Shown piece after piece: positions 1 to 52,440 of a stretch of DNA of 52,440 nucleotides. The stretch's first letter is position 1. Every line of letters starts with the position of its first letter. The notes beneath the pieces were generated by a model, which saw only the letters and a list, made by a program, of their open reading frames with translations, ran no database searches and had not been told where the DNA came from. The translations under genes and the position numbers were made by a program. This stretch comes from Alphaproteobacteria bacterium. Its GTDB lineage: Bacteria > Pseudomonadota > Alphaproteobacteria > Rickettsiales > SXRF01. The stretch is from assembly GCA_009926845.1 (NCBI GenBank), contig RFOF01000003.1:1-52440 (forward strand). Reading direction: 5' to 3'.

Positions 1-126
1 AAACTCGCTCCTGGCCTGACTCCATATGCTGAAGTTAGCCTGGTTGAAGTTGACGGTCCAGGTACCGGCGCTACTGTTGACAACGATGGCACTGTATTCA
101 TCGTTGGTTCGGCTCTCTCCTTCTAA
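1..126 (+). CDS. 3' end of an outer-membrane/porin-like protein (partial)
   Basis: Open from window start in frame 1; ends ...DNDGTVFIVGSALSF* with a C-terminal Phe typical of outer-membrane beta-barrels; followed by a terminator. Confidence 0.5.
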   Translation, partial: KLAPGLTPYAEVSLVEVDGPGTGATVDNDGTVFIVGSALSF

Positions 127-153
127 TTTAGAAGAAGGTACGATACGGGGAAA

Positions 154-180
154 GGGCGGTGCTTGCACCGCCCTTTTTCT
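154..180 (+). terminator. Rho-independent terminator
   Basis: GGGCGGTGC-TT-GCACCGCCC followed by a T-run. Confidence 0.85.
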
Positions 181-313
181 TTGTTGATTTAACGGGAAAT
201 CTAGTAGTCTATAGGGTATACAGATTGTGTGTTTTCTATAAAGGCAATTTCCATTGGTTTGGAGAGTGTTCTACTTATATCCTGATATTAGCTCCCCTTT
301 AATACTCATTTAT

Positions 314-1690
314 ATGTCAATTGATTCTGATAGTATTTTTCCTAAAATTTGTGAAGAACTAGACAAACTGCCGCTAAGCTCAAAACAAAAAGAGGAAGTC
401 ACTCCAAAGCTGCTCGAATACGCACGTTTTATGAGCACAAGTGGCGGAAAAAGAATAGGTGTCGAATTTCGTGATGACTCCACAATATTCAATTTTGAGA
501 AAAGGTTCAATATAGTAGCCCAGCACTTTTCGGCTGAAGGACTAACGGTCAAAGACTATCTTCAGGCGGCACTCAAGCAACCAGCACTTTTTATGCAATC
601 CCCTGATACAATCGTTGCCAATATCTTTGGAGTGGCCGAGCGATTTGGCACCGAAAGCCTTACAGTTAAGGATTATTTGAAAGCTGCAATCACGCATCCG
701 TCACTTTTTTGCCAGTCTCCAGCTACAATAGTGGCTAATATTACTGGCGTGGTTAAGCGATTTGCAAAGCAAGGGTTGACGCTTAAAGATTATCTAAAGG
801 CAATCCTTAAGCGACCGGCTCTTTTTTCTCGATCTCCCGATACGATTGCAGCTAATATCCTTGGAGTGGTCAATGAATTTTCTGCCGAAGGGCTGATAGT
901 CAGAGACTATTTAAAAGCCGCACTCAAGCAACCAGCGCTTTTCTATCAGTCTCCTACTACGATCATTGGTAATATCACCGGAGTGATCGAGCGATTTGCT
1001 GCCGAAGGCTTAGGAGGAAAAGATTATTTAAGAGCGGCCTGTAGGCAGCCGCCGCTTTTTTATCAATCCCCTAGCACGATTATAGCCAACATAACAGGTA
1101 TGGTCGATCAATTTGCTGCTGAAGGCATGACTGCTAAGGATTATTTGAAAGCAGCTATCAAGCAGCCTCCACTTTTTTGTCAGTCTCCCTCAACCATAGC
1201 GGCCAATATTACCGGTGTGGTCGAGCGATTTGCAGAGGAGGGGCTTACAATCAGTGATTATCTGAAAGCTGCTATCAAACAACCTCCTCTTTTCTACCAA
1301 AAGCCTGCCACAATCATTCGGCACATCGAGCTGTTTCTTGCAATGTACGACAGTGGCATTTTTCTCTTGCCCAAGCCCCGCCATAAAGAAGAACACTCTA
1401 CTCTACATCCCCACTTACATATGCCGGTTTTCACATTTCTTCTCAATAATCCCATTATGTTATGTCGAGATGATTCCAATATTCATCTTCGCCGTATATA
1501 TATGGAGCTATCTGGGGGGATGTCTAATTCTCGTATTTTGTTCAGTCCACGACATGAAATTGAGCGAAAGTTGATGCAGCATTTAGGGCATAGTGATCCC
1601 GCCTTCCCGGTAAGTAAGAATGCGAATCCTGTTCTCCTCAGCCTGATCCACGAGGGCTATATCAAGAGTGCTAGCTTGGAAGATTTATAG
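314..1690 (+). CDS. Helical-repeat protein with seven 39-aa repeats (mTERF-like pattern), unknown function
   Basis: ORF track start is a TTG at 254; ATG at 314 (MSIDSDSIF...) is more plausible. Repeat consensus F-x-x-E-G-L-T-x-x-D-Y-L-K-A-A-x-K-Q-P-x-L-F-x-Q-S-P-x-T-I-x-A-N-I. Confidence 0.75.
   Translation: MSIDSDSIFPKICEELDKLPLSSKQKEEVTPKLLEYARFMSTSGGKRIGVEFRDDSTIFNFEKRFNIVAQHFSAEGLTVKDYLQAALKQPALFMQSPDTIVANIFGVAERFGTESLTVKDYLKAAITHPSLFCQSPATIVANITGVVKRFAKQGLTLKDYLKAILKRPALFSRSPDTIAANILGVVNEFSAEGLIVRDYLKAALKQPALFYQSPTTIIGNITGVIERFAAEGLGGKDYLRAACRQPPLFYQSPSTIIANITGMVDQFAAEGMTAKDYLKAAIKQPPLFCQSPSTIAANITGVVERFAEEGLTISDYLKAAIKQPPLFYQKPATIIRHIELFLAMYDSGIFLLPKPRHKEEHSTLHPHLHMPVFTFLLNNPIMLCRDDSNIHLRRIYMELSGGMSNSRILFSPRHEIERKLMQHLGHSDPAFPVSKNANPVLLSLIHEGYIKSASLEDL
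527..1345 (+). repeat. Seven tandem 117-bp (39-aa) coding repeats
   Basis: Manual alignment of the translation at constant 39-aa period. Confidence 0.85.
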
Positions 1691-1774
1691 ATAGCATTTA
1701 GATAGGCCCGTGAGCATCCGCACGACATAAACAGAAATAATGTGCACATTGTTTGAAATTCTCAAACATTTTCA

Positions 1775-1802
1775 TTGAAACTTAACCAAATCACCCTACA
1801 CT
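1775..1802 (+). promoter_or_regulatory. Candidate sigma70-type promoter TTGAAA-N16-TACACT for the metal-efflux cluster
   Basis: Spacing 16 nt; -10 lies only 7 nt upstream of the ATG at 1810. Confidence 0.45.
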
Positions 1803-1809
1803 GCGCCAC

Positions 1810-2196
1810 ATGACAAAAATTCTTTTATCACTTTTCGTTGCTTTCACGCTTTTGCTTGCGCCTATGGCGCACGCATTTGAATGGACTTGCGAAGGTGATG
1901 GCTGCCAGATGTCTGAGCAAGTTAAAAAAACCCAGACGCAGGACAACCAGCAAGACACCGATAAAATGGCAGGCGTAGATCATCACTGCTGCTGCACCCA
2001 TGTTTCAGCCAATATCAATGCTGAGCTTTCCGCTCCTGAAGATGCTTCTAGCCAAGCTGCGTTTTCTCGTCAGGATATATTCATGAGTTCAGTGGTTCAA
2101 GGGCCACCACTTAAACCACCCTCACACGGCTTAATTCCTTCCTTCAGGCTTGCGCGCCTGAAAGAGTGCCTATTTAGGTGCTCTGATGCCACATGA
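1810..2196 (+). CDS. Small exported Cys/His-containing protein (HHCCCTH) preceding czcC
   Basis: Signal peptide MTKILLSLFVAFTLLLAPMAHA; first gene of the metal cluster. Confidence 0.7.
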   Translation: MTKILLSLFVAFTLLLAPMAHAFEWTCEGDGCQMSEQVKKTQTQDNQQDTDKMAGVDHHCCCTHVSANINAELSAPEDASSQAAFSRQDIFMSSVVQGPPLKPPSHGLIPSFRLARLKECLFRCSDAT

Positions 2197-2238
2197 CCTA
2201 TGTCTATTGTCCAAGGAATTTAGCGGTGAGAATCCCCA

Positions 2239-3579
2239 ATGCCAAAAATACATCAGAAGAAAATAGTATGGCTGCTATGCGCCACCATCTTGTCCAGCCA
2301 GCCCGTATTCGCACAAGACGCAGCGAAGCCGGAAACCAATAATACCCCTGCGGCGGTTGCCGCTGTGCCTCAAAAGATCACGGGCTTCACGCTGGATGAT
2401 GCGATTGCCAAAGCACTCTTGCAATCACCGCGCCTTAAAGGATTCAACAGTGGTGTTTCCGCTGCCAAGGGCGAAGAAAGACAGGCGGGTGCATGGGTAA
2501 ACCCTGAAGTGGGTGTGGAAGCCGAAAATGTCGCAGGACAAGGCGCATATAAAGGCTTCGACTCAGCAGAAGTAACCTACGGGGTCACGCAGGAAATTAC
2601 CATCGGTGGGAAGATTTCAGCACGCGAAGGCATTGCGGGCAAAGGGGTAGAAATCGCATCACTTGAAGCGCAAGGGGCAGCGCTGGATGTGATTCGTGAT
2701 GTGACCAGTGCCTATGCCGATGTAGTGGCAGCGGAAGAAAATGTGCGTCTTGCCACGGAACAGAAAGAACTGGCCGAGGATGTGTTGAAATCGGTCAGCG
2801 TGCGCGTGGGGGCTGCTGCTGCACCGCTGATTCAGAAAAGCCGCGCAGAGGTGGAACGCTCAACCGCCACCATCGCACTCGATAAGGCAATCCGCGAGCG
2901 TGACATTACGCGCAAGAAGCTGGCCTCGCTGATGGGTGAAGAAGCCTTCACGCTACCGCTTGATACCACTGCCTTCTTCGCCATTACCAAGCCAGAACTC
3001 CCCGCTTTGGAGGAGAAGCTGAAAGCAAATCCGGATATTTTAAAGCTCAATAGCAGCCTAGAGCAATCCAAGGCGCGGCTTGATCTGGAGCAAGCAAATG
3101 CCATTCCCGATCCACGTCTTAGCGTAGGTGTTCGTGATTTCCGCGATAGTGGCGATCAGGCGTTTTTAGTGGGTGTATCGCTACCGATTCCCGTGTTTAA
3201 CGCTAACCGTGGCAATATCGAGAAAGCACGGAGTGACGTAAGCCGCGCCGAACTGGATAACCGCCAGATGGTGCTTGATGTTGGTGCGGAGCTAACGAGC
3301 GCACATGAACGGATGCAAAATGCCTATGTTCAAGCTGAAACGCTAAAAACCGAAATTCTTCCTTCTGCCGATAAAGCCTTCCGTTTGGCGCGTGAGGGCT
3401 ATGGATCGGGACGTTTTCCCTATCTCGAAGTGCTGGATGCGCAACGCAGTCTATTTGGAGTAAAGCAGCAACGCATCGAAGCTATACGAGAATTTCATTC
3501 AGCCAAAGCACAGGTGGAGCGGTTAACCGCCATACACTTGGGCAGCATTAAAAATACAGGACAAACTCATGTTGAATAA
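2239..3579 (+). CDS. czcC: TolC-family outer membrane protein, CzcC-like
   Basis: 446 aa, signal peptide, outer-membrane efflux protein pattern; adjacent to czcB- and czcA-like genes. Confidence 0.85.
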   Translation: MPKIHQKKIVWLLCATILSSQPVFAQDAAKPETNNTPAAVAAVPQKITGFTLDDAIAKALLQSPRLKGFNSGVSAAKGEERQAGAWVNPEVGVEAENVAGQGAYKGFDSAEVTYGVTQEITIGGKISAREGIAGKGVEIASLEAQGAALDVIRDVTSAYADVVAAEENVRLATEQKELAEDVLKSVSVRVGAAAAPLIQKSRAEVERSTATIALDKAIRERDITRKKLASLMGEEAFTLPLDTTAFFAITKPELPALEEKLKANPDILKLNSSLEQSKARLDLEQANAIPDPRLSVGVRDFRDSGDQAFLVGVSLPIPVFNANRGNIEKARSDVSRAELDNRQMVLDVGAELTSAHERMQNAYVQAETLKTEILPSADKAFRLAREGYGSGRFPYLEVLDAQRSLFGVKQQRIEAIREFHSAKAQVERLTAIHLGSIKNTGQTHVE

Positions 3580-4711
3580 ACGAAAATTGATATTCTTACT
3601 TGCGTTGCTAGGAATTGCTGGTGGCGTTTACATGTATCGAGAGTCAGCGCATGATAATAAAACTGCACCACAAAGTGCAGAGAATCATGGGCACGGCGAT
3701 GCCGATGAACATGGTCACGGCAAAGAACATAAAGACGATCACGCTGAAGGTGGCGAACATGGCCACGGCGATAAGGATGAACATGCCCACGCTCCGGAAG
3801 CTAAGGGTGCGGATGAACATGGTCACGACCACGAAGAAGCCAAACCTGCCGATGAGCATGGGCATGGTGGACATGGCGAGGAAGGCGGTCATGCGGAAGA
3901 GAGCAAAATTAGCGACACTGCTGCAAAAAATCTGAATATCGAAGTGATGGAAGCTAGTAGTGGCAAAGTACAGGAAACGGTAAGTGTTTCTGGCCGTGTA
4001 ACGCTGAACCAGAATACCACCGCGCAGGTGAAAGCACGCTTCCCCGGAATTATTCGCAGCGTGGTAAAAGAACCTGGAGAAATGGTCAAAGCGGGTGACA
4101 CGCTGGCTACCGTAGAAAGCAATGATTCTCTGCAAGTCTATGCTGTGAAGTCGCCTGTTTCCGGCACCATTATCACCCGCAATGCGAATGTGGGCGAACT
4201 TGCGGCGGATGCACCACTGTTTGTGGTAGCGGATTTAGGCAAGCTATGGGCGGAGTTATTCATTTTCTCGAAAGACGGAGAAAAGCTGAAAGCGGGTCAA
4301 AAAGTCCACATTCAATGTCTGGATGACAATATAAATACCGAATCCACGATTGCGCTGGTGCTGCCCACTGCCGAAGCCTCCAGCCAAACCGTGGTGGCGC
4401 GTGCGGTGATTGAAAACGACGATAACCACTGGCGTTCGGGTATGAACATCCGTGCCGATGTTGTGCTGACGGAAAAGGAAGTGCCGCTGGTTGTAAAAAC
4501 TGAGGCCATCCAGCGCATGGAAGGCAACAACGTGGTGTTCGTGCAGGAAGAAGGTGGTGTGTACAAAGCACAGCCAGTCGAGCTTGGCGCATCCGATGCA
4601 ACATGGACGGAAATCAAAAGCGGTCTGAATGCAGGCCAGCACTATGTAGCCAAAAACAGTTTTGTGGTAAAAGCAGACATCGGCAAGGCTGGTGCGGAAC
4701 ACGAACATTGA
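3569..4711 (+). CDS. czcB: RND efflux periplasmic adaptor, CzcB-like, with His-rich N-terminal tract
   Basis: Adaptor motifs (RFPGIIRSVVKEPGEMVKAGDTLATVESNDSLQVYAVKSPVSGTI); (D)EHGHG repeats. Confidence 0.9.
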   Translation: MLNKRKLIFLLALLGIAGGVYMYRESAHDNKTAPQSAENHGHGDADEHGHGKEHKDDHAEGGEHGHGDKDEHAHAPEAKGADEHGHDHEEAKPADEHGHGGHGEEGGHAEESKISDTAAKNLNIEVMEASSGKVQETVSVSGRVTLNQNTTAQVKARFPGIIRSVVKEPGEMVKAGDTLATVESNDSLQVYAVKSPVSGTIITRNANVGELAADAPLFVVADLGKLWAELFIFSKDGEKLKAGQKVHIQCLDDNINTESTIALVLPTAEASSQTVVARAVIENDDNHWRSGMNIRADVVLTEKEVPLVVKTEAIQRMEGNNVVFVQEEGGVYKAQPVELGASDATWTEIKSGLNAGQHYVAKNSFVVKADIGKAGAEHEH

Positions 4712-4729
4712 TCGTGAGGAACCAAAGCC

Positions 4730-7700
4730 ATGATTGAACGTATTTTAAGTTTCTCACTGCACCATCGCTATTTGATTGCACTGCTTACAGCTGCGGTGGC
4801 GGCGTTTGGGATTTATTCACTAAAAAATCTACCGATTGATGCCGTGCCGGACATCACCAACAATCAAGTGCAGATCAACAGCGTAGCGACTGCTTTTTCT
4901 CCGATGGAAGTGGAGAAACAAGTCACTTTCCCCGTAGAAACCGCACTCGCAGGAATTCCCGGACTTGAGTATACACGCTCGATTTCGCGCAACGGATTCT
5001 CTCAGGTCACGGCGGTATTTAATGATAATGTGGATATTTACTTTGCCCGCGCACAGGTAAATGAGCGCATTGCTGAAGCGAAAGAAAGCCTGCCCGAAGG
5101 CGTTGACCCGAAGATGGGTGCAATCTCGACCGGCCTTGGCGAGATTTATATGTGGACGGTGGAATACGAGCATCCACAAGGCAAAGGCGCAACCATTAAA
5201 GACGGACAAGCGGGCTGGCAATCGGATGGGAGTTACTTAACGCCCGAAGGCCAGCGGCTTAAAACCGATGTCGAGCAAGCCTCCTACCTTCGCACCGTGC
5301 AAGACTGGATTATCCGCCCGCAGTTGAAAGGCGTAAAGGGCGTGGCTGGTGTTGATGCGATTGGTGGCTATGTGAAACAATATCATGTGCAACCCAACCC
5401 CGAAAAGCTGGTGGCACTTGGCTTGAGTTTCTCGGATGTGGTGGATGTGTTGGAGCGCAACAACGCAAGTATTGGCGCGGGCTACATCGAAAAAAGCGGT
5501 GAAGCCTATGTGGTGAGGGCGGATGGACGTATTGAGAACGCCGAACAGATTGGCAATATCGTGGTGGCGAATCGCGGTGGTATCATTATCTACCTAAAAG
5601 ACATCGCCATCGTAGGTATTGGCAAGGAACTTCGCACTGGCTCTGCTTCCGAAAATGGCAATGAAGTGGTGGTGGGAACCGCTTTGATGCTGATTGGCGA
5701 GAATAGCCGCACCGTATCCGAAGCGGTGGATCAGAAAATCACGGAAGTGAATAAATCCCTGCCTGTTGGCATCCACGCCAAAACAGTGCTCAATCGTACA
5801 AAGCTGGTAGATCGCACGATTGGCACGGTGCAGAAGAACTTAGCCGAAGGTGCGCTACTGGTCATTGTGATTCTGTTTCTATTGCTCGGTAACTTCCGCG
5901 CTGCGCTGATTACGGCGCTGGTGATTCCGCTTTCTATGTTGATGACGAGCATGGGCATGATCCGCGCAGGTATCAGCGGAAACCTGATGAGTTTGGGTGC
6001 GCTCGATTTCGGATTGATTGTGGATGGCGCGGTGATTATCACCGAAAACTGCCTGAGCCGATTGGCACATCGCCAGCACCACGAAGGCCGCACACTGACA
6101 TTGCAAGAAAGGCTGCATGAGGTAATGGTTGCCAGCCGTGAGATGATTCAGCCTTCCGTGTTCGGTCAGGCGATTATCATCATGGTGTATATCCCGCTGC
6201 TCACGTTCAGCGGCGTGGAAGGTAAGATGTTTGAGCCGATGGCAATGACAGTCATCTTCGCGCTGATTGCCGCCTTCGTGCTTTCGCTTACTTTCGTTCC
6301 AGCCATGATTGCGATTTTCGTGAAAGGCAAAGTGGAAGAAAAAGAAAGCCGCATCATCACGAAAACCAAAAGCTGGTATGAACCTGCGCTGCATTATGCC
6401 CTGCAATCCCCGATGAAAATCATCGCAGCGGCAACGGGTGGGTTTGTGTTTTCATTGGTACTGTTTTCTACAATGGGACAAGAGTTCATCCCAACGCTCG
6501 ATGAGAAAGACATCGCCATGCACGCGATGCGGATTCCATCCACATCGCTTTCTCAATCGCAGGAATTGCAGTTTGTAGTAGAAAAAGCGGTGAGCAGCGT
6601 GCCAGAAGTGGGGTTCGTATTCTCCAAAACGGGTACGGCGGAAATGGCCTCCGACCCCATGCCACCGAACGTATCCGACACCTTCATTATCCTAAAGGAT
6701 AAAGATCAGTGGCCTGATTCCAGTGCCACCAAAGAGGAGGTGTTGAGCAAAATCAGCAAAGCGGTTTCCGATGTTCCGGGGAATAATTACGAATTCACCC
6801 AGCCGATTCAGATGCGCTTCAACGAGCTGATTTCCGGTGTGCGTTCCGATGTGGCGGTGAAAGTGTACGGCGATGATTTTGCCACAATGGAAAAAACCGC
6901 CGCTGAAATTGTGAGCGCGCTTAAAACCATCGAAGGCTCGGCGGATGTGAAAATGGAGCAAACGAGCGGCCTTCCCATGCTGGAAGTAAAGCTCGATAAA
7001 AACGCCATTGCGCGTTATGGCCTCAATGTCAGCGATGTGCTGGATGTGCTGGCGATTGCCGTGGGTGGGCGCGAGGCTGGGTTGGTGTTCCAAGGGGATC
7101 GCCGGTTTGACATTCTAGTGCGGTTGCCAGACACCATGCGGCAGGATTTAACCGTGCTTGAGAATCTGCCTATCCTGCTTTCTGCCGATGATGACAACAT
7201 GGCGGATCGCATCGCTAACCAGCCGCACAATCGTCCCGCCTATATTCCGCTGAAGCAGGTGGCGAAGCTGGAAATCACGGACGGACCCAACCAGATCAGC
7301 CGTGAAAACGGCAAGCGGCGCGTGGTGGTGCAATCCAACGTGCGTGGGCGCGACATCGGCTCTTTCGTCGAAAACGCGCAAGCGGCGATTGATTCCAAAG
7401 TGAAGATTCCCGCTGGTTATTGGCTGGAATGGGGCGGACAATTCAAAAACTTGCAGGAAGCCAAAGCGCGGCTGGCCATGGTGGTTCCTGCATGCTTCTT
7501 CATGATTTTCCTGCTGCTGTTTACCGCGCTTGGCTCGGTGAAACAAGCGCTCTTGGTGTTCTCTGGCGTGCCGCTGGCACTCACGGGCGGCATTATTACC
7601 TTGTGGCTACGCGGGATGCCGTTTTCGATTTCGGCGGCGGTGGGCTTGATTGCGCTTTCTGGTGTGGCCGTGCTTAACGGACTCGTGATGATTACGCGCA

Positions 7701-7978
7701 TTAACCAACTGGTGCGTGAGGGCATCGAGGAGCACAAAGCCATCGTGGAAGGTGCGCTCTCCCGATTCCGCCCCGTGCTGATGACTGCACTGGTAGCAAG
7801 CCTTGGCTTCGTGCCAATGGCGATTGCCACAGGCGCGGGCGCAGAGGTGCAAAAACCGCTGGCAACAGTGGTCATCGGCGGACTCATCACCGCAACGATT
7901 CTGACGTTGCTGGTGCTGCCCGCCATTTACAAACGGTTCAACCTAGCCCGCGACCTGTTGGCAAAAGAGGAGCTGTGA
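4730..7978 (+). CDS. czcA: Heavy-metal efflux RND transporter, CzcA family (HME)
   Basis: 1082 aa; DFGLIVDGAVIITEN motif typical of the Zn/Co/Cd HME1 class; N-terminal LPIDAVPDITNNQVQINS. Confidence 0.92.
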   Translation: MIERILSFSLHHRYLIALLTAAVAAFGIYSLKNLPIDAVPDITNNQVQINSVATAFSPMEVEKQVTFPVETALAGIPGLEYTRSISRNGFSQVTAVFNDNVDIYFARAQVNERIAEAKESLPEGVDPKMGAISTGLGEIYMWTVEYEHPQGKGATIKDGQAGWQSDGSYLTPEGQRLKTDVEQASYLRTVQDWIIRPQLKGVKGVAGVDAIGGYVKQYHVQPNPEKLVALGLSFSDVVDVLERNNASIGAGYIEKSGEAYVVRADGRIENAEQIGNIVVANRGGIIIYLKDIAIVGIGKELRTGSASENGNEVVVGTALMLIGENSRTVSEAVDQKITEVNKSLPVGIHAKTVLNRTKLVDRTIGTVQKNLAEGALLVIVILFLLLGNFRAALITALVIPLSMLMTSMGMIRAGISGNLMSLGALDFGLIVDGAVIITENCLSRLAHRQHHEGRTLTLQERLHEVMVASREMIQPSVFGQAIIIMVYIPLLTFSGVEGKMFEPMAMTVIFALIAAFVLSLTFVPAMIAIFVKGKVEEKESRIITKTKSWYEPALHYALQSPMKIIAAATGGFVFSLVLFSTMGQEFIPTLDEKDIAMHAMRIPSTSLSQSQELQFVVEKAVSSVPEVGFVFSKTGTAEMASDPMPPNVSDTFIILKDKDQWPDSSATKEEVLSKISKAVSDVPGNNYEFTQPIQMRFNELISGVRSDVAVKVYGDDFATMEKTAAEIVSALKTIEGSADVKMEQTSGLPMLEVKLDKNAIARYGLNVSDVLDVLAIAVGGREAGLVFQGDRRFDILVRLPDTMRQDLTVLENLPILLSADDDNMADRIANQPHNRPAYIPLKQVAKLEITDGPNQISRENGKRRVVVQSNVRGRDIGSFVENAQAAIDSKVKIPAGYWLEWGGQFKNLQEAKARLAMVVPACFFMIFLLLFTALGSVKQALLVFSGVPLALTGGIITLWLRGMPFSISAAVGLIALSGVAVLNGLVMITRINQLVREGIEEHKAIVEGALSRFRPVLMTALVASLGFVPMAIATGAGAEVQKPLATVVIGGLITATILTLLVLPAIYKRFNLARDLLAKEEL

Positions 7979-8013
7979 TTTTTCAACCTAACCCCAAACA
8001 AAAAGGAATCTCT

Positions 8014-8292
8014 ATGAAAGACGTTAAATCCTTTCTCGCCGCATCCGCCCTTGCCTTGGTGCTTGGTTTCAGCACCAGCGTAATGGCTGGCGAAAACAAG
8101 GTCGAAGCCGGTGCGAAAGCTGAAAAGCATGAGCATAAAGACGGTGACCACAAAGACGGCGATCACAAGGATCACAGCAAGCATGAAGGCCACAAAGATG
8201 GCGATCATCATGACCACAAGGAAGATGAATCAAAAAATCATGACGACCACAAAGACCACAAAGACGGTGCAACATCCAACAAGAGGAATTAG
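8014..8292 (+). CDS. Small exported His/Lys/Asp-rich putative metal-binding protein
   Basis: ATG at 8014 (MKDVKSFLAASALALVLGFSTSVMA signal peptide), then HKDGDHKDGDHKDHSKHEGHKDGDHHDHK. Confidence 0.8.
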   Translation: MKDVKSFLAASALALVLGFSTSVMAGENKVEAGAKAEKHEHKDGDHKDGDHKDHSKHEGHKDGDHHDHKEDESKNHDDHKDHKDGATSNKRN

Positions 8293-8294
8293 AC

Positions 8295-9065
8295 ATGCCC
8301 AGCAGCACGATCATCTCAAAGATTTTGTTATTAACCGGCGTGGTGGCGATTGGCGCATTGGGTAGTAATGCCAATGCCGCCACTCGGCTGTACTCTCCTT
8401 ACGTCACCCCAGGTGAGTTGGAGATTGAGTATTTCGGCAGCCGCAGCGTTGATGGCGATAATAGCAAGGATAACAAGCAAAAGCAGCAATTCGCTATCGG
8501 CTACGGCGTTAATGAGTGGTGGAAAACGGAACTGTATGCAAAATTTGAAAAAGAACCGCAAGACAATCTGAAGTTTGACGAATGGGAATGGGAGAACCTT
8601 TTTCAGCTAACTGAGCGGGGTGAATATTTCGTCGATGTGGGTGCTACAATTGCCTATGAATGGACGCCGCAGAGTGATCGCGCAGACAACGTTGAAGCGC
8701 GGTTATTGTTAGCAAAGGACATTGATAAAACCACCCACCTGTTAAATGTCATCGCCGAGAAGAACGTGGGTTCAGGGCCGAAAGACGGTGTTGAAGGAAA
8801 GTTGCTGTGGAGCAGCCGCTACAGCTATTCGCGTTACTTTGAACCTGGCTTTGAAATTGAGAGCGATTTTGGTGAGCTCAAAAATTCAGGCTCGTTCGAT
8901 GAACAGAAGCATTACATCGGGCCTGCCGCCTACGGGAAAATACCGCTTAATTTCACCTCTCGTGCTGATGGTCTTAAGTACCGCGTCGGTTATTTGTTTG
9001 GCGTATCCGATGCCGCCAATGACGGAGAGGCTATCCTACAACTGGAATATGAACTTCACTTTTAG
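8295..9065 (+). CDS. Exported, probably outer-membrane beta-barrel protein of the metal cluster
   Basis: N-terminal signal peptide, alternating beta pattern, C-terminal ...LQLEYELHF. Confidence 0.65.
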   Translation: MPSSTIISKILLLTGVVAIGALGSNANAATRLYSPYVTPGELEIEYFGSRSVDGDNSKDNKQKQQFAIGYGVNEWWKTELYAKFEKEPQDNLKFDEWEWENLFQLTERGEYFVDVGATIAYEWTPQSDRADNVEARLLLAKDIDKTTHLLNVIAEKNVGSGPKDGVEGKLLWSSRYSYSRYFEPGFEIESDFGELKNSGSFDEQKHYIGPAAYGKIPLNFTSRADGLKYRVGYLFGVSDAANDGEAILQLEYELHF

Positions 9066-9080
9066 CTACAGGAGGAAATC

Positions 9081-9347
9081 ATGAATATCAGAAATTATAT
9101 ACTAATTCCGTTCCTAATATTTTCACTTGCTGCCTGCATTAAAGCGCCAACTTTAGAAGAGCGTATTGAAGGAAAGGTAGGTAGTCAGCGTAACGAAGAG
9201 CTGCACAACATTTGCGCTGAACGGGCTAAGTATCATGTCCCAGGTGGTCATAATACAAGCTACATAGGGCATGAGTCGCGTATGTCGGCGATTTGCGATG
9301 CTATGTATGAAACCAATTTACAGGAGGAAACAAATGCAAAGCACTAA
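9081..9347 (+). CDS. Small lipoprotein
   Basis: Lipobox SLAAC; AGGAGG upstream. Confidence 0.65.
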   Translation: MNIRNYILIPFLIFSLAACIKAPTLEERIEGKVGSQRNEELHNICAERAKYHVPGGHNTSYIGHESRMSAICDAMYETNLQEETNAKH

Positions 9348-9576
9348 AGCAGTATTATTTTTGGCTCTTACAGCTTCTTTCTTGACTGGCTGTGCCGATA
9401 GCTACCGAACTGATTTGGAGCAAAAGTTAGAAGGAAAATCTCCTCAAGAGAGACGGACCATCCTCCTTAAAGAATGTAACGATGAAATTAGCAAAGGAAT
9501 AAAACCAGACAATCCCGATAATGTACGTCACTTTGATAAAATCAAACAGGTCTGCAACAAGATGACTGCTCAATAA
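9334..9576 (+). CDS. Small lipoprotein, paralog-like of the preceding one
   Basis: Start MQSTKAVLFLALTASFLTGC at 9334; lipobox LTGC; overlaps previous stop. Confidence 0.65.
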   Translation: MQSTKAVLFLALTASFLTGCADSYRTDLEQKLEGKSPQERRTILLKECNDEISKGIKPDNPDNVRHFDKIKQVCNKMTAQ

Positions 9577-9712
9577 TTTGATGTGTGGTCATGTTGCTAA
9601 TAGAACACAGGCATGAGGTTAATGACTTCATGCCTGTGCAAGTGCTTGACGTATTCATCAATTACTAGATATCTTCCCCCGAAGTTGTTAATAATAAAAG
9701 GGAAGGTCACTC

Positions 9713-10582
9713 ATGAAAAAAATCCACTCTGCCTCTGCACTCGCAGCCATTCTATCCGCCTCATTGTCAACCACTGCCTCTGCTGCTGAGAGCGATAAGA
9801 GTGGATACACTCTGTTTAACCCAACTCCCGTGGAAAAGATGCGGGATATGTCCACGGATCGCCCAGATCAGACGGAAAGCCCATTCACTGTCGATGCAGG
9901 GCATTTTCAAATTGAAGCTGACATCGTAAAATACACCTATGATCGCTACAAAGCAAACGGTGAAAACACTCGCACCAAAACATGGAATGTTGCGCCCGTA
10001 AACTTAAAGGCAGGTTTAACCAATAGCACTGACCTTCAAATCGTTATCGATAATTATGTGAACAGAACCGATAGCGATAAAGCAGCAGGAACCCGCGAAA
10101 CAACGGATGGTTTCGGTGATGTCACCGTTCGATTGAAGCATAACCTTTGGGGTAATGATGGTGGAAAAACAGCGTTTGCTTTGATGCCTTATGTTAAGCT
10201 TGCTACCAATCAGAATGATCTTGAAAACGATGATGTTGAGGGTGGTCTGATTGCTCCTTTGGCCATTGATCTTGGTGATGGCTACGGGCTTGGACTGATG
10301 ACGCAGGTAGATATTCTGAAAGATGCAGATGACAGTGGTTATCACCCCGCTTTTGTCAACACGGCCACCTTTGCAGTGGAATGGTCAGAGCAAATCGGTA
10401 CTTACTATGAAATCTTCACTGAAAAAGGAACGGATACGGGAGATCGCTGGGTGGTGTCATTTGACACGGGCGTGACCTATGGATTTACTGATAATATCCA
10501 GTTTGATGCCGGTATAAATATCGGGGTTACCGAAGCAGCAGATGATTATCAGCCGTTCGTTGGTGCGACCTATCGTTTCTAG
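9713..10582 (+). CDS. Outer-membrane transporter-like protein (Phenol_MetA_deg-like pattern)
   Basis: Signal peptide; STDRPDQTESPFTVDAGHFQIEAD motif; C-terminal YRF. Confidence 0.7.
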   Translation: MKKIHSASALAAILSASLSTTASAAESDKSGYTLFNPTPVEKMRDMSTDRPDQTESPFTVDAGHFQIEADIVKYTYDRYKANGENTRTKTWNVAPVNLKAGLTNSTDLQIVIDNYVNRTDSDKAAGTRETTDGFGDVTVRLKHNLWGNDGGKTAFALMPYVKLATNQNDLENDDVEGGLIAPLAIDLGDGYGLGLMTQVDILKDADDSGYHPAFVNTATFAVEWSEQIGTYYEIFTEKGTDTGDRWVVSFDTGVTYGFTDNIQFDAGINIGVTEAADDYQPFVGATYRF

Positions 10583-10591
10583 TTACCGACG

Positions 10592-11209
10592 GTGACCTTA
10601 TGTCACGATCATTGCAATAGCAACGAGCAACCAAACGTATCGGCAGAATACCGCAAGGTGCTATGGATATGTTTGGTTGCCAATGCGGTGATGTTCGTCG
10701 TGCAGATGATTGCCAGCTACGCCGCACACTCGGTTTCTCTGCTGGCCAATAGCGCGGATTTCTTCTCGGATGCTGCTAACTACGGAATCAGCCTTTATGT
10801 GCTGAACCTCTCCCTACGTCAGAAAGCGAAGGCTTCACTGTTCAAGGGCATTTCACTTGGGCTTGTGGGCTTATGGGTGGCGTTTGAAACACTGCATCAC
10901 TCGCTACAACCAGAACTGCCAGAGCCTTTGCTCATGGTTATTATCAGCGTGGTGGCACTTGCCGTGAATGTCGGTTGTGCGGTGCTGCTCTACAAATACC
11001 GTGGCGGTGATAGCAACCGCGAATCTGCCTGGATTTGTAGCCGAAATGACGCGATTGGCAATATCGCAGTGATGATTGCCGCCACTGGCGTGTTCGCCTC
11101 AAACACCATCTGGCCTGATATTATCGTCGCTGCAATCCTCGGCTGGCTGTCTGTAACGGGTGCATGGAGGATTATCATAGCAGCAAAAAATGAAGTAAAC
11201 TGGCGGTAA
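10592..11209 (+). CDS. Cation diffusion facilitator family transporter
   Basis: GTG start; SVSLLANSADFFSDAANYGISL motif and multiple TM segments. Confidence 0.8.
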   Translation: MTLCHDHCNSNEQPNVSAEYRKVLWICLVANAVMFVVQMIASYAAHSVSLLANSADFFSDAANYGISLYVLNLSLRQKAKASLFKGISLGLVGLWVAFETLHHSLQPELPEPLLMVIISVVALAVNVGCAVLLYKYRGGDSNRESAWICSRNDAIGNIAVMIAATGVFASNTIWPDIIVAAILGWLSVTGAWRIIIAAKNEVNWR

Positions 11210-11343
11210 ATTGTAATTACAGATATAATTCACCCAGTTTATGCGCTCCCTGACCACATTTCCCTTATTATGGTGTTTTTTTCAGGTAATAGGTAATTAT
11301 GTTAAGAATGATTATAATTATTACTTGACAGGCTGGTGAAGCA

Positions 11344-11384
11344 CCCTATGTTTGAATGCGAATCATTCGCAATTGAACATAGGG
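11344..11384. promoter_or_regulatory. 41-nt near-palindrome overlapping predicted promoter and SD of the TonB receptor; Fur-like core TGCGAATcATTCGCA
   Basis: CCCTATGTT...TGCGAATcATTCGCA...AACATAGGG, symmetric about 11364; TTGACA at 11325-11330. Confidence 0.65.
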
Positions 11385-11394
11385 AACTTCAGTT

Positions 11395-13380
11395 ATGTAC
11401 TGCCACAAAAAAATTATTGTAGGTTTGGCTTTCCTCATCACAACCACCACCGCTGCAACCCAAGTTCATGCAGAAGACAAAAAGGATGTGCAGGACAAGC
11501 GTGTGAAGGTGATGGAGCGTGTGACCGTGATCGGAACGCAAGATCGGCGCGAGGAGATTGCTGGTTCGGCCAGCATTGTGAGCAAAAAAACACTGGATCG
11601 CTATCAACACACCGATGTGCATCGGGCGCTTCAGGAAGTGCCGGGCGTTATTGTGCAGGAAGAAGACGGGCATGGCTTGCGCCCCAATATTGCCATTCGC
11701 GGCGGGCGCTCCAACCGCAGCGCCGACATTACGCTGATGGAAGATAATATTCTCACTGGCCCTGCACCCTATGCCGCGCCGGAAGCCTATTATTTCCCGC
11801 AGATGGATCGGATGGAATCACTCGAAGTGATCAAAGGCACCGGCTCAGTGAAATATGGCCCACGCACCACCAACGGCGTGCTCAACATGGTGACCAAACC
11901 TATTGCCAGTAAAAAGCAAGCAGACTTAGTCGCCGAGACCGGAAGTTACGGTACACACCGTGCAGGGATTACCACCGGCACGAGTTTTGAAAATGTCGGG
12001 CTGATGCTCAATGCCGTGCACAAAGAAACGGATGGCTTCAAGAATCTGGATTTTGTTGGTGGTGATACGGGATATAACGTGCAGGATGTACTCGGTAAAT
12101 TTCGGCTAAGTACCGACAAATCCGCAGAGCGTTATCAGGAGCTGGAAATTAAACTGGGCGGTTATGATGAGATTTCCAACGAAACCTATCTGGGGCTTAC
12201 GGCCAATGATTTTCGCGCGAACCCCAACCGCCGCTATGGTGCAAGCCAGCTTGACCAGATGGACAATGTTGCATGGCAAACCGCCGCTACCCATTTCATC
12301 GAACTTACCCCGCACACCAACCTCACTAGCACACTTTATCACAACGAAGTGGATCGCAGCTGGTATCGATTGAATGCGGTGCGCATCGGCGGCACGCGGC
12401 GCGATATTGGCGCGATATTTAATGATCCCACCGCTAATGCCGCTTATATTACTGCCTTTATACAAAACGAGATGAGCTGGGATCGCTGGACGTTCACACC
12501 CGGACTTCGCTTTGAGCGCATCACCCTTGGGCGCGATGATTACGGCGCGTTGGATCCCGGTCGTACCGGATCCGCGCTCACTAATTTTGAAAACACCCTA
12601 AACGTCTTTATTCCCGGTGCAGGCGTCACTTACGCCGTAACGCCGGAATGGAAGCTGCTGGGCGGCGTGCATAAGGGGTTTGCGCCTCCGGGTGTGCCGA
12701 ACAACACCGCCGAAGCCGCATTCACCGAGGAAGAGGAAAGCATCAACTACGAACTGGGCACGCGCTACAAATCAGGCAATGTCAGCGGCGAATTGATAGG
12801 GTTTCTCAATGATTATAAAAACCTACTGGGCCGCGATACCTTCTCCTCTGGTGGTGGTGGCAGCGGCGATACGTTCAACGGCGGCGAAGTGCAAGTGCGC
12901 GGGCTGGAGGCCAGTCTTGGCTATGATGCAGCGCAGGCAGCTGGATTGAATAAGGGTTATCGTCTACCACTGGTCGGCACCTACACACACACCAGAAGCG
13001 AATTCAAAAACAGCTTCTCCAGCAGTTTCTCCGAATGGGGAAATGTGCAGTCGGGGTTTGAACTGCCATATATGCCGCACCATCAGCTCTATCTTTCAGC
13101 AGGTTTAGAAACGGATGATTGGGGAATTTCGCTCGGCGGGAAATATGTGAGTGATATGCGCTCGGTGGCGGGCAAAGGAGCGATTCCTGAAAATCGTCTG
13201 GTGGAAGATCACTGGGTGTTCAACGTGGCGGGTGAGTATAAAATTACCGATCAGGTCAGTGGATTTGCCACTATCGATAACCTGTTTGACGAAACCTATA
13301 CTGCGGCACTACGTCCTGCCGGCTACCGCCCTAGTATGCCAATGACAGCTATGGCAGGTATAAAGATAGCCTTATGGTAG
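11395..13380 (+). CDS. TonB-dependent receptor (FecA-like ferric-siderophore receptor)
   Basis: Signal peptide, TonB box-like region, plug-domain motifs (IAIRGGRSNRSADITLMEDN...LEVIKGTGSVKYG), C-terminal beta-barrel. Confidence 0.88.
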   Translation: MYCHKKIIVGLAFLITTTTAATQVHAEDKKDVQDKRVKVMERVTVIGTQDRREEIAGSASIVSKKTLDRYQHTDVHRALQEVPGVIVQEEDGHGLRPNIAIRGGRSNRSADITLMEDNILTGPAPYAAPEAYYFPQMDRMESLEVIKGTGSVKYGPRTTNGVLNMVTKPIASKKQADLVAETGSYGTHRAGITTGTSFENVGLMLNAVHKETDGFKNLDFVGGDTGYNVQDVLGKFRLSTDKSAERYQELEIKLGGYDEISNETYLGLTANDFRANPNRRYGASQLDQMDNVAWQTAATHFIELTPHTNLTSTLYHNEVDRSWYRLNAVRIGGTRRDIGAIFNDPTANAAYITAFIQNEMSWDRWTFTPGLRFERITLGRDDYGALDPGRTGSALTNFENTLNVFIPGAGVTYAVTPEWKLLGGVHKGFAPPGVPNNTAEAAFTEEEESINYELGTRYKSGNVSGELIGFLNDYKNLLGRDTFSSGGGGSGDTFNGGEVQVRGLEASLGYDAAQAAGLNKGYRLPLVGTYTHTRSEFKNSFSSSFSEWGNVQSGFELPYMPHHQLYLSAGLETDDWGISLGGKYVSDMRSVAGKGAIPENRLVEDHWVFNVAGEYKITDQVSGFATIDNLFDETYTAALRPAGYRPSMPMTAMAGIKIALW

Positions 13381-13385
13381 GATAA

Positions 13386-14045
13386 ATGATGTACGCGGCT
13401 TCTTTGAAAACATCCTCGAACATGAGGGCGATGGCAAGTTCCATCGCCTTTCATGCGTTTGTGACGGCATGGTTTTTGTCGTCTGCGACACCGGTCGAAA
13501 TCATGCCGCAACAGATGATTAAAGTAACGCTCTTGGCCGCGCCCAGCGCCGAGCCGGTTGAGCAAAACCCGGCACCTGTCCCCCAGCCGACACCGCCTGA
13601 CAAGGTGCAAAATCATGAGGTAAAAAAATCGAAAGAATCGCCTCGCGCCATGCAGAAACCCAAGCCTTCACCTCCTGCGCAAGCAGCGTCCGCAGAACAA
13701 TTGGCAGCACTAGCACCGGCGGCAGGGGAAATCACCAACACGACAGAAAAAGCCCAGATGGTGATGACAAAGCCGTTGTTTGATGCGGCGTATCTGAGCA
13801 ATCCCGCACCAGAATATCCAGCACAAGCCAAGCGTAGAAACATGGAAGGAACCGTGATGCTCGATGTGGTGGTAAGTCAGGTTGGAGCAGCACGCAGCGT
13901 GTATATCGCCGAAAGCAGCGGCTTTGCTCTATTGGATGAATCCGCTAAGAATGCCGTATCACGCTGGAAATTTGTTCCGGCCAAGCGCGGAGGTGAAATC
14001 GTGGAGGCGCGCGTAATGGTACCAATTGAATTCAGACTGGAGTAA
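13386..14045 (+). CDS. tonB: Energy transducer TonB
   Basis: N-terminal TM, Pro-rich linker, C-terminal NPAPEYPAQAKRRNMEGTVMLDVVVSQVG. Confidence 0.85.
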   Translation: MMYAASLKTSSNMRAMASSIAFHAFVTAWFLSSATPVEIMPQQMIKVTLLAAPSAEPVEQNPAPVPQPTPPDKVQNHEVKKSKESPRAMQKPKPSPPAQAASAEQLAALAPAAGEITNTTEKAQMVMTKPLFDAAYLSNPAPEYPAQAKRRNMEGTVMLDVVVSQVGAARSVYIAESSGFALLDESAKNAVSRWKFVPAKRGGEIVEARVMVPIEFRLE

Positions 14046-14053
14046 AAAAGCGC

Positions 14054-14722
14054 ATGAATCTTACCTATATTTTTGAACAGGGCGACCCCTTATTAATCGG
14101 CGTTTTTCTGCTGTTGCTTGTCATGTCGTTTGCCAGCTGGTGGGTGATTTTTCTGAAGATAAGCCAGCACCGCACGGAGCGTAAATCTATTGCTGCATTT
14201 CAGGCACAGGTAATGCAAACCGCAGATTGGCCTTTGCACTTAAGAGCGATTCCTGCACAGGCTGGCAGTATCAGCGTGTTGATACAAGAAGCCATCAAGC
14301 AACATGCAGCTCTGCCATCCGATGCGGATATTGATCGCCGAGAAAAACTGCTCACTGCGTATCTTTCTCAAACGCTAGATATGTTGCGTGTGGAATTGGA
14401 CAAAGGACTCACGCTGCTAGCATCAGTCGGAAGTTCATCGCCTTTTATCGGGCTGTTTGGCACTGTCTGGGGTATTTACGGTGCGCTAACACGCATCGCA
14501 ACAGAGGGAAATGCCAGCTTGAATGTCGTTGCAGGCCCAATGGGAGAGGCATTGGTGGCAACTGCAGTGGGTCTGTTTGCTGCGATTCCTGCGGTGCTTG
14601 CCTATAATGCCTTCGCACGCCAGAACCGTCTTTTAGTACAGGATTTACGGCATGTCGCAGAGCAAATGACGCTAAAATTACCGTGTGCGGAGGAAAATAA
14701 TGGCACTCAGCGGATTCGATAA
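14054..14722 (+). CDS. exbB: ExbB/TolQ/MotA family proton channel
   Basis: SSSPFIGLFGTVWGIYGALTRIA and EALVATAVGLFAAIPAVLAYN motifs. Confidence 0.9.
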   Translation: MNLTYIFEQGDPLLIGVFLLLLVMSFASWWVIFLKISQHRTERKSIAAFQAQVMQTADWPLHLRAIPAQAGSISVLIQEAIKQHAALPSDADIDRREKLLTAYLSQTLDMLRVELDKGLTLLASVGSSSPFIGLFGTVWGIYGALTRIATEGNASLNVVAGPMGEALVATAVGLFAAIPAVLAYNAFARQNRLLVQDLRHVAEQMTLKLPCAEENNGTQRIR

Positions 14723-15113
14723 AGACGATTTTCAGGCACCGATGGCAGAGATCAACACCACGCCACTGGTGGATGTGATGCTGGTGCTATTAGTGATTTT
14801 CCTCGTCACCGCACCGATGTTGACACAGGCTATCAAGATCGAGCTTCCGAGTGATAACACCTCTGCCATCGCAGATGACAAACCTATCACGCTATCCATT
14901 GATGCCGGCGGTCAGTATTATTGGGACAATACGGCAATCACACCGGAAAATTTAGACAAACGCTTAAAGGAAGCCGCTGCCAATAATTCCAAGCAACCCA
15001 TTCACCTGCGAGCGGATAAAAAAACGGCGTACGAGAAAGTAAGCCATATCCTCGCCGCCGCGCAAGCAAACGGCCTGTATAATATAGGCTTTGTTACGGA
15101 GCCAACAAAATAA
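14700..15113 (+). CDS. exbD: ExbD/TolR family biopolymer transport protein
   Basis: MAEINTTPLVDVMLVLLVIFLVTAPML; ATG at 14700 with GGAGG upstream. Confidence 0.9.
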   Translation: MALSGFDKDDFQAPMAEINTTPLVDVMLVLLVIFLVTAPMLTQAIKIELPSDNTSAIADDKPITLSIDAGGQYYWDNTAITPENLDKRLKEAAANNSKQPIHLRADKKTAYEKVSHILAAAQANGLYNIGFVTEPTK

Positions 15114-15115
15114 AA

Positions 15116-15144
15116 AAGCCCCGAACCTTTCGGAACGGGGCTTG
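15116..15144. terminator. Bidirectional terminator shared by exbD (+) and the phage module (-)
   Basis: AAGCCCCG...CGGGGCTT stem; A/T runs give a U-tract on the minus strand. Confidence 0.75.
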
Positions 15145-15222
15145 TTAGGGAGGGATGATAGTATCATTCCGCACTTGATGATTGGGGTCTTGGAAAACCA
15201 TGATGTGTTTGCCTTTTCGCAT
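15145..15222 (-). CDS. Possible 25-aa small ORF (MRKGKHIMVFQDPNHQVRNDTIIPP)
   Basis: Perfect SD (AAAAGGAGGTTCAAATG) and terminator right after the stop; below ORF-track size cutoff. Confidence 0.4.
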   Translation of the reverse strand: MRKGKHIMVFQDPNHQVRNDTIIPP

Positions 15223-15234
15223 TTGAACCTCCTT

Positions 15235-15519
15235 TTAGGTATAAAATCCTCGCACGACGAGATTCACATCGGTGTCCACTGTGCCGCCGATAACCTGTCC
15301 TTTCATCCAGCAATTTGATAGGTGCAAGTTCTTGGGCTTTGATGTCTGCACCAGCGCGTAACCCTCTAGGTCGAACCATACCGAACCGTTGGGGCTCACA
15401 AGCAGCTTGATAGTTGCGCCTGCAAAATTACCCCAGCAATAAACCGTAGCCATGCCACCGGCATATTGGTGTGCCTCTCCATTAGTATTTGCTACTGCAT
15501 CTTTGAGTAATTCCATCAT
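15235..15519 (-). CDS. Hypothetical phage protein
   Basis: 94 aa, directly downstream of lysozyme on the same strand. Confidence 0.55.
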   Translation of the reverse strand: MMELLKDAVANTNGEAHQYAGGMATVYCWGNFAGATIKLLVSPNGSVWFDLEGYALVQTSKPKNLHLSNCWMKGQVIGGTVDTDVNLVVRGFYT

Positions 15520-15529
15520 ACTGCTATCC

Positions 15530-15985
15530 TTATGATACGAAAAGCATTGCCTCGGCCGCGCGACGGCGGATTAATCCCTTTACCGGCTTTTTGCCCATGC
15601 GATGCCAGCGCAGGATTTGTTCTGGCGCATCATCGAAACGAAGCGCACCCAGAACATCAACCAGCGTGGTGTTGGCAAATGCTTTGGGAATGTTGAAAGC
15701 CAGTGCAGCGAGTGCTGAAAACTGATTGCTGTTCAGAGCAATCCGCACGGACTTTGTGACTATCGCCTCTGCTTCGGCAAGGTCTTTGAGGAAGATGGTT
15801 TCTGCCTGCGCCGATGTGATGACAGTGAATTTCTCACCAGGCTTAATGAGGTGACCCCAGCCGATTGTTAGCTTGCCGCCAAGATCAGCGTATGGCTTGA
15901 GTTTTAGCCCTTCAAATTCTTTGATAAGGGTGATTGCGTCTGCATTTGTTTTCATATGATTAACCTGCTTTTCTGTGGTGTTCAT
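15530..15985 (-). CDS. Phage lysozyme, GH24 (T4-type/endolysin)
   Basis: EFEGLKLKPYADLGGKLTIGWGHLI and NSNQFSALAALAFNI motifs. Confidence 0.88.
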   Translation of the reverse strand: MNTTEKQVNHMKTNADAITLIKEFEGLKLKPYADLGGKLTIGWGHLIKPGEKFTVITSAQAETIFLKDLAEAEAIVTKSVRIALNSNQFSALAALAFNIPKAFANTTLVDVLGALRFDDAPEQILRWHRMGKKPVKGLIRRRAAEAMLFVS

Positions 15986-16334
15986 TGCGAATTTCCCTAT
16001 GAATTTCGCGTGTTTCGCGGATGACTGCGTCCATCTCGTTTCTGCTGTCTTTGAGAATCAGCACCATCTCACGCAGTAGCTGCGTTTGGATGTCGAGATT
16101 GCTGGTGAGCTTTTCTATGGCGTTTTCCAGCGAACGGCGCAGATACCAGATTTTCACGCCGTCCTCGTCGGTGACTGCGTGCCACTCGTGCAGCTCTTGG
16201 ATTTGCTTTGCCATGTTGTCGATTACGAGGTTGCTCTGCGCTCGCACTTTTTCTTTCAAAAAGCCGAACACTTCACGCAAAACCAGCAAGGCAAATAGCC
16301 CGCCAGCTCCTACTTGTAGGAATTGGTCATCCAT
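15960..16334 (-). CDS. Membrane-anchored coiled-coil phage protein (possible lysis accessory)
   Basis: N-terminal TM followed by a long charged helix; overlaps lysozyme start. Confidence 0.5.
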   Translation of the reverse strand: MDDQFLQVGAGGLFALLVLREVFGFLKEKVRAQSNLVIDNMAKQIQELHEWHAVTDEDGVKIWYLRRSLENAIEKLTSNLDIQTQLLREMVLILKDSRNEMDAVIRETREIHREIRNEHHRKAG

Positions 16335-16354
16335 ATAGTTTCCTTTGGTTTGAG

Positions 16355-17929
16355 TTATGCAAAGTCGGCATCAAAGCCGAGAATGTTATCGGTGGTAACA
16401 ATCACATGGTCTTTGGCAGTGCCGCCCGTGTAACCATTCACACGCACATATGCGCCATTGGCAGAATAGGATGTGCCCGCGCCAACGATGGCAGATGCAG
16501 CACCAGTTTTTGCGCCAACGGCAATTTGCTGAACGGCAGGCGTAGTGGTAAGCAAAGCCCCTGTGGGAGCCACACGCATTTCCACGGGAAAAATAACTGC
16601 TAAGTCAATTTCAGTGGCGGAGTTGAAACCGCCTTGCAACCCTTTGCCCAGCTTTTGCCAGAAGCGTTTGCATTTACTGCGAGTAATTGGCACAGGCTCT
16701 TGCTCAAATTGCGTAGCGAACGCGCCCAGCTCAAACTGGAGCTGACGGATAAGGAAATCCTTGGTGGTAATTGCACCGCAAGCCATTTGTAGTTCGATTT
16801 CAATGCCGTTGCTTGGGTCGCCCATCGAGATATTCTCAAATTTGACAGGCGATTCACTATTGTTTGGAACGCTGATAGCACTGGAAGTTGCAATGACGGT
16901 GGTTGCCGTAAAGTTATCAACGGCATTGGCTTTGCGCACGATAACCGTGCAGTTCATAGCCGAGCCGATTGCATGAAACAGCGAGCAGGAAAATGAGGCG
17001 ATTTGGTTGACGAAGATTTCAGCATCTTTCGCTTCAATGCGGTGGCGCAGCTTCAATACACCGGCTCCCGTCATGGTGACGGTCTGGAATTTTACATATT
17101 CCTTGCCAGAAAATGCGCTCTGCGTAAGTGTGCCTGCGCTGACAGCCGTGCCACTGGCTTGACCTTGGAATCGGTCGGTCTTTCCATATGCCCAAGTGTT
17201 ATTGACCAGCGTAAAATCATTGCGCTCGGCAACCACGCAGTTGCCGTTAGTGATATAATTTTTGTGGTTGATGGGGGAAATATCGGAAATCAGCGGCTCT
17301 TTCATAAAGTTGGTCACGCCGTTGTTGCGGATTTTCCAAGCGATATAAAAGTTCGTGCCGTCCGATGTTTTAAGCGTCAGCTCATTATCGCCCAGCAAAC
17401 CCAGCTCGGCATATGTCACAAAGCCTTGCTGGAAGATAAACTCAAGGTTTTGCGCGGCATTCGCCTTGTTCATCTGCAGGAAGAAGCCAGCACTGCCATT
17501 GATTAATGCGGATGGCCCAAACAGATTGATGATGTGAGTGGCGTGCGGTGCAGTGCCAAGCCCGATCCGTGCAAACTGTGGTGTGGACAATGCCTCAATC
17601 GTACTCACCCAGGCAGTGCCTGAATATGAATAGAGCTTGTCTTCGTCCTTAACCCATAGGGTCAGCCCTTCCTTTGGCACAAGGAACCGCCAAGAAGCAT
17701 CATACCATGCGATTTGGTTGTCCTTGCCCGCCCATGCGCCTGTCGCGCCTGTAGCAGGGATATAAACGTCCCCTGTGGCAGGCGAACCCGGCGGAGCAGT
17801 CAGGTCTTTATCAATAACGCCTGTGTTAAGAATCGCATCAATCAGTTTTACGGCATCATTAACCGTAACCTCTTTTTGCGATTGGCTTTGTTCGACAAGC
17901 GTTATGCCGAGATTGTTGGTGGTTGCCAT
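16355..17929 (-). CDS. Tail/fiber protein with DUF2793-like N-terminus
   Basis: QSQKEVTVNDAVKLIDAIL...PPGSPATGDVYIPA.GATGAWAGKDNQIAWYD pattern; next to tail-tip genes. Confidence 0.7.
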   Translation of the reverse strand: MATTNNLGITLVEQSQSQKEVTVNDAVKLIDAILNTGVIDKDLTAPPGSPATGDVYIPATGATGAWAGKDNQIAWYDASWRFLVPKEGLTLWVKDEDKLYSYSGTAWVSTIEALSTPQFARIGLGTAPHATHIINLFGPSALINGSAGFFLQMNKANAAQNLEFIFQQGFVTYAELGLLGDNELTLKTSDGTNFYIAWKIRNNGVTNFMKEPLISDISPINHKNYITNGNCVVAERNDFTLVNNTWAYGKTDRFQGQASGTAVSAGTLTQSAFSGKEYVKFQTVTMTGAGVLKLRHRIEAKDAEIFVNQIASFSCSLFHAIGSAMNCTVIVRKANAVDNFTATTVIATSSAISVPNNSESPVKFENISMGDPSNGIEIELQMACGAITTKDFLIRQLQFELGAFATQFEQEPVPITRSKCKRFWQKLGKGLQGGFNSATEIDLAVIFPVEMRVAPTGALLTTTPAVQQIAVGAKTGAASAIVGAGTSYSANGAYVRVNGYTGGTAKDHVIVTTDNILGFDADFA

Positions 17930-17941
17930 TGGATAACCTGA

Positions 17942-20900
17942 TTAAGAAATTGTTGCCTGACCAGAAACACCGCGCCCGATGATGGCCGATACTTGGTAAA
18001 CCTTGACCACGAAGCTGCTTTGCACTGAGCCGAAATCTGCCACTTGCTGCGCGGCGGTATAGACCAGCGAAGGCGTAGTGATGCCTTCCACCGTGCGCAC
18101 GACGGTCAAGCCGTTCATAATTTGCACATGGTAAAGCTCGCTTTGCTCGGAAAGTGGAACATCCACGCCATCGCGCCATTCTCCGCCAAGCCGTGTCCGA
18201 CGCAGCCACGTTATCGTCCAGTCATTCGTGGCTGGAAGATTTCGTGTGCCTTTGATATTCACAGGAGAATACGGGCGAAGGGTTTTACCCGTATAGGTGA
18301 ATACCTGCTCGACAGTGGTTGCTAGGCTTCCGCCAACGGAAACAGGCTTGTAATGCCTTGCCAGCCCTATGATGCTGTTTTGCACTGCCACACGCACCAG
18401 ATTGGACGAAAGCAGCACAAATCGCTCTGCAAGGGCATGGGTGCCCACCTCGTGTTCTGTGCCAAGCCTGCCGCGAAGCAGTTTTGACAGGCGGTATTTT
18501 TTATCCGCCAGAAGCTGCGCGTTTTGAAACTGGATGACTTCGTTTCCGAGAATAGCAACGTTGCCGCCATTGAGAACACCAAGCTCGCTTATGCTTGAAA
18601 GTGTGCCAAACTGGAGCAACACATCAACGGTGTTGGCATAATCCCAGCTATTTGAGGAATATGGAGCAAGAAGCGTTAACGCACCGCCTACCGTATGTTC
18701 CGTATCAGTGGATGACATAACGGCGAAAGTATTGCCACCAGCTTGCCCGCCATCATCGGAGCGGTAGATGACCGAGCCTTCCCAGTTTTCGCCTTGGGAA
18801 ACAGTAGCTGCACGCAAAATCCCTACGCCTTCCGTATCGTTTGGCAAGGCTGGCAAGTCCAGCAGCTCAAGGCGCGTATTGGGAATGATTGTTCCAGGCT
18901 GCGCGATGGGTGGGGTTTCACCAGGCGGAGTGTAGAAGTCATAGGTAGATACGTCTTCCGCAACCGCGGTCACTTCCATTAAGCCTGTGCGCTCAATTTT
19001 CGTGGTGCTAACACGCATCACATAATTCACGCCGTCGATCGCTAGGGTGAGAATGTCAGTTGGCTCAATCAGGCAATACTTAGCAGGTAGCGTGAATTTG
19101 AAACCCACCCTAGACACCCACGCATTATAAAGCGTGATGTCTGCTACCGTTTTTGCATACTGGTCAGTGGATACTACCGGCACGTTGATGCCGACAGAAT
19201 CAACGGCATTAACCGTTTGCCGCTGCGACATCTGCGTACCAGGGTCATAATTTGCCGTGCGGCTGATATAGGTGATGTTCACCTGTTGCGGTAAATCCAG
19301 CTCCTGCTTGCGGGTGATTTCAACTTCCTCACGGATGCTGCCACCGCTGCTATTAGTCACCAGCTCGTCTTGCGTGATATTGGCGATGGACTGACCACCG
19401 CGCGGCACAAATTTAATGATGCCGTCCGTTTCCACCGCATCGAAATTGAACATGGATTGCAGCTGCTCGATGCGTTCGCGGCAACTCAGCACCTGCAAAA
19501 TCACATAACCATCAAGCTGCTGCGTGAGGCGTGTGACGTCAAAATCCGTATCTTCGAGCCCAGCCTTTTTTAGCAATACGGCGATAACTGCGCCTAAAGT
19601 GGACGTGCCTAGCTTGCCGTTGACCCAGTGGCCTGTTTTCCAAAGCTGCCAATCTGCCCAGAAGTTTGACAAGTCAGGCCAGAATGGGAAAGGTCTTGCG
19701 TCCCACGTCCAGATAAACCGACGTTGCACCAGATCCGTGTTGCCAGATAGCAGCCTGCGAGTTTCAAGAAAATCCAGCGAAGCGTTAAGCGCAGTACGTT
19801 GCGCCATAAAATCCACTCTGCCTTTGGAGGCGCGAGGAAAATAGGATTCGATCGATGTCGGGTCATAAAACACATTAGGCTGATTGGTGCAGCCGTCCAC
19901 ACTTGGAAAGCCCATCTCGGTAAACCAGATAGGCTTCATTTTGACAGTCCAAGCGGTTGTTACCGCATTGGGGTTGGTGTGTGTGTGCTTCCACCAGTAT
20001 TCAACATTTTTCCAAGCATAGACTTGGTTTGCGTAATTGGTTTGTCCAGTTCGGTTGACGGAATCGGTGAAATAATAATCCCAGCCTTCGCCACTTTCCC
20101 AGTATTGCTTCACCACATCTTCGGTGATTTGGGTTTGCGGCAAATCAGGCGTAAGCGGGAAATAACAATCAATGCCGACAAAATCGATATTGGGTGATGC
20201 CCAAAGCGGGTCGAGATTAAACCAGCCACCTTGTGAGTGATATTCGCTCCAATCCGCAGCATAGCTGACTTTTACGCCAGCACCGACAGCAGTTTTCACA
20301 GATGCAGCAAGGCTTACAAGCTGCGATACCGCTGGATAGCTTCCTGCCGAAGGCGTGAAGCTGGTCATGCCGATCAGCTCCGAGCCAATCACAAATGCGT
20401 CAATGTTATTTTTGAGGTAAACACCGCCGATATTGAGGTTGGCGTACCAGTTGACGAAAGCATTATAGCCATTGGTTTTGGTGAACCAGTTGTTGCAATC
20501 GGTCGCATTGGCTGGAGCGATTCGCCCACGCCAAGGTTTTGGAGTTGGGGTAATCTGGTCAACAAAGACCATCGGATAAAACAGGACTTTGATGCCGAGA
20601 GCTTTCAGCTTCACGCATAAATCCAATACGGATTTGTCCGAAGGCGTCCCGCCGTATGTTGGCGAACCATCGCCAAATTGCAGCACCTGTTGTGCCGTGG
20701 CGCGGGTTAGACCAGCAACCGCCCAGTCAACGGGTGTAAAAGTAGTGGTGCTGGCTGGGTTTTCAACTTTTGGAATGATGGTGCAAGTGCCCGCATCCGT
20801 AGATGTCGCAAACCAGCTGACAACAAGGGCAACCCATTCCAGATTTGGGAAGGTTTTGAGTAGCTGGTCAACCGCCACATTGACGTTAGCAGTTGCCTCA

Positions 20901-21712
20901 AAATTGTGCATATTGAGCGGAATCTGCGGCCCACTCGCCACAACTTGCGCACCAGCAATTTCAGTGTTTTGCTTATAGACGATGGACGGTGAATAGACGA
21001 ACTCACCCGCCCCAGGAATCATAACCACGTCTTTGATTTTGTCTTCAACGGCTGGATAGAACCGCACGTTGCGCTTCACTTCAAAAGTGAAATTGGGAAT
21101 GCGATTGCCAAACGCTGCCAGCGGAAAATCTTGGATAACAATATACGCCGTGCCACGATAAGCAGGCACATTGCCGGCACCCTCAAACCCTTCCATGATG
21201 GGGTCAGGCAGTTGTGATTCAGTGCCAAGATATACGTTGTATTTTCCTTGGCTTGCCTGCAACAGGCTATCATCTAAAATCTTAGCATCGGCATAAACGC
21301 GCACAACTTCATCAATCGGCCCTTCGCTAATCGAAATTGCAAGGGTGGCAAAGTATTCGTAGGAAACTTGTGATTGCGATGTTTTGCCGCCACCACCACC
21401 GCCGCCTTTACCGCCACGCTGCGAGGTCGTAGTCGTGGTTTCAACGCGCACTTCTTTTATCGGCCGCGCCCAGATGACATTGCCAGCAAGCCGAGCTTGT
21501 CCGTAAACCTCTGGAATCACTTTTCCGTAGTTGGAGGTTTGAACGCGCAGATCAGATAAACGTGGCCCTTCAACAGTTGGGAGGCGCACAGTTTGCCCGC
21601 CGCCGAACATCCCGCCAATAGCAGAACCAAGGCTAAATCCAATAGCCGCGCCTTGTGGCCCGCCAACGATGAATCCACCGACAGCGCCAATAACAGGTAA
21701 TACGCCGCTCAT
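17942..21712 (-). CDS. GTA gp15-like tail-tip/baseplate megaprotein (TIM-barrel-like + tail domain)
   Basis: 1256 aa; GFIVGGPQGAAIGFSLGSAIGGMF N-terminus; VGIDCYFPLTPDLP...IWFTEMGFPSVDGCTNQPNVF. Confidence 0.85.
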   Translation of the reverse strand: MSGVLPVIGAVGGFIVGGPQGAAIGFSLGSAIGGMFGGGQTVRLPTVEGPRLSDLRVQTSNYGKVIPEVYGQARLAGNVIWARPIKEVRVETTTTTSQRGGKGGGGGGGKTSQSQVSYEYFATLAISISEGPIDEVVRVYADAKILDDSLLQASQGKYNVYLGTESQLPDPIMEGFEGAGNVPAYRGTAYIVIQDFPLAAFGNRIPNFTFEVKRNVRFYPAVEDKIKDVVMIPGAGEFVYSPSIVYKQNTEIAGAQVVASGPQIPLNMHNFEATANVNVAVDQLLKTFPNLEWVALVVSWFATSTDAGTCTIIPKVENPASTTTFTPVDWAVAGLTRATAQQVLQFGDGSPTYGGTPSDKSVLDLCVKLKALGIKVLFYPMVFVDQITPTPKPWRGRIAPANATDCNNWFTKTNGYNAFVNWYANLNIGGVYLKNNIDAFVIGSELIGMTSFTPSAGSYPAVSQLVSLAASVKTAVGAGVKVSYAADWSEYHSQGGWFNLDPLWASPNIDFVGIDCYFPLTPDLPQTQITEDVVKQYWESGEGWDYYFTDSVNRTGQTNYANQVYAWKNVEYWWKHTHTNPNAVTTAWTVKMKPIWFTEMGFPSVDGCTNQPNVFYDPTSIESYFPRASKGRVDFMAQRTALNASLDFLETRRLLSGNTDLVQRRFIWTWDARPFPFWPDLSNFWADWQLWKTGHWVNGKLGTSTLGAVIAVLLKKAGLEDTDFDVTRLTQQLDGYVILQVLSCRERIEQLQSMFNFDAVETDGIIKFVPRGGQSIANITQDELVTNSSGGSIREEVEITRKQELDLPQQVNITYISRTANYDPGTQMSQRQTVNAVDSVGINVPVVSTDQYAKTVADITLYNAWVSRVGFKFTLPAKYCLIEPTDILTLAIDGVNYVMRVSTTKIERTGLMEVTAVAEDVSTYDFYTPPGETPPIAQPGTIIPNTRLELLDLPALPNDTEGVGILRAATVSQGENWEGSVIYRSDDGGQAGGNTFAVMSSTDTEHTVGGALTLLAPYSSNSWDYANTVDVLLQFGTLSSISELGVLNGGNVAILGNEVIQFQNAQLLADKKYRLSKLLRGRLGTEHEVGTHALAERFVLLSSNLVRVAVQNSIIGLARHYKPVSVGGSLATTVEQVFTYTGKTLRPYSPVNIKGTRNLPATNDWTITWLRRTRLGGEWRDGVDVPLSEQSELYHVQIMNGLTVVRTVEGITTPSLVYTAAQQVADFGSVQSSFVVKVYQVSAIIGRGVSGQATIS

Positions 21713-22182
21713 GGTGCTTCGTAGGTAATTAGTTGTTCGGGTTTGAAGCGGTATGCCTGCACCAGCATGGACATCCAGCCTTCATTCAGGCGATGCTCAA
21801 TCACAAATTCAGAATTAGAATAGCAGTGCAAGATGCCGAGTGTGCCGTCAGCGCGGTCAGTAATAAAACCAACGTGTTGAGGTTGTTGCTGAAATCGGAA
21901 TAGCGCAATGTCTCCAGGCGCAATCTCACTGAGCATGATGCTTTGCAAGTGCTCATCAAGCATGGCTTTAAGCCTGACGCCATCGGGTAATGGCGAATAA
22001 TTGGTGTCATCATGTGCGCTTAAACGCCCGCCGTTTCCGTCTGAAAGATTCAGCTCATCAATCACGCCGACAATCAGCCCGATGCAATCCACGCCTGCGC
22101 CTTTCACGCGCCCTTGATGGTGAAAGGGTGTGCGAAGCCAGCTCCGCGCGGTGCGGATTATATCTTGTGTGGTGATCTGCAT
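21709..22182 (-). CDS. NlpC/P60-type phage cell-wall peptidase (GTA gp14-like)
   Basis: RTPFHHQGRVKGAGVDCIGLIVGV (Cys), later HVGFITD (His). Confidence 0.85.
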   Translation of the reverse strand: MQITTQDIIRTARSWLRTPFHHQGRVKGAGVDCIGLIVGVIDELNLSDGNGGRLSAHDDTNYSPLPDGVRLKAMLDEHLQSIMLSEIAPGDIALFRFQQQPQHVGFITDRADGTLGILHCYSNSEFVIEHRLNEGWMSMLVQAYRFKPEQLITYEAP

Positions 22183-22184
22183 GG

Positions 22185-23027
22185 TTACATGGTTCCTGAG
22201 GTTTTCATTATCGCGTCGGTTCCGGGAACATGGGGTTCGCCACGAAAATTATTCACGTTGTTGAATTTAGTTTTGCAGGTGGAAAAAATCTTGTCGCATC
22301 CTGCCACCGCTTTGAAGGTATCACCCACTTGCAGCGCATAAGGCATTGGAAGTGCGAGTATGATTTGCTTGTTTGAGAATTCTTTGATTTCTCGCTTCAA
22401 TCCAGCATTGGCGCCAGTGAGCCATTGAATTTCTCCGCCTGTGAAATATCCAGCCGCTTGAGTTAGAGCGTTTGCAGTAAAGATGCCGCCGCTAGTAACC
22501 ACGTTGATGGTTGCGTTAAATGAGAAGCTGGTAAGATTAACGTTGCAGCGGGAATCGCCCAGAATTGCGCGGCACGATGGGCTGCAAAGCTGACCTTGAT
22601 GTTGCTGCAAGGCTTCGGAAATGCCCCGCAGCTCGGCAACGAAAGTATCTTTTTGCAGCCTGACTTCGCCCAGCTTGCCGCGCTTGAGCCACATACGCCC
22701 TTGTGAAATATCCAGATAATTAACAAGGAAAATCTCAACTTCGGCATAGTCATAAATTCCTGCCATCAGGTCAGGTGCGGTGATATAGCCTGTTTGCAGC
22801 ACCCCTTGCACATCAAGATTATCAACGGAAAAATCGTCTTTTGATTCAATGCTGGAAGGCGTGAATCCGACAATGCTGAGATAGGTGTTGCCGCCAAACA
22901 CAATGTCTTTGTCGCAATCGGTGTAGGTTTTTATCACACCATCGGTGCGAATGATTTTCCAGCACGTCGCAAGCGTGGTGACATCGCCCTGCAAATGCAG
23001 ATTAAAACTGGGACTGACGCTGCGCAT
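22185..23027 (-). CDS. DUF2163-family phage protein (GTA gp13-like baseplate hub)
   Basis: 280 aa, LATCWKIIRTDGV...FTDCD-like start, CSPSCRAILGDSRCNVNL; syntenic position. Confidence 0.8.
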   Translation of the reverse strand: MRSVSPSFNLHLQGDVTTLATCWKIIRTDGVIKTYTDCDKDIVFGGNTYLSIVGFTPSSIESKDDFSVDNLDVQGVLQTGYITAPDLMAGIYDYAEVEIFLVNYLDISQGRMWLKRGKLGEVRLQKDTFVAELRGISEALQQHQGQLCSPSCRAILGDSRCNVNLTSFSFNATINVVTSGGIFTANALTQAAGYFTGGEIQWLTGANAGLKREIKEFSNKQIILALPMPYALQVGDTFKAVAGCDKIFSTCKTKFNNVNNFRGEPHVPGTDAIMKTSGTM

Positions 23028-23626
23028 TATTTCAATTCGATAAGAGTGATGCTTTCCCAGCTGCGAGTGCCAAAGTCATCAATGCTGGGGTCGAGATAGT
23101 CAGTGTCAAAGCGCACTGGAACATCAAATTCAAAATCAGCCGTAACAATGACGGTATTGCCAACTGGAGCAGTGAAAGTGATGATGCCAGTGGTATAATC
23201 CAGCGTGAACCCGCTGCCTTGCAAAACGCCATTGAGATAGACTTTGAACGTGCCATTATTCACGGGCTTAGTGATCGTGCGAATTTCTGTCACTGCACCG
23301 CTGGTGTATTTTTTCACCAGCTGAAATTGAGTAAGAACGCCGTTACCTGTACCGATGTTTTGCCCAGCTGCTTGATAATCCGTCCAGTCTTTGAAGCGGA
23401 AACCATGCGCCTTGCCACGGCGCGCGCGGAAGAATGCTATCAGGTCATCGAGCTGCGCTGGTGTTTTCACGCCATGAGCAACGCTGTATCTGGCGCGGGC
23501 TTGGCTCCAGTTGCTATTGCGCTGTTCTTTGCCGCTGACCAGCTCTGTCACATCGGTGGAGTATTCTGGCCCACCGCGTGAGCCGTAAGAAATATCACTG
23601 GGAAATTGCACTTCAATAAAACTCAT
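23027..23626 (-). CDS. DUF2460-family phage protein (GTA gp12-like)
   Basis: VQFPSDISYGSRGGPEYSTDV...ARYSVAHGVKTPAQLDDLIAFFRARRGKAHGFRFKDWTDY. Confidence 0.88.
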   Translation of the reverse strand: MSFIEVQFPSDISYGSRGGPEYSTDVTELVSGKEQRNSNWSQARARYSVAHGVKTPAQLDDLIAFFRARRGKAHGFRFKDWTDYQAAGQNIGTGNGVLTQFQLVKKYTSGAVTEIRTITKPVNNGTFKVYLNGVLQGSGFTLDYTTGIITFTAPVGNTVIVTADFEFDVPVRFDTDYLDPSIDDFGTRSWESITLIELK

Positions 23627-23634
23627 GGGGATTC

Positions 23635-23907
23635 CTATTTAACGATGATTTCAATATCGATGCTCTGATCGACGGTTTCACCGGCCGAGGTGGTGATGCG
23701 GTTTGTGATGCGGTTTACCGTTCCAAGTGTGCCGCCAGAAATTGTCACATTAGCTTGCTTGCCGACGAGGGTTTGCCCAACTTTTGTGACTCCGCTTGCC
23801 ACTGTCCAGTCGCTGCTGGTGACAGTTTCTGCGCCAAGATATTCTGACCAATCCACGCCAAAGCTGATGACCTCGTCGGGGTCTTTATATTTTCGTTCTA
23901 TACTCAT
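23635..23907 (-). CDS. Small phage tail-associated beta protein
   Basis: 90 aa, Ig-like beta pattern (DWTVASGVTKVGQT...RITNRITTSAGETVDQSIDIEI). Confidence 0.6.
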   Translation of the reverse strand: MSIERKYKDPDEVISFGVDWSEYLGAETVTSSDWTVASGVTKVGQTLVGKQANVTISGGTLGTVNRITNRITTSAGETVDQSIDIEIIVK

Positions 23908-23909
23908 GG

Positions 23910-24065
23910 TTAATTTGCCAGTGGACGTGCAATCACGACGTTATTTCTTTGAGGTTTAATAATGTTCTGATTGGGCTTTGGGATGATGATATTGGCCGCC
24001 TTAGGCAAAGGCAGAACAACATCAAAAGCATCGCCTTGAAATGAGAGCTCGTCAAAGCCGTCCAT
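23910..24065 (-). CDS. 51-aa small phage ORF (MDGFDELSFQGDAFDVVLPLPKAANIIIPKPNQNIIKPQRNNVVIARPLAN)
   Basis: Fills an otherwise empty gap; missing from the ORF track because of its length. Confidence 0.55.
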   Translation of the reverse strand: MDGFDELSFQGDAFDVVLPLPKAANIIIPKPNQNIIKPQRNNVVIARPLAN

Positions 24066-24068
24066 ATT

Positions 24069-24401
24069 TTATACGTCGATTGAATTGTTGAAGAAGCTAT
24101 AGAGCGTTCCATCCTTGCCGATAGGCGTGTCTTTAACCGTTTCAGCAAGGAGATATGCGCCAGAAACCAGCTGCGATTCATTTTCCAGATTTACGAAGAA
24201 ATCTTTGTAGAGCTGTGGAGTCACACGGTAGGTTTTCGCACCGATGCTACGGTCACCATTTTCCCGCGCTTTAGCATTCGCAAATCCAAAGAAGGTGATG
24301 CTGCCAAGTTTCTCGATGAGCGAAAGGTTGATTTGAGCAAGCTCCCAGTAGCTCTCAGGAAAGTTGATTCCGAAAGCGTCAAATGACATTTGTTTAGGCA
24401 T
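24069..24401 (-). CDS. Hypothetical phage tail-region protein
   Basis: 110 aa, good leader and SD (AACCAACTAACAACGGAG). Confidence 0.65.
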   Translation of the reverse strand: MPKQMSFDAFGINFPESYWELAQINLSLIEKLGSITFFGFANAKARENGDRSIGAKTYRVTPQLYKDFFVNLENESQLVSGAYLLAETVKDTPIGKDGTLYSFFNNSIDV

Positions 24402-24424
24402 GGTTTTTCTCCGTTGTTAGTTGG

Positions 24425-25300
24425 TTAATAGAGTTCGTAAGTGGTTCCGCTTGGGTCTTTGAAAACCAGTTTTCCGTAATTGTTGCTGTAGTAGATGCTG
24501 TTATTGTCAGCATCGCCGTCATACATCTGAGCTGGTTTGAATCCGCCGTTGCGGGAAATTGCCGCCATTGGGTTTCCCCAGTAATCCTGCCATTGTTGCA
24601 GATCGGCATATTGGTAATAGAACGAGCGGATTATCTGGCGCGGATTATAGCCATACCCGCCATCACTATTAAGGTTCAGCGTATGGTTGTTGAAATCATA
24701 ATTGAGATATGAATCACCGTTGAAATTTCCGTAATAGTTAAATTGCAAGTCACCAGTGCTTCCACCAGGAGGGAAATATCCGCCACCCCCGCCATCCGCT
24801 CCATAGAGATTATTGCCATAGCTGGCATAGCTGTAGTCATTGAAATAAATATCGTTGTAATAGCCTTGATAGCTGCCGTTTACATAGATATTTACGCCTG
24901 AACCACCACCTCCGCCCGCATATTGCCAAGACACATTGCTGCCATCGGTATAGAGAAAATACCCGCCGTAATAGCCTTGATATGGAAGCAAGCTATTGAT
25001 TGCGCTGGCTTGGTCATAACCACCAGTACCGCCTAAATTGAGTGGCAAAATACCTGTTGCATCATTGCTTAAATCAATCTGATTCAGCGTTGCGAGTGAG
25101 CCAAGTTCAAGATTAGCTCTGGCATCATACGGATTGTTTGCTGCCAAGCCGCCAAATTGCATCGGGAGAATGCCGTAAATTTCATCTCCAGCCGCAAGAT
25201 TGATATAGACGTCATGGTCAGCATTCCAGTGAGATGGCTTTACCTTGCTTGGATCTGTGCCATCAGGCTTAAAACTAACAAAGGGGTGCTTTACAGGCAT
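24425..25300 (-). CDS. Tyr/Gly/Asn-rich tail-fiber-like protein
   Basis: 291 aa; GILPLNLGGTGGYDQASAINSLLP fiber-type motif and YYNDIYFNDYSYASYGNNLYGADGGGGGYF. Confidence 0.7.
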   Translation of the reverse strand: MPVKHPFVSFKPDGTDPSKVKPSHWNADHDVYINLAAGDEIYGILPMQFGGLAANNPYDARANLELGSLATLNQIDLSNDATGILPLNLGGTGGYDQASAINSLLPYQGYYGGYFLYTDGSNVSWQYAGGGGGSGVNIYVNGSYQGYYNDIYFNDYSYASYGNNLYGADGGGGGYFPPGGSTGDLQFNYYGNFNGDSYLNYDFNNHTLNLNSDGGYGYNPRQIIRSFYYQYADLQQWQDYWGNPMAAISRNGGFKPAQMYDGDADNNSIYYSNNYGKLVFKDPSGTTYELY

Positions 25301-25318
25301 GATTAAGCAGTTCCATAT

Positions 25319-28300
25319 TTACAGGTTTCTCTTGGCGCGGTTGATGGCGCGCGCGGCATCAGCGGCAATCTGACCTTGGCTACGGCGGAATGAGCCAGCG
25401 TCTTGTGTGGTGATGTTCATTTGCACGGTAATGTTGTCGCCTTGTTGGGCGTTATTATCGTTGCTTGATGAACCGCCACTGTTTTTCGGAATAAACAACT
25501 CACGCCCACGCTCGCCGCCTGCATAGCTCATGCCGGCAACGACAGAGCCGCCATCAGCACGGAAGCCGCCAAACCTGCCAGCAAGCATGAGCGTTACAAT
25601 GTCTTTCGACATATCCCGCGGCAGATTGTCGTTGGCTGCTTTTGACGCTTTGCTAAACACATCATTGGAGATGATTTCACCGTTCACTGGCGGGATGAAT
25701 AACTCCGGCCCACGCTCGCCAACGATGATCGGTGTGCGCGCGCTGACAGATCCGCCATCAGCAAAGAAGCCGCCGAACAGACTAAGCCCCGTGCTGATAA
25801 GCGACATAATGCCGCCACCGCCACCAAAACCGCCACCGCCGAACAGCCCAGAAACTAAGCCGCCAATGCCGCTAAACGCACCAGAAAGCCCAGAGGTCAG
25901 CGAAGAAAACAAACCGCCAAGGCTGCTTAAAAAGCCGCCACCTGCACCGGATGCAGAAAACAGATTGCCCAGCATTCCGATGAAGCCGCTACTGCCTGCG
26001 CTTTGTTCACTGAATGTGTCAGCAAGTGCCGCGCCTTGATTCTGGCCGAATTTGCTTTTATCGGGGTCAAGCCACGGCAGGGCTTGTTGCTGTTTTTGCT
26101 GCCCACCGCCGAATAAGCCGCTCACCATATTAAGGATGCCGCCAAATCCGCCACCTGAGCCACCGCCCAAAATGCCAGAAAAGATACTGCCGATATTGCT
26201 GAAAATTCCAGACAGACCCGAAGTCAGTGAAGAGAATAGCCCGCCCAGCCTGCTCATGAATCCACCGCCGGCAGTGCCAGAAGGTGAAAACAAATTGCCG
26301 AGCATTCCGAGGAAGCCACTGCTGCCAGCACTTTGCTGACCGAAGGCATCTGCGAATGCACCGCCTTGGTCTTGACCGAAATTATCGTTGGCAGGCGTAT
26401 TCAGCCAAGGCAATTGCGATTGTTGCTGTTGCTGCTTGTTGCCGCCAAGTAATCCACCGCCACCACTGAATAGTTGCTCGGTGATGCCGCTAAGTAATCC
26501 GCCGCTGCGCCCACCGTAAATAGTCGATTTCTGACCAAGCAGCGCATCCATAATCGGGCGTGAGGCAATCTCGGTTACGGTATCAAGCCAGAGGTTTTTG
26601 AAGCCAGAAAGCATATCTTTCCAGCCGTCTTTACCTTTGGTCAGGACGGATTTGAAGCCGTCCTTGAAGGTGCTTTCAAAATTGCCGTTGAATTGTTCGA
26701 TCAGCCGTTGGTTCTCGCGTAGCACAGGGTCTTGATATTCAAGCTCCGCACGCAAATCTGCCGCCTTGCGCCTAATAGCTTCATAGCCTTCAGCCGTTGT
26801 TGGTTGGAGGCGGTTCAGCTCTGCAATGGCGAGATTGTAATTTTCCTGCGGGGTGCGGGTTTGTTCAATAAGCTGCGCCAGCTTGTTCTGGTCATCCATG
26901 CGCTGCTTATTTGACTGTTCCAGCTCAAAGTTGTGGGTAATCTGCGCTTTGGTATCATCCACGTTTTTGCGCTGCGCTGCCGAAAGTTTGTCGTAGCTTC
27001 CGACAGATTCCTTAACGGCTTTGTCCACATCGGCAAGACGTTTGCCCAGCTCATCCAAGCCAGATTCCTGTGCATTCTGCGCGGAATTTTGCGACAGGCC
27101 GCGCAGTTCATCGGATAGGCTTTTGGTAGAAGAACCGCCACGGCCTGATTTATTGGTTTGCGTTTGCAGCCCAGGCAAATCCACTTTGAAGCCAGTGGAT
27201 TTTGGAAGTTGTGGCCCAAAAGCAGTGTCTGATACTTTCACGCCCTTGCCAGCGGCATCTGCGGCTTTACCAGAAGAGCTTCCGCTTTTAGCAGCGTCAG
27301 TTTCTTTCTGCAGGCGGTTTGCTTCGCCGACAATATCATCAACCAGCCCGCCGAAATACTCAATGACACCGCTGAAAACATCGGCAACGTAAGATTTTAG
27401 GCCGCTGAACATTCCAGTTACGGAGTCATACATAGATTGGAAAATGCCAGTGATAGACTGCACCGCCGAATCAATGTATTCGCCAACAGATTGCATGGCA
27501 CTTTTCACGGAATCGTAAATGCCAGAAAAGACCGATGCCACCGGTTCAAGCAGATTGCCAAAATAAGCTGCGGCATCATTAAGTGCCGTGCCGATCGCCT
27601 CTTTAATCGAAGCGAAGGTATCGCTCACCGCTTGGCGAATTGAATCCCAAACCGCACTTGCGCGTTCGGAGAGTGCTGCAAATGCTTGGCTGGCAATATC
27701 GGTAGCTTGGCTGAAACCTGTGCCAATCCACTCACCCAAAGCACGGACGCTATTGCCCACACGCTGCGTGACCACGTTCCAAGTTGCCTGAATAACATTG
27801 GCGACAGAGGCATGAAGTGGCCCTATATCAACGATTTTGTCTTTCAGAAGTTGGTAAGTGGCAATCAAAGCGGTAACCGCCAAAATCACCCAGCCGACAG
27901 GTCCAATAAGGATTTCAAACGCCACGCCTAATCCACCAACGGCTACAGAAAGTCCGCGCATAGCAACGCCTGCAATCATTCCGACTGATTGCAAACTTGC
28001 AAAGCGAGTTAGCAATCCGCCTATAGTTGTGGCAATGCGCGTGAAGCCAGAAGCCACCGCTGGCCCATTGATGCCCAGCAAGCCAAGTGCGGTATTGAGC
28101 AAATAAGTACCTACGGCGCCAGCACGAGCAGCAAGGGAAAGACTGCCAGTTGCTGCCGCTGCACGTCCTGCTGTGCCGACGTAAAGATTTGCAGCTGCTT
28201 GAGATGCCACCATTGCACGAGCCGCCTGTGTGTTGGCGGCTGCATTGGCGATAGCTTCTATCGTGCCGATCCGCAGGACACGGACAACGTCCATGCCCAC

Positions 28301-29608
28301 TTTGCCGAGAGTAACGAATAAGCCGATAGTGCGATTGATTGCCAGGCCAGCCAGCGCAATCGCCAGCAAGTCGGCATTATCAGCGATGAATTGCAGCACC
28401 GCGCCGAGAGCTTTGCCGAAAACAATAGCCGCCTCACTGCTGGAAAATGCAATCAACTTATCCAGCAAATTATTGAAGGCAGGCGCAGCTTCTGCGCCAA
28501 CTTTGCGGAGTAATTCGTCAAAGGCATTTTTCAGGAGTTGGATTTTCCCCGCCGTGGTCTCAAAGGCTTTATGCGATACTTTGTTGAGGTCAGCATTTTC
28601 CTGATAGGCTTTGTTGGCCTGCTGAACGCGCTCGGTCACGCGGTCATAGTTTACTGCCAGAAGCGGCAGAACCGCATTGATTTCCGTACCGTTTAAGCCA
28701 AGGCTTGCAAGCACTTGTTCAGCATTGCCGCCTTGTTCAATGACGCTTTTTAAGCCACCAATAAATGCCATGAATGCGCTAAAGGCATCTTGCTGAAAGG
28801 TTTTTTTGAACTGCTCACCCGTCATGCCGGTCAGCATGGCAAGGGTTTTTAGGCTCTCGCCGCCAGTGTCAGTTGCGCTTTTCAGCTCAAGAAATGTGCG
28901 CAGAATACTAGAACGAGCAAGCTCTGGCTGCTGTCCTAATTCACGCATTGCCGTACCCAAACCAACGAGATTTGCACTGGTTACCTTGAATTGCGCCGTG
29001 CCTTTAGACAGCTCGATAACCATTTTGGCGATTTCAGATTCCGAAGCCGCAGAAGTTCGTCCGAGATACACGATGCTCGATGCCAGCTTATCCACCGTAT
29101 CAATGGATTCGCCCGCCACGTTTATAACGCGGGCAAGAATAGTTGCCGCTTCATCACCAGAAAGATTACTGGCAAAGCCAAGCCGAGCAATGGTTTCCGT
29201 GAATTTGAGGATATTGGCACTACCCTCGACACCAAGCTGACCAGCAGAAGCTGCGATATTGAGCAATTCACTGCGAGCAACGGGGATGCGCTTGCTCATA
29301 TCGATGATTTGCTTGCCGAGGTCTTGCAGTTGTTTCCCTGCAATGTCCGTGGTTTTACCCACGTTTGCCATCCCACGTTCAAATTCAACGAAGGATTGGA
29401 TAGAGCGGCGCACGAAGTCACCAATACCGATGCCAGCAATCGCTCCCTGAACGGAAAACAGGCTCTGCTTTAAGCGACCGAAGCTGCTATCAAGCTGCTG
29501 CGTCATATCCCGCGCATTACGGCGCACGGAATCTACCGCAGTGTTTACGTCGCGCGCGCCAGTTTGTGCGCCACGCCCGTCAATGGTGACAACAAGCCTG
29601 CTTTCCAC
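25319..29608 (-). CDS. Phage tail tape measure protein
   Basis: 1429 aa; TMP N-terminal core, Gly-rich C-terminus, GERGPELFIPPVNGEII motif. Confidence 0.9.
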   Translation of the reverse strand: MESRLVVTIDGRGAQTGARDVNTAVDSVRRNARDMTQQLDSSFGRLKQSLFSVQGAIAGIGIGDFVRRSIQSFVEFERGMANVGKTTDIAGKQLQDLGKQIIDMSKRIPVARSELLNIAASAGQLGVEGSANILKFTETIARLGFASNLSGDEAATILARVINVAGESIDTVDKLASSIVYLGRTSAASESEIAKMVIELSKGTAQFKVTSANLVGLGTAMRELGQQPELARSSILRTFLELKSATDTGGESLKTLAMLTGMTGEQFKKTFQQDAFSAFMAFIGGLKSVIEQGGNAEQVLASLGLNGTEINAVLPLLAVNYDRVTERVQQANKAYQENADLNKVSHKAFETTAGKIQLLKNAFDELLRKVGAEAAPAFNNLLDKLIAFSSSEAAIVFGKALGAVLQFIADNADLLAIALAGLAINRTIGLFVTLGKVGMDVVRVLRIGTIEAIANAAANTQAARAMVASQAAANLYVGTAGRAAAATGSLSLAARAGAVGTYLLNTALGLLGINGPAVASGFTRIATTIGGLLTRFASLQSVGMIAGVAMRGLSVAVGGLGVAFEILIGPVGWVILAVTALIATYQLLKDKIVDIGPLHASVANVIQATWNVVTQRVGNSVRALGEWIGTGFSQATDIASQAFAALSERASAVWDSIRQAVSDTFASIKEAIGTALNDAAAYFGNLLEPVASVFSGIYDSVKSAMQSVGEYIDSAVQSITGIFQSMYDSVTGMFSGLKSYVADVFSGVIEYFGGLVDDIVGEANRLQKETDAAKSGSSSGKAADAAGKGVKVSDTAFGPQLPKSTGFKVDLPGLQTQTNKSGRGGSSTKSLSDELRGLSQNSAQNAQESGLDELGKRLADVDKAVKESVGSYDKLSAAQRKNVDDTKAQITHNFELEQSNKQRMDDQNKLAQLIEQTRTPQENYNLAIAELNRLQPTTAEGYEAIRRKAADLRAELEYQDPVLRENQRLIEQFNGNFESTFKDGFKSVLTKGKDGWKDMLSGFKNLWLDTVTEIASRPIMDALLGQKSTIYGGRSGGLLSGITEQLFSGGGGLLGGNKQQQQQSQLPWLNTPANDNFGQDQGGAFADAFGQQSAGSSGFLGMLGNLFSPSGTAGGGFMSRLGGLFSSLTSGLSGIFSNIGSIFSGILGGGSGGGFGGILNMVSGLFGGGQQKQQQALPWLDPDKSKFGQNQGAALADTFSEQSAGSSGFIGMLGNLFSASGAGGGFLSSLGGLFSSLTSGLSGAFSGIGGLVSGLFGGGGFGGGGGIMSLISTGLSLFGGFFADGGSVSARTPIIVGERGPELFIPPVNGEIISNDVFSKASKAANDNLPRDMSKDIVTLMLAGRFGGFRADGGSVVAGMSYAGGERGRELFIPKNSGGSSSNDNNAQQGDNITVQMNITTQDAGSFRRSQGQIAADAARAINRAKRNL
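25800..26460 (-). repeat. Internal duplication of about 330 bp in the tape measure gene (approximate limits)
   Basis: QQSAGSSGFLGMLGNLFSPSG...GGLFSSLTSGLSG versus EQSAGSSGFIGMLGNLFSASG...GGLFSSLTSGLSG. Confidence 0.75.
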
Positions 29609-29613
29609 GGGGT

Positions 29614-30350
29614 TTATGCCTTATTTTTACGCTCGTTGCGTTGGTTGATTTTTTCGACATAGGCCGTGTCCATCGCGCGGATAAGACGCAGGAAACGGTC
29701 AATGTCATCGACTTCGTAAAGCCGTATAAAAGATTCGATTTCTGACAGCGGTATGCAGCCCACACCAAAGCCAAACGGCCTGCTGGGAGAAAGGACAACG
29801 AACGCATCCCGCACGTCGATAAGATCAGTGAACACCTCCGGCTCTTTGGCGAGAGCCGAAGGCGTTACACCGTCTTTTTCTTCTATGAATCTGAGGAATT
29901 TGAGGTGTTCTCCCCACTCAACGTTCCATTCGACCCAGTCGATGAGTTTTTTTCCGCGTCCTCAAGATGCTCTTGGCGGAATAATTCAGCATCGCTTGCC
30001 AAATCCACCACAAGGTCACGGAAATCTGTCAGGGTAATATCAGACAGCACTTTCAGCGCGTTGGTTTCGCTGTATTCCAACGTTTCGCCGTCCAGCACGA
30101 AATTTTCCCAGCCGAGTAAAACTGTCTTTGCCAAGCACTGTGCAAGGATGGAATTTTCCGTAGTGTCATCCAGCGTTTTATTGCGGATTTGCCGCTCAAA
30201 CGGTTTGGTAAGTTTCTGGTAGAGCTTGCGGAAGTGTGGGTTTTTCAGACGCGCAATTTTGAGGCGCATACCGCCGCCAAGGTCTTGCGACCAGACGCCT
30301 TCATTTTCCTTGGTAGTATCAGTGGCATAGAGTTTACGAATATCGGTCAT
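29614..30350 (-). CDS. Tail assembly chaperone, predicted -1 frameshift fusion (0-frame ORF 29883..30350; -1 ORF through 29614)
   Basis: Slippery A_AAA_AAC in frame; -1 frame reads KKLIDWVEWNVEWGEHLKFLRFIEEKDGVTPSALAKEPEVFTDLIDVRDAF...KNKA. Confidence 0.85.
29946..29952 (-). other. -1 ribosomal frameshift slippery heptamer AAAAAAC
   Basis: Codons GAA AAA AAC in 0 frame; position between chaperone and tape measure matches the lambda G/GT arrangement. Confidence 0.85.
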
Positions 30351-30390
30351 GGTTTTCTCCGTTGTTGGTTAAGTTATTGGCTGCGCTTGA

Positions 30391-31560
30391 TTAGAAGGCG
30401 CGGTCAATTTGGATGGTGAAGTCGTAGGTAGGATGACGCAGCGCTTGGAAATCCAGCTCTGCCATTACATCTTGGTCAGCCGCGCCTGCGGTCAGCTCGC
30501 CTTTGGTGAGCTTCACACGTGGCATGGTGATGATGTAAGCGTTGTTCGCTGCATCCGTGATGCGGAATGACAGCGATGTTTCAGTACCTGCCAGATATTT
30601 TGTGTAGAGGTCGTTTGCCGCCCCTTCAAAATAGGCTTGCAGTTTGCCAGTTACGACAGCACGGCCAGTGCCGATACCGACGTTTCCGAGTGTGCCAACG
30701 GCTTTTTGCTGGCGCAGGTTGTTGTTGAGGTTCAGCGAGAATTCTTTGAGTTTTCCCGCAAACAATGCGCCACCTTCGCCGATATAAGCCACGTTGCTGA
30801 CTGCATTGAGCACATCATTGGTCGGTGCTGCCGTTGGTCCACCAGTGCCGATGGTTGCAGAACCGAGCACTGCGCCTTTACCAAGGAAGCCCAGCACGCC
30901 AGTGAGGATTTCTCCGACAGAAAGGTTCAATGCCAGTGTGTTGACACGCATCCCAGTGAAGGACTTGAACTTCGTCACATCGGCAAATGCCAATTCCAGC
31001 GAGTAACTCTTTGAAGTTGTGCCATTACGCAGGGTTTGACCTTTGAAAGTACGGCCAGCTGCTGCGGATTCGTTTACGAGCGCAGTTTCACCTTTGACGG
31101 TGATTGTGCCGGCAGCAACAGTCAGAACTTGGAAAAAGCCATTGTTGGCAGGATTGGTAAAGCCAGATGATTTAATCCACTGACCCGCCTTAATGCCTGC
31201 GGTGATGAAGCCGTTTCCAGAATCTGTGAAGCTATCGGGTGCTCCGCTAACAGCCGCAAAAGTTGCGCCTGTCATGTTCACCGCAGTGAGCCAAGCATTG
31301 AACAGCGCACCTTGAAGCAAATCATCCGGCGCACCGTATGAAAGCTCAAAATTCACGTTACCGCTTGGTTCAACGTCTGTGCGAATCAGATCCGTGATTT
31401 GGCGGTCAGCACGAATCTCTTTCGATTGTGTGGTATCGATGCTGTAATTTAAGGTTTCACCATTATAGCGCATGGCTTTGAGGGCAATGGCTGGTGTTAC
31501 GCCCCAGGTTACTTCTTCTGAATAGTAAAGCTGGGAACGGGCGGTATCTGCAATAGGCAT
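30391..31560 (-). CDS. Phage tail tube (major tail) protein
   Basis: 389 aa; SQLYYSEEVTWGVTPA...SYSLELAF pattern; located upstream of tail chaperone. Confidence 0.78.
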   Translation of the reverse strand: MPIADTARSQLYYSEEVTWGVTPAIALKAMRYNGETLNYSIDTTQSKEIRADRQITDLIRTDVEPSGNVNFELSYGAPDDLLQGALFNAWLTAVNMTGATFAAVSGAPDSFTDSGNGFITAGIKAGQWIKSSGFTNPANNGFFQVLTVAAGTITVKGETALVNESAAAGRTFKGQTLRNGTTSKSYSLELAFADVTKFKSFTGMRVNTLALNLSVGEILTGVLGFLGKGAVLGSATIGTGGPTAAPTNDVLNAVSNVAYIGEGGALFAGKLKEFSLNLNNNLRQQKAVGTLGNVGIGTGRAVVTGKLQAYFEGAANDLYTKYLAGTETSLSFRITDAANNAYIITMPRVKLTKGELTAGAADQDVMAELDFQALRHPTYDFTIQIDRAF

Positions 31561-31592
31561 AGGGTTTCTCCGTTAGGTTAAGGGTTAGGCAA

Positions 31593-31626
31593 CAAAAAAG
31601 CCGCGCCCCTTGCAGGATGCGGCTTT
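31593..31626 (-). terminator. Intercistronic terminator-like hairpin
   Basis: AAAGCCGC...GCGGCTTT followed by T-run on the minus strand. Confidence 0.7.
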
Positions 31627-31647
31627 GGTGCTGTTGGTTGGTTTCGG

Positions 31648-32049
31648 CTAATGCAGTTCGTCGCGCGTGAATGGAAAAGAAACATTCACCCGCCAAAAAT
31701 TATCCTGCTTGCCTAAATCCCGCCGATCGACGGAACGGCAAAGGATGCCGTTAAAACTTTGCGCTCTAAATATGCCTTCAATCGTGTCAGCATATTGGTC
31801 GAGAAGTTTTGTGCCTTTTTCAGCGGGGACAAAAACATCCACGCTGATGACACCGGGATAGCGGAATAGACGCTGCGCACCCATTCCGCGAAGGGCGGAT
31901 GCGCCGTTTAAGATGCTGAGTGCTACATAGCCATCTGGTGCTTTTTCAGCACGAAGGTTATCATACACGATAGGAATCGTTGGATATGATGCCTGCCACT
32001 GCGTCTTAAATCTGGTCTGGATAGCATTGCGTTGTGTGTCGTAACTCAT
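31648..32049 (-). CDS. Phage tail terminator-like protein (DUF4128-like)
   Basis: 133 aa; position and PGVISVDVFVPAEKGTKLLDQYADTIEGIF pattern. Confidence 0.65.
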   Translation of the reverse strand: MSYDTQRNAIQTRFKTQWQASYPTIPIVYDNLRAEKAPDGYVALSILNGASALRGMGAQRLFRYPGVISVDVFVPAEKGTKLLDQYADTIEGIFRAQSFNGILCRSVDRRDLGKQDNFWRVNVSFPFTRDELH

Positions 32050-32453
32050 TTGAAAGCAGCTTCAATTTCAGCAAGGGTTGTGCGCACCATGCCTTCAGGT
32101 GCTTGGGTGCTACCGCCATATTCCAGCACGCCGATATACGGCAGGTTGTTGGCGATACTGATAGAAGAAAACGGCTTTGCCTCATCAATGACGCTTACGC
32201 CGCGATTGATGGATTCAGCAGCCGCTTGCTCACGTGAAAGGTTGGCGCTTAATTCGATGGTATCGGATGGCACGGCATTTACTGCGGTCATCCAGTTGCT
32301 GCGCGCGCGTCCAGTATCCACAGGTGTTTTGTTCACCACGCCGCTCAGTGCCTGCATCGCCACTTTTTTAACCATATTGCTATGGTCATCAGGCACTTTG
32401 ACCTGCGCGAAGATACTCAGGTTTTTATCAAAATCATTTATGTTGCTAGGCAT
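32046..32453 (-). CDS. HK97 gp10-like phage protein
   Basis: KVAMQALSGVVNKTPVDTGRARSNW motif. Confidence 0.75.
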   Translation of the reverse strand: MPSNINDFDKNLSIFAQVKVPDDHSNMVKKVAMQALSGVVNKTPVDTGRARSNWMTAVNAVPSDTIELSANLSREQAAAESINRGVSVIDEAKPFSSISIANNLPYIGVLEYGGSTQAPEGMVRTTLAEIEAAFK

Positions 32454-32455
32454 GG

Positions 32456-32815
32456 CTAATTGCGAACCTGTAATGTGTGGATGATTGGCGTATCGGCGGC
32501 ATATTCGCTATGCACGCCGATGATAAGAAATGACTGCCCTGCAAATAGGATGGTATCGCCCGGTGCTGGGGTGACGGACAAACTGCCTGCGGCAAGGATG
32601 ATACGGCGGTCACCCGCTTTCACTAATCCTTGGCTAACGTGAAATTCTGAGTAATCCTCAATCAGCCCACGGACATTGTATTCTGTGTTTGGCTGGATAA
32701 GGTTGCCTGTGGTGGTGTCATAGGTTTCTGTGCCAGGCTTCCGAAGTGTTACGGCCGCGCCGTATGTTTCGATGCTGTCACGGGCAAAGCCCAGAAAATC
32801 TGTTTCAAAAGTCAT
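32456..32815 (-). CDS. Phage head closure/head-tail joining protein
   Basis: 119 aa; position plus AGDRRIILAAGSLSVTPAPGDTILFAGQSF pattern. Confidence 0.6.
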   Translation of the reverse strand: MTFETDFLGFARDSIETYGAAVTLRKPGTETYDTTTGNLIQPNTEYNVRGLIEDYSEFHVSQGLVKAGDRRIILAAGSLSVTPAPGDTILFAGQSFLIIGVHSEYAADTPIIHTLQVRN

Positions 32816-33309
32816 GCTCTGAATAGCTCCGCTGTAGGTGAATCTTTGTAAAGTCCGCGCAAAATCTGGCGAACAATCGGGAATGTCCGATCTGAGCTCG
32901 CTTTCTCGAAGTATTCGATTTCAAGAGATGAAACGCGCTGACGCTTGATTGCTCCGCCACGTGCCAATGAAGGCGACAGCGGCTTATCGAGAGCTTCTAA
33001 GGCTAGTTCGCAGGCAGCATCTTTAACGCGCTGAGGCACTGCGCCACTATTTAATGAACGCCCCTCTGTGTCATAGACAAGAATTCGTGGCCAGCCTAAG
33101 GCTTGCTCGCTACGCTTGATATGACCATACCAGTAAAACTGGCTGTCCAGAAATGAAGTGGCATAAAGGATACCTTTTTCCTTGTCAGGAGTATTGCGCG
33201 TTACCCAGCTGGTAATGTTTCGCGCAGTAAAATAAGCGTCGGCTTCTGCTACCGACACATAGGCATTTGCGTTATTTATGCCGGTTCCGTCTTCGACGAC
33301 TAGAGCCAT
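32812..33309 (-). CDS. Head-tail connector/DnaT-like phage protein
   Basis: 165 aa; GINNANAYVSVAEADAYFTAR ... RVKDAACELALEAL. Confidence 0.7.
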   Translation of the reverse strand: MALVVEDGTGINNANAYVSVAEADAYFTARNITSWVTRNTPDKEKGILYATSFLDSQFYWYGHIKRSEQALGWPRILVYDTEGRSLNSGAVPQRVKDAACELALEALDKPLSPSLARGGAIKRQRVSSLEIEYFEKASSDRTFPIVRQILRGLYKDSPTAELFRA

Positions 33310-33334
33310 GCTGAAATCCTTTGTTGGTTATCTT

Positions 33335-33374
33335 AAAAAGTTGCGCCCCAGCCGCGTGAGCAACTAGGGCGCAA
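33335..33374 (-). terminator. Intercistronic terminator-like hairpin
   Basis: TTGCGCCC...GGGCGCAA stem with T-run on the minus strand. Confidence 0.65.
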
Positions 33375-33396
33375 AGTCAGGGGGGAGGTAAATCGG

Positions 33397-33612
33397 TTAA
33401 GAAGATTGGAGCTGTTCGTAGAGCGCGTTATTCTCGTCGCGGATTGCATTTAGCTCTTCATCTGTTGGGTCACGACCTTCTTTCAGCAGTGTTTTGAACA
33501 GGCTGTTGGTGTCAGTAAAAGACGCTTTCAGCTCTGGCAATGCCGGTAAAAGCAGAACCACTCGGTCAAGGAGTTCGAGGAAAAGTTGGGTTTGTTTTGG
33601 GGATAATGCCAT
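33397..33612 (-). CDS. Hypothetical phage protein
   Basis: 71 aa, tightly spaced in operon. Confidence 0.5.
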   Translation of the reverse strand: MALSPKQTQLFLELLDRVVLLLPALPELKASFTDTNSLFKTLLKEGRDPTDEELNAIRDENNALYEQLQSS

Positions 33613-33618
33613 AGCGGA

Positions 33619-33969
33619 TTATTTCACCTCCGATGTGTGTTGAAGATAAGTTGAGAGTTCGCCAAGTGCTGTGCCTGCAATGGCAACGCTGGTTGCAAAA
33701 TCAGCATTGATGCCGATTAGCCGAGCCGTTTCTGCCGCATCGAATGTGCCTTGCACTCGGCGTGAAATAGCCTGAATGTTGGTCACGTCTTTATGGCACG
33801 GATGCTCTTGAGCGGTTTTGGCACATCCATTTTTGTAAGTGACAGCCACTTTTTGGATGGTGCGATAGTCCGTCTGCAAGCCATAGTAACGTTGCAGCGG
33901 AGTGTCGCCTTGCACCGCATTACAGGCGGCTAGAAAGGCAACGAGAACGAAAGCGATAATGTTTTTCAT
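33619..33969 (-). CDS. Phage lipoprotein (possible spanin-like)
   Basis: MKNIIAFVLVAFLAAC lipobox; start at 33969 after GAGGAATCT. Confidence 0.6.
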   Translation of the reverse strand: MKNIIAFVLVAFLAACNAVQGDTPLQRYYGLQTDYRTIQKVAVTYKNGCAKTAQEHPCHKDVTNIQAISRRVQGTFDAAETARLIGINADFATSVAIAGTALGELSTYLQHTSEVK

Positions 33970-33976
33970 AGATTCC

Positions 33977-34165
33977 TCATTGGTCATGTTTTTTGAAAAT
34001 TGCGGATTTGGTAAAAATCCGCAGGATGATGTTGCCGATCGTCACGATGGTGACGGCAATTGCCGCCTGTTCCTCCGGTGCGATGGTGATGCCGTAATTG
34101 GTGGCAAGCCATGCTGCGACTAGGGCAACAATGTTAAAGATGACGGTTTTGAAGCCTTGCAGCAT
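33977..34165 (-). CDS. Small two-TM membrane protein, candidate holin
   Basis: MLQGFKTVIFNIVALVAAWLATNYGITIAPEEQAAIAVTIVTIGNIILRIF; GGAGG 5 nt before ATG at 34165. Confidence 0.6.
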   Translation of the reverse strand: MLQGFKTVIFNIVALVAAWLATNYGITIAPEEQAAIAVTIVTIGNIILRIFTKSAIFKKHDQ

Positions 34166-34189
34166 GACTGCCTCCATTATTGGTTAAGG

Positions 34190-34708
34190 TTATTGTTGGG
34201 TTTGCTTGCCAGAGTTTTTCTTGCCGTTGCCCTGAGGTTTTTGGGTTTCAGCTACTGGTGCTGGACTACTTTCGGCAGGCGGCGCTTCATCTTGTGGCGT
34301 TTGTTCCTGCTGCGTTTGCTCCTGCGGCGTGGCTCCTTCTGTCGGCGCATCTGGTAATTCAATCCTATAGAGTTGCTGCTCAGAGACTTTTTCAACCCGA
34401 GCTTGCGGCTCTGGTTTCTTTGCTGGTTTAGGCTCAGGTTTTGCAGATTCATCAAGTTTGGTTGCTGGAGGAAATTCACCTGTTGCAGCAAGGCGATTTT
34501 CTTGTGCGGTGTCATACTCAGCAACTTTTTGCTCAAGCTCATGCGCATAGCAAACGTCATGATAACGGCACAGAATACTTGCAGCGGCAGTTGCTTCATT
34601 GGCTGCAACTTCGCAAGCGCCATCGACAAATTGAAAGTTGCCGATTTTAAGGGATAACCCCCGATTGGGTCCGAAGGTCGTGAATTTCACGTTTGATTCG
34701 TTAGACAT
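34190..34708 (-). CDS. Hypothetical phage protein with Pro/Gln/Glu-rich tail
   Basis: 172 aa; operon position downstream of capsid. Confidence 0.6.
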   Translation of the reverse strand: MSNESNVKFTTFGPNRGLSLKIGNFQFVDGACEVAANEATAAASILCRYHDVCYAHELEQKVAEYDTAQENRLAATGEFPPATKLDESAKPEPKPAKKPEPQARVEKVSEQQLYRIELPDAPTEGATPQEQTQQEQTPQDEAPPAESSPAPVAETQKPQGNGKKNSGKQTQQ

Positions 34709-34731
34709 AGTTTCTCCTATTGGTTTTGGTT

Positions 34732-34764
34732 AAAAGAAAGGCGGGAGTTTTGAGCTCCCGCCTT
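34732..34764 (-). terminator. Terminator after major capsid gene
   Basis: AAGGCGGGAG...CTCCCGCCTT stem with T-rich tail on the minus strand. Confidence 0.8.
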
Positions 34765-34776
34765 GGTAGTGATGGG

Positions 34777-35706
34777 TTAGTTGGTGACGCCTTTGAGTGC
34801 GGCCAAACCTTTGAGCGAAAACAGAGCAAGCCCGCAGTACCATTTGACGCGGGTGATGGTTTCGTCCTTGGTTTCGGAAATACCCACTTCCTCGACCTGC
34901 ATACCTGCCGCTTCATTCGTGGCGGTAAGGCCAGCGATGCCATGACTCATCGAGCCATCATCCAGAGTGCCGGCAAAGACAGTAGTACAAGCAGTGCTAG
35001 TGCCTTGCGTCTGGTTGATAGGGATATAGTCATTGCGGAAGATAGGAATGTTACGGTAGGCAGGAACTTGCTCACCGTTAGGAAGCGTCATAATATCCGA
35101 CGCACTGTTGCCACCCAGCGCGCGCAGAAGCGCGAGATAGGAACGCAAAGTACGAGCGTGCATCAGGATATAATCGACCTGACCGTCCTTATCCGTCACC
35201 AGGTCAATCAGCTGATCGAGATAAGCGAAGGTAACCACGTCACCATTGCCGGCACCTGCGTTGGCCGTGATGGTCTGAGTCGGGTCAACAAGGCTCAGTA
35301 AGCCTTGGAAACTATCAGCCGTACCATCGCCGTTAATCATGCCATCCTGGTATTTGCGTCCTAGCGATTTTGCTTTAGACGCAACCTGAATTGCCTTTTG
35401 GTCATTAACGTTGGAACGGGTGGCTTGAATCAGACCGTTGACTTCCGCATCACCGAGAATAGTGGTGAGGCTAGAAGTTACCGCCGTGAAGGTAGCCGCT
35501 GCTTTCGCAGTGATTGTGCCGCCGACGCCGCCATATTGAACGTCGCCAAGGGCATTTTCACGGTTATAGGCCAGCGCATTGCCTTCGATTTCAGTGAAAG
35601 GCAGGAGCTGGTAGAAGCGGTTGATGGTAATGACGTTTTCAATTACGCCAGCCACCAACATATTAAGGGAAAGTTTCGCACTTTCCGCGAGAGTTACAGA
35701 AGCCAT
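34777..35706 (-). CDS. Major capsid protein
   Basis: Start at ATG 35706 (MASVTLAESAKLSLN) after GGAGAACCCTT; HGIAGL, VEEVG...TKDETITRVKWYCGLALFSLKGLAALKGV C-terminus. Confidence 0.82.
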   Translation of the reverse strand: MASVTLAESAKLSLNMLVAGVIENVITINRFYQLLPFTEIEGNALAYNRENALGDVQYGGVGGTITAKAAATFTAVTSSLTTILGDAEVNGLIQATRSNVNDQKAIQVASKAKSLGRKYQDGMINGDGTADSFQGLLSLVDPTQTITANAGAGNGDVVTFAYLDQLIDLVTDKDGQVDYILMHARTLRSYLALLRALGGNSASDIMTLPNGEQVPAYRNIPIFRNDYIPINQTQGTSTACTTVFAGTLDDGSMSHGIAGLTATNEAAGMQVEEVGISETKDETITRVKWYCGLALFSLKGLAALKGVTN

Positions 35707-35826
35707 AAGGGTTCTCCATTGATTAAGGTTAAAGTTGAGATTGCGTTCCCTCGTTGGCTCCCCCGCGGATAGGACGATTTTTCTGCACGCTCGGCTTTGG
35801 CTCACCCGCCGCCGAAATCGGGCAAT

Positions 35827-35860
35827 AAAAAAGGCGCGTCCCATCACGGGAACACGCCTT
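35827..35860 (-). terminator. Terminator between scaffold and capsid genes
   Basis: GGCGTGTTCCC...GGGACGCGCC then TTTTTT on the minus strand. Confidence 0.7.
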
Positions 35861-35883
35861 CAAAAAACTGGTTGGAAGTCGGA

Positions 35884-36654
35884 CTACTTTTTCTGCAAGC
35901 CCAACTGGATTTTCTGGATAGAGGTCAGCTCACCTGAATTATTCGCAGTTGAACGGTTGCCTTTACCAGCGGGTGAACCGCTGCCAGAAGCATTAGTGCC
36001 TTGGTAAAATTTAGGCTTTTGCTTCTTGAAGGTTTCACCAAAGAATGCGTCAACGGTCAGATCCGATGCGTTGCCGCTGTCATCTTTCACAACGACGTTG
36101 AAATTATCGTCGAGGGCAAAACGACCACGTGTAAGCGTCAGCACGTCATCCACGTCATCAGCAAAAACGCCAGCCTTCATAACGGCACGACGGATTTTGT
36201 CGTCGAGGATATAATTTTTCTTGTCGCTTTCAGAACGCTCGACAGCCTCGGTAGATTTTTTGAGTTTCTTTTCAAAGTCGGCTTTGAGATCGTTGAGTTC
36301 TTTGGAGAAATTGCCTTTGGCTTTTTCAAGAGCTTCCTCGTATCTGCCTTTTGCTTCTAAAGTCTCGCGCTCACGCTGCTCTTTTTCGGTTTCCCACTCT
36401 TTCTCTTTTTCGAGCAGTTTGCCGTATTTGTCCTTGTCGATGCTTTCCAGCTCTTTTGCTGACTTGGTATATTTGGTTTCAAAATCGCTACGGATTTTGC
36501 GCTCACTGGCAAGAGCCTTGTCCTTAGCGGTCAATGCAGCAAGCAGTTCTGTTGGGTTAACGGCGTATTTGCCGTCATCGGTTTTGTGATAGAGCTTGCG
36601 CGACTCTTCAGGAATTGCGTCAAGATTGTCAGTGTTTAAGGGTAGGTTTTGCAT
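35884..36654 (-). CDS. Phage scaffolding-like protein
   Basis: Coiled-coil Lys/Glu-rich protein immediately upstream of MCP. Confidence 0.75.
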   Translation of the reverse strand: MQNLPLNTDNLDAIPEESRKLYHKTDDGKYAVNPTELLAALTAKDKALASERKIRSDFETKYTKSAKELESIDKDKYGKLLEKEKEWETEKEQRERETLEAKGRYEEALEKAKGNFSKELNDLKADFEKKLKKSTEAVERSESDKKNYILDDKIRRAVMKAGVFADDVDDVLTLTRGRFALDDNFNVVVKDDSGNASDLTVDAFFGETFKKQKPKFYQGTNASGSGSPAGKGNRSTANNSGELTSIQKIQLGLQKK

Positions 36655-36725
36655 GGGGTCTCCTTTGGTTGTGGCCTCTCGCCGTTGAAAAAACGCGCCC
36701 CAGCTTCCCGCTAGAAACGCGCAAC

Positions 36726-36757
36726 AAAAAAGCCGCTCGGAAATCCGAAGCGGCTTT
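36726..36757 (-). terminator. Terminator downstream of the 83-aa gene
   Basis: AGCCGCTTCGGA...TCCGAGCGGCT with T-run on the minus strand. Confidence 0.8.
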
Positions 36758-36785
36758 TTATCTCGGTGCTGATAATCAGCTTAAA

Positions 36786-37037
36786 TTAGATGATGTATGT
36801 CTTTCTGCCTTTAACTAAACAGCTTAAACACAGCAATTTCTGAACTACTGGCTTTAGTTCGTTGTCCTTGCGCATGACCATTGGATACACAGGTATAAAT
36901 TCAATCGTATCCACACCTTCAAACCGCATACAAACATTACAGGTAACGCGCTCTTCGTCACCAGCTTGTAATTCTGACCTTGGACTTTGACCGCCCTCAA
37001 TCACAGTTAATCTTGAATATTTTTTTTCATTTCCCAT
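36786..37037 (-). CDS. 83-aa putative zinc-ribbon protein (CxxC...CxxC), moron candidate
   Basis: CNVCMRF...LLCLSCLVKGRK; own promoter and terminator. Confidence 0.65.
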   Translation of the reverse strand: MGNEKKYSRLTVIEGGQSPRSELQAGDEERVTCNVCMRFEGVDTIEFIPVYPMVMRKDNELKPVVQKLLCLSCLVKGRKTYII

Positions 37038-37045
37038 AGCCGCAT

Positions 37046-37073
37046 ATTATAGCGGATGGAGAAATTATTGCAA
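37046..37073 (-). promoter_or_regulatory. Promoter TTGCAA-N16-TATAAT on the minus strand
   Basis: -35 at 37068-37073, -10 at 37046-37051; -10 is 8 nt from ATG, so the transcript may be near leaderless. Confidence 0.6.
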
Positions 37074-38120
37074 CTTTGCAAAGGCACTTTTTTCATGTTT
37101 TCGTAATTCGTCGAGTGTGTAAACCTCACCCTTGAAATCCACGAAGCGGTCAAGCGTCAGCTCACCTTCATTAAAGAGTTTTGCCTTGGTTTTTCCTAGC
37201 ACATCTTCGACCACATCTTGCGGCTGCTTTTTAAGCCAATCCTGATAAGTCAGAGTTTCTGGCACTTGACCATCCATCGATGCGCGGGTGCTTTCAGTAA
37301 GCTCCTTCGCATCAATGCCCAGCTCTTGCCATGATTTGAGAATCGGTGTTGAAGATGAGCGACAATTTGGATGGCGTGGCGGCATCGGGCCCGTACTCAA
37401 GTCGAACACCTGACCATCAAGCGAAGCGCATATCACGGTAGTGCGTCGATCAAGCGTTGCTGTAAATCGCCATGCCTTAACGACCGAGTCATTGGCACGA
37501 TAGAGTTCATCACGTGCGCGGGCGGTGATATGCGTGATGGACGTGCGTACCAGCCTTTCCACATCATCGCGCGAACGTTGCAGGATGCCATCCTTATAAT
37601 TCATGGCTTTGCTGCCGCGAATGCGACGAATAATGTCAGGCGTGGTTTCACCTTCTAATATGCCGATACGGATTGCCTGCTCAATCTGTTTGATGCGTAT
37701 GGCGTCCAAGTCTTTTACTTCCTCGGCTATAAAACGACCTTGCATTGGCTTGCTGGATACAAGGGATGAAAGTGTTTCAATCGCGGGACGTATCAGCGTG
37801 ATTTCGACAGGGAGTATTTTTTCAATGAGATTGGCGTTAAAATTCGCCTCATAATTTGCTGTATCAGCTAATTGCGTATCTAGCCGTGATTGCAGAGCTT
37901 TGTAGACTTCGGTATTGAGCTTACGAACTTCCGCTAGTATTGCCCGTAATCTCTGTTGTGAGAAATCTGTCAGATCCGCACGAGAAAGTTTTGTGATAAT
38001 ATCTGCTTCTCCATCAAGGAGAATATTAAGCATCTCTCGAACCACCTGAGTTGAATAACGTTGCAGGTAAATTTGATGCTGCACACCGGCATGAAAAAGG
38101 GCTTCATTGATGTTTTGCAT
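37065..38120 (-). CDS. Phage minor head protein / head morphogenesis protein (Mu gpF-like)
   Basis: RLVRTSITHITARARDELYRANDSVVKAWRFTATLDRRTTVICASLDGQVF...PPRHPNCRSSSTPI. Confidence 0.88.
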   Translation of the reverse strand: MQNINEALFHAGVQHQIYLQRYSTQVVREMLNILLDGEADIITKLSRADLTDFSQQRLRAILAEVRKLNTEVYKALQSRLDTQLADTANYEANFNANLIEKILPVEITLIRPAIETLSSLVSSKPMQGRFIAEEVKDLDAIRIKQIEQAIRIGILEGETTPDIIRRIRGSKAMNYKDGILQRSRDDVERLVRTSITHITARARDELYRANDSVVKAWRFTATLDRRTTVICASLDGQVFDLSTGPMPPRHPNCRSSSTPILKSWQELGIDAKELTESTRASMDGQVPETLTYQDWLKKQPQDVVEDVLGKTKAKLFNEGELTLDRFVDFKGEVYTLDELRKHEKSAFAKLQ

Positions 38121-38122
38121 GA

Positions 38123-39517
38123 TTATGCTGTTGCTGATGAGTTGTTGCTTGGCGGATCAGTTCTGCCTTCGGTTTCAATGCGGTCAATTTCTTCTTCAAT
38201 ATCAAGCTCGTTACGCAAAACATTACGGCGTTTAAGTTCAGTGAGATATGATTCACGAGAAAGTTCACCAGACAGCCGTGATTTTAGAAGCGTGTCTTCG
38301 TCTTTGCCGGAAATCAGAGATAGCCCGAAATCTTCGTTGATATTGACTCCGCCCACCGCTTCAGCTGGCAATTTCGACCAGAGAGCCATGAGCATAAATG
38401 CCTGCTGCATAGCATTCTCTAGGCGGCGCACCATGTCTTGCAGTGCGGAATGGGATTTGGCGGTATCCAATGAGGCAGCGGTTGCTGTACTATCGCCTGA
38501 GCGTTGCATGAGTAACTGCCCACCCATTGCATCCATTTTTTCTTCAAGGTCGCGGATGGATTGCCGGCCACTATCAACGGCTGCACCTGTATGTTCAACA
38601 AAGGTAAGTTTTGACTGCGGGTCTTCCGACATAATCATGCGGTTAGGACCAATTTCGATGTCTTTCTGGTCTTGAGAGAAACCTGCGCCATGCAATAGCG
38701 GGAAACGAATGAAATGCAGGATATGTTCTTGGTCAGATGAGGACTGCCAGTGCAGAACGTTAAGATGTGCCAAATCCAGTAATGGCGGCTTGGCTTCCAT
38801 ATAACCAGTTTTGCCAGTGTAAAAAGTCACGAGAGGAATGCGCCCAAGCGAGATTAAGCCTTGGTCAACAATGACCCATTCTTTCTTTTGCAGCTCATAA
38901 AGCTCAAAACGGTCAGGATAAAGAACTCGGATGCGCTGGACGCATTTTTCGCCCCATTCTCCGTCAGTCTCCGTGCTGTTTTCACGAAAGCGCACCTGTG
39001 TAAGCGTGCGCACACCATTAATCAATTCTGACCGCCAACCGATTAAATCAGCGGCACGAACAGGCACAATATAAGGGCGTGTCTTTAGGCTCTGCTCATC
39101 TGCCAGTGTCTTTTCTCCGTCATTGCGTGGATGATCGACAAGCAGATGAACGAGTCCATCGGTCAAGCCATATTCAAAGATTTCACGGCAAAAAGTGGTG
39201 ACGTTACTGCCGCAAAGGTCGATGTCTTTGCTCCATTCTTTGATTTGTTCAGGGGTGTCTTCGAGCAAATTCACAGGCTTTGAAAATGGCTTCCCAACCA
39301 GCTTTTGCACCGTATCCGCAAAAGCATTGTAGAGAACCGAACGCGACAAACGATTGCGATATGCAGCCACGCTTTCTTTGGGCTCGCGCGGAAGATATTT
39401 TTGCCCAGCTTCACGCATAGCTTCCGTGCCGCCCATAAGCGTAGTGACCAGCTCAAGGTCACTCAGCATATTCAGATATGCTTTTGAAGGCGTATCAATG
39501 GTTGGTTTCTTAGCCAT
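38123..39517 (-). CDS. Portal protein (DUF4055-like)
   Basis: AYLNMLSDLELVTTLMGGTEAMREAG...YRNRLSRSVLYNAFADTVQKLVGKPFSKPV. Confidence 0.82.
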   Translation of the reverse strand: MAKKPTIDTPSKAYLNMLSDLELVTTLMGGTEAMREAGQKYLPREPKESVAAYRNRLSRSVLYNAFADTVQKLVGKPFSKPVNLLEDTPEQIKEWSKDIDLCGSNVTTFCREIFEYGLTDGLVHLLVDHPRNDGEKTLADEQSLKTRPYIVPVRAADLIGWRSELINGVRTLTQVRFRENSTETDGEWGEKCVQRIRVLYPDRFELYELQKKEWVIVDQGLISLGRIPLVTFYTGKTGYMEAKPPLLDLAHLNVLHWQSSSDQEHILHFIRFPLLHGAGFSQDQKDIEIGPNRMIMSEDPQSKLTFVEHTGAAVDSGRQSIRDLEEKMDAMGGQLLMQRSGDSTATAASLDTAKSHSALQDMVRRLENAMQQAFMLMALWSKLPAEAVGGVNINEDFGLSLISGKDEDTLLKSRLSGELSRESYLTELKRRNVLRNELDIEEEIDRIETEGRTDPPSNNSSATA

Positions 39518-39521
39518 GAAA

Positions 39522-40946
39522 TTATAACCTGAATTCGTTGCTGGTTTGTTTTTCGCCGCCGCCCATTATGGCGTAGCGAGTTTCGTCTGCTGCGTGGTCT
39601 TCCGAATCGGTGTCCACGTCATCAGGGTTTTTGCTGTCACGCTGCAAAACTGGCACTGTGCGTATCCAGTCAACACAGTTTTCAAAAACCCATAAGCCCG
39701 CACTTTCTGGAACATCCTTAAAGCTGGCTTCCATCATGCCGCGCATCTTCTGCCAGCCAGCAACACGGTTGTTGTCGGCTTTGGAAAACGTAATCATGCC
39801 GCCGGCTTCGCGTGCGCCTTCACGCAGCTGGTCATAGATGCTAGGTCCACCAGCTTTAATGAAGATGGATGGATCAGCTACGCAGCTGCGCCAGTTATAG
39901 CCCTGACTGCGACTGACGATGCCAGCGCCAACCTGTTTGTTATTCAGGTTTAAGCCAGTGTCAGGCTTGACATACCCTTGCGTGTCTTTTGCAACGGTGT
40001 ACCACTCACCCACTCGAATAAGCGAGCCGCGAGGGAAATGTATATTGAGATTTTCAACAAGGCTTCCGTCGCTTTCCGCCCATAAACCGAGCGAAGATGG
40101 TTTTGCCGAACCCCAATCGAAGGAACGGCGCATCCGCCAGCTTGCAGGAATTTTGAACGGTGTAAGGATTTGCTTTGCTGGACTCCAAACATCATCAAAG
40201 AAGCCGCCTGCAACGATGTCCCAAATTCCGAAACGCCATGCTTTAATCAATGCGGCAGATCCCGCCTGTAAAAGACGGCGTTCATACCCAGGGTCTTTTT
40301 CCATCAAAGCAGGATTGTCTTCGAGCTTTGCAGGAATGAATACGCGTGTTTCACCGCTGACAGGGTCGATAATCCGCGTGTAACCTGATGGCGCCGGAGT
40401 GATGTAGCGTTGTTTTACCCAGTTATGTCCTGCACCGCCGGGGTTGCCTGTCAGTCGCAATTTAACTTTTACGCCATGCGCAGAACGCAACGTAGCACGG
40501 ATGCGGTCAATGGCTGCTGGTGTCGGCCAGTTGGTCACTTCTTCAATACAAATCCAAGTGTAGCTGTGACCTTGATAGTTTTCAGCGTCTTTCTCGTCCC
40601 ATAGATGGCGCAGTTTTAAGGTTGCGCCGTTTGGGAATAACCAGAGCTGGTCACCCTTAAGCCAGATTGCGCCAACTTTAGGGAAAATTTGCTGTGCGCG
40701 GAACTGGACTTCTTCGAGTTGTTTGTAAGTGCGACGGAAGAAAACCCCACGCGCATATTGTCCGTAACGGCTTGCATGGATAGCAAAGTCACCGAGCATT
40801 CCGTCGGTTTTGCCGCCGCCGCGCGCGCCGCCATAAAAGACTTCATAAATCTCACAAGAAACCAAGGCTTCTTGCGGCCCAGGCTGAGGACGCCAGATTG
40901 TTATGTAGTTTTTTACACGCTCTTTGGTTTGAATTTTGCTTCCCAT
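39522..40946 (-). CDS. Terminase large subunit
   Basis: YGGARGGGKTDGMLGDFAIHA Walker A; TWICIEEVTNWPTPAAIDRIRATLRS. Confidence 0.92.
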   Translation of the reverse strand: MGSKIQTKERVKNYITIWRPQPGPQEALVSCEIYEVFYGGARGGGKTDGMLGDFAIHASRYGQYARGVFFRRTYKQLEEVQFRAQQIFPKVGAIWLKGDQLWLFPNGATLKLRHLWDEKDAENYQGHSYTWICIEEVTNWPTPAAIDRIRATLRSAHGVKVKLRLTGNPGGAGHNWVKQRYITPAPSGYTRIIDPVSGETRVFIPAKLEDNPALMEKDPGYERRLLQAGSAALIKAWRFGIWDIVAGGFFDDVWSPAKQILTPFKIPASWRMRRSFDWGSAKPSSLGLWAESDGSLVENLNIHFPRGSLIRVGEWYTVAKDTQGYVKPDTGLNLNNKQVGAGIVSRSQGYNWRSCVADPSIFIKAGGPSIYDQLREGAREAGGMITFSKADNNRVAGWQKMRGMMEASFKDVPESAGLWVFENCVDWIRTVPVLQRDSKNPDDVDTDSEDHAADETRYAIMGGGEKQTSNEFRL

Positions 40947-41305
40947 GCGTCATCATTCTCGATTGCGGCTGGGGCTTCGATTACGAACTTGAGCGATTCG
41001 CCATTTGCACCCGAGAACTCCTGACGCTCGGTGTATCCTCGGTTTTTGCCCTTGGTTTTAAGAAAGAAAATGATGGCGGTCAGATCGCCTTCACCAATTT
41101 TCTCTGCAAGTTTGCCCTCTGCCAAGTCGATGCGTGACGCTTCGCATTCCTCGACTACCCGTTGCAGGCGCTTGTTTGCCTTGACGTAATTGGTAACCGT
41201 GCTTGGCGCGCAACGCAGCTTATTAGCAGCAAGATATTGCAAGCCCGCAGAATCGCGAAGTGCTTGCTCAATCTCAGCCTGTGTGAATTTCCGTTTCTTT
41301 GGCAT
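40913..41305 (-). CDS. Terminase small subunit-like HTH protein
   Basis: KFTQAEIEQALRDSAGLQYLAANKLRCAPSTVTNYVKANKRLQ; overlaps TerL start. Confidence 0.72.
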   Translation of the reverse strand: MPKKRKFTQAEIEQALRDSAGLQYLAANKLRCAPSTVTNYVKANKRLQRVVEECEASRIDLAEGKLAEKIGEGDLTAIIFFLKTKGKNRGYTERQEFSGANGESLKFVIEAPAAIENDDAWEAKFKPKSV

Positions 41306-42191
41306 TGTCGGCAGTTTCCTCGGTTGCCTCTGCCGGAGCTTGTGCCTTCAGTTGCTCAAGACGTTCCATTGCCAGGTCAGCCAGCTCGCGGATGGCAACG
41401 GCATTATTGAAAACGTTTTTGAATTCTTTAACGGCAACGATGGTTTCAAAAAGCCGCGCATAATCATCATACGCAGCCAGCAGATAGGTTTTCTTTTCGT
41501 TGGGTTTGCCCAAGCGTTCCAGATACGCCATGAACGCTTCTTTTTCCTGCGGAAGGAATTGCAGCACGATTTCTTCATACTGCGGTGTGCCGATCGCAAG
41601 GCTGTCGATATTCAGCTTTTCCAGCAGATTGAATGAATCATCCGTTAAGCCAGAATAGGCTTTGTATTCCATCGTCAGCGTTTCATAGAGCTTGCCGAGG
41701 ATGTTTGGGTCATCCTGCCCAGTGATGGCATTATGCGAAAGCTGCAATGCAAGTCTGCGCTCTGGTGTCAGGTAGCACTGCACGACCATGACAGGCATGG
41801 TGACTTCGCCCGCCAGCACCGCGGCTTCGACGCGGTGATTGCCAGAAAGCACCACGAGCTTTTTGGCTTCATGGTCAGGATAGACCAGCACGGCGCTTGT
41901 TGCGCCGCCGTCTTTCTTGATGTTGCCAGAAAGCCTGCGCATCTGGTCGGCGGTCATAAACCGTGCATTGTCCTCTGCGCTCAAGGTGGAAAGCAGCGCA
42001 ACCGGTACTTCCGAAAAGCAGATGGTGATCTGCACGGCACTGTCGTCTGGGCTTGCATCCACTTCTGGCACAGGGAAAGCAATTTGCTCAGGCTCGATGA
42101 ATCGGTATTTGCGGATTTCCGTTGGAATAGAGATAACCGCAACCTCATTAGCATCAGGCTGTTCATTTGCTTTTTTGTTTTTGCTCGACAT
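41274..42191 (-). CDS. ParB-like (ParB N-terminal domain) phage protein
   Basis: Start at ATG 42191; VLVYPDHEAKKLVVLSGNHRVEAAVLAGEVTMPVMVV; overlaps neighbouring genes. Confidence 0.75.
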   Translation of the reverse strand: MSSKNKKANEQPDANEVAVISIPTEIRKYRFIEPEQIAFPVPEVDASPDDSAVQITICFSEVPVALLSTLSAEDNARFMTADQMRRLSGNIKKDGGATSAVLVYPDHEAKKLVVLSGNHRVEAAVLAGEVTMPVMVVQCYLTPERRLALQLSHNAITGQDDPNILGKLYETLTMEYKAYSGLTDDSFNLLEKLNIDSLAIGTPQYEEIVLQFLPQEKEAFMAYLERLGKPNEKKTYLLAAYDDYARLFETIVAVKEFKNVFNNAVAIRELADLAMERLEQLKAQAPAEATEETADNAKETEIHTG

Positions 42192-43515
42192 ATTTTTTCC
42201 CATAGTTAGGCCAGTACCACGCGGAGTACATTTCTTGCGGAGTTTCGTCGCGCATGGCAGAGCCGTAGTTAATGATGTTCCCTTCCGCAGGGTCGTCAGC
42301 TTCACGTCGGTTCAGCATTTCGTAAATGCCCCGATATTTCATAGAAACGGGGTTATGCGTCCGTGCGGTGGTCACCACAAAATCAACTCGGCTGATGAGC
42401 TTTTTGCTGACCAGCGAAAGCAGTGTTTTGGACGTGGCGAGCTTGGCAATGAGTTTGGAAAGTTTTGCATCGCGGCTGATTGTCACATCCGACAGCAGGT
42501 AAATCGTGTTGTGTCCGAAAGTTGGAAATTTCGGCAGGGAATAAATGATGCCGCCGACGAGCATCTTATCAATGAAGATTAGAAAGTTAGCCACGCCGCT
42601 TGTGTGGATGATGGTTTTTTGCAGGTAGATGTCTTTGATGAAATCCATGTGGCGGCTCTCAGCAAGAACAACCTGCACCTCACTTTTGGCAGTCAGCTTG
42701 GCTGGGGTTATGGGGTCATAGGCAAATGGCTCTGGTGCTTTGTAGATATGGCGCACGCTGGATTTATCGGTGCGAGCGTAGCAGTAATGCGGCACTTTGC
42801 GCCCAGTCACATATTCCAGCACTGGCTTGCGATGTTCAAAGAGCTGATCGGATAGGATGCAGTAATTTACGCCGGAAGCGTCAACCTCATCAATAATCTT
42901 GCCCAGCATTTTCGGCTCGTAGAGGTCATAGTCCGGCGCAGGCCAATGGATGTTGTTGTCGATAAATTTGAACTGGCTTTCGTAATCGCCCTTGAAGAAA
43001 GGCGGGAATGCCAAGATGCCCGCGCCTTCTTCGATAGCGTGTTTGACGTGCGTACGCCAATCGCCAGCGAAGTAACCTTGCAACGGCATTTCAGGAATGG
43101 TGCGGTCAAGGCGGTCTTTAGCCTTGTTGAAAAAATACTCAAAGTTTTCGACGTAGTAATCGAAGTGTTTGCGGTTATATTCATTTTTGCGCCCGCTGTA
43201 CCGCGCCATATCACAGGCAACCAGCAATGCCGCTGTTTTTTCAAAGAAGCTGTTTACGTCTGGTCGCTCCTGAATAAATGACAGGTCACCTTCAAACATG
43301 ATGTTGAATTCTTTGTTGCAGGCCAGATAGCCAACTGCCGAAGAATACAGGCTCACGTCATTGCTGATGACTTGCAGATGCGGAAATTTTGTTTTCAGCG
43401 CGCGCTCGATGCGGAAGCTGCCGGAGCAGCACACATAGGCTTTTTGCCATGTGCTGAAATCAATGATGCGGAACACCTGCTCGATGCACTCTGTAGGGAC
43501 GGCTCCGTAGAACAT
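42163..43515 (-). CDS. Putative antirestriction adenine methyltransferase / Mom-like two-domain protein
   Basis: VCCSGSFRIERAL...SNDVSLYSSAVG (SAM-pocket-like), ILAFPPFFKGDYE, then Mom-like C-terminal part FLIFIDKMLVGGIIYSLPK...VSMKYRGIYEMLNR. Confidence 0.65.
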   Translation of the reverse strand: MFYGAVPTECIEQVFRIIDFSTWQKAYVCCSGSFRIERALKTKFPHLQVISNDVSLYSSAVGYLACNKEFNIMFEGDLSFIQERPDVNSFFEKTAALLVACDMARYSGRKNEYNRKHFDYYVENFEYFFNKAKDRLDRTIPEMPLQGYFAGDWRTHVKHAIEEGAGILAFPPFFKGDYESQFKFIDNNIHWPAPDYDLYEPKMLGKIIDEVDASGVNYCILSDQLFEHRKPVLEYVTGRKVPHYCYARTDKSSVRHIYKAPEPFAYDPITPAKLTAKSEVQVVLAESRHMDFIKDIYLQKTIIHTSGVANFLIFIDKMLVGGIIYSLPKFPTFGHNTIYLLSDVTISRDAKLSKLIAKLATSKTLLSLVSKKLISRVDFVVTTARTHNPVSMKYRGIYEMLNRREADDPAEGNIINYGSAMRDETPQEMYSAWYWPNYGKKYVEQKQKSK

Positions 43516-43575
43516 GGCAACCTTGCAACCTTATGTTATCGTTGTAAATTATTTTTGTTTGCAGGTCGAATTTTG

Positions 43576-43603
43576 TGGACGGTCAAGGTTACTAGGATAG
43601 GAT
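43576..43603 (+). promoter_or_regulatory. Early promoter A: TGGACG-N16-TAGGAT
   Basis: Shared spacing and sequence with promoters at 46507 and 49630. Confidence 0.65.
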
Positions 43604-43623
43604 TTTTATTGGCACTATTGCCA

Positions 43624-43636
43624 ACTACCACAACCA
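43624..43636 (+). promoter_or_regulatory. Leader motif copy A (ACTACCACAACCA)
   Basis: Followed by AAACCAAGGAGAACAAAATG. Confidence 0.8.
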
Positions 43637-43653
43637 AAACCAAGGAGAACAAA

Positions 43654-45525
43654 ATGCAAACAATTCAGTTAAGTAACCTTAGTGTTTCCAAGCACTTCAA
43701 CGTCAGGAAAACTGACACGAAGAAGGGTTTGGATGAACTCACTTCCAGCATCGCCGCGCATGGCTTGCTGGAAAATCTCATCGTCATCAAAACGAAAGAG
43801 AAAAATAAATTTGAAGTCGTTGCAGGTGGTCGCCGCTTAACTGCGCTGCACTTATTGCAGAAGCAAGGAAAGCTGCCGAAAACCCATGCAGTAAACTGCC
43901 AAATTGTCGAAGAAGATAAGGCTGAGGAAATCAGCCTTGCCGAAAACGTTGTGCGCTCACATATGCACCCAGCCGATCAGTTTGAAGCATGGGCGAAGTT
44001 GTCGAAAGAAATGTCCATTACCGATATTGCCGCTCGGTTCGGTGTCGCAGAAATCACCGTAGAGCAGCGCTTAAAACTTGGCCGTGTATCGCCTAAACTG
44101 ATGAAAGCCTATCGTGATGAAGAGTTGTCACTGGAAAGTCTGATGGCGTTCACCATTACGGATGACCATGCCAAGCAAGAAGATGTGTTCAAGCAATTCA
44201 AAGACAGCTGGCAAATCAGACAGCCAAACACAATCCGCAGCGCACTCACGGAAACGATGGTGCGCGGTGATGACAAGCTGGCAAAATTTGTTGGGCTCGA
44301 CACCTATAAATTGGCAGGCGGTGCATTCCGCACTGATTTATTTGGTGAGCGCGATTCTTTCTATCTCGAAGATCTGTCACTGCTTCATGAGCTGGCAGAA
44401 GAAAAGCTCAATAAGGTTGCAGCTCCGTTGAAAGAAAAGTGGAAATGGGTTGAAATCTGCCTCGAATTTGGTTGGGAGGATAAACAGCAGTATGGTCGCT
44501 TTCATCCACACCAGATTGGCGAGATTCCAAAGAAGTTGCTGAAACAACAAGAAGTGCTGGAAAGCAAAATGGAAGAAATGGATGCAGCCGAGGATTATGA
44601 CGACGATGCAGCTGACGCACTTCGTAAGGAGCAAGAAGAGCTGGAAGCGAAATTGGCAGAATATTCTGGCTTTACCGAAGAAGAGCGTGCTTCGTCGGGC
44701 TGTGTCATCACCATTCAGCATAATGGCACGGTAGAAATCTTGGAGGGCATGATTCATCCCGATGATAAAAAAGCTGCTGCCAAGTCTGCCAACAGCACCG
44801 AAGGTGCAAACGTCAGCAATACTGCCAAGCATACGATGCCCTATAGCCAGGCACTGGTTGACCGCTTGAAAAACTACCGCCTGCAGGTCGAGCGTCCGTA
44901 TATGGCGCAGAACTTTGAGGTGGCGTTTGATGCAACGGTTTACATGATGTGCCTGCGCAGCCTGAATTCCGCTCATAGCTACTACTACGGCAAGGATTGG
45001 CTGCGGGTGAAGCCAGAAAACTATCACTTCCCTCATCTCATGGTGTCTGAGGATGAAACAGGCACGGCATTGCACAGTGAAGAAGAAAAACTCTTTGCCA
45101 GCTTGCCGCTTGCATGGATGAACATCAAGGACGAAGGCGAGAAATTCAAAGCCTTCTGCGAGTTGTCCTTGGAAGTGAAACAACGGCTATTCGCCGCTTG
45201 TGTTTCCCGCTCGCTCATGCCGCAGCTGTCCATCGAGGATAAGCCTTCGCCAGTTGCCGAAGCGGTGTTCAAACGCTTGGATATTGATGTGGCGAAGCAT
45301 TGGCGGCCGAGCCAAACCAACTTCTTTGACCGCGTGACGAAGAAAGATGTGCTGGAAATTGGCGAACACATCTTTGGTGAAGTATGGGCAAAGGAACAAG
45401 GCAAAAAGCCGAAAGGTGATGTGGTTGCGGTGCTGCATGGCGCATTTGCCAATCCTGACCAGCCGCAGTTTACGCCGGAGCAACAAGCCAAGCTGAAAAC
45501 GTGGCTGCCGAAAGGCATGGCGTAA
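43654..45525 (+). CDS. ParB/RepB/Spo0J-family protein (large, 623 aa)
   Basis: ATG at 43654 after AAGGAGAA; GLLENLIVIKTKEKNKFEVVAGGRRLTALHLL; SLAENVVRSHMHPADQFEAWAKL. Confidence 0.85.
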   Translation: MQTIQLSNLSVSKHFNVRKTDTKKGLDELTSSIAAHGLLENLIVIKTKEKNKFEVVAGGRRLTALHLLQKQGKLPKTHAVNCQIVEEDKAEEISLAENVVRSHMHPADQFEAWAKLSKEMSITDIAARFGVAEITVEQRLKLGRVSPKLMKAYRDEELSLESLMAFTITDDHAKQEDVFKQFKDSWQIRQPNTIRSALTETMVRGDDKLAKFVGLDTYKLAGGAFRTDLFGERDSFYLEDLSLLHELAEEKLNKVAAPLKEKWKWVEICLEFGWEDKQQYGRFHPHQIGEIPKKLLKQQEVLESKMEEMDAAEDYDDDAADALRKEQEELEAKLAEYSGFTEEERASSGCVITIQHNGTVEILEGMIHPDDKKAAAKSANSTEGANVSNTAKHTMPYSQALVDRLKNYRLQVERPYMAQNFEVAFDATVYMMCLRSLNSAHSYYYGKDWLRVKPENYHFPHLMVSEDETGTALHSEEEKLFASLPLAWMNIKDEGEKFKAFCELSLEVKQRLFAACVSRSLMPQLSIEDKPSPVAEAVFKRLDIDVAKHWRPSQTNFFDRVTKKDVLEIGEHIFGEVWAKEQGKKPKGDVVAVLHGAFANPDQPQFTPEQQAKLKTWLPKGMA

Positions 45526-45533
45526 TCATTAAA

Positions 45534-45561
45534 TGACGGAGGGTTTTAACACCCTCCGTCA
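45534..45561 (+). other. Strong stem-loop TGACGGAGGG...CCCTCCGTCA without U-tract
   Basis: 10-bp perfect stem directly after the parB-like stop. Confidence 0.7.
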
Positions 45562-45589
45562 CCGGCGCCAGAGTACCACCCCAAAGCGC

Positions 45590-45605
45590 ACTACCACAAC
45601 CTCCC
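45590..45605 (+). promoter_or_regulatory. Leader motif copy F (ACTACCACAACCTCCC), degenerate context
   Basis: Matches ACTACCACAACC; followed by CCTCC-CATAA-GGAGG. Confidence 0.5.
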
Positions 45606-45669
45606 ATAAGGAGGCCGTGGACGCATTATGACTTGATTTTTTAGAAGCGCAATAACCAGCGGAGTTTTT

Positions 45670-46461
45670 ATGAGTAAACCCATTGCCGACAGCGGCAAAG
45701 CCTTTCGCACGTCCTTTGACAGATTATGTTATCGCCGTAATTGGCATGACGCATTTCGTGATTTTATTGAAATTGCTGCCTGCACAATCCACCAGCAACC
45801 CTATCATTTGGGCTTGCTGGAGAAAGACGAAGATTATGAGCGTATCGAAGAGCTCTATCTTTCGACCATTAAGAAATATAACTGAGAGGAAATTGACCAG
45901 ATTGTTGCCCTTTACGGCATCTCGGTGATTGCGCTGCGCAGTACGCAGGAAGATTTCCTTGGCGAGCAGTATATGCAGCTGGAAATAAGCAATAAACACA
46001 ATGGCGAGTTTTTCTCGCCCAGCAATATCAGCCGCATGATGGCGAAAATTCAAATGAGCGGCATAGGAGAGCTGATTAAGGCGAAAGGCTATGTGACCCT
46101 CCAAGAACCCGCTTGCGGTGCTGGCGTGATGGTTATTGAGGCGGCAAACGCCCTGCGTGATGAAGGACATGATCCGCGCTGCACGATGCTGTTTCAGGCA
46201 ATAGACATAAACCGCACCTGTTTCAACATGGCGTATTTTCAGTTAGCTGCGCTGGAATTGCCAGGCGTTGTCATTCATGGCGATACGCTGCGCATGGAGC
46301 ATTGGGATAAACGCTCAACACCGCAATGGAAGCTCATGCAGCAACATGGTGTATCAGGCAACTTACTGCCTGCATTTGAACTGCCGCCACGACCAGAGCC
46401 AGAGCCGCAAATTGCTATGCCGCCACCGCAACAAACCGCCCAGTTTATGTTTGAATTTTAA
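45670..46461 (+). pseudogene. N6-adenine DNA methyltransferase-like gene interrupted by in-frame TGA (45883-45885)
   Basis: Same-frame ORFs 45670..45885 and 45925..46461; readthrough gives ...STIKKYN*EEIDQIVALYGISVIALRSTQEDFLGEQYMQLEISNKHNGEFFSPSNISRMMAK...LQEPACGAGVMVIEAA. Confidence 0.65.
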
Positions 46462-46506
46462 GGGCAAATAATATGCTGAAAAACCGTGATTTTCTGCCGA
46501 TTTTTG

Positions 46507-46534
46507 TGGACGGTCACTATCTTAAAGTTAGAAT
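46507..46534 (+). promoter_or_regulatory. Early promoter B: TGGACG-N16-TAGAAT
   Basis: Exact 16-nt spacing; 6 nt later the leader motif starts. Confidence 0.7.
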
Positions 46535-46540
46535 GTTTTT

Positions 46541-46555
46541 ACTACCACAACCACC
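46541..46555 (+). promoter_or_regulatory. Leader motif copy B (ACTACCACAACCACC)
   Basis: Followed by AACCAAACCAAAGGAGAGCAACGATG. Confidence 0.85.
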
Positions 46556-46578
46556 AACCAAACCAAAGGAGAGCAACG

Positions 46579-46911
46579 ATGACAGAGGAATTAATACAGC
46601 TAAATGAGGATGAATTTAACGAGCAGTTTCCGCTCGTGCATAATCATCTCAACCCCAGTGCAGGCTGGGTTTATATTTCAGAAAACGATGCCGATCAGCG
46701 CGGCTGCCTGTTTGAAACTTACGGGGCAGAATATGAATTTGTGGTCAGGCAAGACCCACGCTGCATTTGGACGCTGATGGATAATAACGACGGCGAGCCA
46801 CCATTTCTTGCCAGTGGATGCCGATGGGTAAATCGCCTCGGCTACCTGATTAGCAAAGTGCCAGTGCCAGAAGGCAAGACCATCGAAGTGGCTTTGCCAG
46901 ACTGGAAATAG
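46579..46911 (+). CDS. Hypothetical protein (110 aa)
   Basis: ATG at 46579 with GGAGAG; promoter B and leader upstream. Confidence 0.7.
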   Translation: MTEELIQLNEDEFNEQFPLVHNHLNPSAGWVYISENDADQRGCLFETYGAEYEFVVRQDPRCIWTLMDNNDGEPPFLASGCRWVNRLGYLISKVPVPEGKTIEVALPDWK

Positions 46912-47007
46912 CCTAACCAACCCAACCAATGAGCCGTTGTGACCGCCGCCAAAGCAGCGGGTGGAAAATTGCGGCCTGAATTTGAAACATTAACAGGAGA
47001 ACAGATT

Positions 47008-47595
47008 ATGAAACCAGGACAGATAACTCACTACCAAGATATGACGGTGCTTGAATTCCCTCAGGAGGAATATCGCGGCTACCGCATCGTGCAATTTGAG
47101 GCGCAGAATTTCAGCGTCTATCACATGAGCAATATCCGACAGCGTGTGTGGGAAGCGCATACAGAGGCAGACTGCAAAAAATGGATTGATAGTCAGGTTG
47201 ACCGCCTAAGTGCCAACAAACTTGCGCGCAGCTTCCTTGAAGTTGCCTCTCGCCCAGTCGCATACGATGCAGAAGCAAAGGAGCAATTCCACCGACGCGG
47301 CAAAGCACTGCTAAAACAAATTGCCTGCGATTTGGGTTATGCCAAGGGCAGTTTCGATCTGCGAAACAACAAGGCAGGCATCGCGGTCAGCGGTGAAGTC
47401 ACTCTGCATACCGATGATTTGTATGTGCAGTTAGCACAAGGAAGTTGCGGTAGCGACCTTCAAATTCTCTACCGCTCATGCAAGCACCGCCGCGATTACA
47501 CAGGCGGAAGCAACAACTGGATGAGCTTTGCCCACCTCCGCAATTATGAAACCGTTTTAGAGCGGTTAAAAAACGCCAAGAGAAAGGCGGATTAA
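47008..47595 (+). CDS. Hypothetical protein (about 195 aa)
   Basis: ATG at 47008 after AGGAGAACAGATT. Confidence 0.65.
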   Translation: MKPGQITHYQDMTVLEFPQEEYRGYRIVQFEAQNFSVYHMSNIRQRVWEAHTEADCKKWIDSQVDRLSANKLARSFLEVASRPVAYDAEAKEQFHRRGKALLKQIACDLGYAKGSFDLRNNKAGIAVSGEVTLHTDDLYVQLAQGSCGSDLQILYRSCKHRRDYTGGSNNWMSFAHLRNYETVLERLKNAKRKAD

Positions 47596-47641
47596 TGGTG
47601 TATAAGCTATTGATATTTATAGTTATATATGCCGATTTTCC

Positions 47642-47669
47642 TTTACATAAAAGGTAAAAAAGCTAGAAT
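47642..47669 (+). promoter_or_regulatory. Early promoter C: TTTACA-N16-TAGAAT
   Basis: Leader motif begins 7 nt after the -10. Confidence 0.65.
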
Positions 47670-47676
47670 AATTTTC

Positions 47677-47691
47677 ACTACCACAACCACC
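47677..47691 (+). promoter_or_regulatory. Leader motif copy C (ACTACCACAACCACC)
   Basis: Followed by AAACCAAGAGGCAAAAACTATG. Confidence 0.85.
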
Positions 47692-47710
47692 AAACCAAGA
47701 GGCAAAAACT

Positions 47711-48100
47711 ATGTGCATTTACAAAGAACATTACGAACGAATACTCAGTGTATTTCCTGCGGTTGCAGAAAGTGCGGCTCAGGATTGCATCACGATTCCA
47801 ACCAGCCCGATGACTGGCATCATCAAAGTAAAGCAGCGCGGGCAATCCGTGATGCGTCTGGAAATCGGCTTTCATTATCGGCACGGCGAAGAATTGCTGC
47901 CCGACCACAAAATGACCGTGAAACTCGATCTGCATGAGCGCAAAGCAATTCCAGAATCCATCTGGTTCAAATGCCGAGGCACGACGCACACACGTGAGCC
48001 AAAGAAGGGCGTGAATGAGCAGATTCTGAACGTGATGAATAATCGACTTACGAATTGGCTCGGCATCCTTGCCGGCAATGACAACGCAACAATCCACTAA
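47711..48100 (+). CDS. Hypothetical protein, paralog of next gene (DUF6908/DUF1249-like pattern)
   Basis: YKEHYERILSVFPAV...RLEIGFHYRHGEELLPDHKMTVKLDLHERKAIP. Confidence 0.65.
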   Translation: MCIYKEHYERILSVFPAVAESAAQDCITIPTSPMTGIIKVKQRGQSVMRLEIGFHYRHGEELLPDHKMTVKLDLHERKAIPESIWFKCRGTTHTREPKKGVNEQILNVMNNRLTNWLGILAGNDNATIH

Positions 48101-48118
48101 TCAAAACAGGAGCTACCC

Positions 48119-48535
48119 ATGAACATGACAACTATCAGACAATTCAAAGCCAACTATGAACGCATCGTTGCGCTCATACCGAACATTGAGAACATGAAAC
48201 CCGGCGATGCAGGCAAACTCACCGCAGGCGGCTTCATGGATTTACACTATGACGCGCTCGACCGTCGCACGAACCGCTTGGATATTGCGCTGGCGCATTA
48301 CTACAAGCAGAATGGTGATTCAGTGCCAGACCCAGATATGCGCATCTGGCTTGACCTCGAAAAGAAGCTGGCTTTGCCAATGGCGATGCAAGATTTCCTT
48401 GGTTATCGCGAGTGCATTGATGAGAATGACCGCGTCCGTACCAAAGAGCTAGACAGGCAAAGTGCGTTTCTCAGCCAATGGCTGCGGAATTTGAAAGCTC
48501 AAGGTCATACCCTTGCTAACCACGAAGCGGCATAG
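48119..48535 (+). CDS. Hypothetical protein (DUF6908/DUF1249-like pattern)
   Basis: FKANYERIVALIPNI...GGFMDLHYDALDRRTNRLDIALAHYYKQNGDSVPDPDMRIWLDLEKKLALP. Confidence 0.7.
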   Translation: MNMTTIRQFKANYERIVALIPNIENMKPGDAGKLTAGGFMDLHYDALDRRTNRLDIALAHYYKQNGDSVPDPDMRIWLDLEKKLALPMAMQDFLGYRECIDENDRVRTKELDRQSAFLSQWLRNLKAQGHTLANHEAA

Positions 48536-48543
48536 GAGGAGTT

Positions 48544-48966
48544 ATGGCAGATATGTATGGAGCACTTCGCTCAAACTTTTTCAAGGTCAAAGACGTTGAG
48601 AAATTCAAAGAATGGTTTGTGAAATATCACTTCGGTGATGATGTTGAGGTATGGGTAGAAAACGAAACAGAGCGTAGTGTCGGCTTTGGCAGTTATGAGA
48701 TGTACCCTTTTGCTCACCCTCGCATCCATGATGAGGAAGAAGATGAACTGGTTGATGCCGATCTGAATGTGTTTGCAAAAGAGCTATGCGAACACTTGGA
48801 AGCTGGTGAAGTTTTCTCGGTGACTTCTGGCGGAAATGAGAAGTTGCGGTATGTGTCGTATGACCAGCTCATCATCGCACAAGAGCATCCAGACCAACCA
48901 CTTTATGAGTATCGCAGCAGTCAGGATGACAACGATGTTTTGCTTAAAAGAGTCCGTGGTAAATGA
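48544..48966 (+). CDS. Hypothetical acidic protein (140 aa)
   Basis: AGGAGTT SD; codes through without overlap. Confidence 0.65.
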   Translation: MADMYGALRSNFFKVKDVEKFKEWFVKYHFGDDVEVWVENETERSVGFGSYEMYPFAHPRIHDEEEDELVDADLNVFAKELCEHLEAGEVFSVTSGGNEKLRYVSYDQLIIAQEHPDQPLYEYRSSQDDNDVLLKRVRGK

Positions 48967-49009
48967 TTGTTAAGGTACTGAAATTGCTGGATTTGTAATT
49001 TGTTCCTGC

Positions 49010-49015
49010 TATAAT
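49010..49015 (+). promoter_or_regulatory. Early promoter D: TATAAT -10 (weak -35)
   Basis: Leader motif begins 6 nt after the -10. Confidence 0.55.
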
Positions 49016-49021
49016 TTTGCC

Positions 49022-49036
49022 ACTACCACAACCACC
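49022..49036 (+). promoter_or_regulatory. Leader motif copy D (ACTACCACAACCACC)
   Basis: Followed by AAAAAAAGGACGAATATG. Confidence 0.85.
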
Positions 49037-49051
49037 AAAAAAAGGACGAAT

Positions 49052-49465
49052 ATGCAAACCAGCAATTTCTGGAACTATACTGGTTCCGGTCGGATTATCA
49101 TCTCTCGCGGATTCCCCCGCAACCTTGGCGAAGGCTACAGACTTTACCGAGCATTAAACCCAGGCACATGGTTCAACAGCGAAGAATATAAATGCTGTGA
49201 AGAAAAATTTCGTGAGCGTTATTTTCGTGAAATTCTTAAACCGCTCAATCCGCAAAAAGTTTATGACCACCTGCACGAACTGGCAAAAGGTCATGAGCCT
49301 GTGCTGTTATGTTGGGAGAAAGACCCAAGCAAACCAGATGAATGGTGTCACCGCCGCATGGTGGCTGAATGGTTTGAAGAACATCTCGGCGTGAAAGTGC
49401 CAGAGTATGTCGTTGCCAAAAAGCCGAAGGCAAAATCAAAACAAGCATCTTTGTTTGAAGAATAA
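49052..49465 (+). CDS. Hypothetical protein (DUF488-like C-terminal pattern)
   Basis: HEPVLLCWEKDPSKPDEWCHRRMVAEWFEEHLGVKVPE. Confidence 0.65.
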   Translation: MQTSNFWNYTGSGRIIISRGFPRNLGEGYRLYRALNPGTWFNSEEYKCCEEKFRERYFREILKPLNPQKVYDHLHELAKGHEPVLLCWEKDPSKPDEWCHRRMVAEWFEEHLGVKVPEYVVAKKPKAKSKQASLFEE

Positions 49466-49534
49466 TGGAGCGGCTACCGGGACTTGCACCCAGCTGACAA
49501 GGGGGCACCTGTGTCATCCTCTATAGGTCGCCGC
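49466..49534 (-). tRNA. Degenerate/compact tRNA(Gly)-like element (possible anticodon GCC), encoded CCA
   Basis: GCGGCGA...TAGCCGCTCCA (6/7 acceptor pairs), T-arm CTGGG-TGCAAGT-CCCGG, bulged anticodon-like stem with 7-nt loop GTGCCCC; 69 nt, truncated D-arm. Confidence 0.4.
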
Positions 49535-49541
49535 ATAGTAT

Positions 49542-49574
49542 AATGCGCTTTCTGGTTTCTGGAAAGCGCATTTT
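49542..49574 (+). terminator. Terminator hairpin AATGCGCTTTC...GAAAGCGCATT-TTC
   Basis: 11-bp perfect stem; T-rich tail. Confidence 0.7.
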
Positions 49575-49629
49575 CTATTTAAGCTGTTGATTTTATGCGA
49601 ATTATTTTAGTTTCTCAGGTCGAATTTTG

Positions 49630-49657
49630 TGGACGGTAAAGGTCATTTAGATAGGAT
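49630..49657 (+). promoter_or_regulatory. Early promoter E: TGGACG-N16-TAGGAT
   Basis: Shares 22-bp block CAGGTCGAATTTTGTGGACGGT with promoter A. Confidence 0.7.
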
Positions 49658-49677
49658 TTGGATAGGCACTAAAGCCT

Positions 49678-49692
49678 ACTACCACAACCACC
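49678..49692 (+). promoter_or_regulatory. Leader motif copy E (ACTACCACAACCACC)
   Basis: Followed by AAATTAAGGAGAACCCTATG. Confidence 0.85.
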
Positions 49693-49709
49693 AAATTAAG
49701 GAGAACCCT

Positions 49710-50735
49710 ATGCCTAAAGCAACCGCCAAGAAAAAAGCTACGTCACCAAAACAAGCCAAGAAAGCCAAGCCTGCGAAAATCACTTGTCTGCACCAAGCCG
49801 CGCCGAACGATGTGATGCAGCAGCTTCCTCTCAATCAGATTTATGCCAACGATGAGCAAGCCCGTAAGCATTTCGATGAAACCGAACTGCGCCAACTTGC
49901 TGCGTCGATTAAGGTGCAAGGTCTGATTAGCCCGATTGTCGTAAGACCTGACGGCACAGGCAAATACATGATTGTTGCTGGTGAGCGTCGCTACCGCGCC
50001 TGCAAACTGCTTGAGCTGGAAAACGTCCAAGTCATCATCAAGCAGCTGTCTGATGCTTCGTTGACAGCGCAGATGATTATCGAGAACTTGCAGCGAGTTG
50101 ATATTTCACCGCTGGAAGAAGCCCGCGCATACCGCAAAGCGATGGATGATTTTGACTTAACGCCAGAGCAGTTAGCAGAAACAGTTGGCATCTTGCAGCC
50201 GTTCCGTGTGCATGACCGCCTGACGCTGTTGAACTTAAAACCTGAATATCAAATCTGTTTGGAGCAAGGGATATTGACACCCACCCAGGCATTTTACCTT
50301 TCAAAGGTTGCTCCTGAATATCAAGACCCATTCTGGCGCATGATCCGCAGCGGTAAAGTTGATAGCAGCGAACTTGCAGCGGTTGCTCAAACTTTTGCCG
50401 ATGCAGGCAACCAGCCTGAATTGTTTCCTGATGTGAAGCTGTCCGAAGAAGAAGTGCGGGCTCTGAAAAGTCTTGAGCAGCATATCGACACGATGGCACT
50501 CACCCTAAACCGCTTTTTCAATAAGGATGGGGAAATGGACATTGTGAAGAAGATCGACCGTATCCGTGCAAGCACGATTGCCGATAAGCTGGGTGCAATG
50601 GGCAAGACTTTAGCAATGGCGCAAAAGAAATTGCTTGAGCCTGTCGCGCAGAAGAAAGTCTTTGATGAATTGAGCGTGGCTGATGATGCGACCGAAAAAG
50701 CCGTTGCTACCGAAGAAGTGCTTGAAGCAGCGTGA
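49710..50735 (+). CDS. ParB/RepB/Spo0J-family partition-like protein
   Basis: ATG at 49710; LRQLAASIKVQGLISPIVVRPDGTGKYMIVAGERRYRACKLL; MIIENLQRVDISPLEEARAYRKAM. Confidence 0.88.
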   Translation: MPKATAKKKATSPKQAKKAKPAKITCLHQAAPNDVMQQLPLNQIYANDEQARKHFDETELRQLAASIKVQGLISPIVVRPDGTGKYMIVAGERRYRACKLLELENVQVIIKQLSDASLTAQMIIENLQRVDISPLEEARAYRKAMDDFDLTPEQLAETVGILQPFRVHDRLTLLNLKPEYQICLEQGILTPTQAFYLSKVAPEYQDPFWRMIRSGKVDSSELAAVAQTFADAGNQPELFPDVKLSEEEVRALKSLEQHIDTMALTLNRFFNKDGEMDIVKKIDRIRASTIADKLGAMGKTLAMAQKKLLEPVAQKKVFDELSVADDATEKAVATEEVLEAA

Positions 50736-50740
50736 ATTTG

Positions 50741-50781
50741 AGAGGTCAGATGGTGCAAATGCTGTCTGACCTCTTTTTTTT
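50741..50781 (+). terminator. Rho-independent terminator after parB-like gene
   Basis: AGAGGTCAGA...TCTGACCTCT then T8. Confidence 0.88.
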
Positions 50782-50990
50782 AGAGATTCATTTATGATGA
50801 AAGCGCGGGCAAATTTTCTTCCAAAGCTAGGAATACCAAGGCTTTCAATCATTAGGTGCGATTTTTTGACCTAGTCCCAAAAAGGTAAAAACACCACTTT
50901 TTGACCTCATTTTGAGGTGAAAACGGGTAAAAACAGGGTAAAACTAGGGATTTTTAGGGATACGAAATTCATTTATTCCGTGTGGGCAAA

Positions 50991-51020
50991 AAAAATCCCA
51001 GCTCGGTGGCTGGGACGTAA
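50991..51020 (-). terminator. Orphan minus-strand terminator hairpin TCCCAGC...GCTGGGA with T8
   Basis: Perfect 7-bp stem; poly-T on the minus strand. Confidence 0.55.
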
Positions 51021-51152
51021 TTTTTCGATTATGTGAAAACATTACATTATGCCGTGACGCTATGCAAGATATTTTTTCAGTATTTCAGTAACTTAGCAAG
51101 TTTGCAAAGATTCAAGGCGAGCAAAGGTATAATATGTGACCATATAACCACT

Positions 51153-51256
51153 GTTATTATAGCTTTATCGGCTAATGCTATAACAATACCTCTTGTTATT
51201 ATATGATAATCGGTGTAAAGTATAATAACTAACCAGAAAAGCCATCCTTATTATAG
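51153..51256. repeat. Four direct/inverted copies of (G)TTATTATA upstream of fic
   Basis: 51153-51161, 51195-51203, inverted 51221-51229, and 51248-51256. Confidence 0.6.
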
Positions 51257-51270
51257 TTTCGAGGACTAAA

Positions 51271-52440
51271 ATGACGACACAAGCAAGCCGCAGCGGGCAT
51301 TATGAGAAATTTGGAGAACACGAGCATTTCGTGCCGAAACCTCTGCCACCAGAGCCAGCCTTCCAGATGGATGCAGAGATGATCTCGCTCTATGGCGAAG
51401 CTATGCAGAGCTTGGGGCGGCTCGACGAGGTGGGAACCCGCATCCCCAGCAAGCGCCAGTTCATTGACGTGTACGTGGCAAAAGAAGCCGTGCTTTCCAG
51501 TGAAATTGAAGGCATCTACACCACGCTGACCGAAGTGCTTGAGTTTAATGCTCGCAAGAAAATGCGTGAAAACCGCAATGTTGAGGATGTGTTGAATTAC
51601 CTCGATGCGGTCAATCATGCCCTGAATATGGTTCGCGAACAGGGGTTGCCACTAACAAACCGTGTTATCAGGGAGAGCCACCAAGTTTTGCTGGCTGGTG
51701 CGCGGGGACAGACTAAAGCCCCAGGCGAGTTCCGAAAAGTTCCTGTGTTCGTCGGCAAGCTCGTGCCGCCTCCTGCCAATTATGTGCCTGATCTGATTCG
51801 TGACCTTGAGAAGTTCATTAACGAAGATAGCACCTGTGAGCCGCTTATCCGCGTTGGGCTTGCGCACGTCCAGTTTGAAACCATCCACCCATTTTTAGAT
51901 GGCAATGGCCGTATTGGTCGTTTGCTGATTGTGCTGATGATGTTGGAATACGGACTGTTGAAAGAGCCGATTTTGTATCCGTCCTTTTACTTCAAGAAAT
52001 TCCGCAGCGAGTATTACAGCAGGCTCGATGCCGTGCGCGTGAAGGCTGACTATGAGGGCTGGATTAAGTATTTTCTCCGTGGCGTAAAGGAATCCGCTGA
52101 TGATGTGGTTACCCGCGCGTGGCGGGTGGATACACTCATTCGTGAAAGCTCGGAACGCATCGAGGCTGCGCTTGGCCGCAACCGCGTGAAAGGCTTAAAG
52201 CTACTCGATAGCCTCTGCCATAATCCAGTAATGACCATCAATGACGTGGCAGAAGCAATTGAAACCACTTACCCGCCAGCAAAGAAGCTCGTGGATAAAT
52301 TCGTGGAAATAGGAATTTTGCAGCCCGAAGATGGGAAGCAGCGCAATCAGAGCTTTAAGTTTAAGCAGTATGAAAGAAGATCTATCTTTAACGCGCCGTT
52401 CTTAAGAAATACCGGAGGAATAACTCTTCCGCTTCCATCG
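51271..52440 (+). CDS. Fic/DOC-family protein with N-terminal inhibitory motif (3' truncated by window)
   Basis: HPFLDGNGRIGRLL Fic motif; SSEIEG inhibitory motif; C-terminal wHTH-like segment; no stop before window end. Confidence 0.9.
   Translation, partial: MTTQASRSGHYEKFGEHEHFVPKPLPPEPAFQMDAEMISLYGEAMQSLGRLDEVGTRIPSKRQFIDVYVAKEAVLSSEIEGIYTTLTEVLEFNARKKMRENRNVEDVLNYLDAVNHALNMVREQGLPLTNRVIRESHQVLLAGARGQTKAPGEFRKVPVFVGKLVPPPANYVPDLIRDLEKFINEDSTCEPLIRVGLAHVQFETIHPFLDGNGRIGRLLIVLMMLEYGLLKEPILYPSFYFKKFRSEYYSRLDAVRVKADYEGWIKYFLRGVKESADDVVTRAWRVDTLIRESSERIEAALGRNRVKGLKLLDSLCHNPVMTINDVAEAIETTYPPAKKLVDKFVEIGILQPEDGKQRNQSFKFKQYERRSIFNAPFLRNTGGITLPLPS

Follow-up and report, generated by a model that had tools for sequence, protein, structure and literature searches.

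Early genes of a prophage in an alphaproteobacterial contig carry a short, exactly repeated sequence, ACTACCACAACC, and diverged relatives of the phage carry versions of their own at the same kinds of place. Judged from where the copies lie, their constant feature appears to be the translation start of the tagged gene rather than the +1 of its transcript. Known phage regulation is mostly transcriptional; the presence of the same tag on unrelated genes, with its own version in each lineage, suggests instead a phage-wide switch of protein synthesis. The explanation given the most weight, at a little short of an even chance, is that the tag would act as a stretch of unpaired mRNA placed at ribosome-binding sites and read by a phage-encoded RNA-binding translational regulator.

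The window, by which is meant the whole 52,440-nucleotide stretch that was analysed, is one contig of a fragmented 1.9-Mb assembly and holds a siphovirus-like prophage at about 15.5-51.2 kb. Its late genes (terminase, DUF4055, capsid, tail) lie on the minus strand, and its early region (43.5-50.8 kb), on the plus strand, encodes a ParB-like protein, a methyltransferase, an unknown protein, DUF6908 and DUF488 proteins and a ParB. By the gene order of the relatives L131 and L132, contig C221 carries the next genes of this prophage, including the cro/CI region. The methyltransferase ORF (45670-46461) has an in-frame stop in the window and is intact in the relatives L129 and L130. On the host side of the same contig is an OEP-HlyD-AcrB efflux operon (2239-7978). 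Throughout, gene starts were taken from the sequence alone, and the genomes used are largely metagenomic, some of them incomplete.

Six copies of ACTACCACAACC are present in the window, all on the plus strand, in the sense direction and within a span of at most 6.1 kb of the early genes (Table 1); in dinucleotide shuffles, the expected number of exact copies was 0.00 and the largest number 0. The initial annotation had listed five of the six, all of them real, and had overlooked the copy at 45590. It had correctly placed the 15-mer ACTACCACAACCACC 6, 7, and 6 nt after the -10 boxes TAGAAT, TAGAAT, and TATAAT (at 46541, 47677, and 49022), and it had correctly seen the motif somewhat farther from the promoters of the two ParB-like genes. 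These copies, at 43624 and 49678, lie about 20 nt past the -10 box, and the second in fact holds the full 15-mer. The rest of the assembly has one further exact copy, on C221, with a one-mismatch copy adjoining it. The concern that host genomes might contain the motif at a similar density was not borne out, since 89 related genomes of the order hold 9 copies in total, which is background. Consequently, the motif belongs to the phage and not to the host, and no host use of the 12-mer was found in the rest of the assembly or in these 89 genomes. When IMG/VR was scanned for the exact 15-mer, L058, a near-identical contig, was the only one of the loci listed to hold multiple copies, and the single copies seem fortuitous.

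Table 1. Copies of the element in the window, with promoter features, hairpins and orthologous copies in related phages
Feature	Position	Strand	Context	Orthologous copies
Early-promoter element TTTTGTGGACGGT (-35 region)	43571..43583	+	exact recurrence	
Promoter of ParB-like gene	GACGGT 43578-43583, TAGGAT 43598-43603	+		
Mini-hairpin TTGGC/GCCAA	43609-43624		immediately 5' of 43624 element	
Element ACTACCACAACC	43624..43635	+	leader of ParB-like gene 43654-45525	L131:9971, L172:9962, L167:2558
Exact element copy	45590..45601	+	between ParB-like gene and methyltransferase ORF	L131:11939
Early-promoter element TTTTGTGGACGGT	46502..46514	+	exact recurrence	
15-mer element	46541..46555	+	leader of gene 46579-46911; 6 nt past TAGAAT 46529-46534	L131:12886, L172:11908
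15-mer element	47677..47691	+	leader of gene 47711-48100; 7 nt past TAGAAT 47664-47669	L131:14178, L172:12619, L167:422
15-mer element	49022..49036	+	leader of DUF488 gene 49052-49465; 6 nt past TATAAT 49010-49015	L131:16030, L172:13135, L167:1985
Early-promoter element TTTTGTGGACGGT	49625..49637	+	exact recurrence	
Promoter of ParB gene 49710-50735	GACGGT 49632-49637, TAGGAT 49652-49657	+		
Mini-hairpin AGGC/GCCT	49664-49677		5' of 49678 element	
15-mer element	49678..49692	+	leader of ParB gene 49710-50735	L131:17814 (without promoter), L172:13754

The window phage has six copies in UTRs, five of them within the window and one on C221, and in these the motif begins 30-38 nt before the ATG. 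Its usual place is just 5' of the Shine-Dalgarno sequence (SD), and sometimes it abuts the AUG or falls within the first codons; every copy is in the sense direction, and for nearly all of them the place is 30-38 nt ahead of a gene start, directly at it, or among the first codons. It had been claimed that the motif forms the 5' end of the transcripts. This fits the copies adjacent to a promoter, the motif lying at the predicted +1 in three of the six UTR copies, but not the coding-start copies or those with no visible promoter, and such internal and coding-start copies rule out the motif as a general +1 sequence. A hairpin of 4-5 bp precedes each of the two ParB copies, which are about 20 nt past the -10 box. 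The copy before the second ParB gene (ParB2) of L131, at L131:17814, follows the end of an upstream gene without a visible promoter, and no adjacent promoter is recognisable at L172:11908, L167:835, or L167:16908 either. Furthermore, the cro-like gene begins ATG CGC ACT ACC ACA ACC (in L128, L132, and L133) and the integrase ATG GAA AAC ACT ACC ACA ACC (in L132 and L133; the integrase of the window phage itself is absent from the contigs read), so that the motif is inside the coding sequence. Since these unrelated proteins have four identical threonine codons in identical order, it would seem to be the nucleotides rather than the residues that matter. In all, about eight or nine unrelated genes are tagged: early genes, the cro-like gene, the gene that opens the rightward operon after CI, and the integrase.

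For the copy at 45590, the prediction is a stem rather than a single strand, and no clear start follows it. In this stretch (45590-45650; L131:11939-12000), the stem after the motif copy pairs the end of the motif and covaries between relatives, CCTCC/GGAGG in one and CCTTCTG/CAGAAGG in another; an attenuator is one possibility here, and a leader peptide or a small RNA in its own right are others.

The initial annotation held that the leader rather than the promoter is conserved. The leader is, but so are promoters: TTTTGTGGACGGT is exact at three of them, and thus conservation is not restricted to the leader. This common element also implies that cassettes have been copied, and it could then be supposed that recent copying of promoter-leader cassettes has spread a motif that is itself functionless. 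Of all the readings considered, this one is judged the least probable, given that no such cassette surrounds the copies in cro, int, L131 ParB2, and L172:11908 and that the motif has persisted between flanks that have diverged. Among the relatives found in IMG/VR, L129 and L130 are about 98% identical to the window phage in the ParB-like protein and L131 is 88% identical. At nine orthologous sites compared between the window phage and L131 (the integrase pair being L133 versus L132), the element is identical at 106 of 108 positions, against 72% identity in its flanks and 62% at the third positions of codons in the ParB-like gene. The motif itself thus looks to be under purifying selection.

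Early promoters of the clade have GACGGT-N14-TAKRAT in common. When this pattern together with the core ACCACAA was sought in IMG/VR, more than one match was obtained only in contigs already known to belong to the clade, and single matches elsewhere were coding sequence. In the diverged phages (L172 and L167), GACGGT at the -35 region reads TTGACGGTAAGGTCA or TTGACGGTCAA; these are dyads that overlap the -35 box, and they may represent a second operator.

Two such diverged phages are informative. One is a prophage of genome G040, in another family of the same order (GC 36%; ParB-like protein 44% identical), and the other is on contig L172 of genome G347 (GC 40%; ParB-like protein 55% identical to that of the window phage). 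Both are syntenic with the window phage in structural genes and, where the sequences include them, regulatory genes. Each has a start-site element of its own, TAACCACAATTAACA in G040 and AACCACAAAACC in G347, and the core ACCACAA is common to all three. The element is found at the ParB-like, 47711, and DUF488 genes in both, and in G347 also at the 46579 gene and ParB2. In G040, the integrase begins ATG ACC ACA ATT AAC, again with the element within the coding start. In a small sample, in which sites were found using each phage's own consensus, the 3' flanks were 91% identical between different genes of one phage versus 20% between the same gene in different phages. The flanks thus appear to evolve in concert within each phage, as would be expected if all the sites in a phage answered to a single factor of its own, although gene conversion could account for part of it.

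Lineage-specific variants of this kind would also track the specificity of a repressor, and it could be argued that the element is an asymmetric DNA operator at which a phage protein blocks or pauses transcription after initiation or at gene starts. As with L5 stoperators (PMC9283540), the copies lack symmetry, point in the direction of transcription and are scattered over the genome of a temperate phage. However, they follow start codons, and are even within coding starts, rather than following promoters, and the motif strand is composed only of A and C. In addition, a separate dyad, GTAGCTTTGTTAGCT, makes the better candidate for a repressor operator; it is found at L128:3482-3526 (an imperfect pair in the cro/CI region) and 4663-4679 (before the next operon). 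These sites are likely CI-type repressor operators distinct from the motif, a copy of which is also near the dyad of the cro/CI region, and because that region holds a different dyad, the motif is the less likely CI operator. Action as a DNA operator is judged rather unlikely.

That the element is a conserved, unstructured 5' UTR sequence of unrelated early genes was confirmed as far as prediction goes: folding predictions leave it unpaired at nearly all sites (mean 0.82 versus 0.60 in shuffled leaders), and Rfam covariance models gave no match in the window at the gathering score. An ACA-containing single-stranded element 5' of the SD is thus present by sequence and predicted accessibility, and a simpler alternative is that it is a cis-acting translation enhancer, in which an unstructured A/C-rich leader with ACA would raise ribosome loading with no dedicated reader. 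The place 5' of the SD, the A/C composition, the one ACA in the core and the predicted single-strandedness all agree with this, as does the finding that ACA motifs enhance translation without strict spacing (PMC3879156); several G040 leaders, moreover, carry the motif without an obvious SD. Yet an enhancer of loose sequence leaves unexplained why 12 bases are invariant in each phage and why the fixed flanks differ between phages. No complement in 16S rRNA was found, pairing with it being rejected because duplex energies equalled those of shuffled motifs, and host genes do not use the 12-mer. In host leaders, the pattern ACCACAA + SD + ATG is matched 25 times, 5 of these matches being the phage sites, and the reversed pattern 7 times, an excess that is a weak signal. 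An enhancer with no reader is therefore regarded as unlikely, if worth keeping in mind. C/A-rich sites 5' of the SD are also typical of targets of GcvB (PMC3879156), and the motif might pair with a small RNA rich in G and U, encoded by the phage or by the host; pairing with an sRNA was among the roles initially suggested. No convincing candidate with at least 10 nt of complementarity emerged: the only such stretches in the phage sequences are the antisense of motif sites and, next to L167:1985, a partial palindrome of 10 nt, the exact 12-nt complement is absent elsewhere in the host assembly, and GcvB was not found in the genome (E. coli served as the positive control). Such pairing is very unlikely.

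A trans-acting reader of RNA is ranked above both the cis enhancer and the DNA operator. The sense orientation, the position at start codons rather than promoters, the predicted single-strandedness and the copies embedded in codons suggest that the element acts on mRNA when translation is initiated, and the concerted flanks point to a reader encoded by the phage; the concerted change would favour an RNA-binding regulator over an enhancer. In the proposed mechanism, an A/C-rich single-stranded stretch with the core ACCACAA would sit in the translation initiation region of the mRNA and join some eight or nine unrelated genes as one post-transcriptional regulon, and a phage RNA-binding protein would control ribosome loading at all the tagged starts together, rather as T4 RegA does but with much stricter sequence specificity. 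The sequences show the repeats, their conservation, their link to start codons, their lineage-specific flanks and the predicted single-strandedness; we infer that RNA is the target, that a protein is the reader, that translation is affected, and in which direction. An activator or an enhancer would be in keeping with the G040 leaders that lack an obvious SD, and a repressor site with the copies at cro and int. It is possible, though we would put it below an even chance, that the reader represents an undescribed sequence-specific single-strand RNA-binding regulator whose regulon is tagged at ribosome-binding sites, even inside coding starts, and which co-evolves with its tags. Such co-evolution would create a private code for each phage lineage around the common ACCACAA core. 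The 47711 protein was considered as the reader because it is present in all four phages, and it was rejected because by eye it looks like a paralogue of the neighbouring DUF6908 gene. In a Pfam scan that covered part of the phage genes, no protein matched RegA.

The phage family carrying the tag is temperate and rare. The leader repeat is absent from more distant ParB-like phages (28-39% identical) and from the 39-45% relatives of the adjacent methylase-like protein. A close homologue of this protein occurs only in the window genome and G040 among 344 genomes of the order, and in 0 of 384 other genomes drawn from the class; an integrase search of the species genomes gave no match. Several accessory features were also seen. 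The G040 prophage (L167:5700-13943) has, between ParB2 and the replication genes, a heavy-metal-type efflux cassette with, as judged by eye, OEP, HlyD-like, AcrB-like and CDF-like proteins and a CsoR-like regulator; the same slot holds a Fic-like protein in the window phage and in L132. Iteron-like GGTATCNGATAC repeats lie within the reading frame of a replication-type gene in this phage, at L128:75-250 (L007 coordinates), and also, inside such a frame, in G008 (L170:10645-10765); they are a possible candidate for the replication origin.

If the favoured reading, in which an RNA-binding regulator recognises the tag, is true, it would add a second regulatory layer tying together early functions, the cro-like switch and the integrase. 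The natural lineage versions would be ready-made swaps, in which a reporter with the tag of one phage would respond only to the reader of that phage.

Several known systems resemble the element in part. L5-type stoperators of cluster A mycobacteriophages are likewise asymmetric sites repeated across a temperate phage genome (PMC9283540), but they are DNA sites of the immunity repressor, whereas here the CI region has another dyad and the copies follow start codons. The T4 RegA regulon, too, is a phage-wide group of unrelated early mRNAs whose sites are unstructured and lie where translation is initiated, but those sites are A/U-rich and poorly conserved in sequence (PMC3014915), unlike the present element. 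ACA motifs upstream of the SD enhance translation of the yifK and dppA mRNAs, and these enhancer and GcvB sites are similarly A/C-rich with ACA just 5' of the SD at a spacing that is not strict (PMC3879156); they are, however, loose and scattered in the host, and here an exact 12-mer is common to many genes of one phage. The closest arrangement is that of the start-associated sequences (SAS) and their extended form (ESAS) in cluster K mycobacteriophages, whose function is unexplained (PMC3203893, PMC12699233). These sequences and the present element are alike in being short asymmetric repeats of many copies that mostly face one way and mark where translation of unrelated non-structural genes begins in a temperate phage; SAS has about 10-20 copies per phage, and here there are 8-9, sense and at starts. 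ESAS varies between phage subgroups, as the element does between lineages. The 17-bp imperfect inverted repeats of ESAS were found upstream of none of the sites, all of which were read; promoters are there, and 4-5 bp mini-hairpins at two sites only. SAS itself, GGGATAGGAGCCC, contains the Shine-Dalgarno AGGAG and takes its place, whereas the present element is A/C-rich, stands apart from the SD, may be inside coding starts and has lineage-dependent flanks. No version (ACTACCACAACC, AACCACAAAACC, or TAACCACAATTAACA) comes within two deviations of the SAS sequence with SD included, the SD being downstream. Because the SAS consensus contains the SD and the element does not, the arrangement is SAS-like but the element is not a member. 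For the same reason, its separation from the Shine-Dalgarno sequence, the function of the mycobacteriophage start-associated sequences would become easier to approach.
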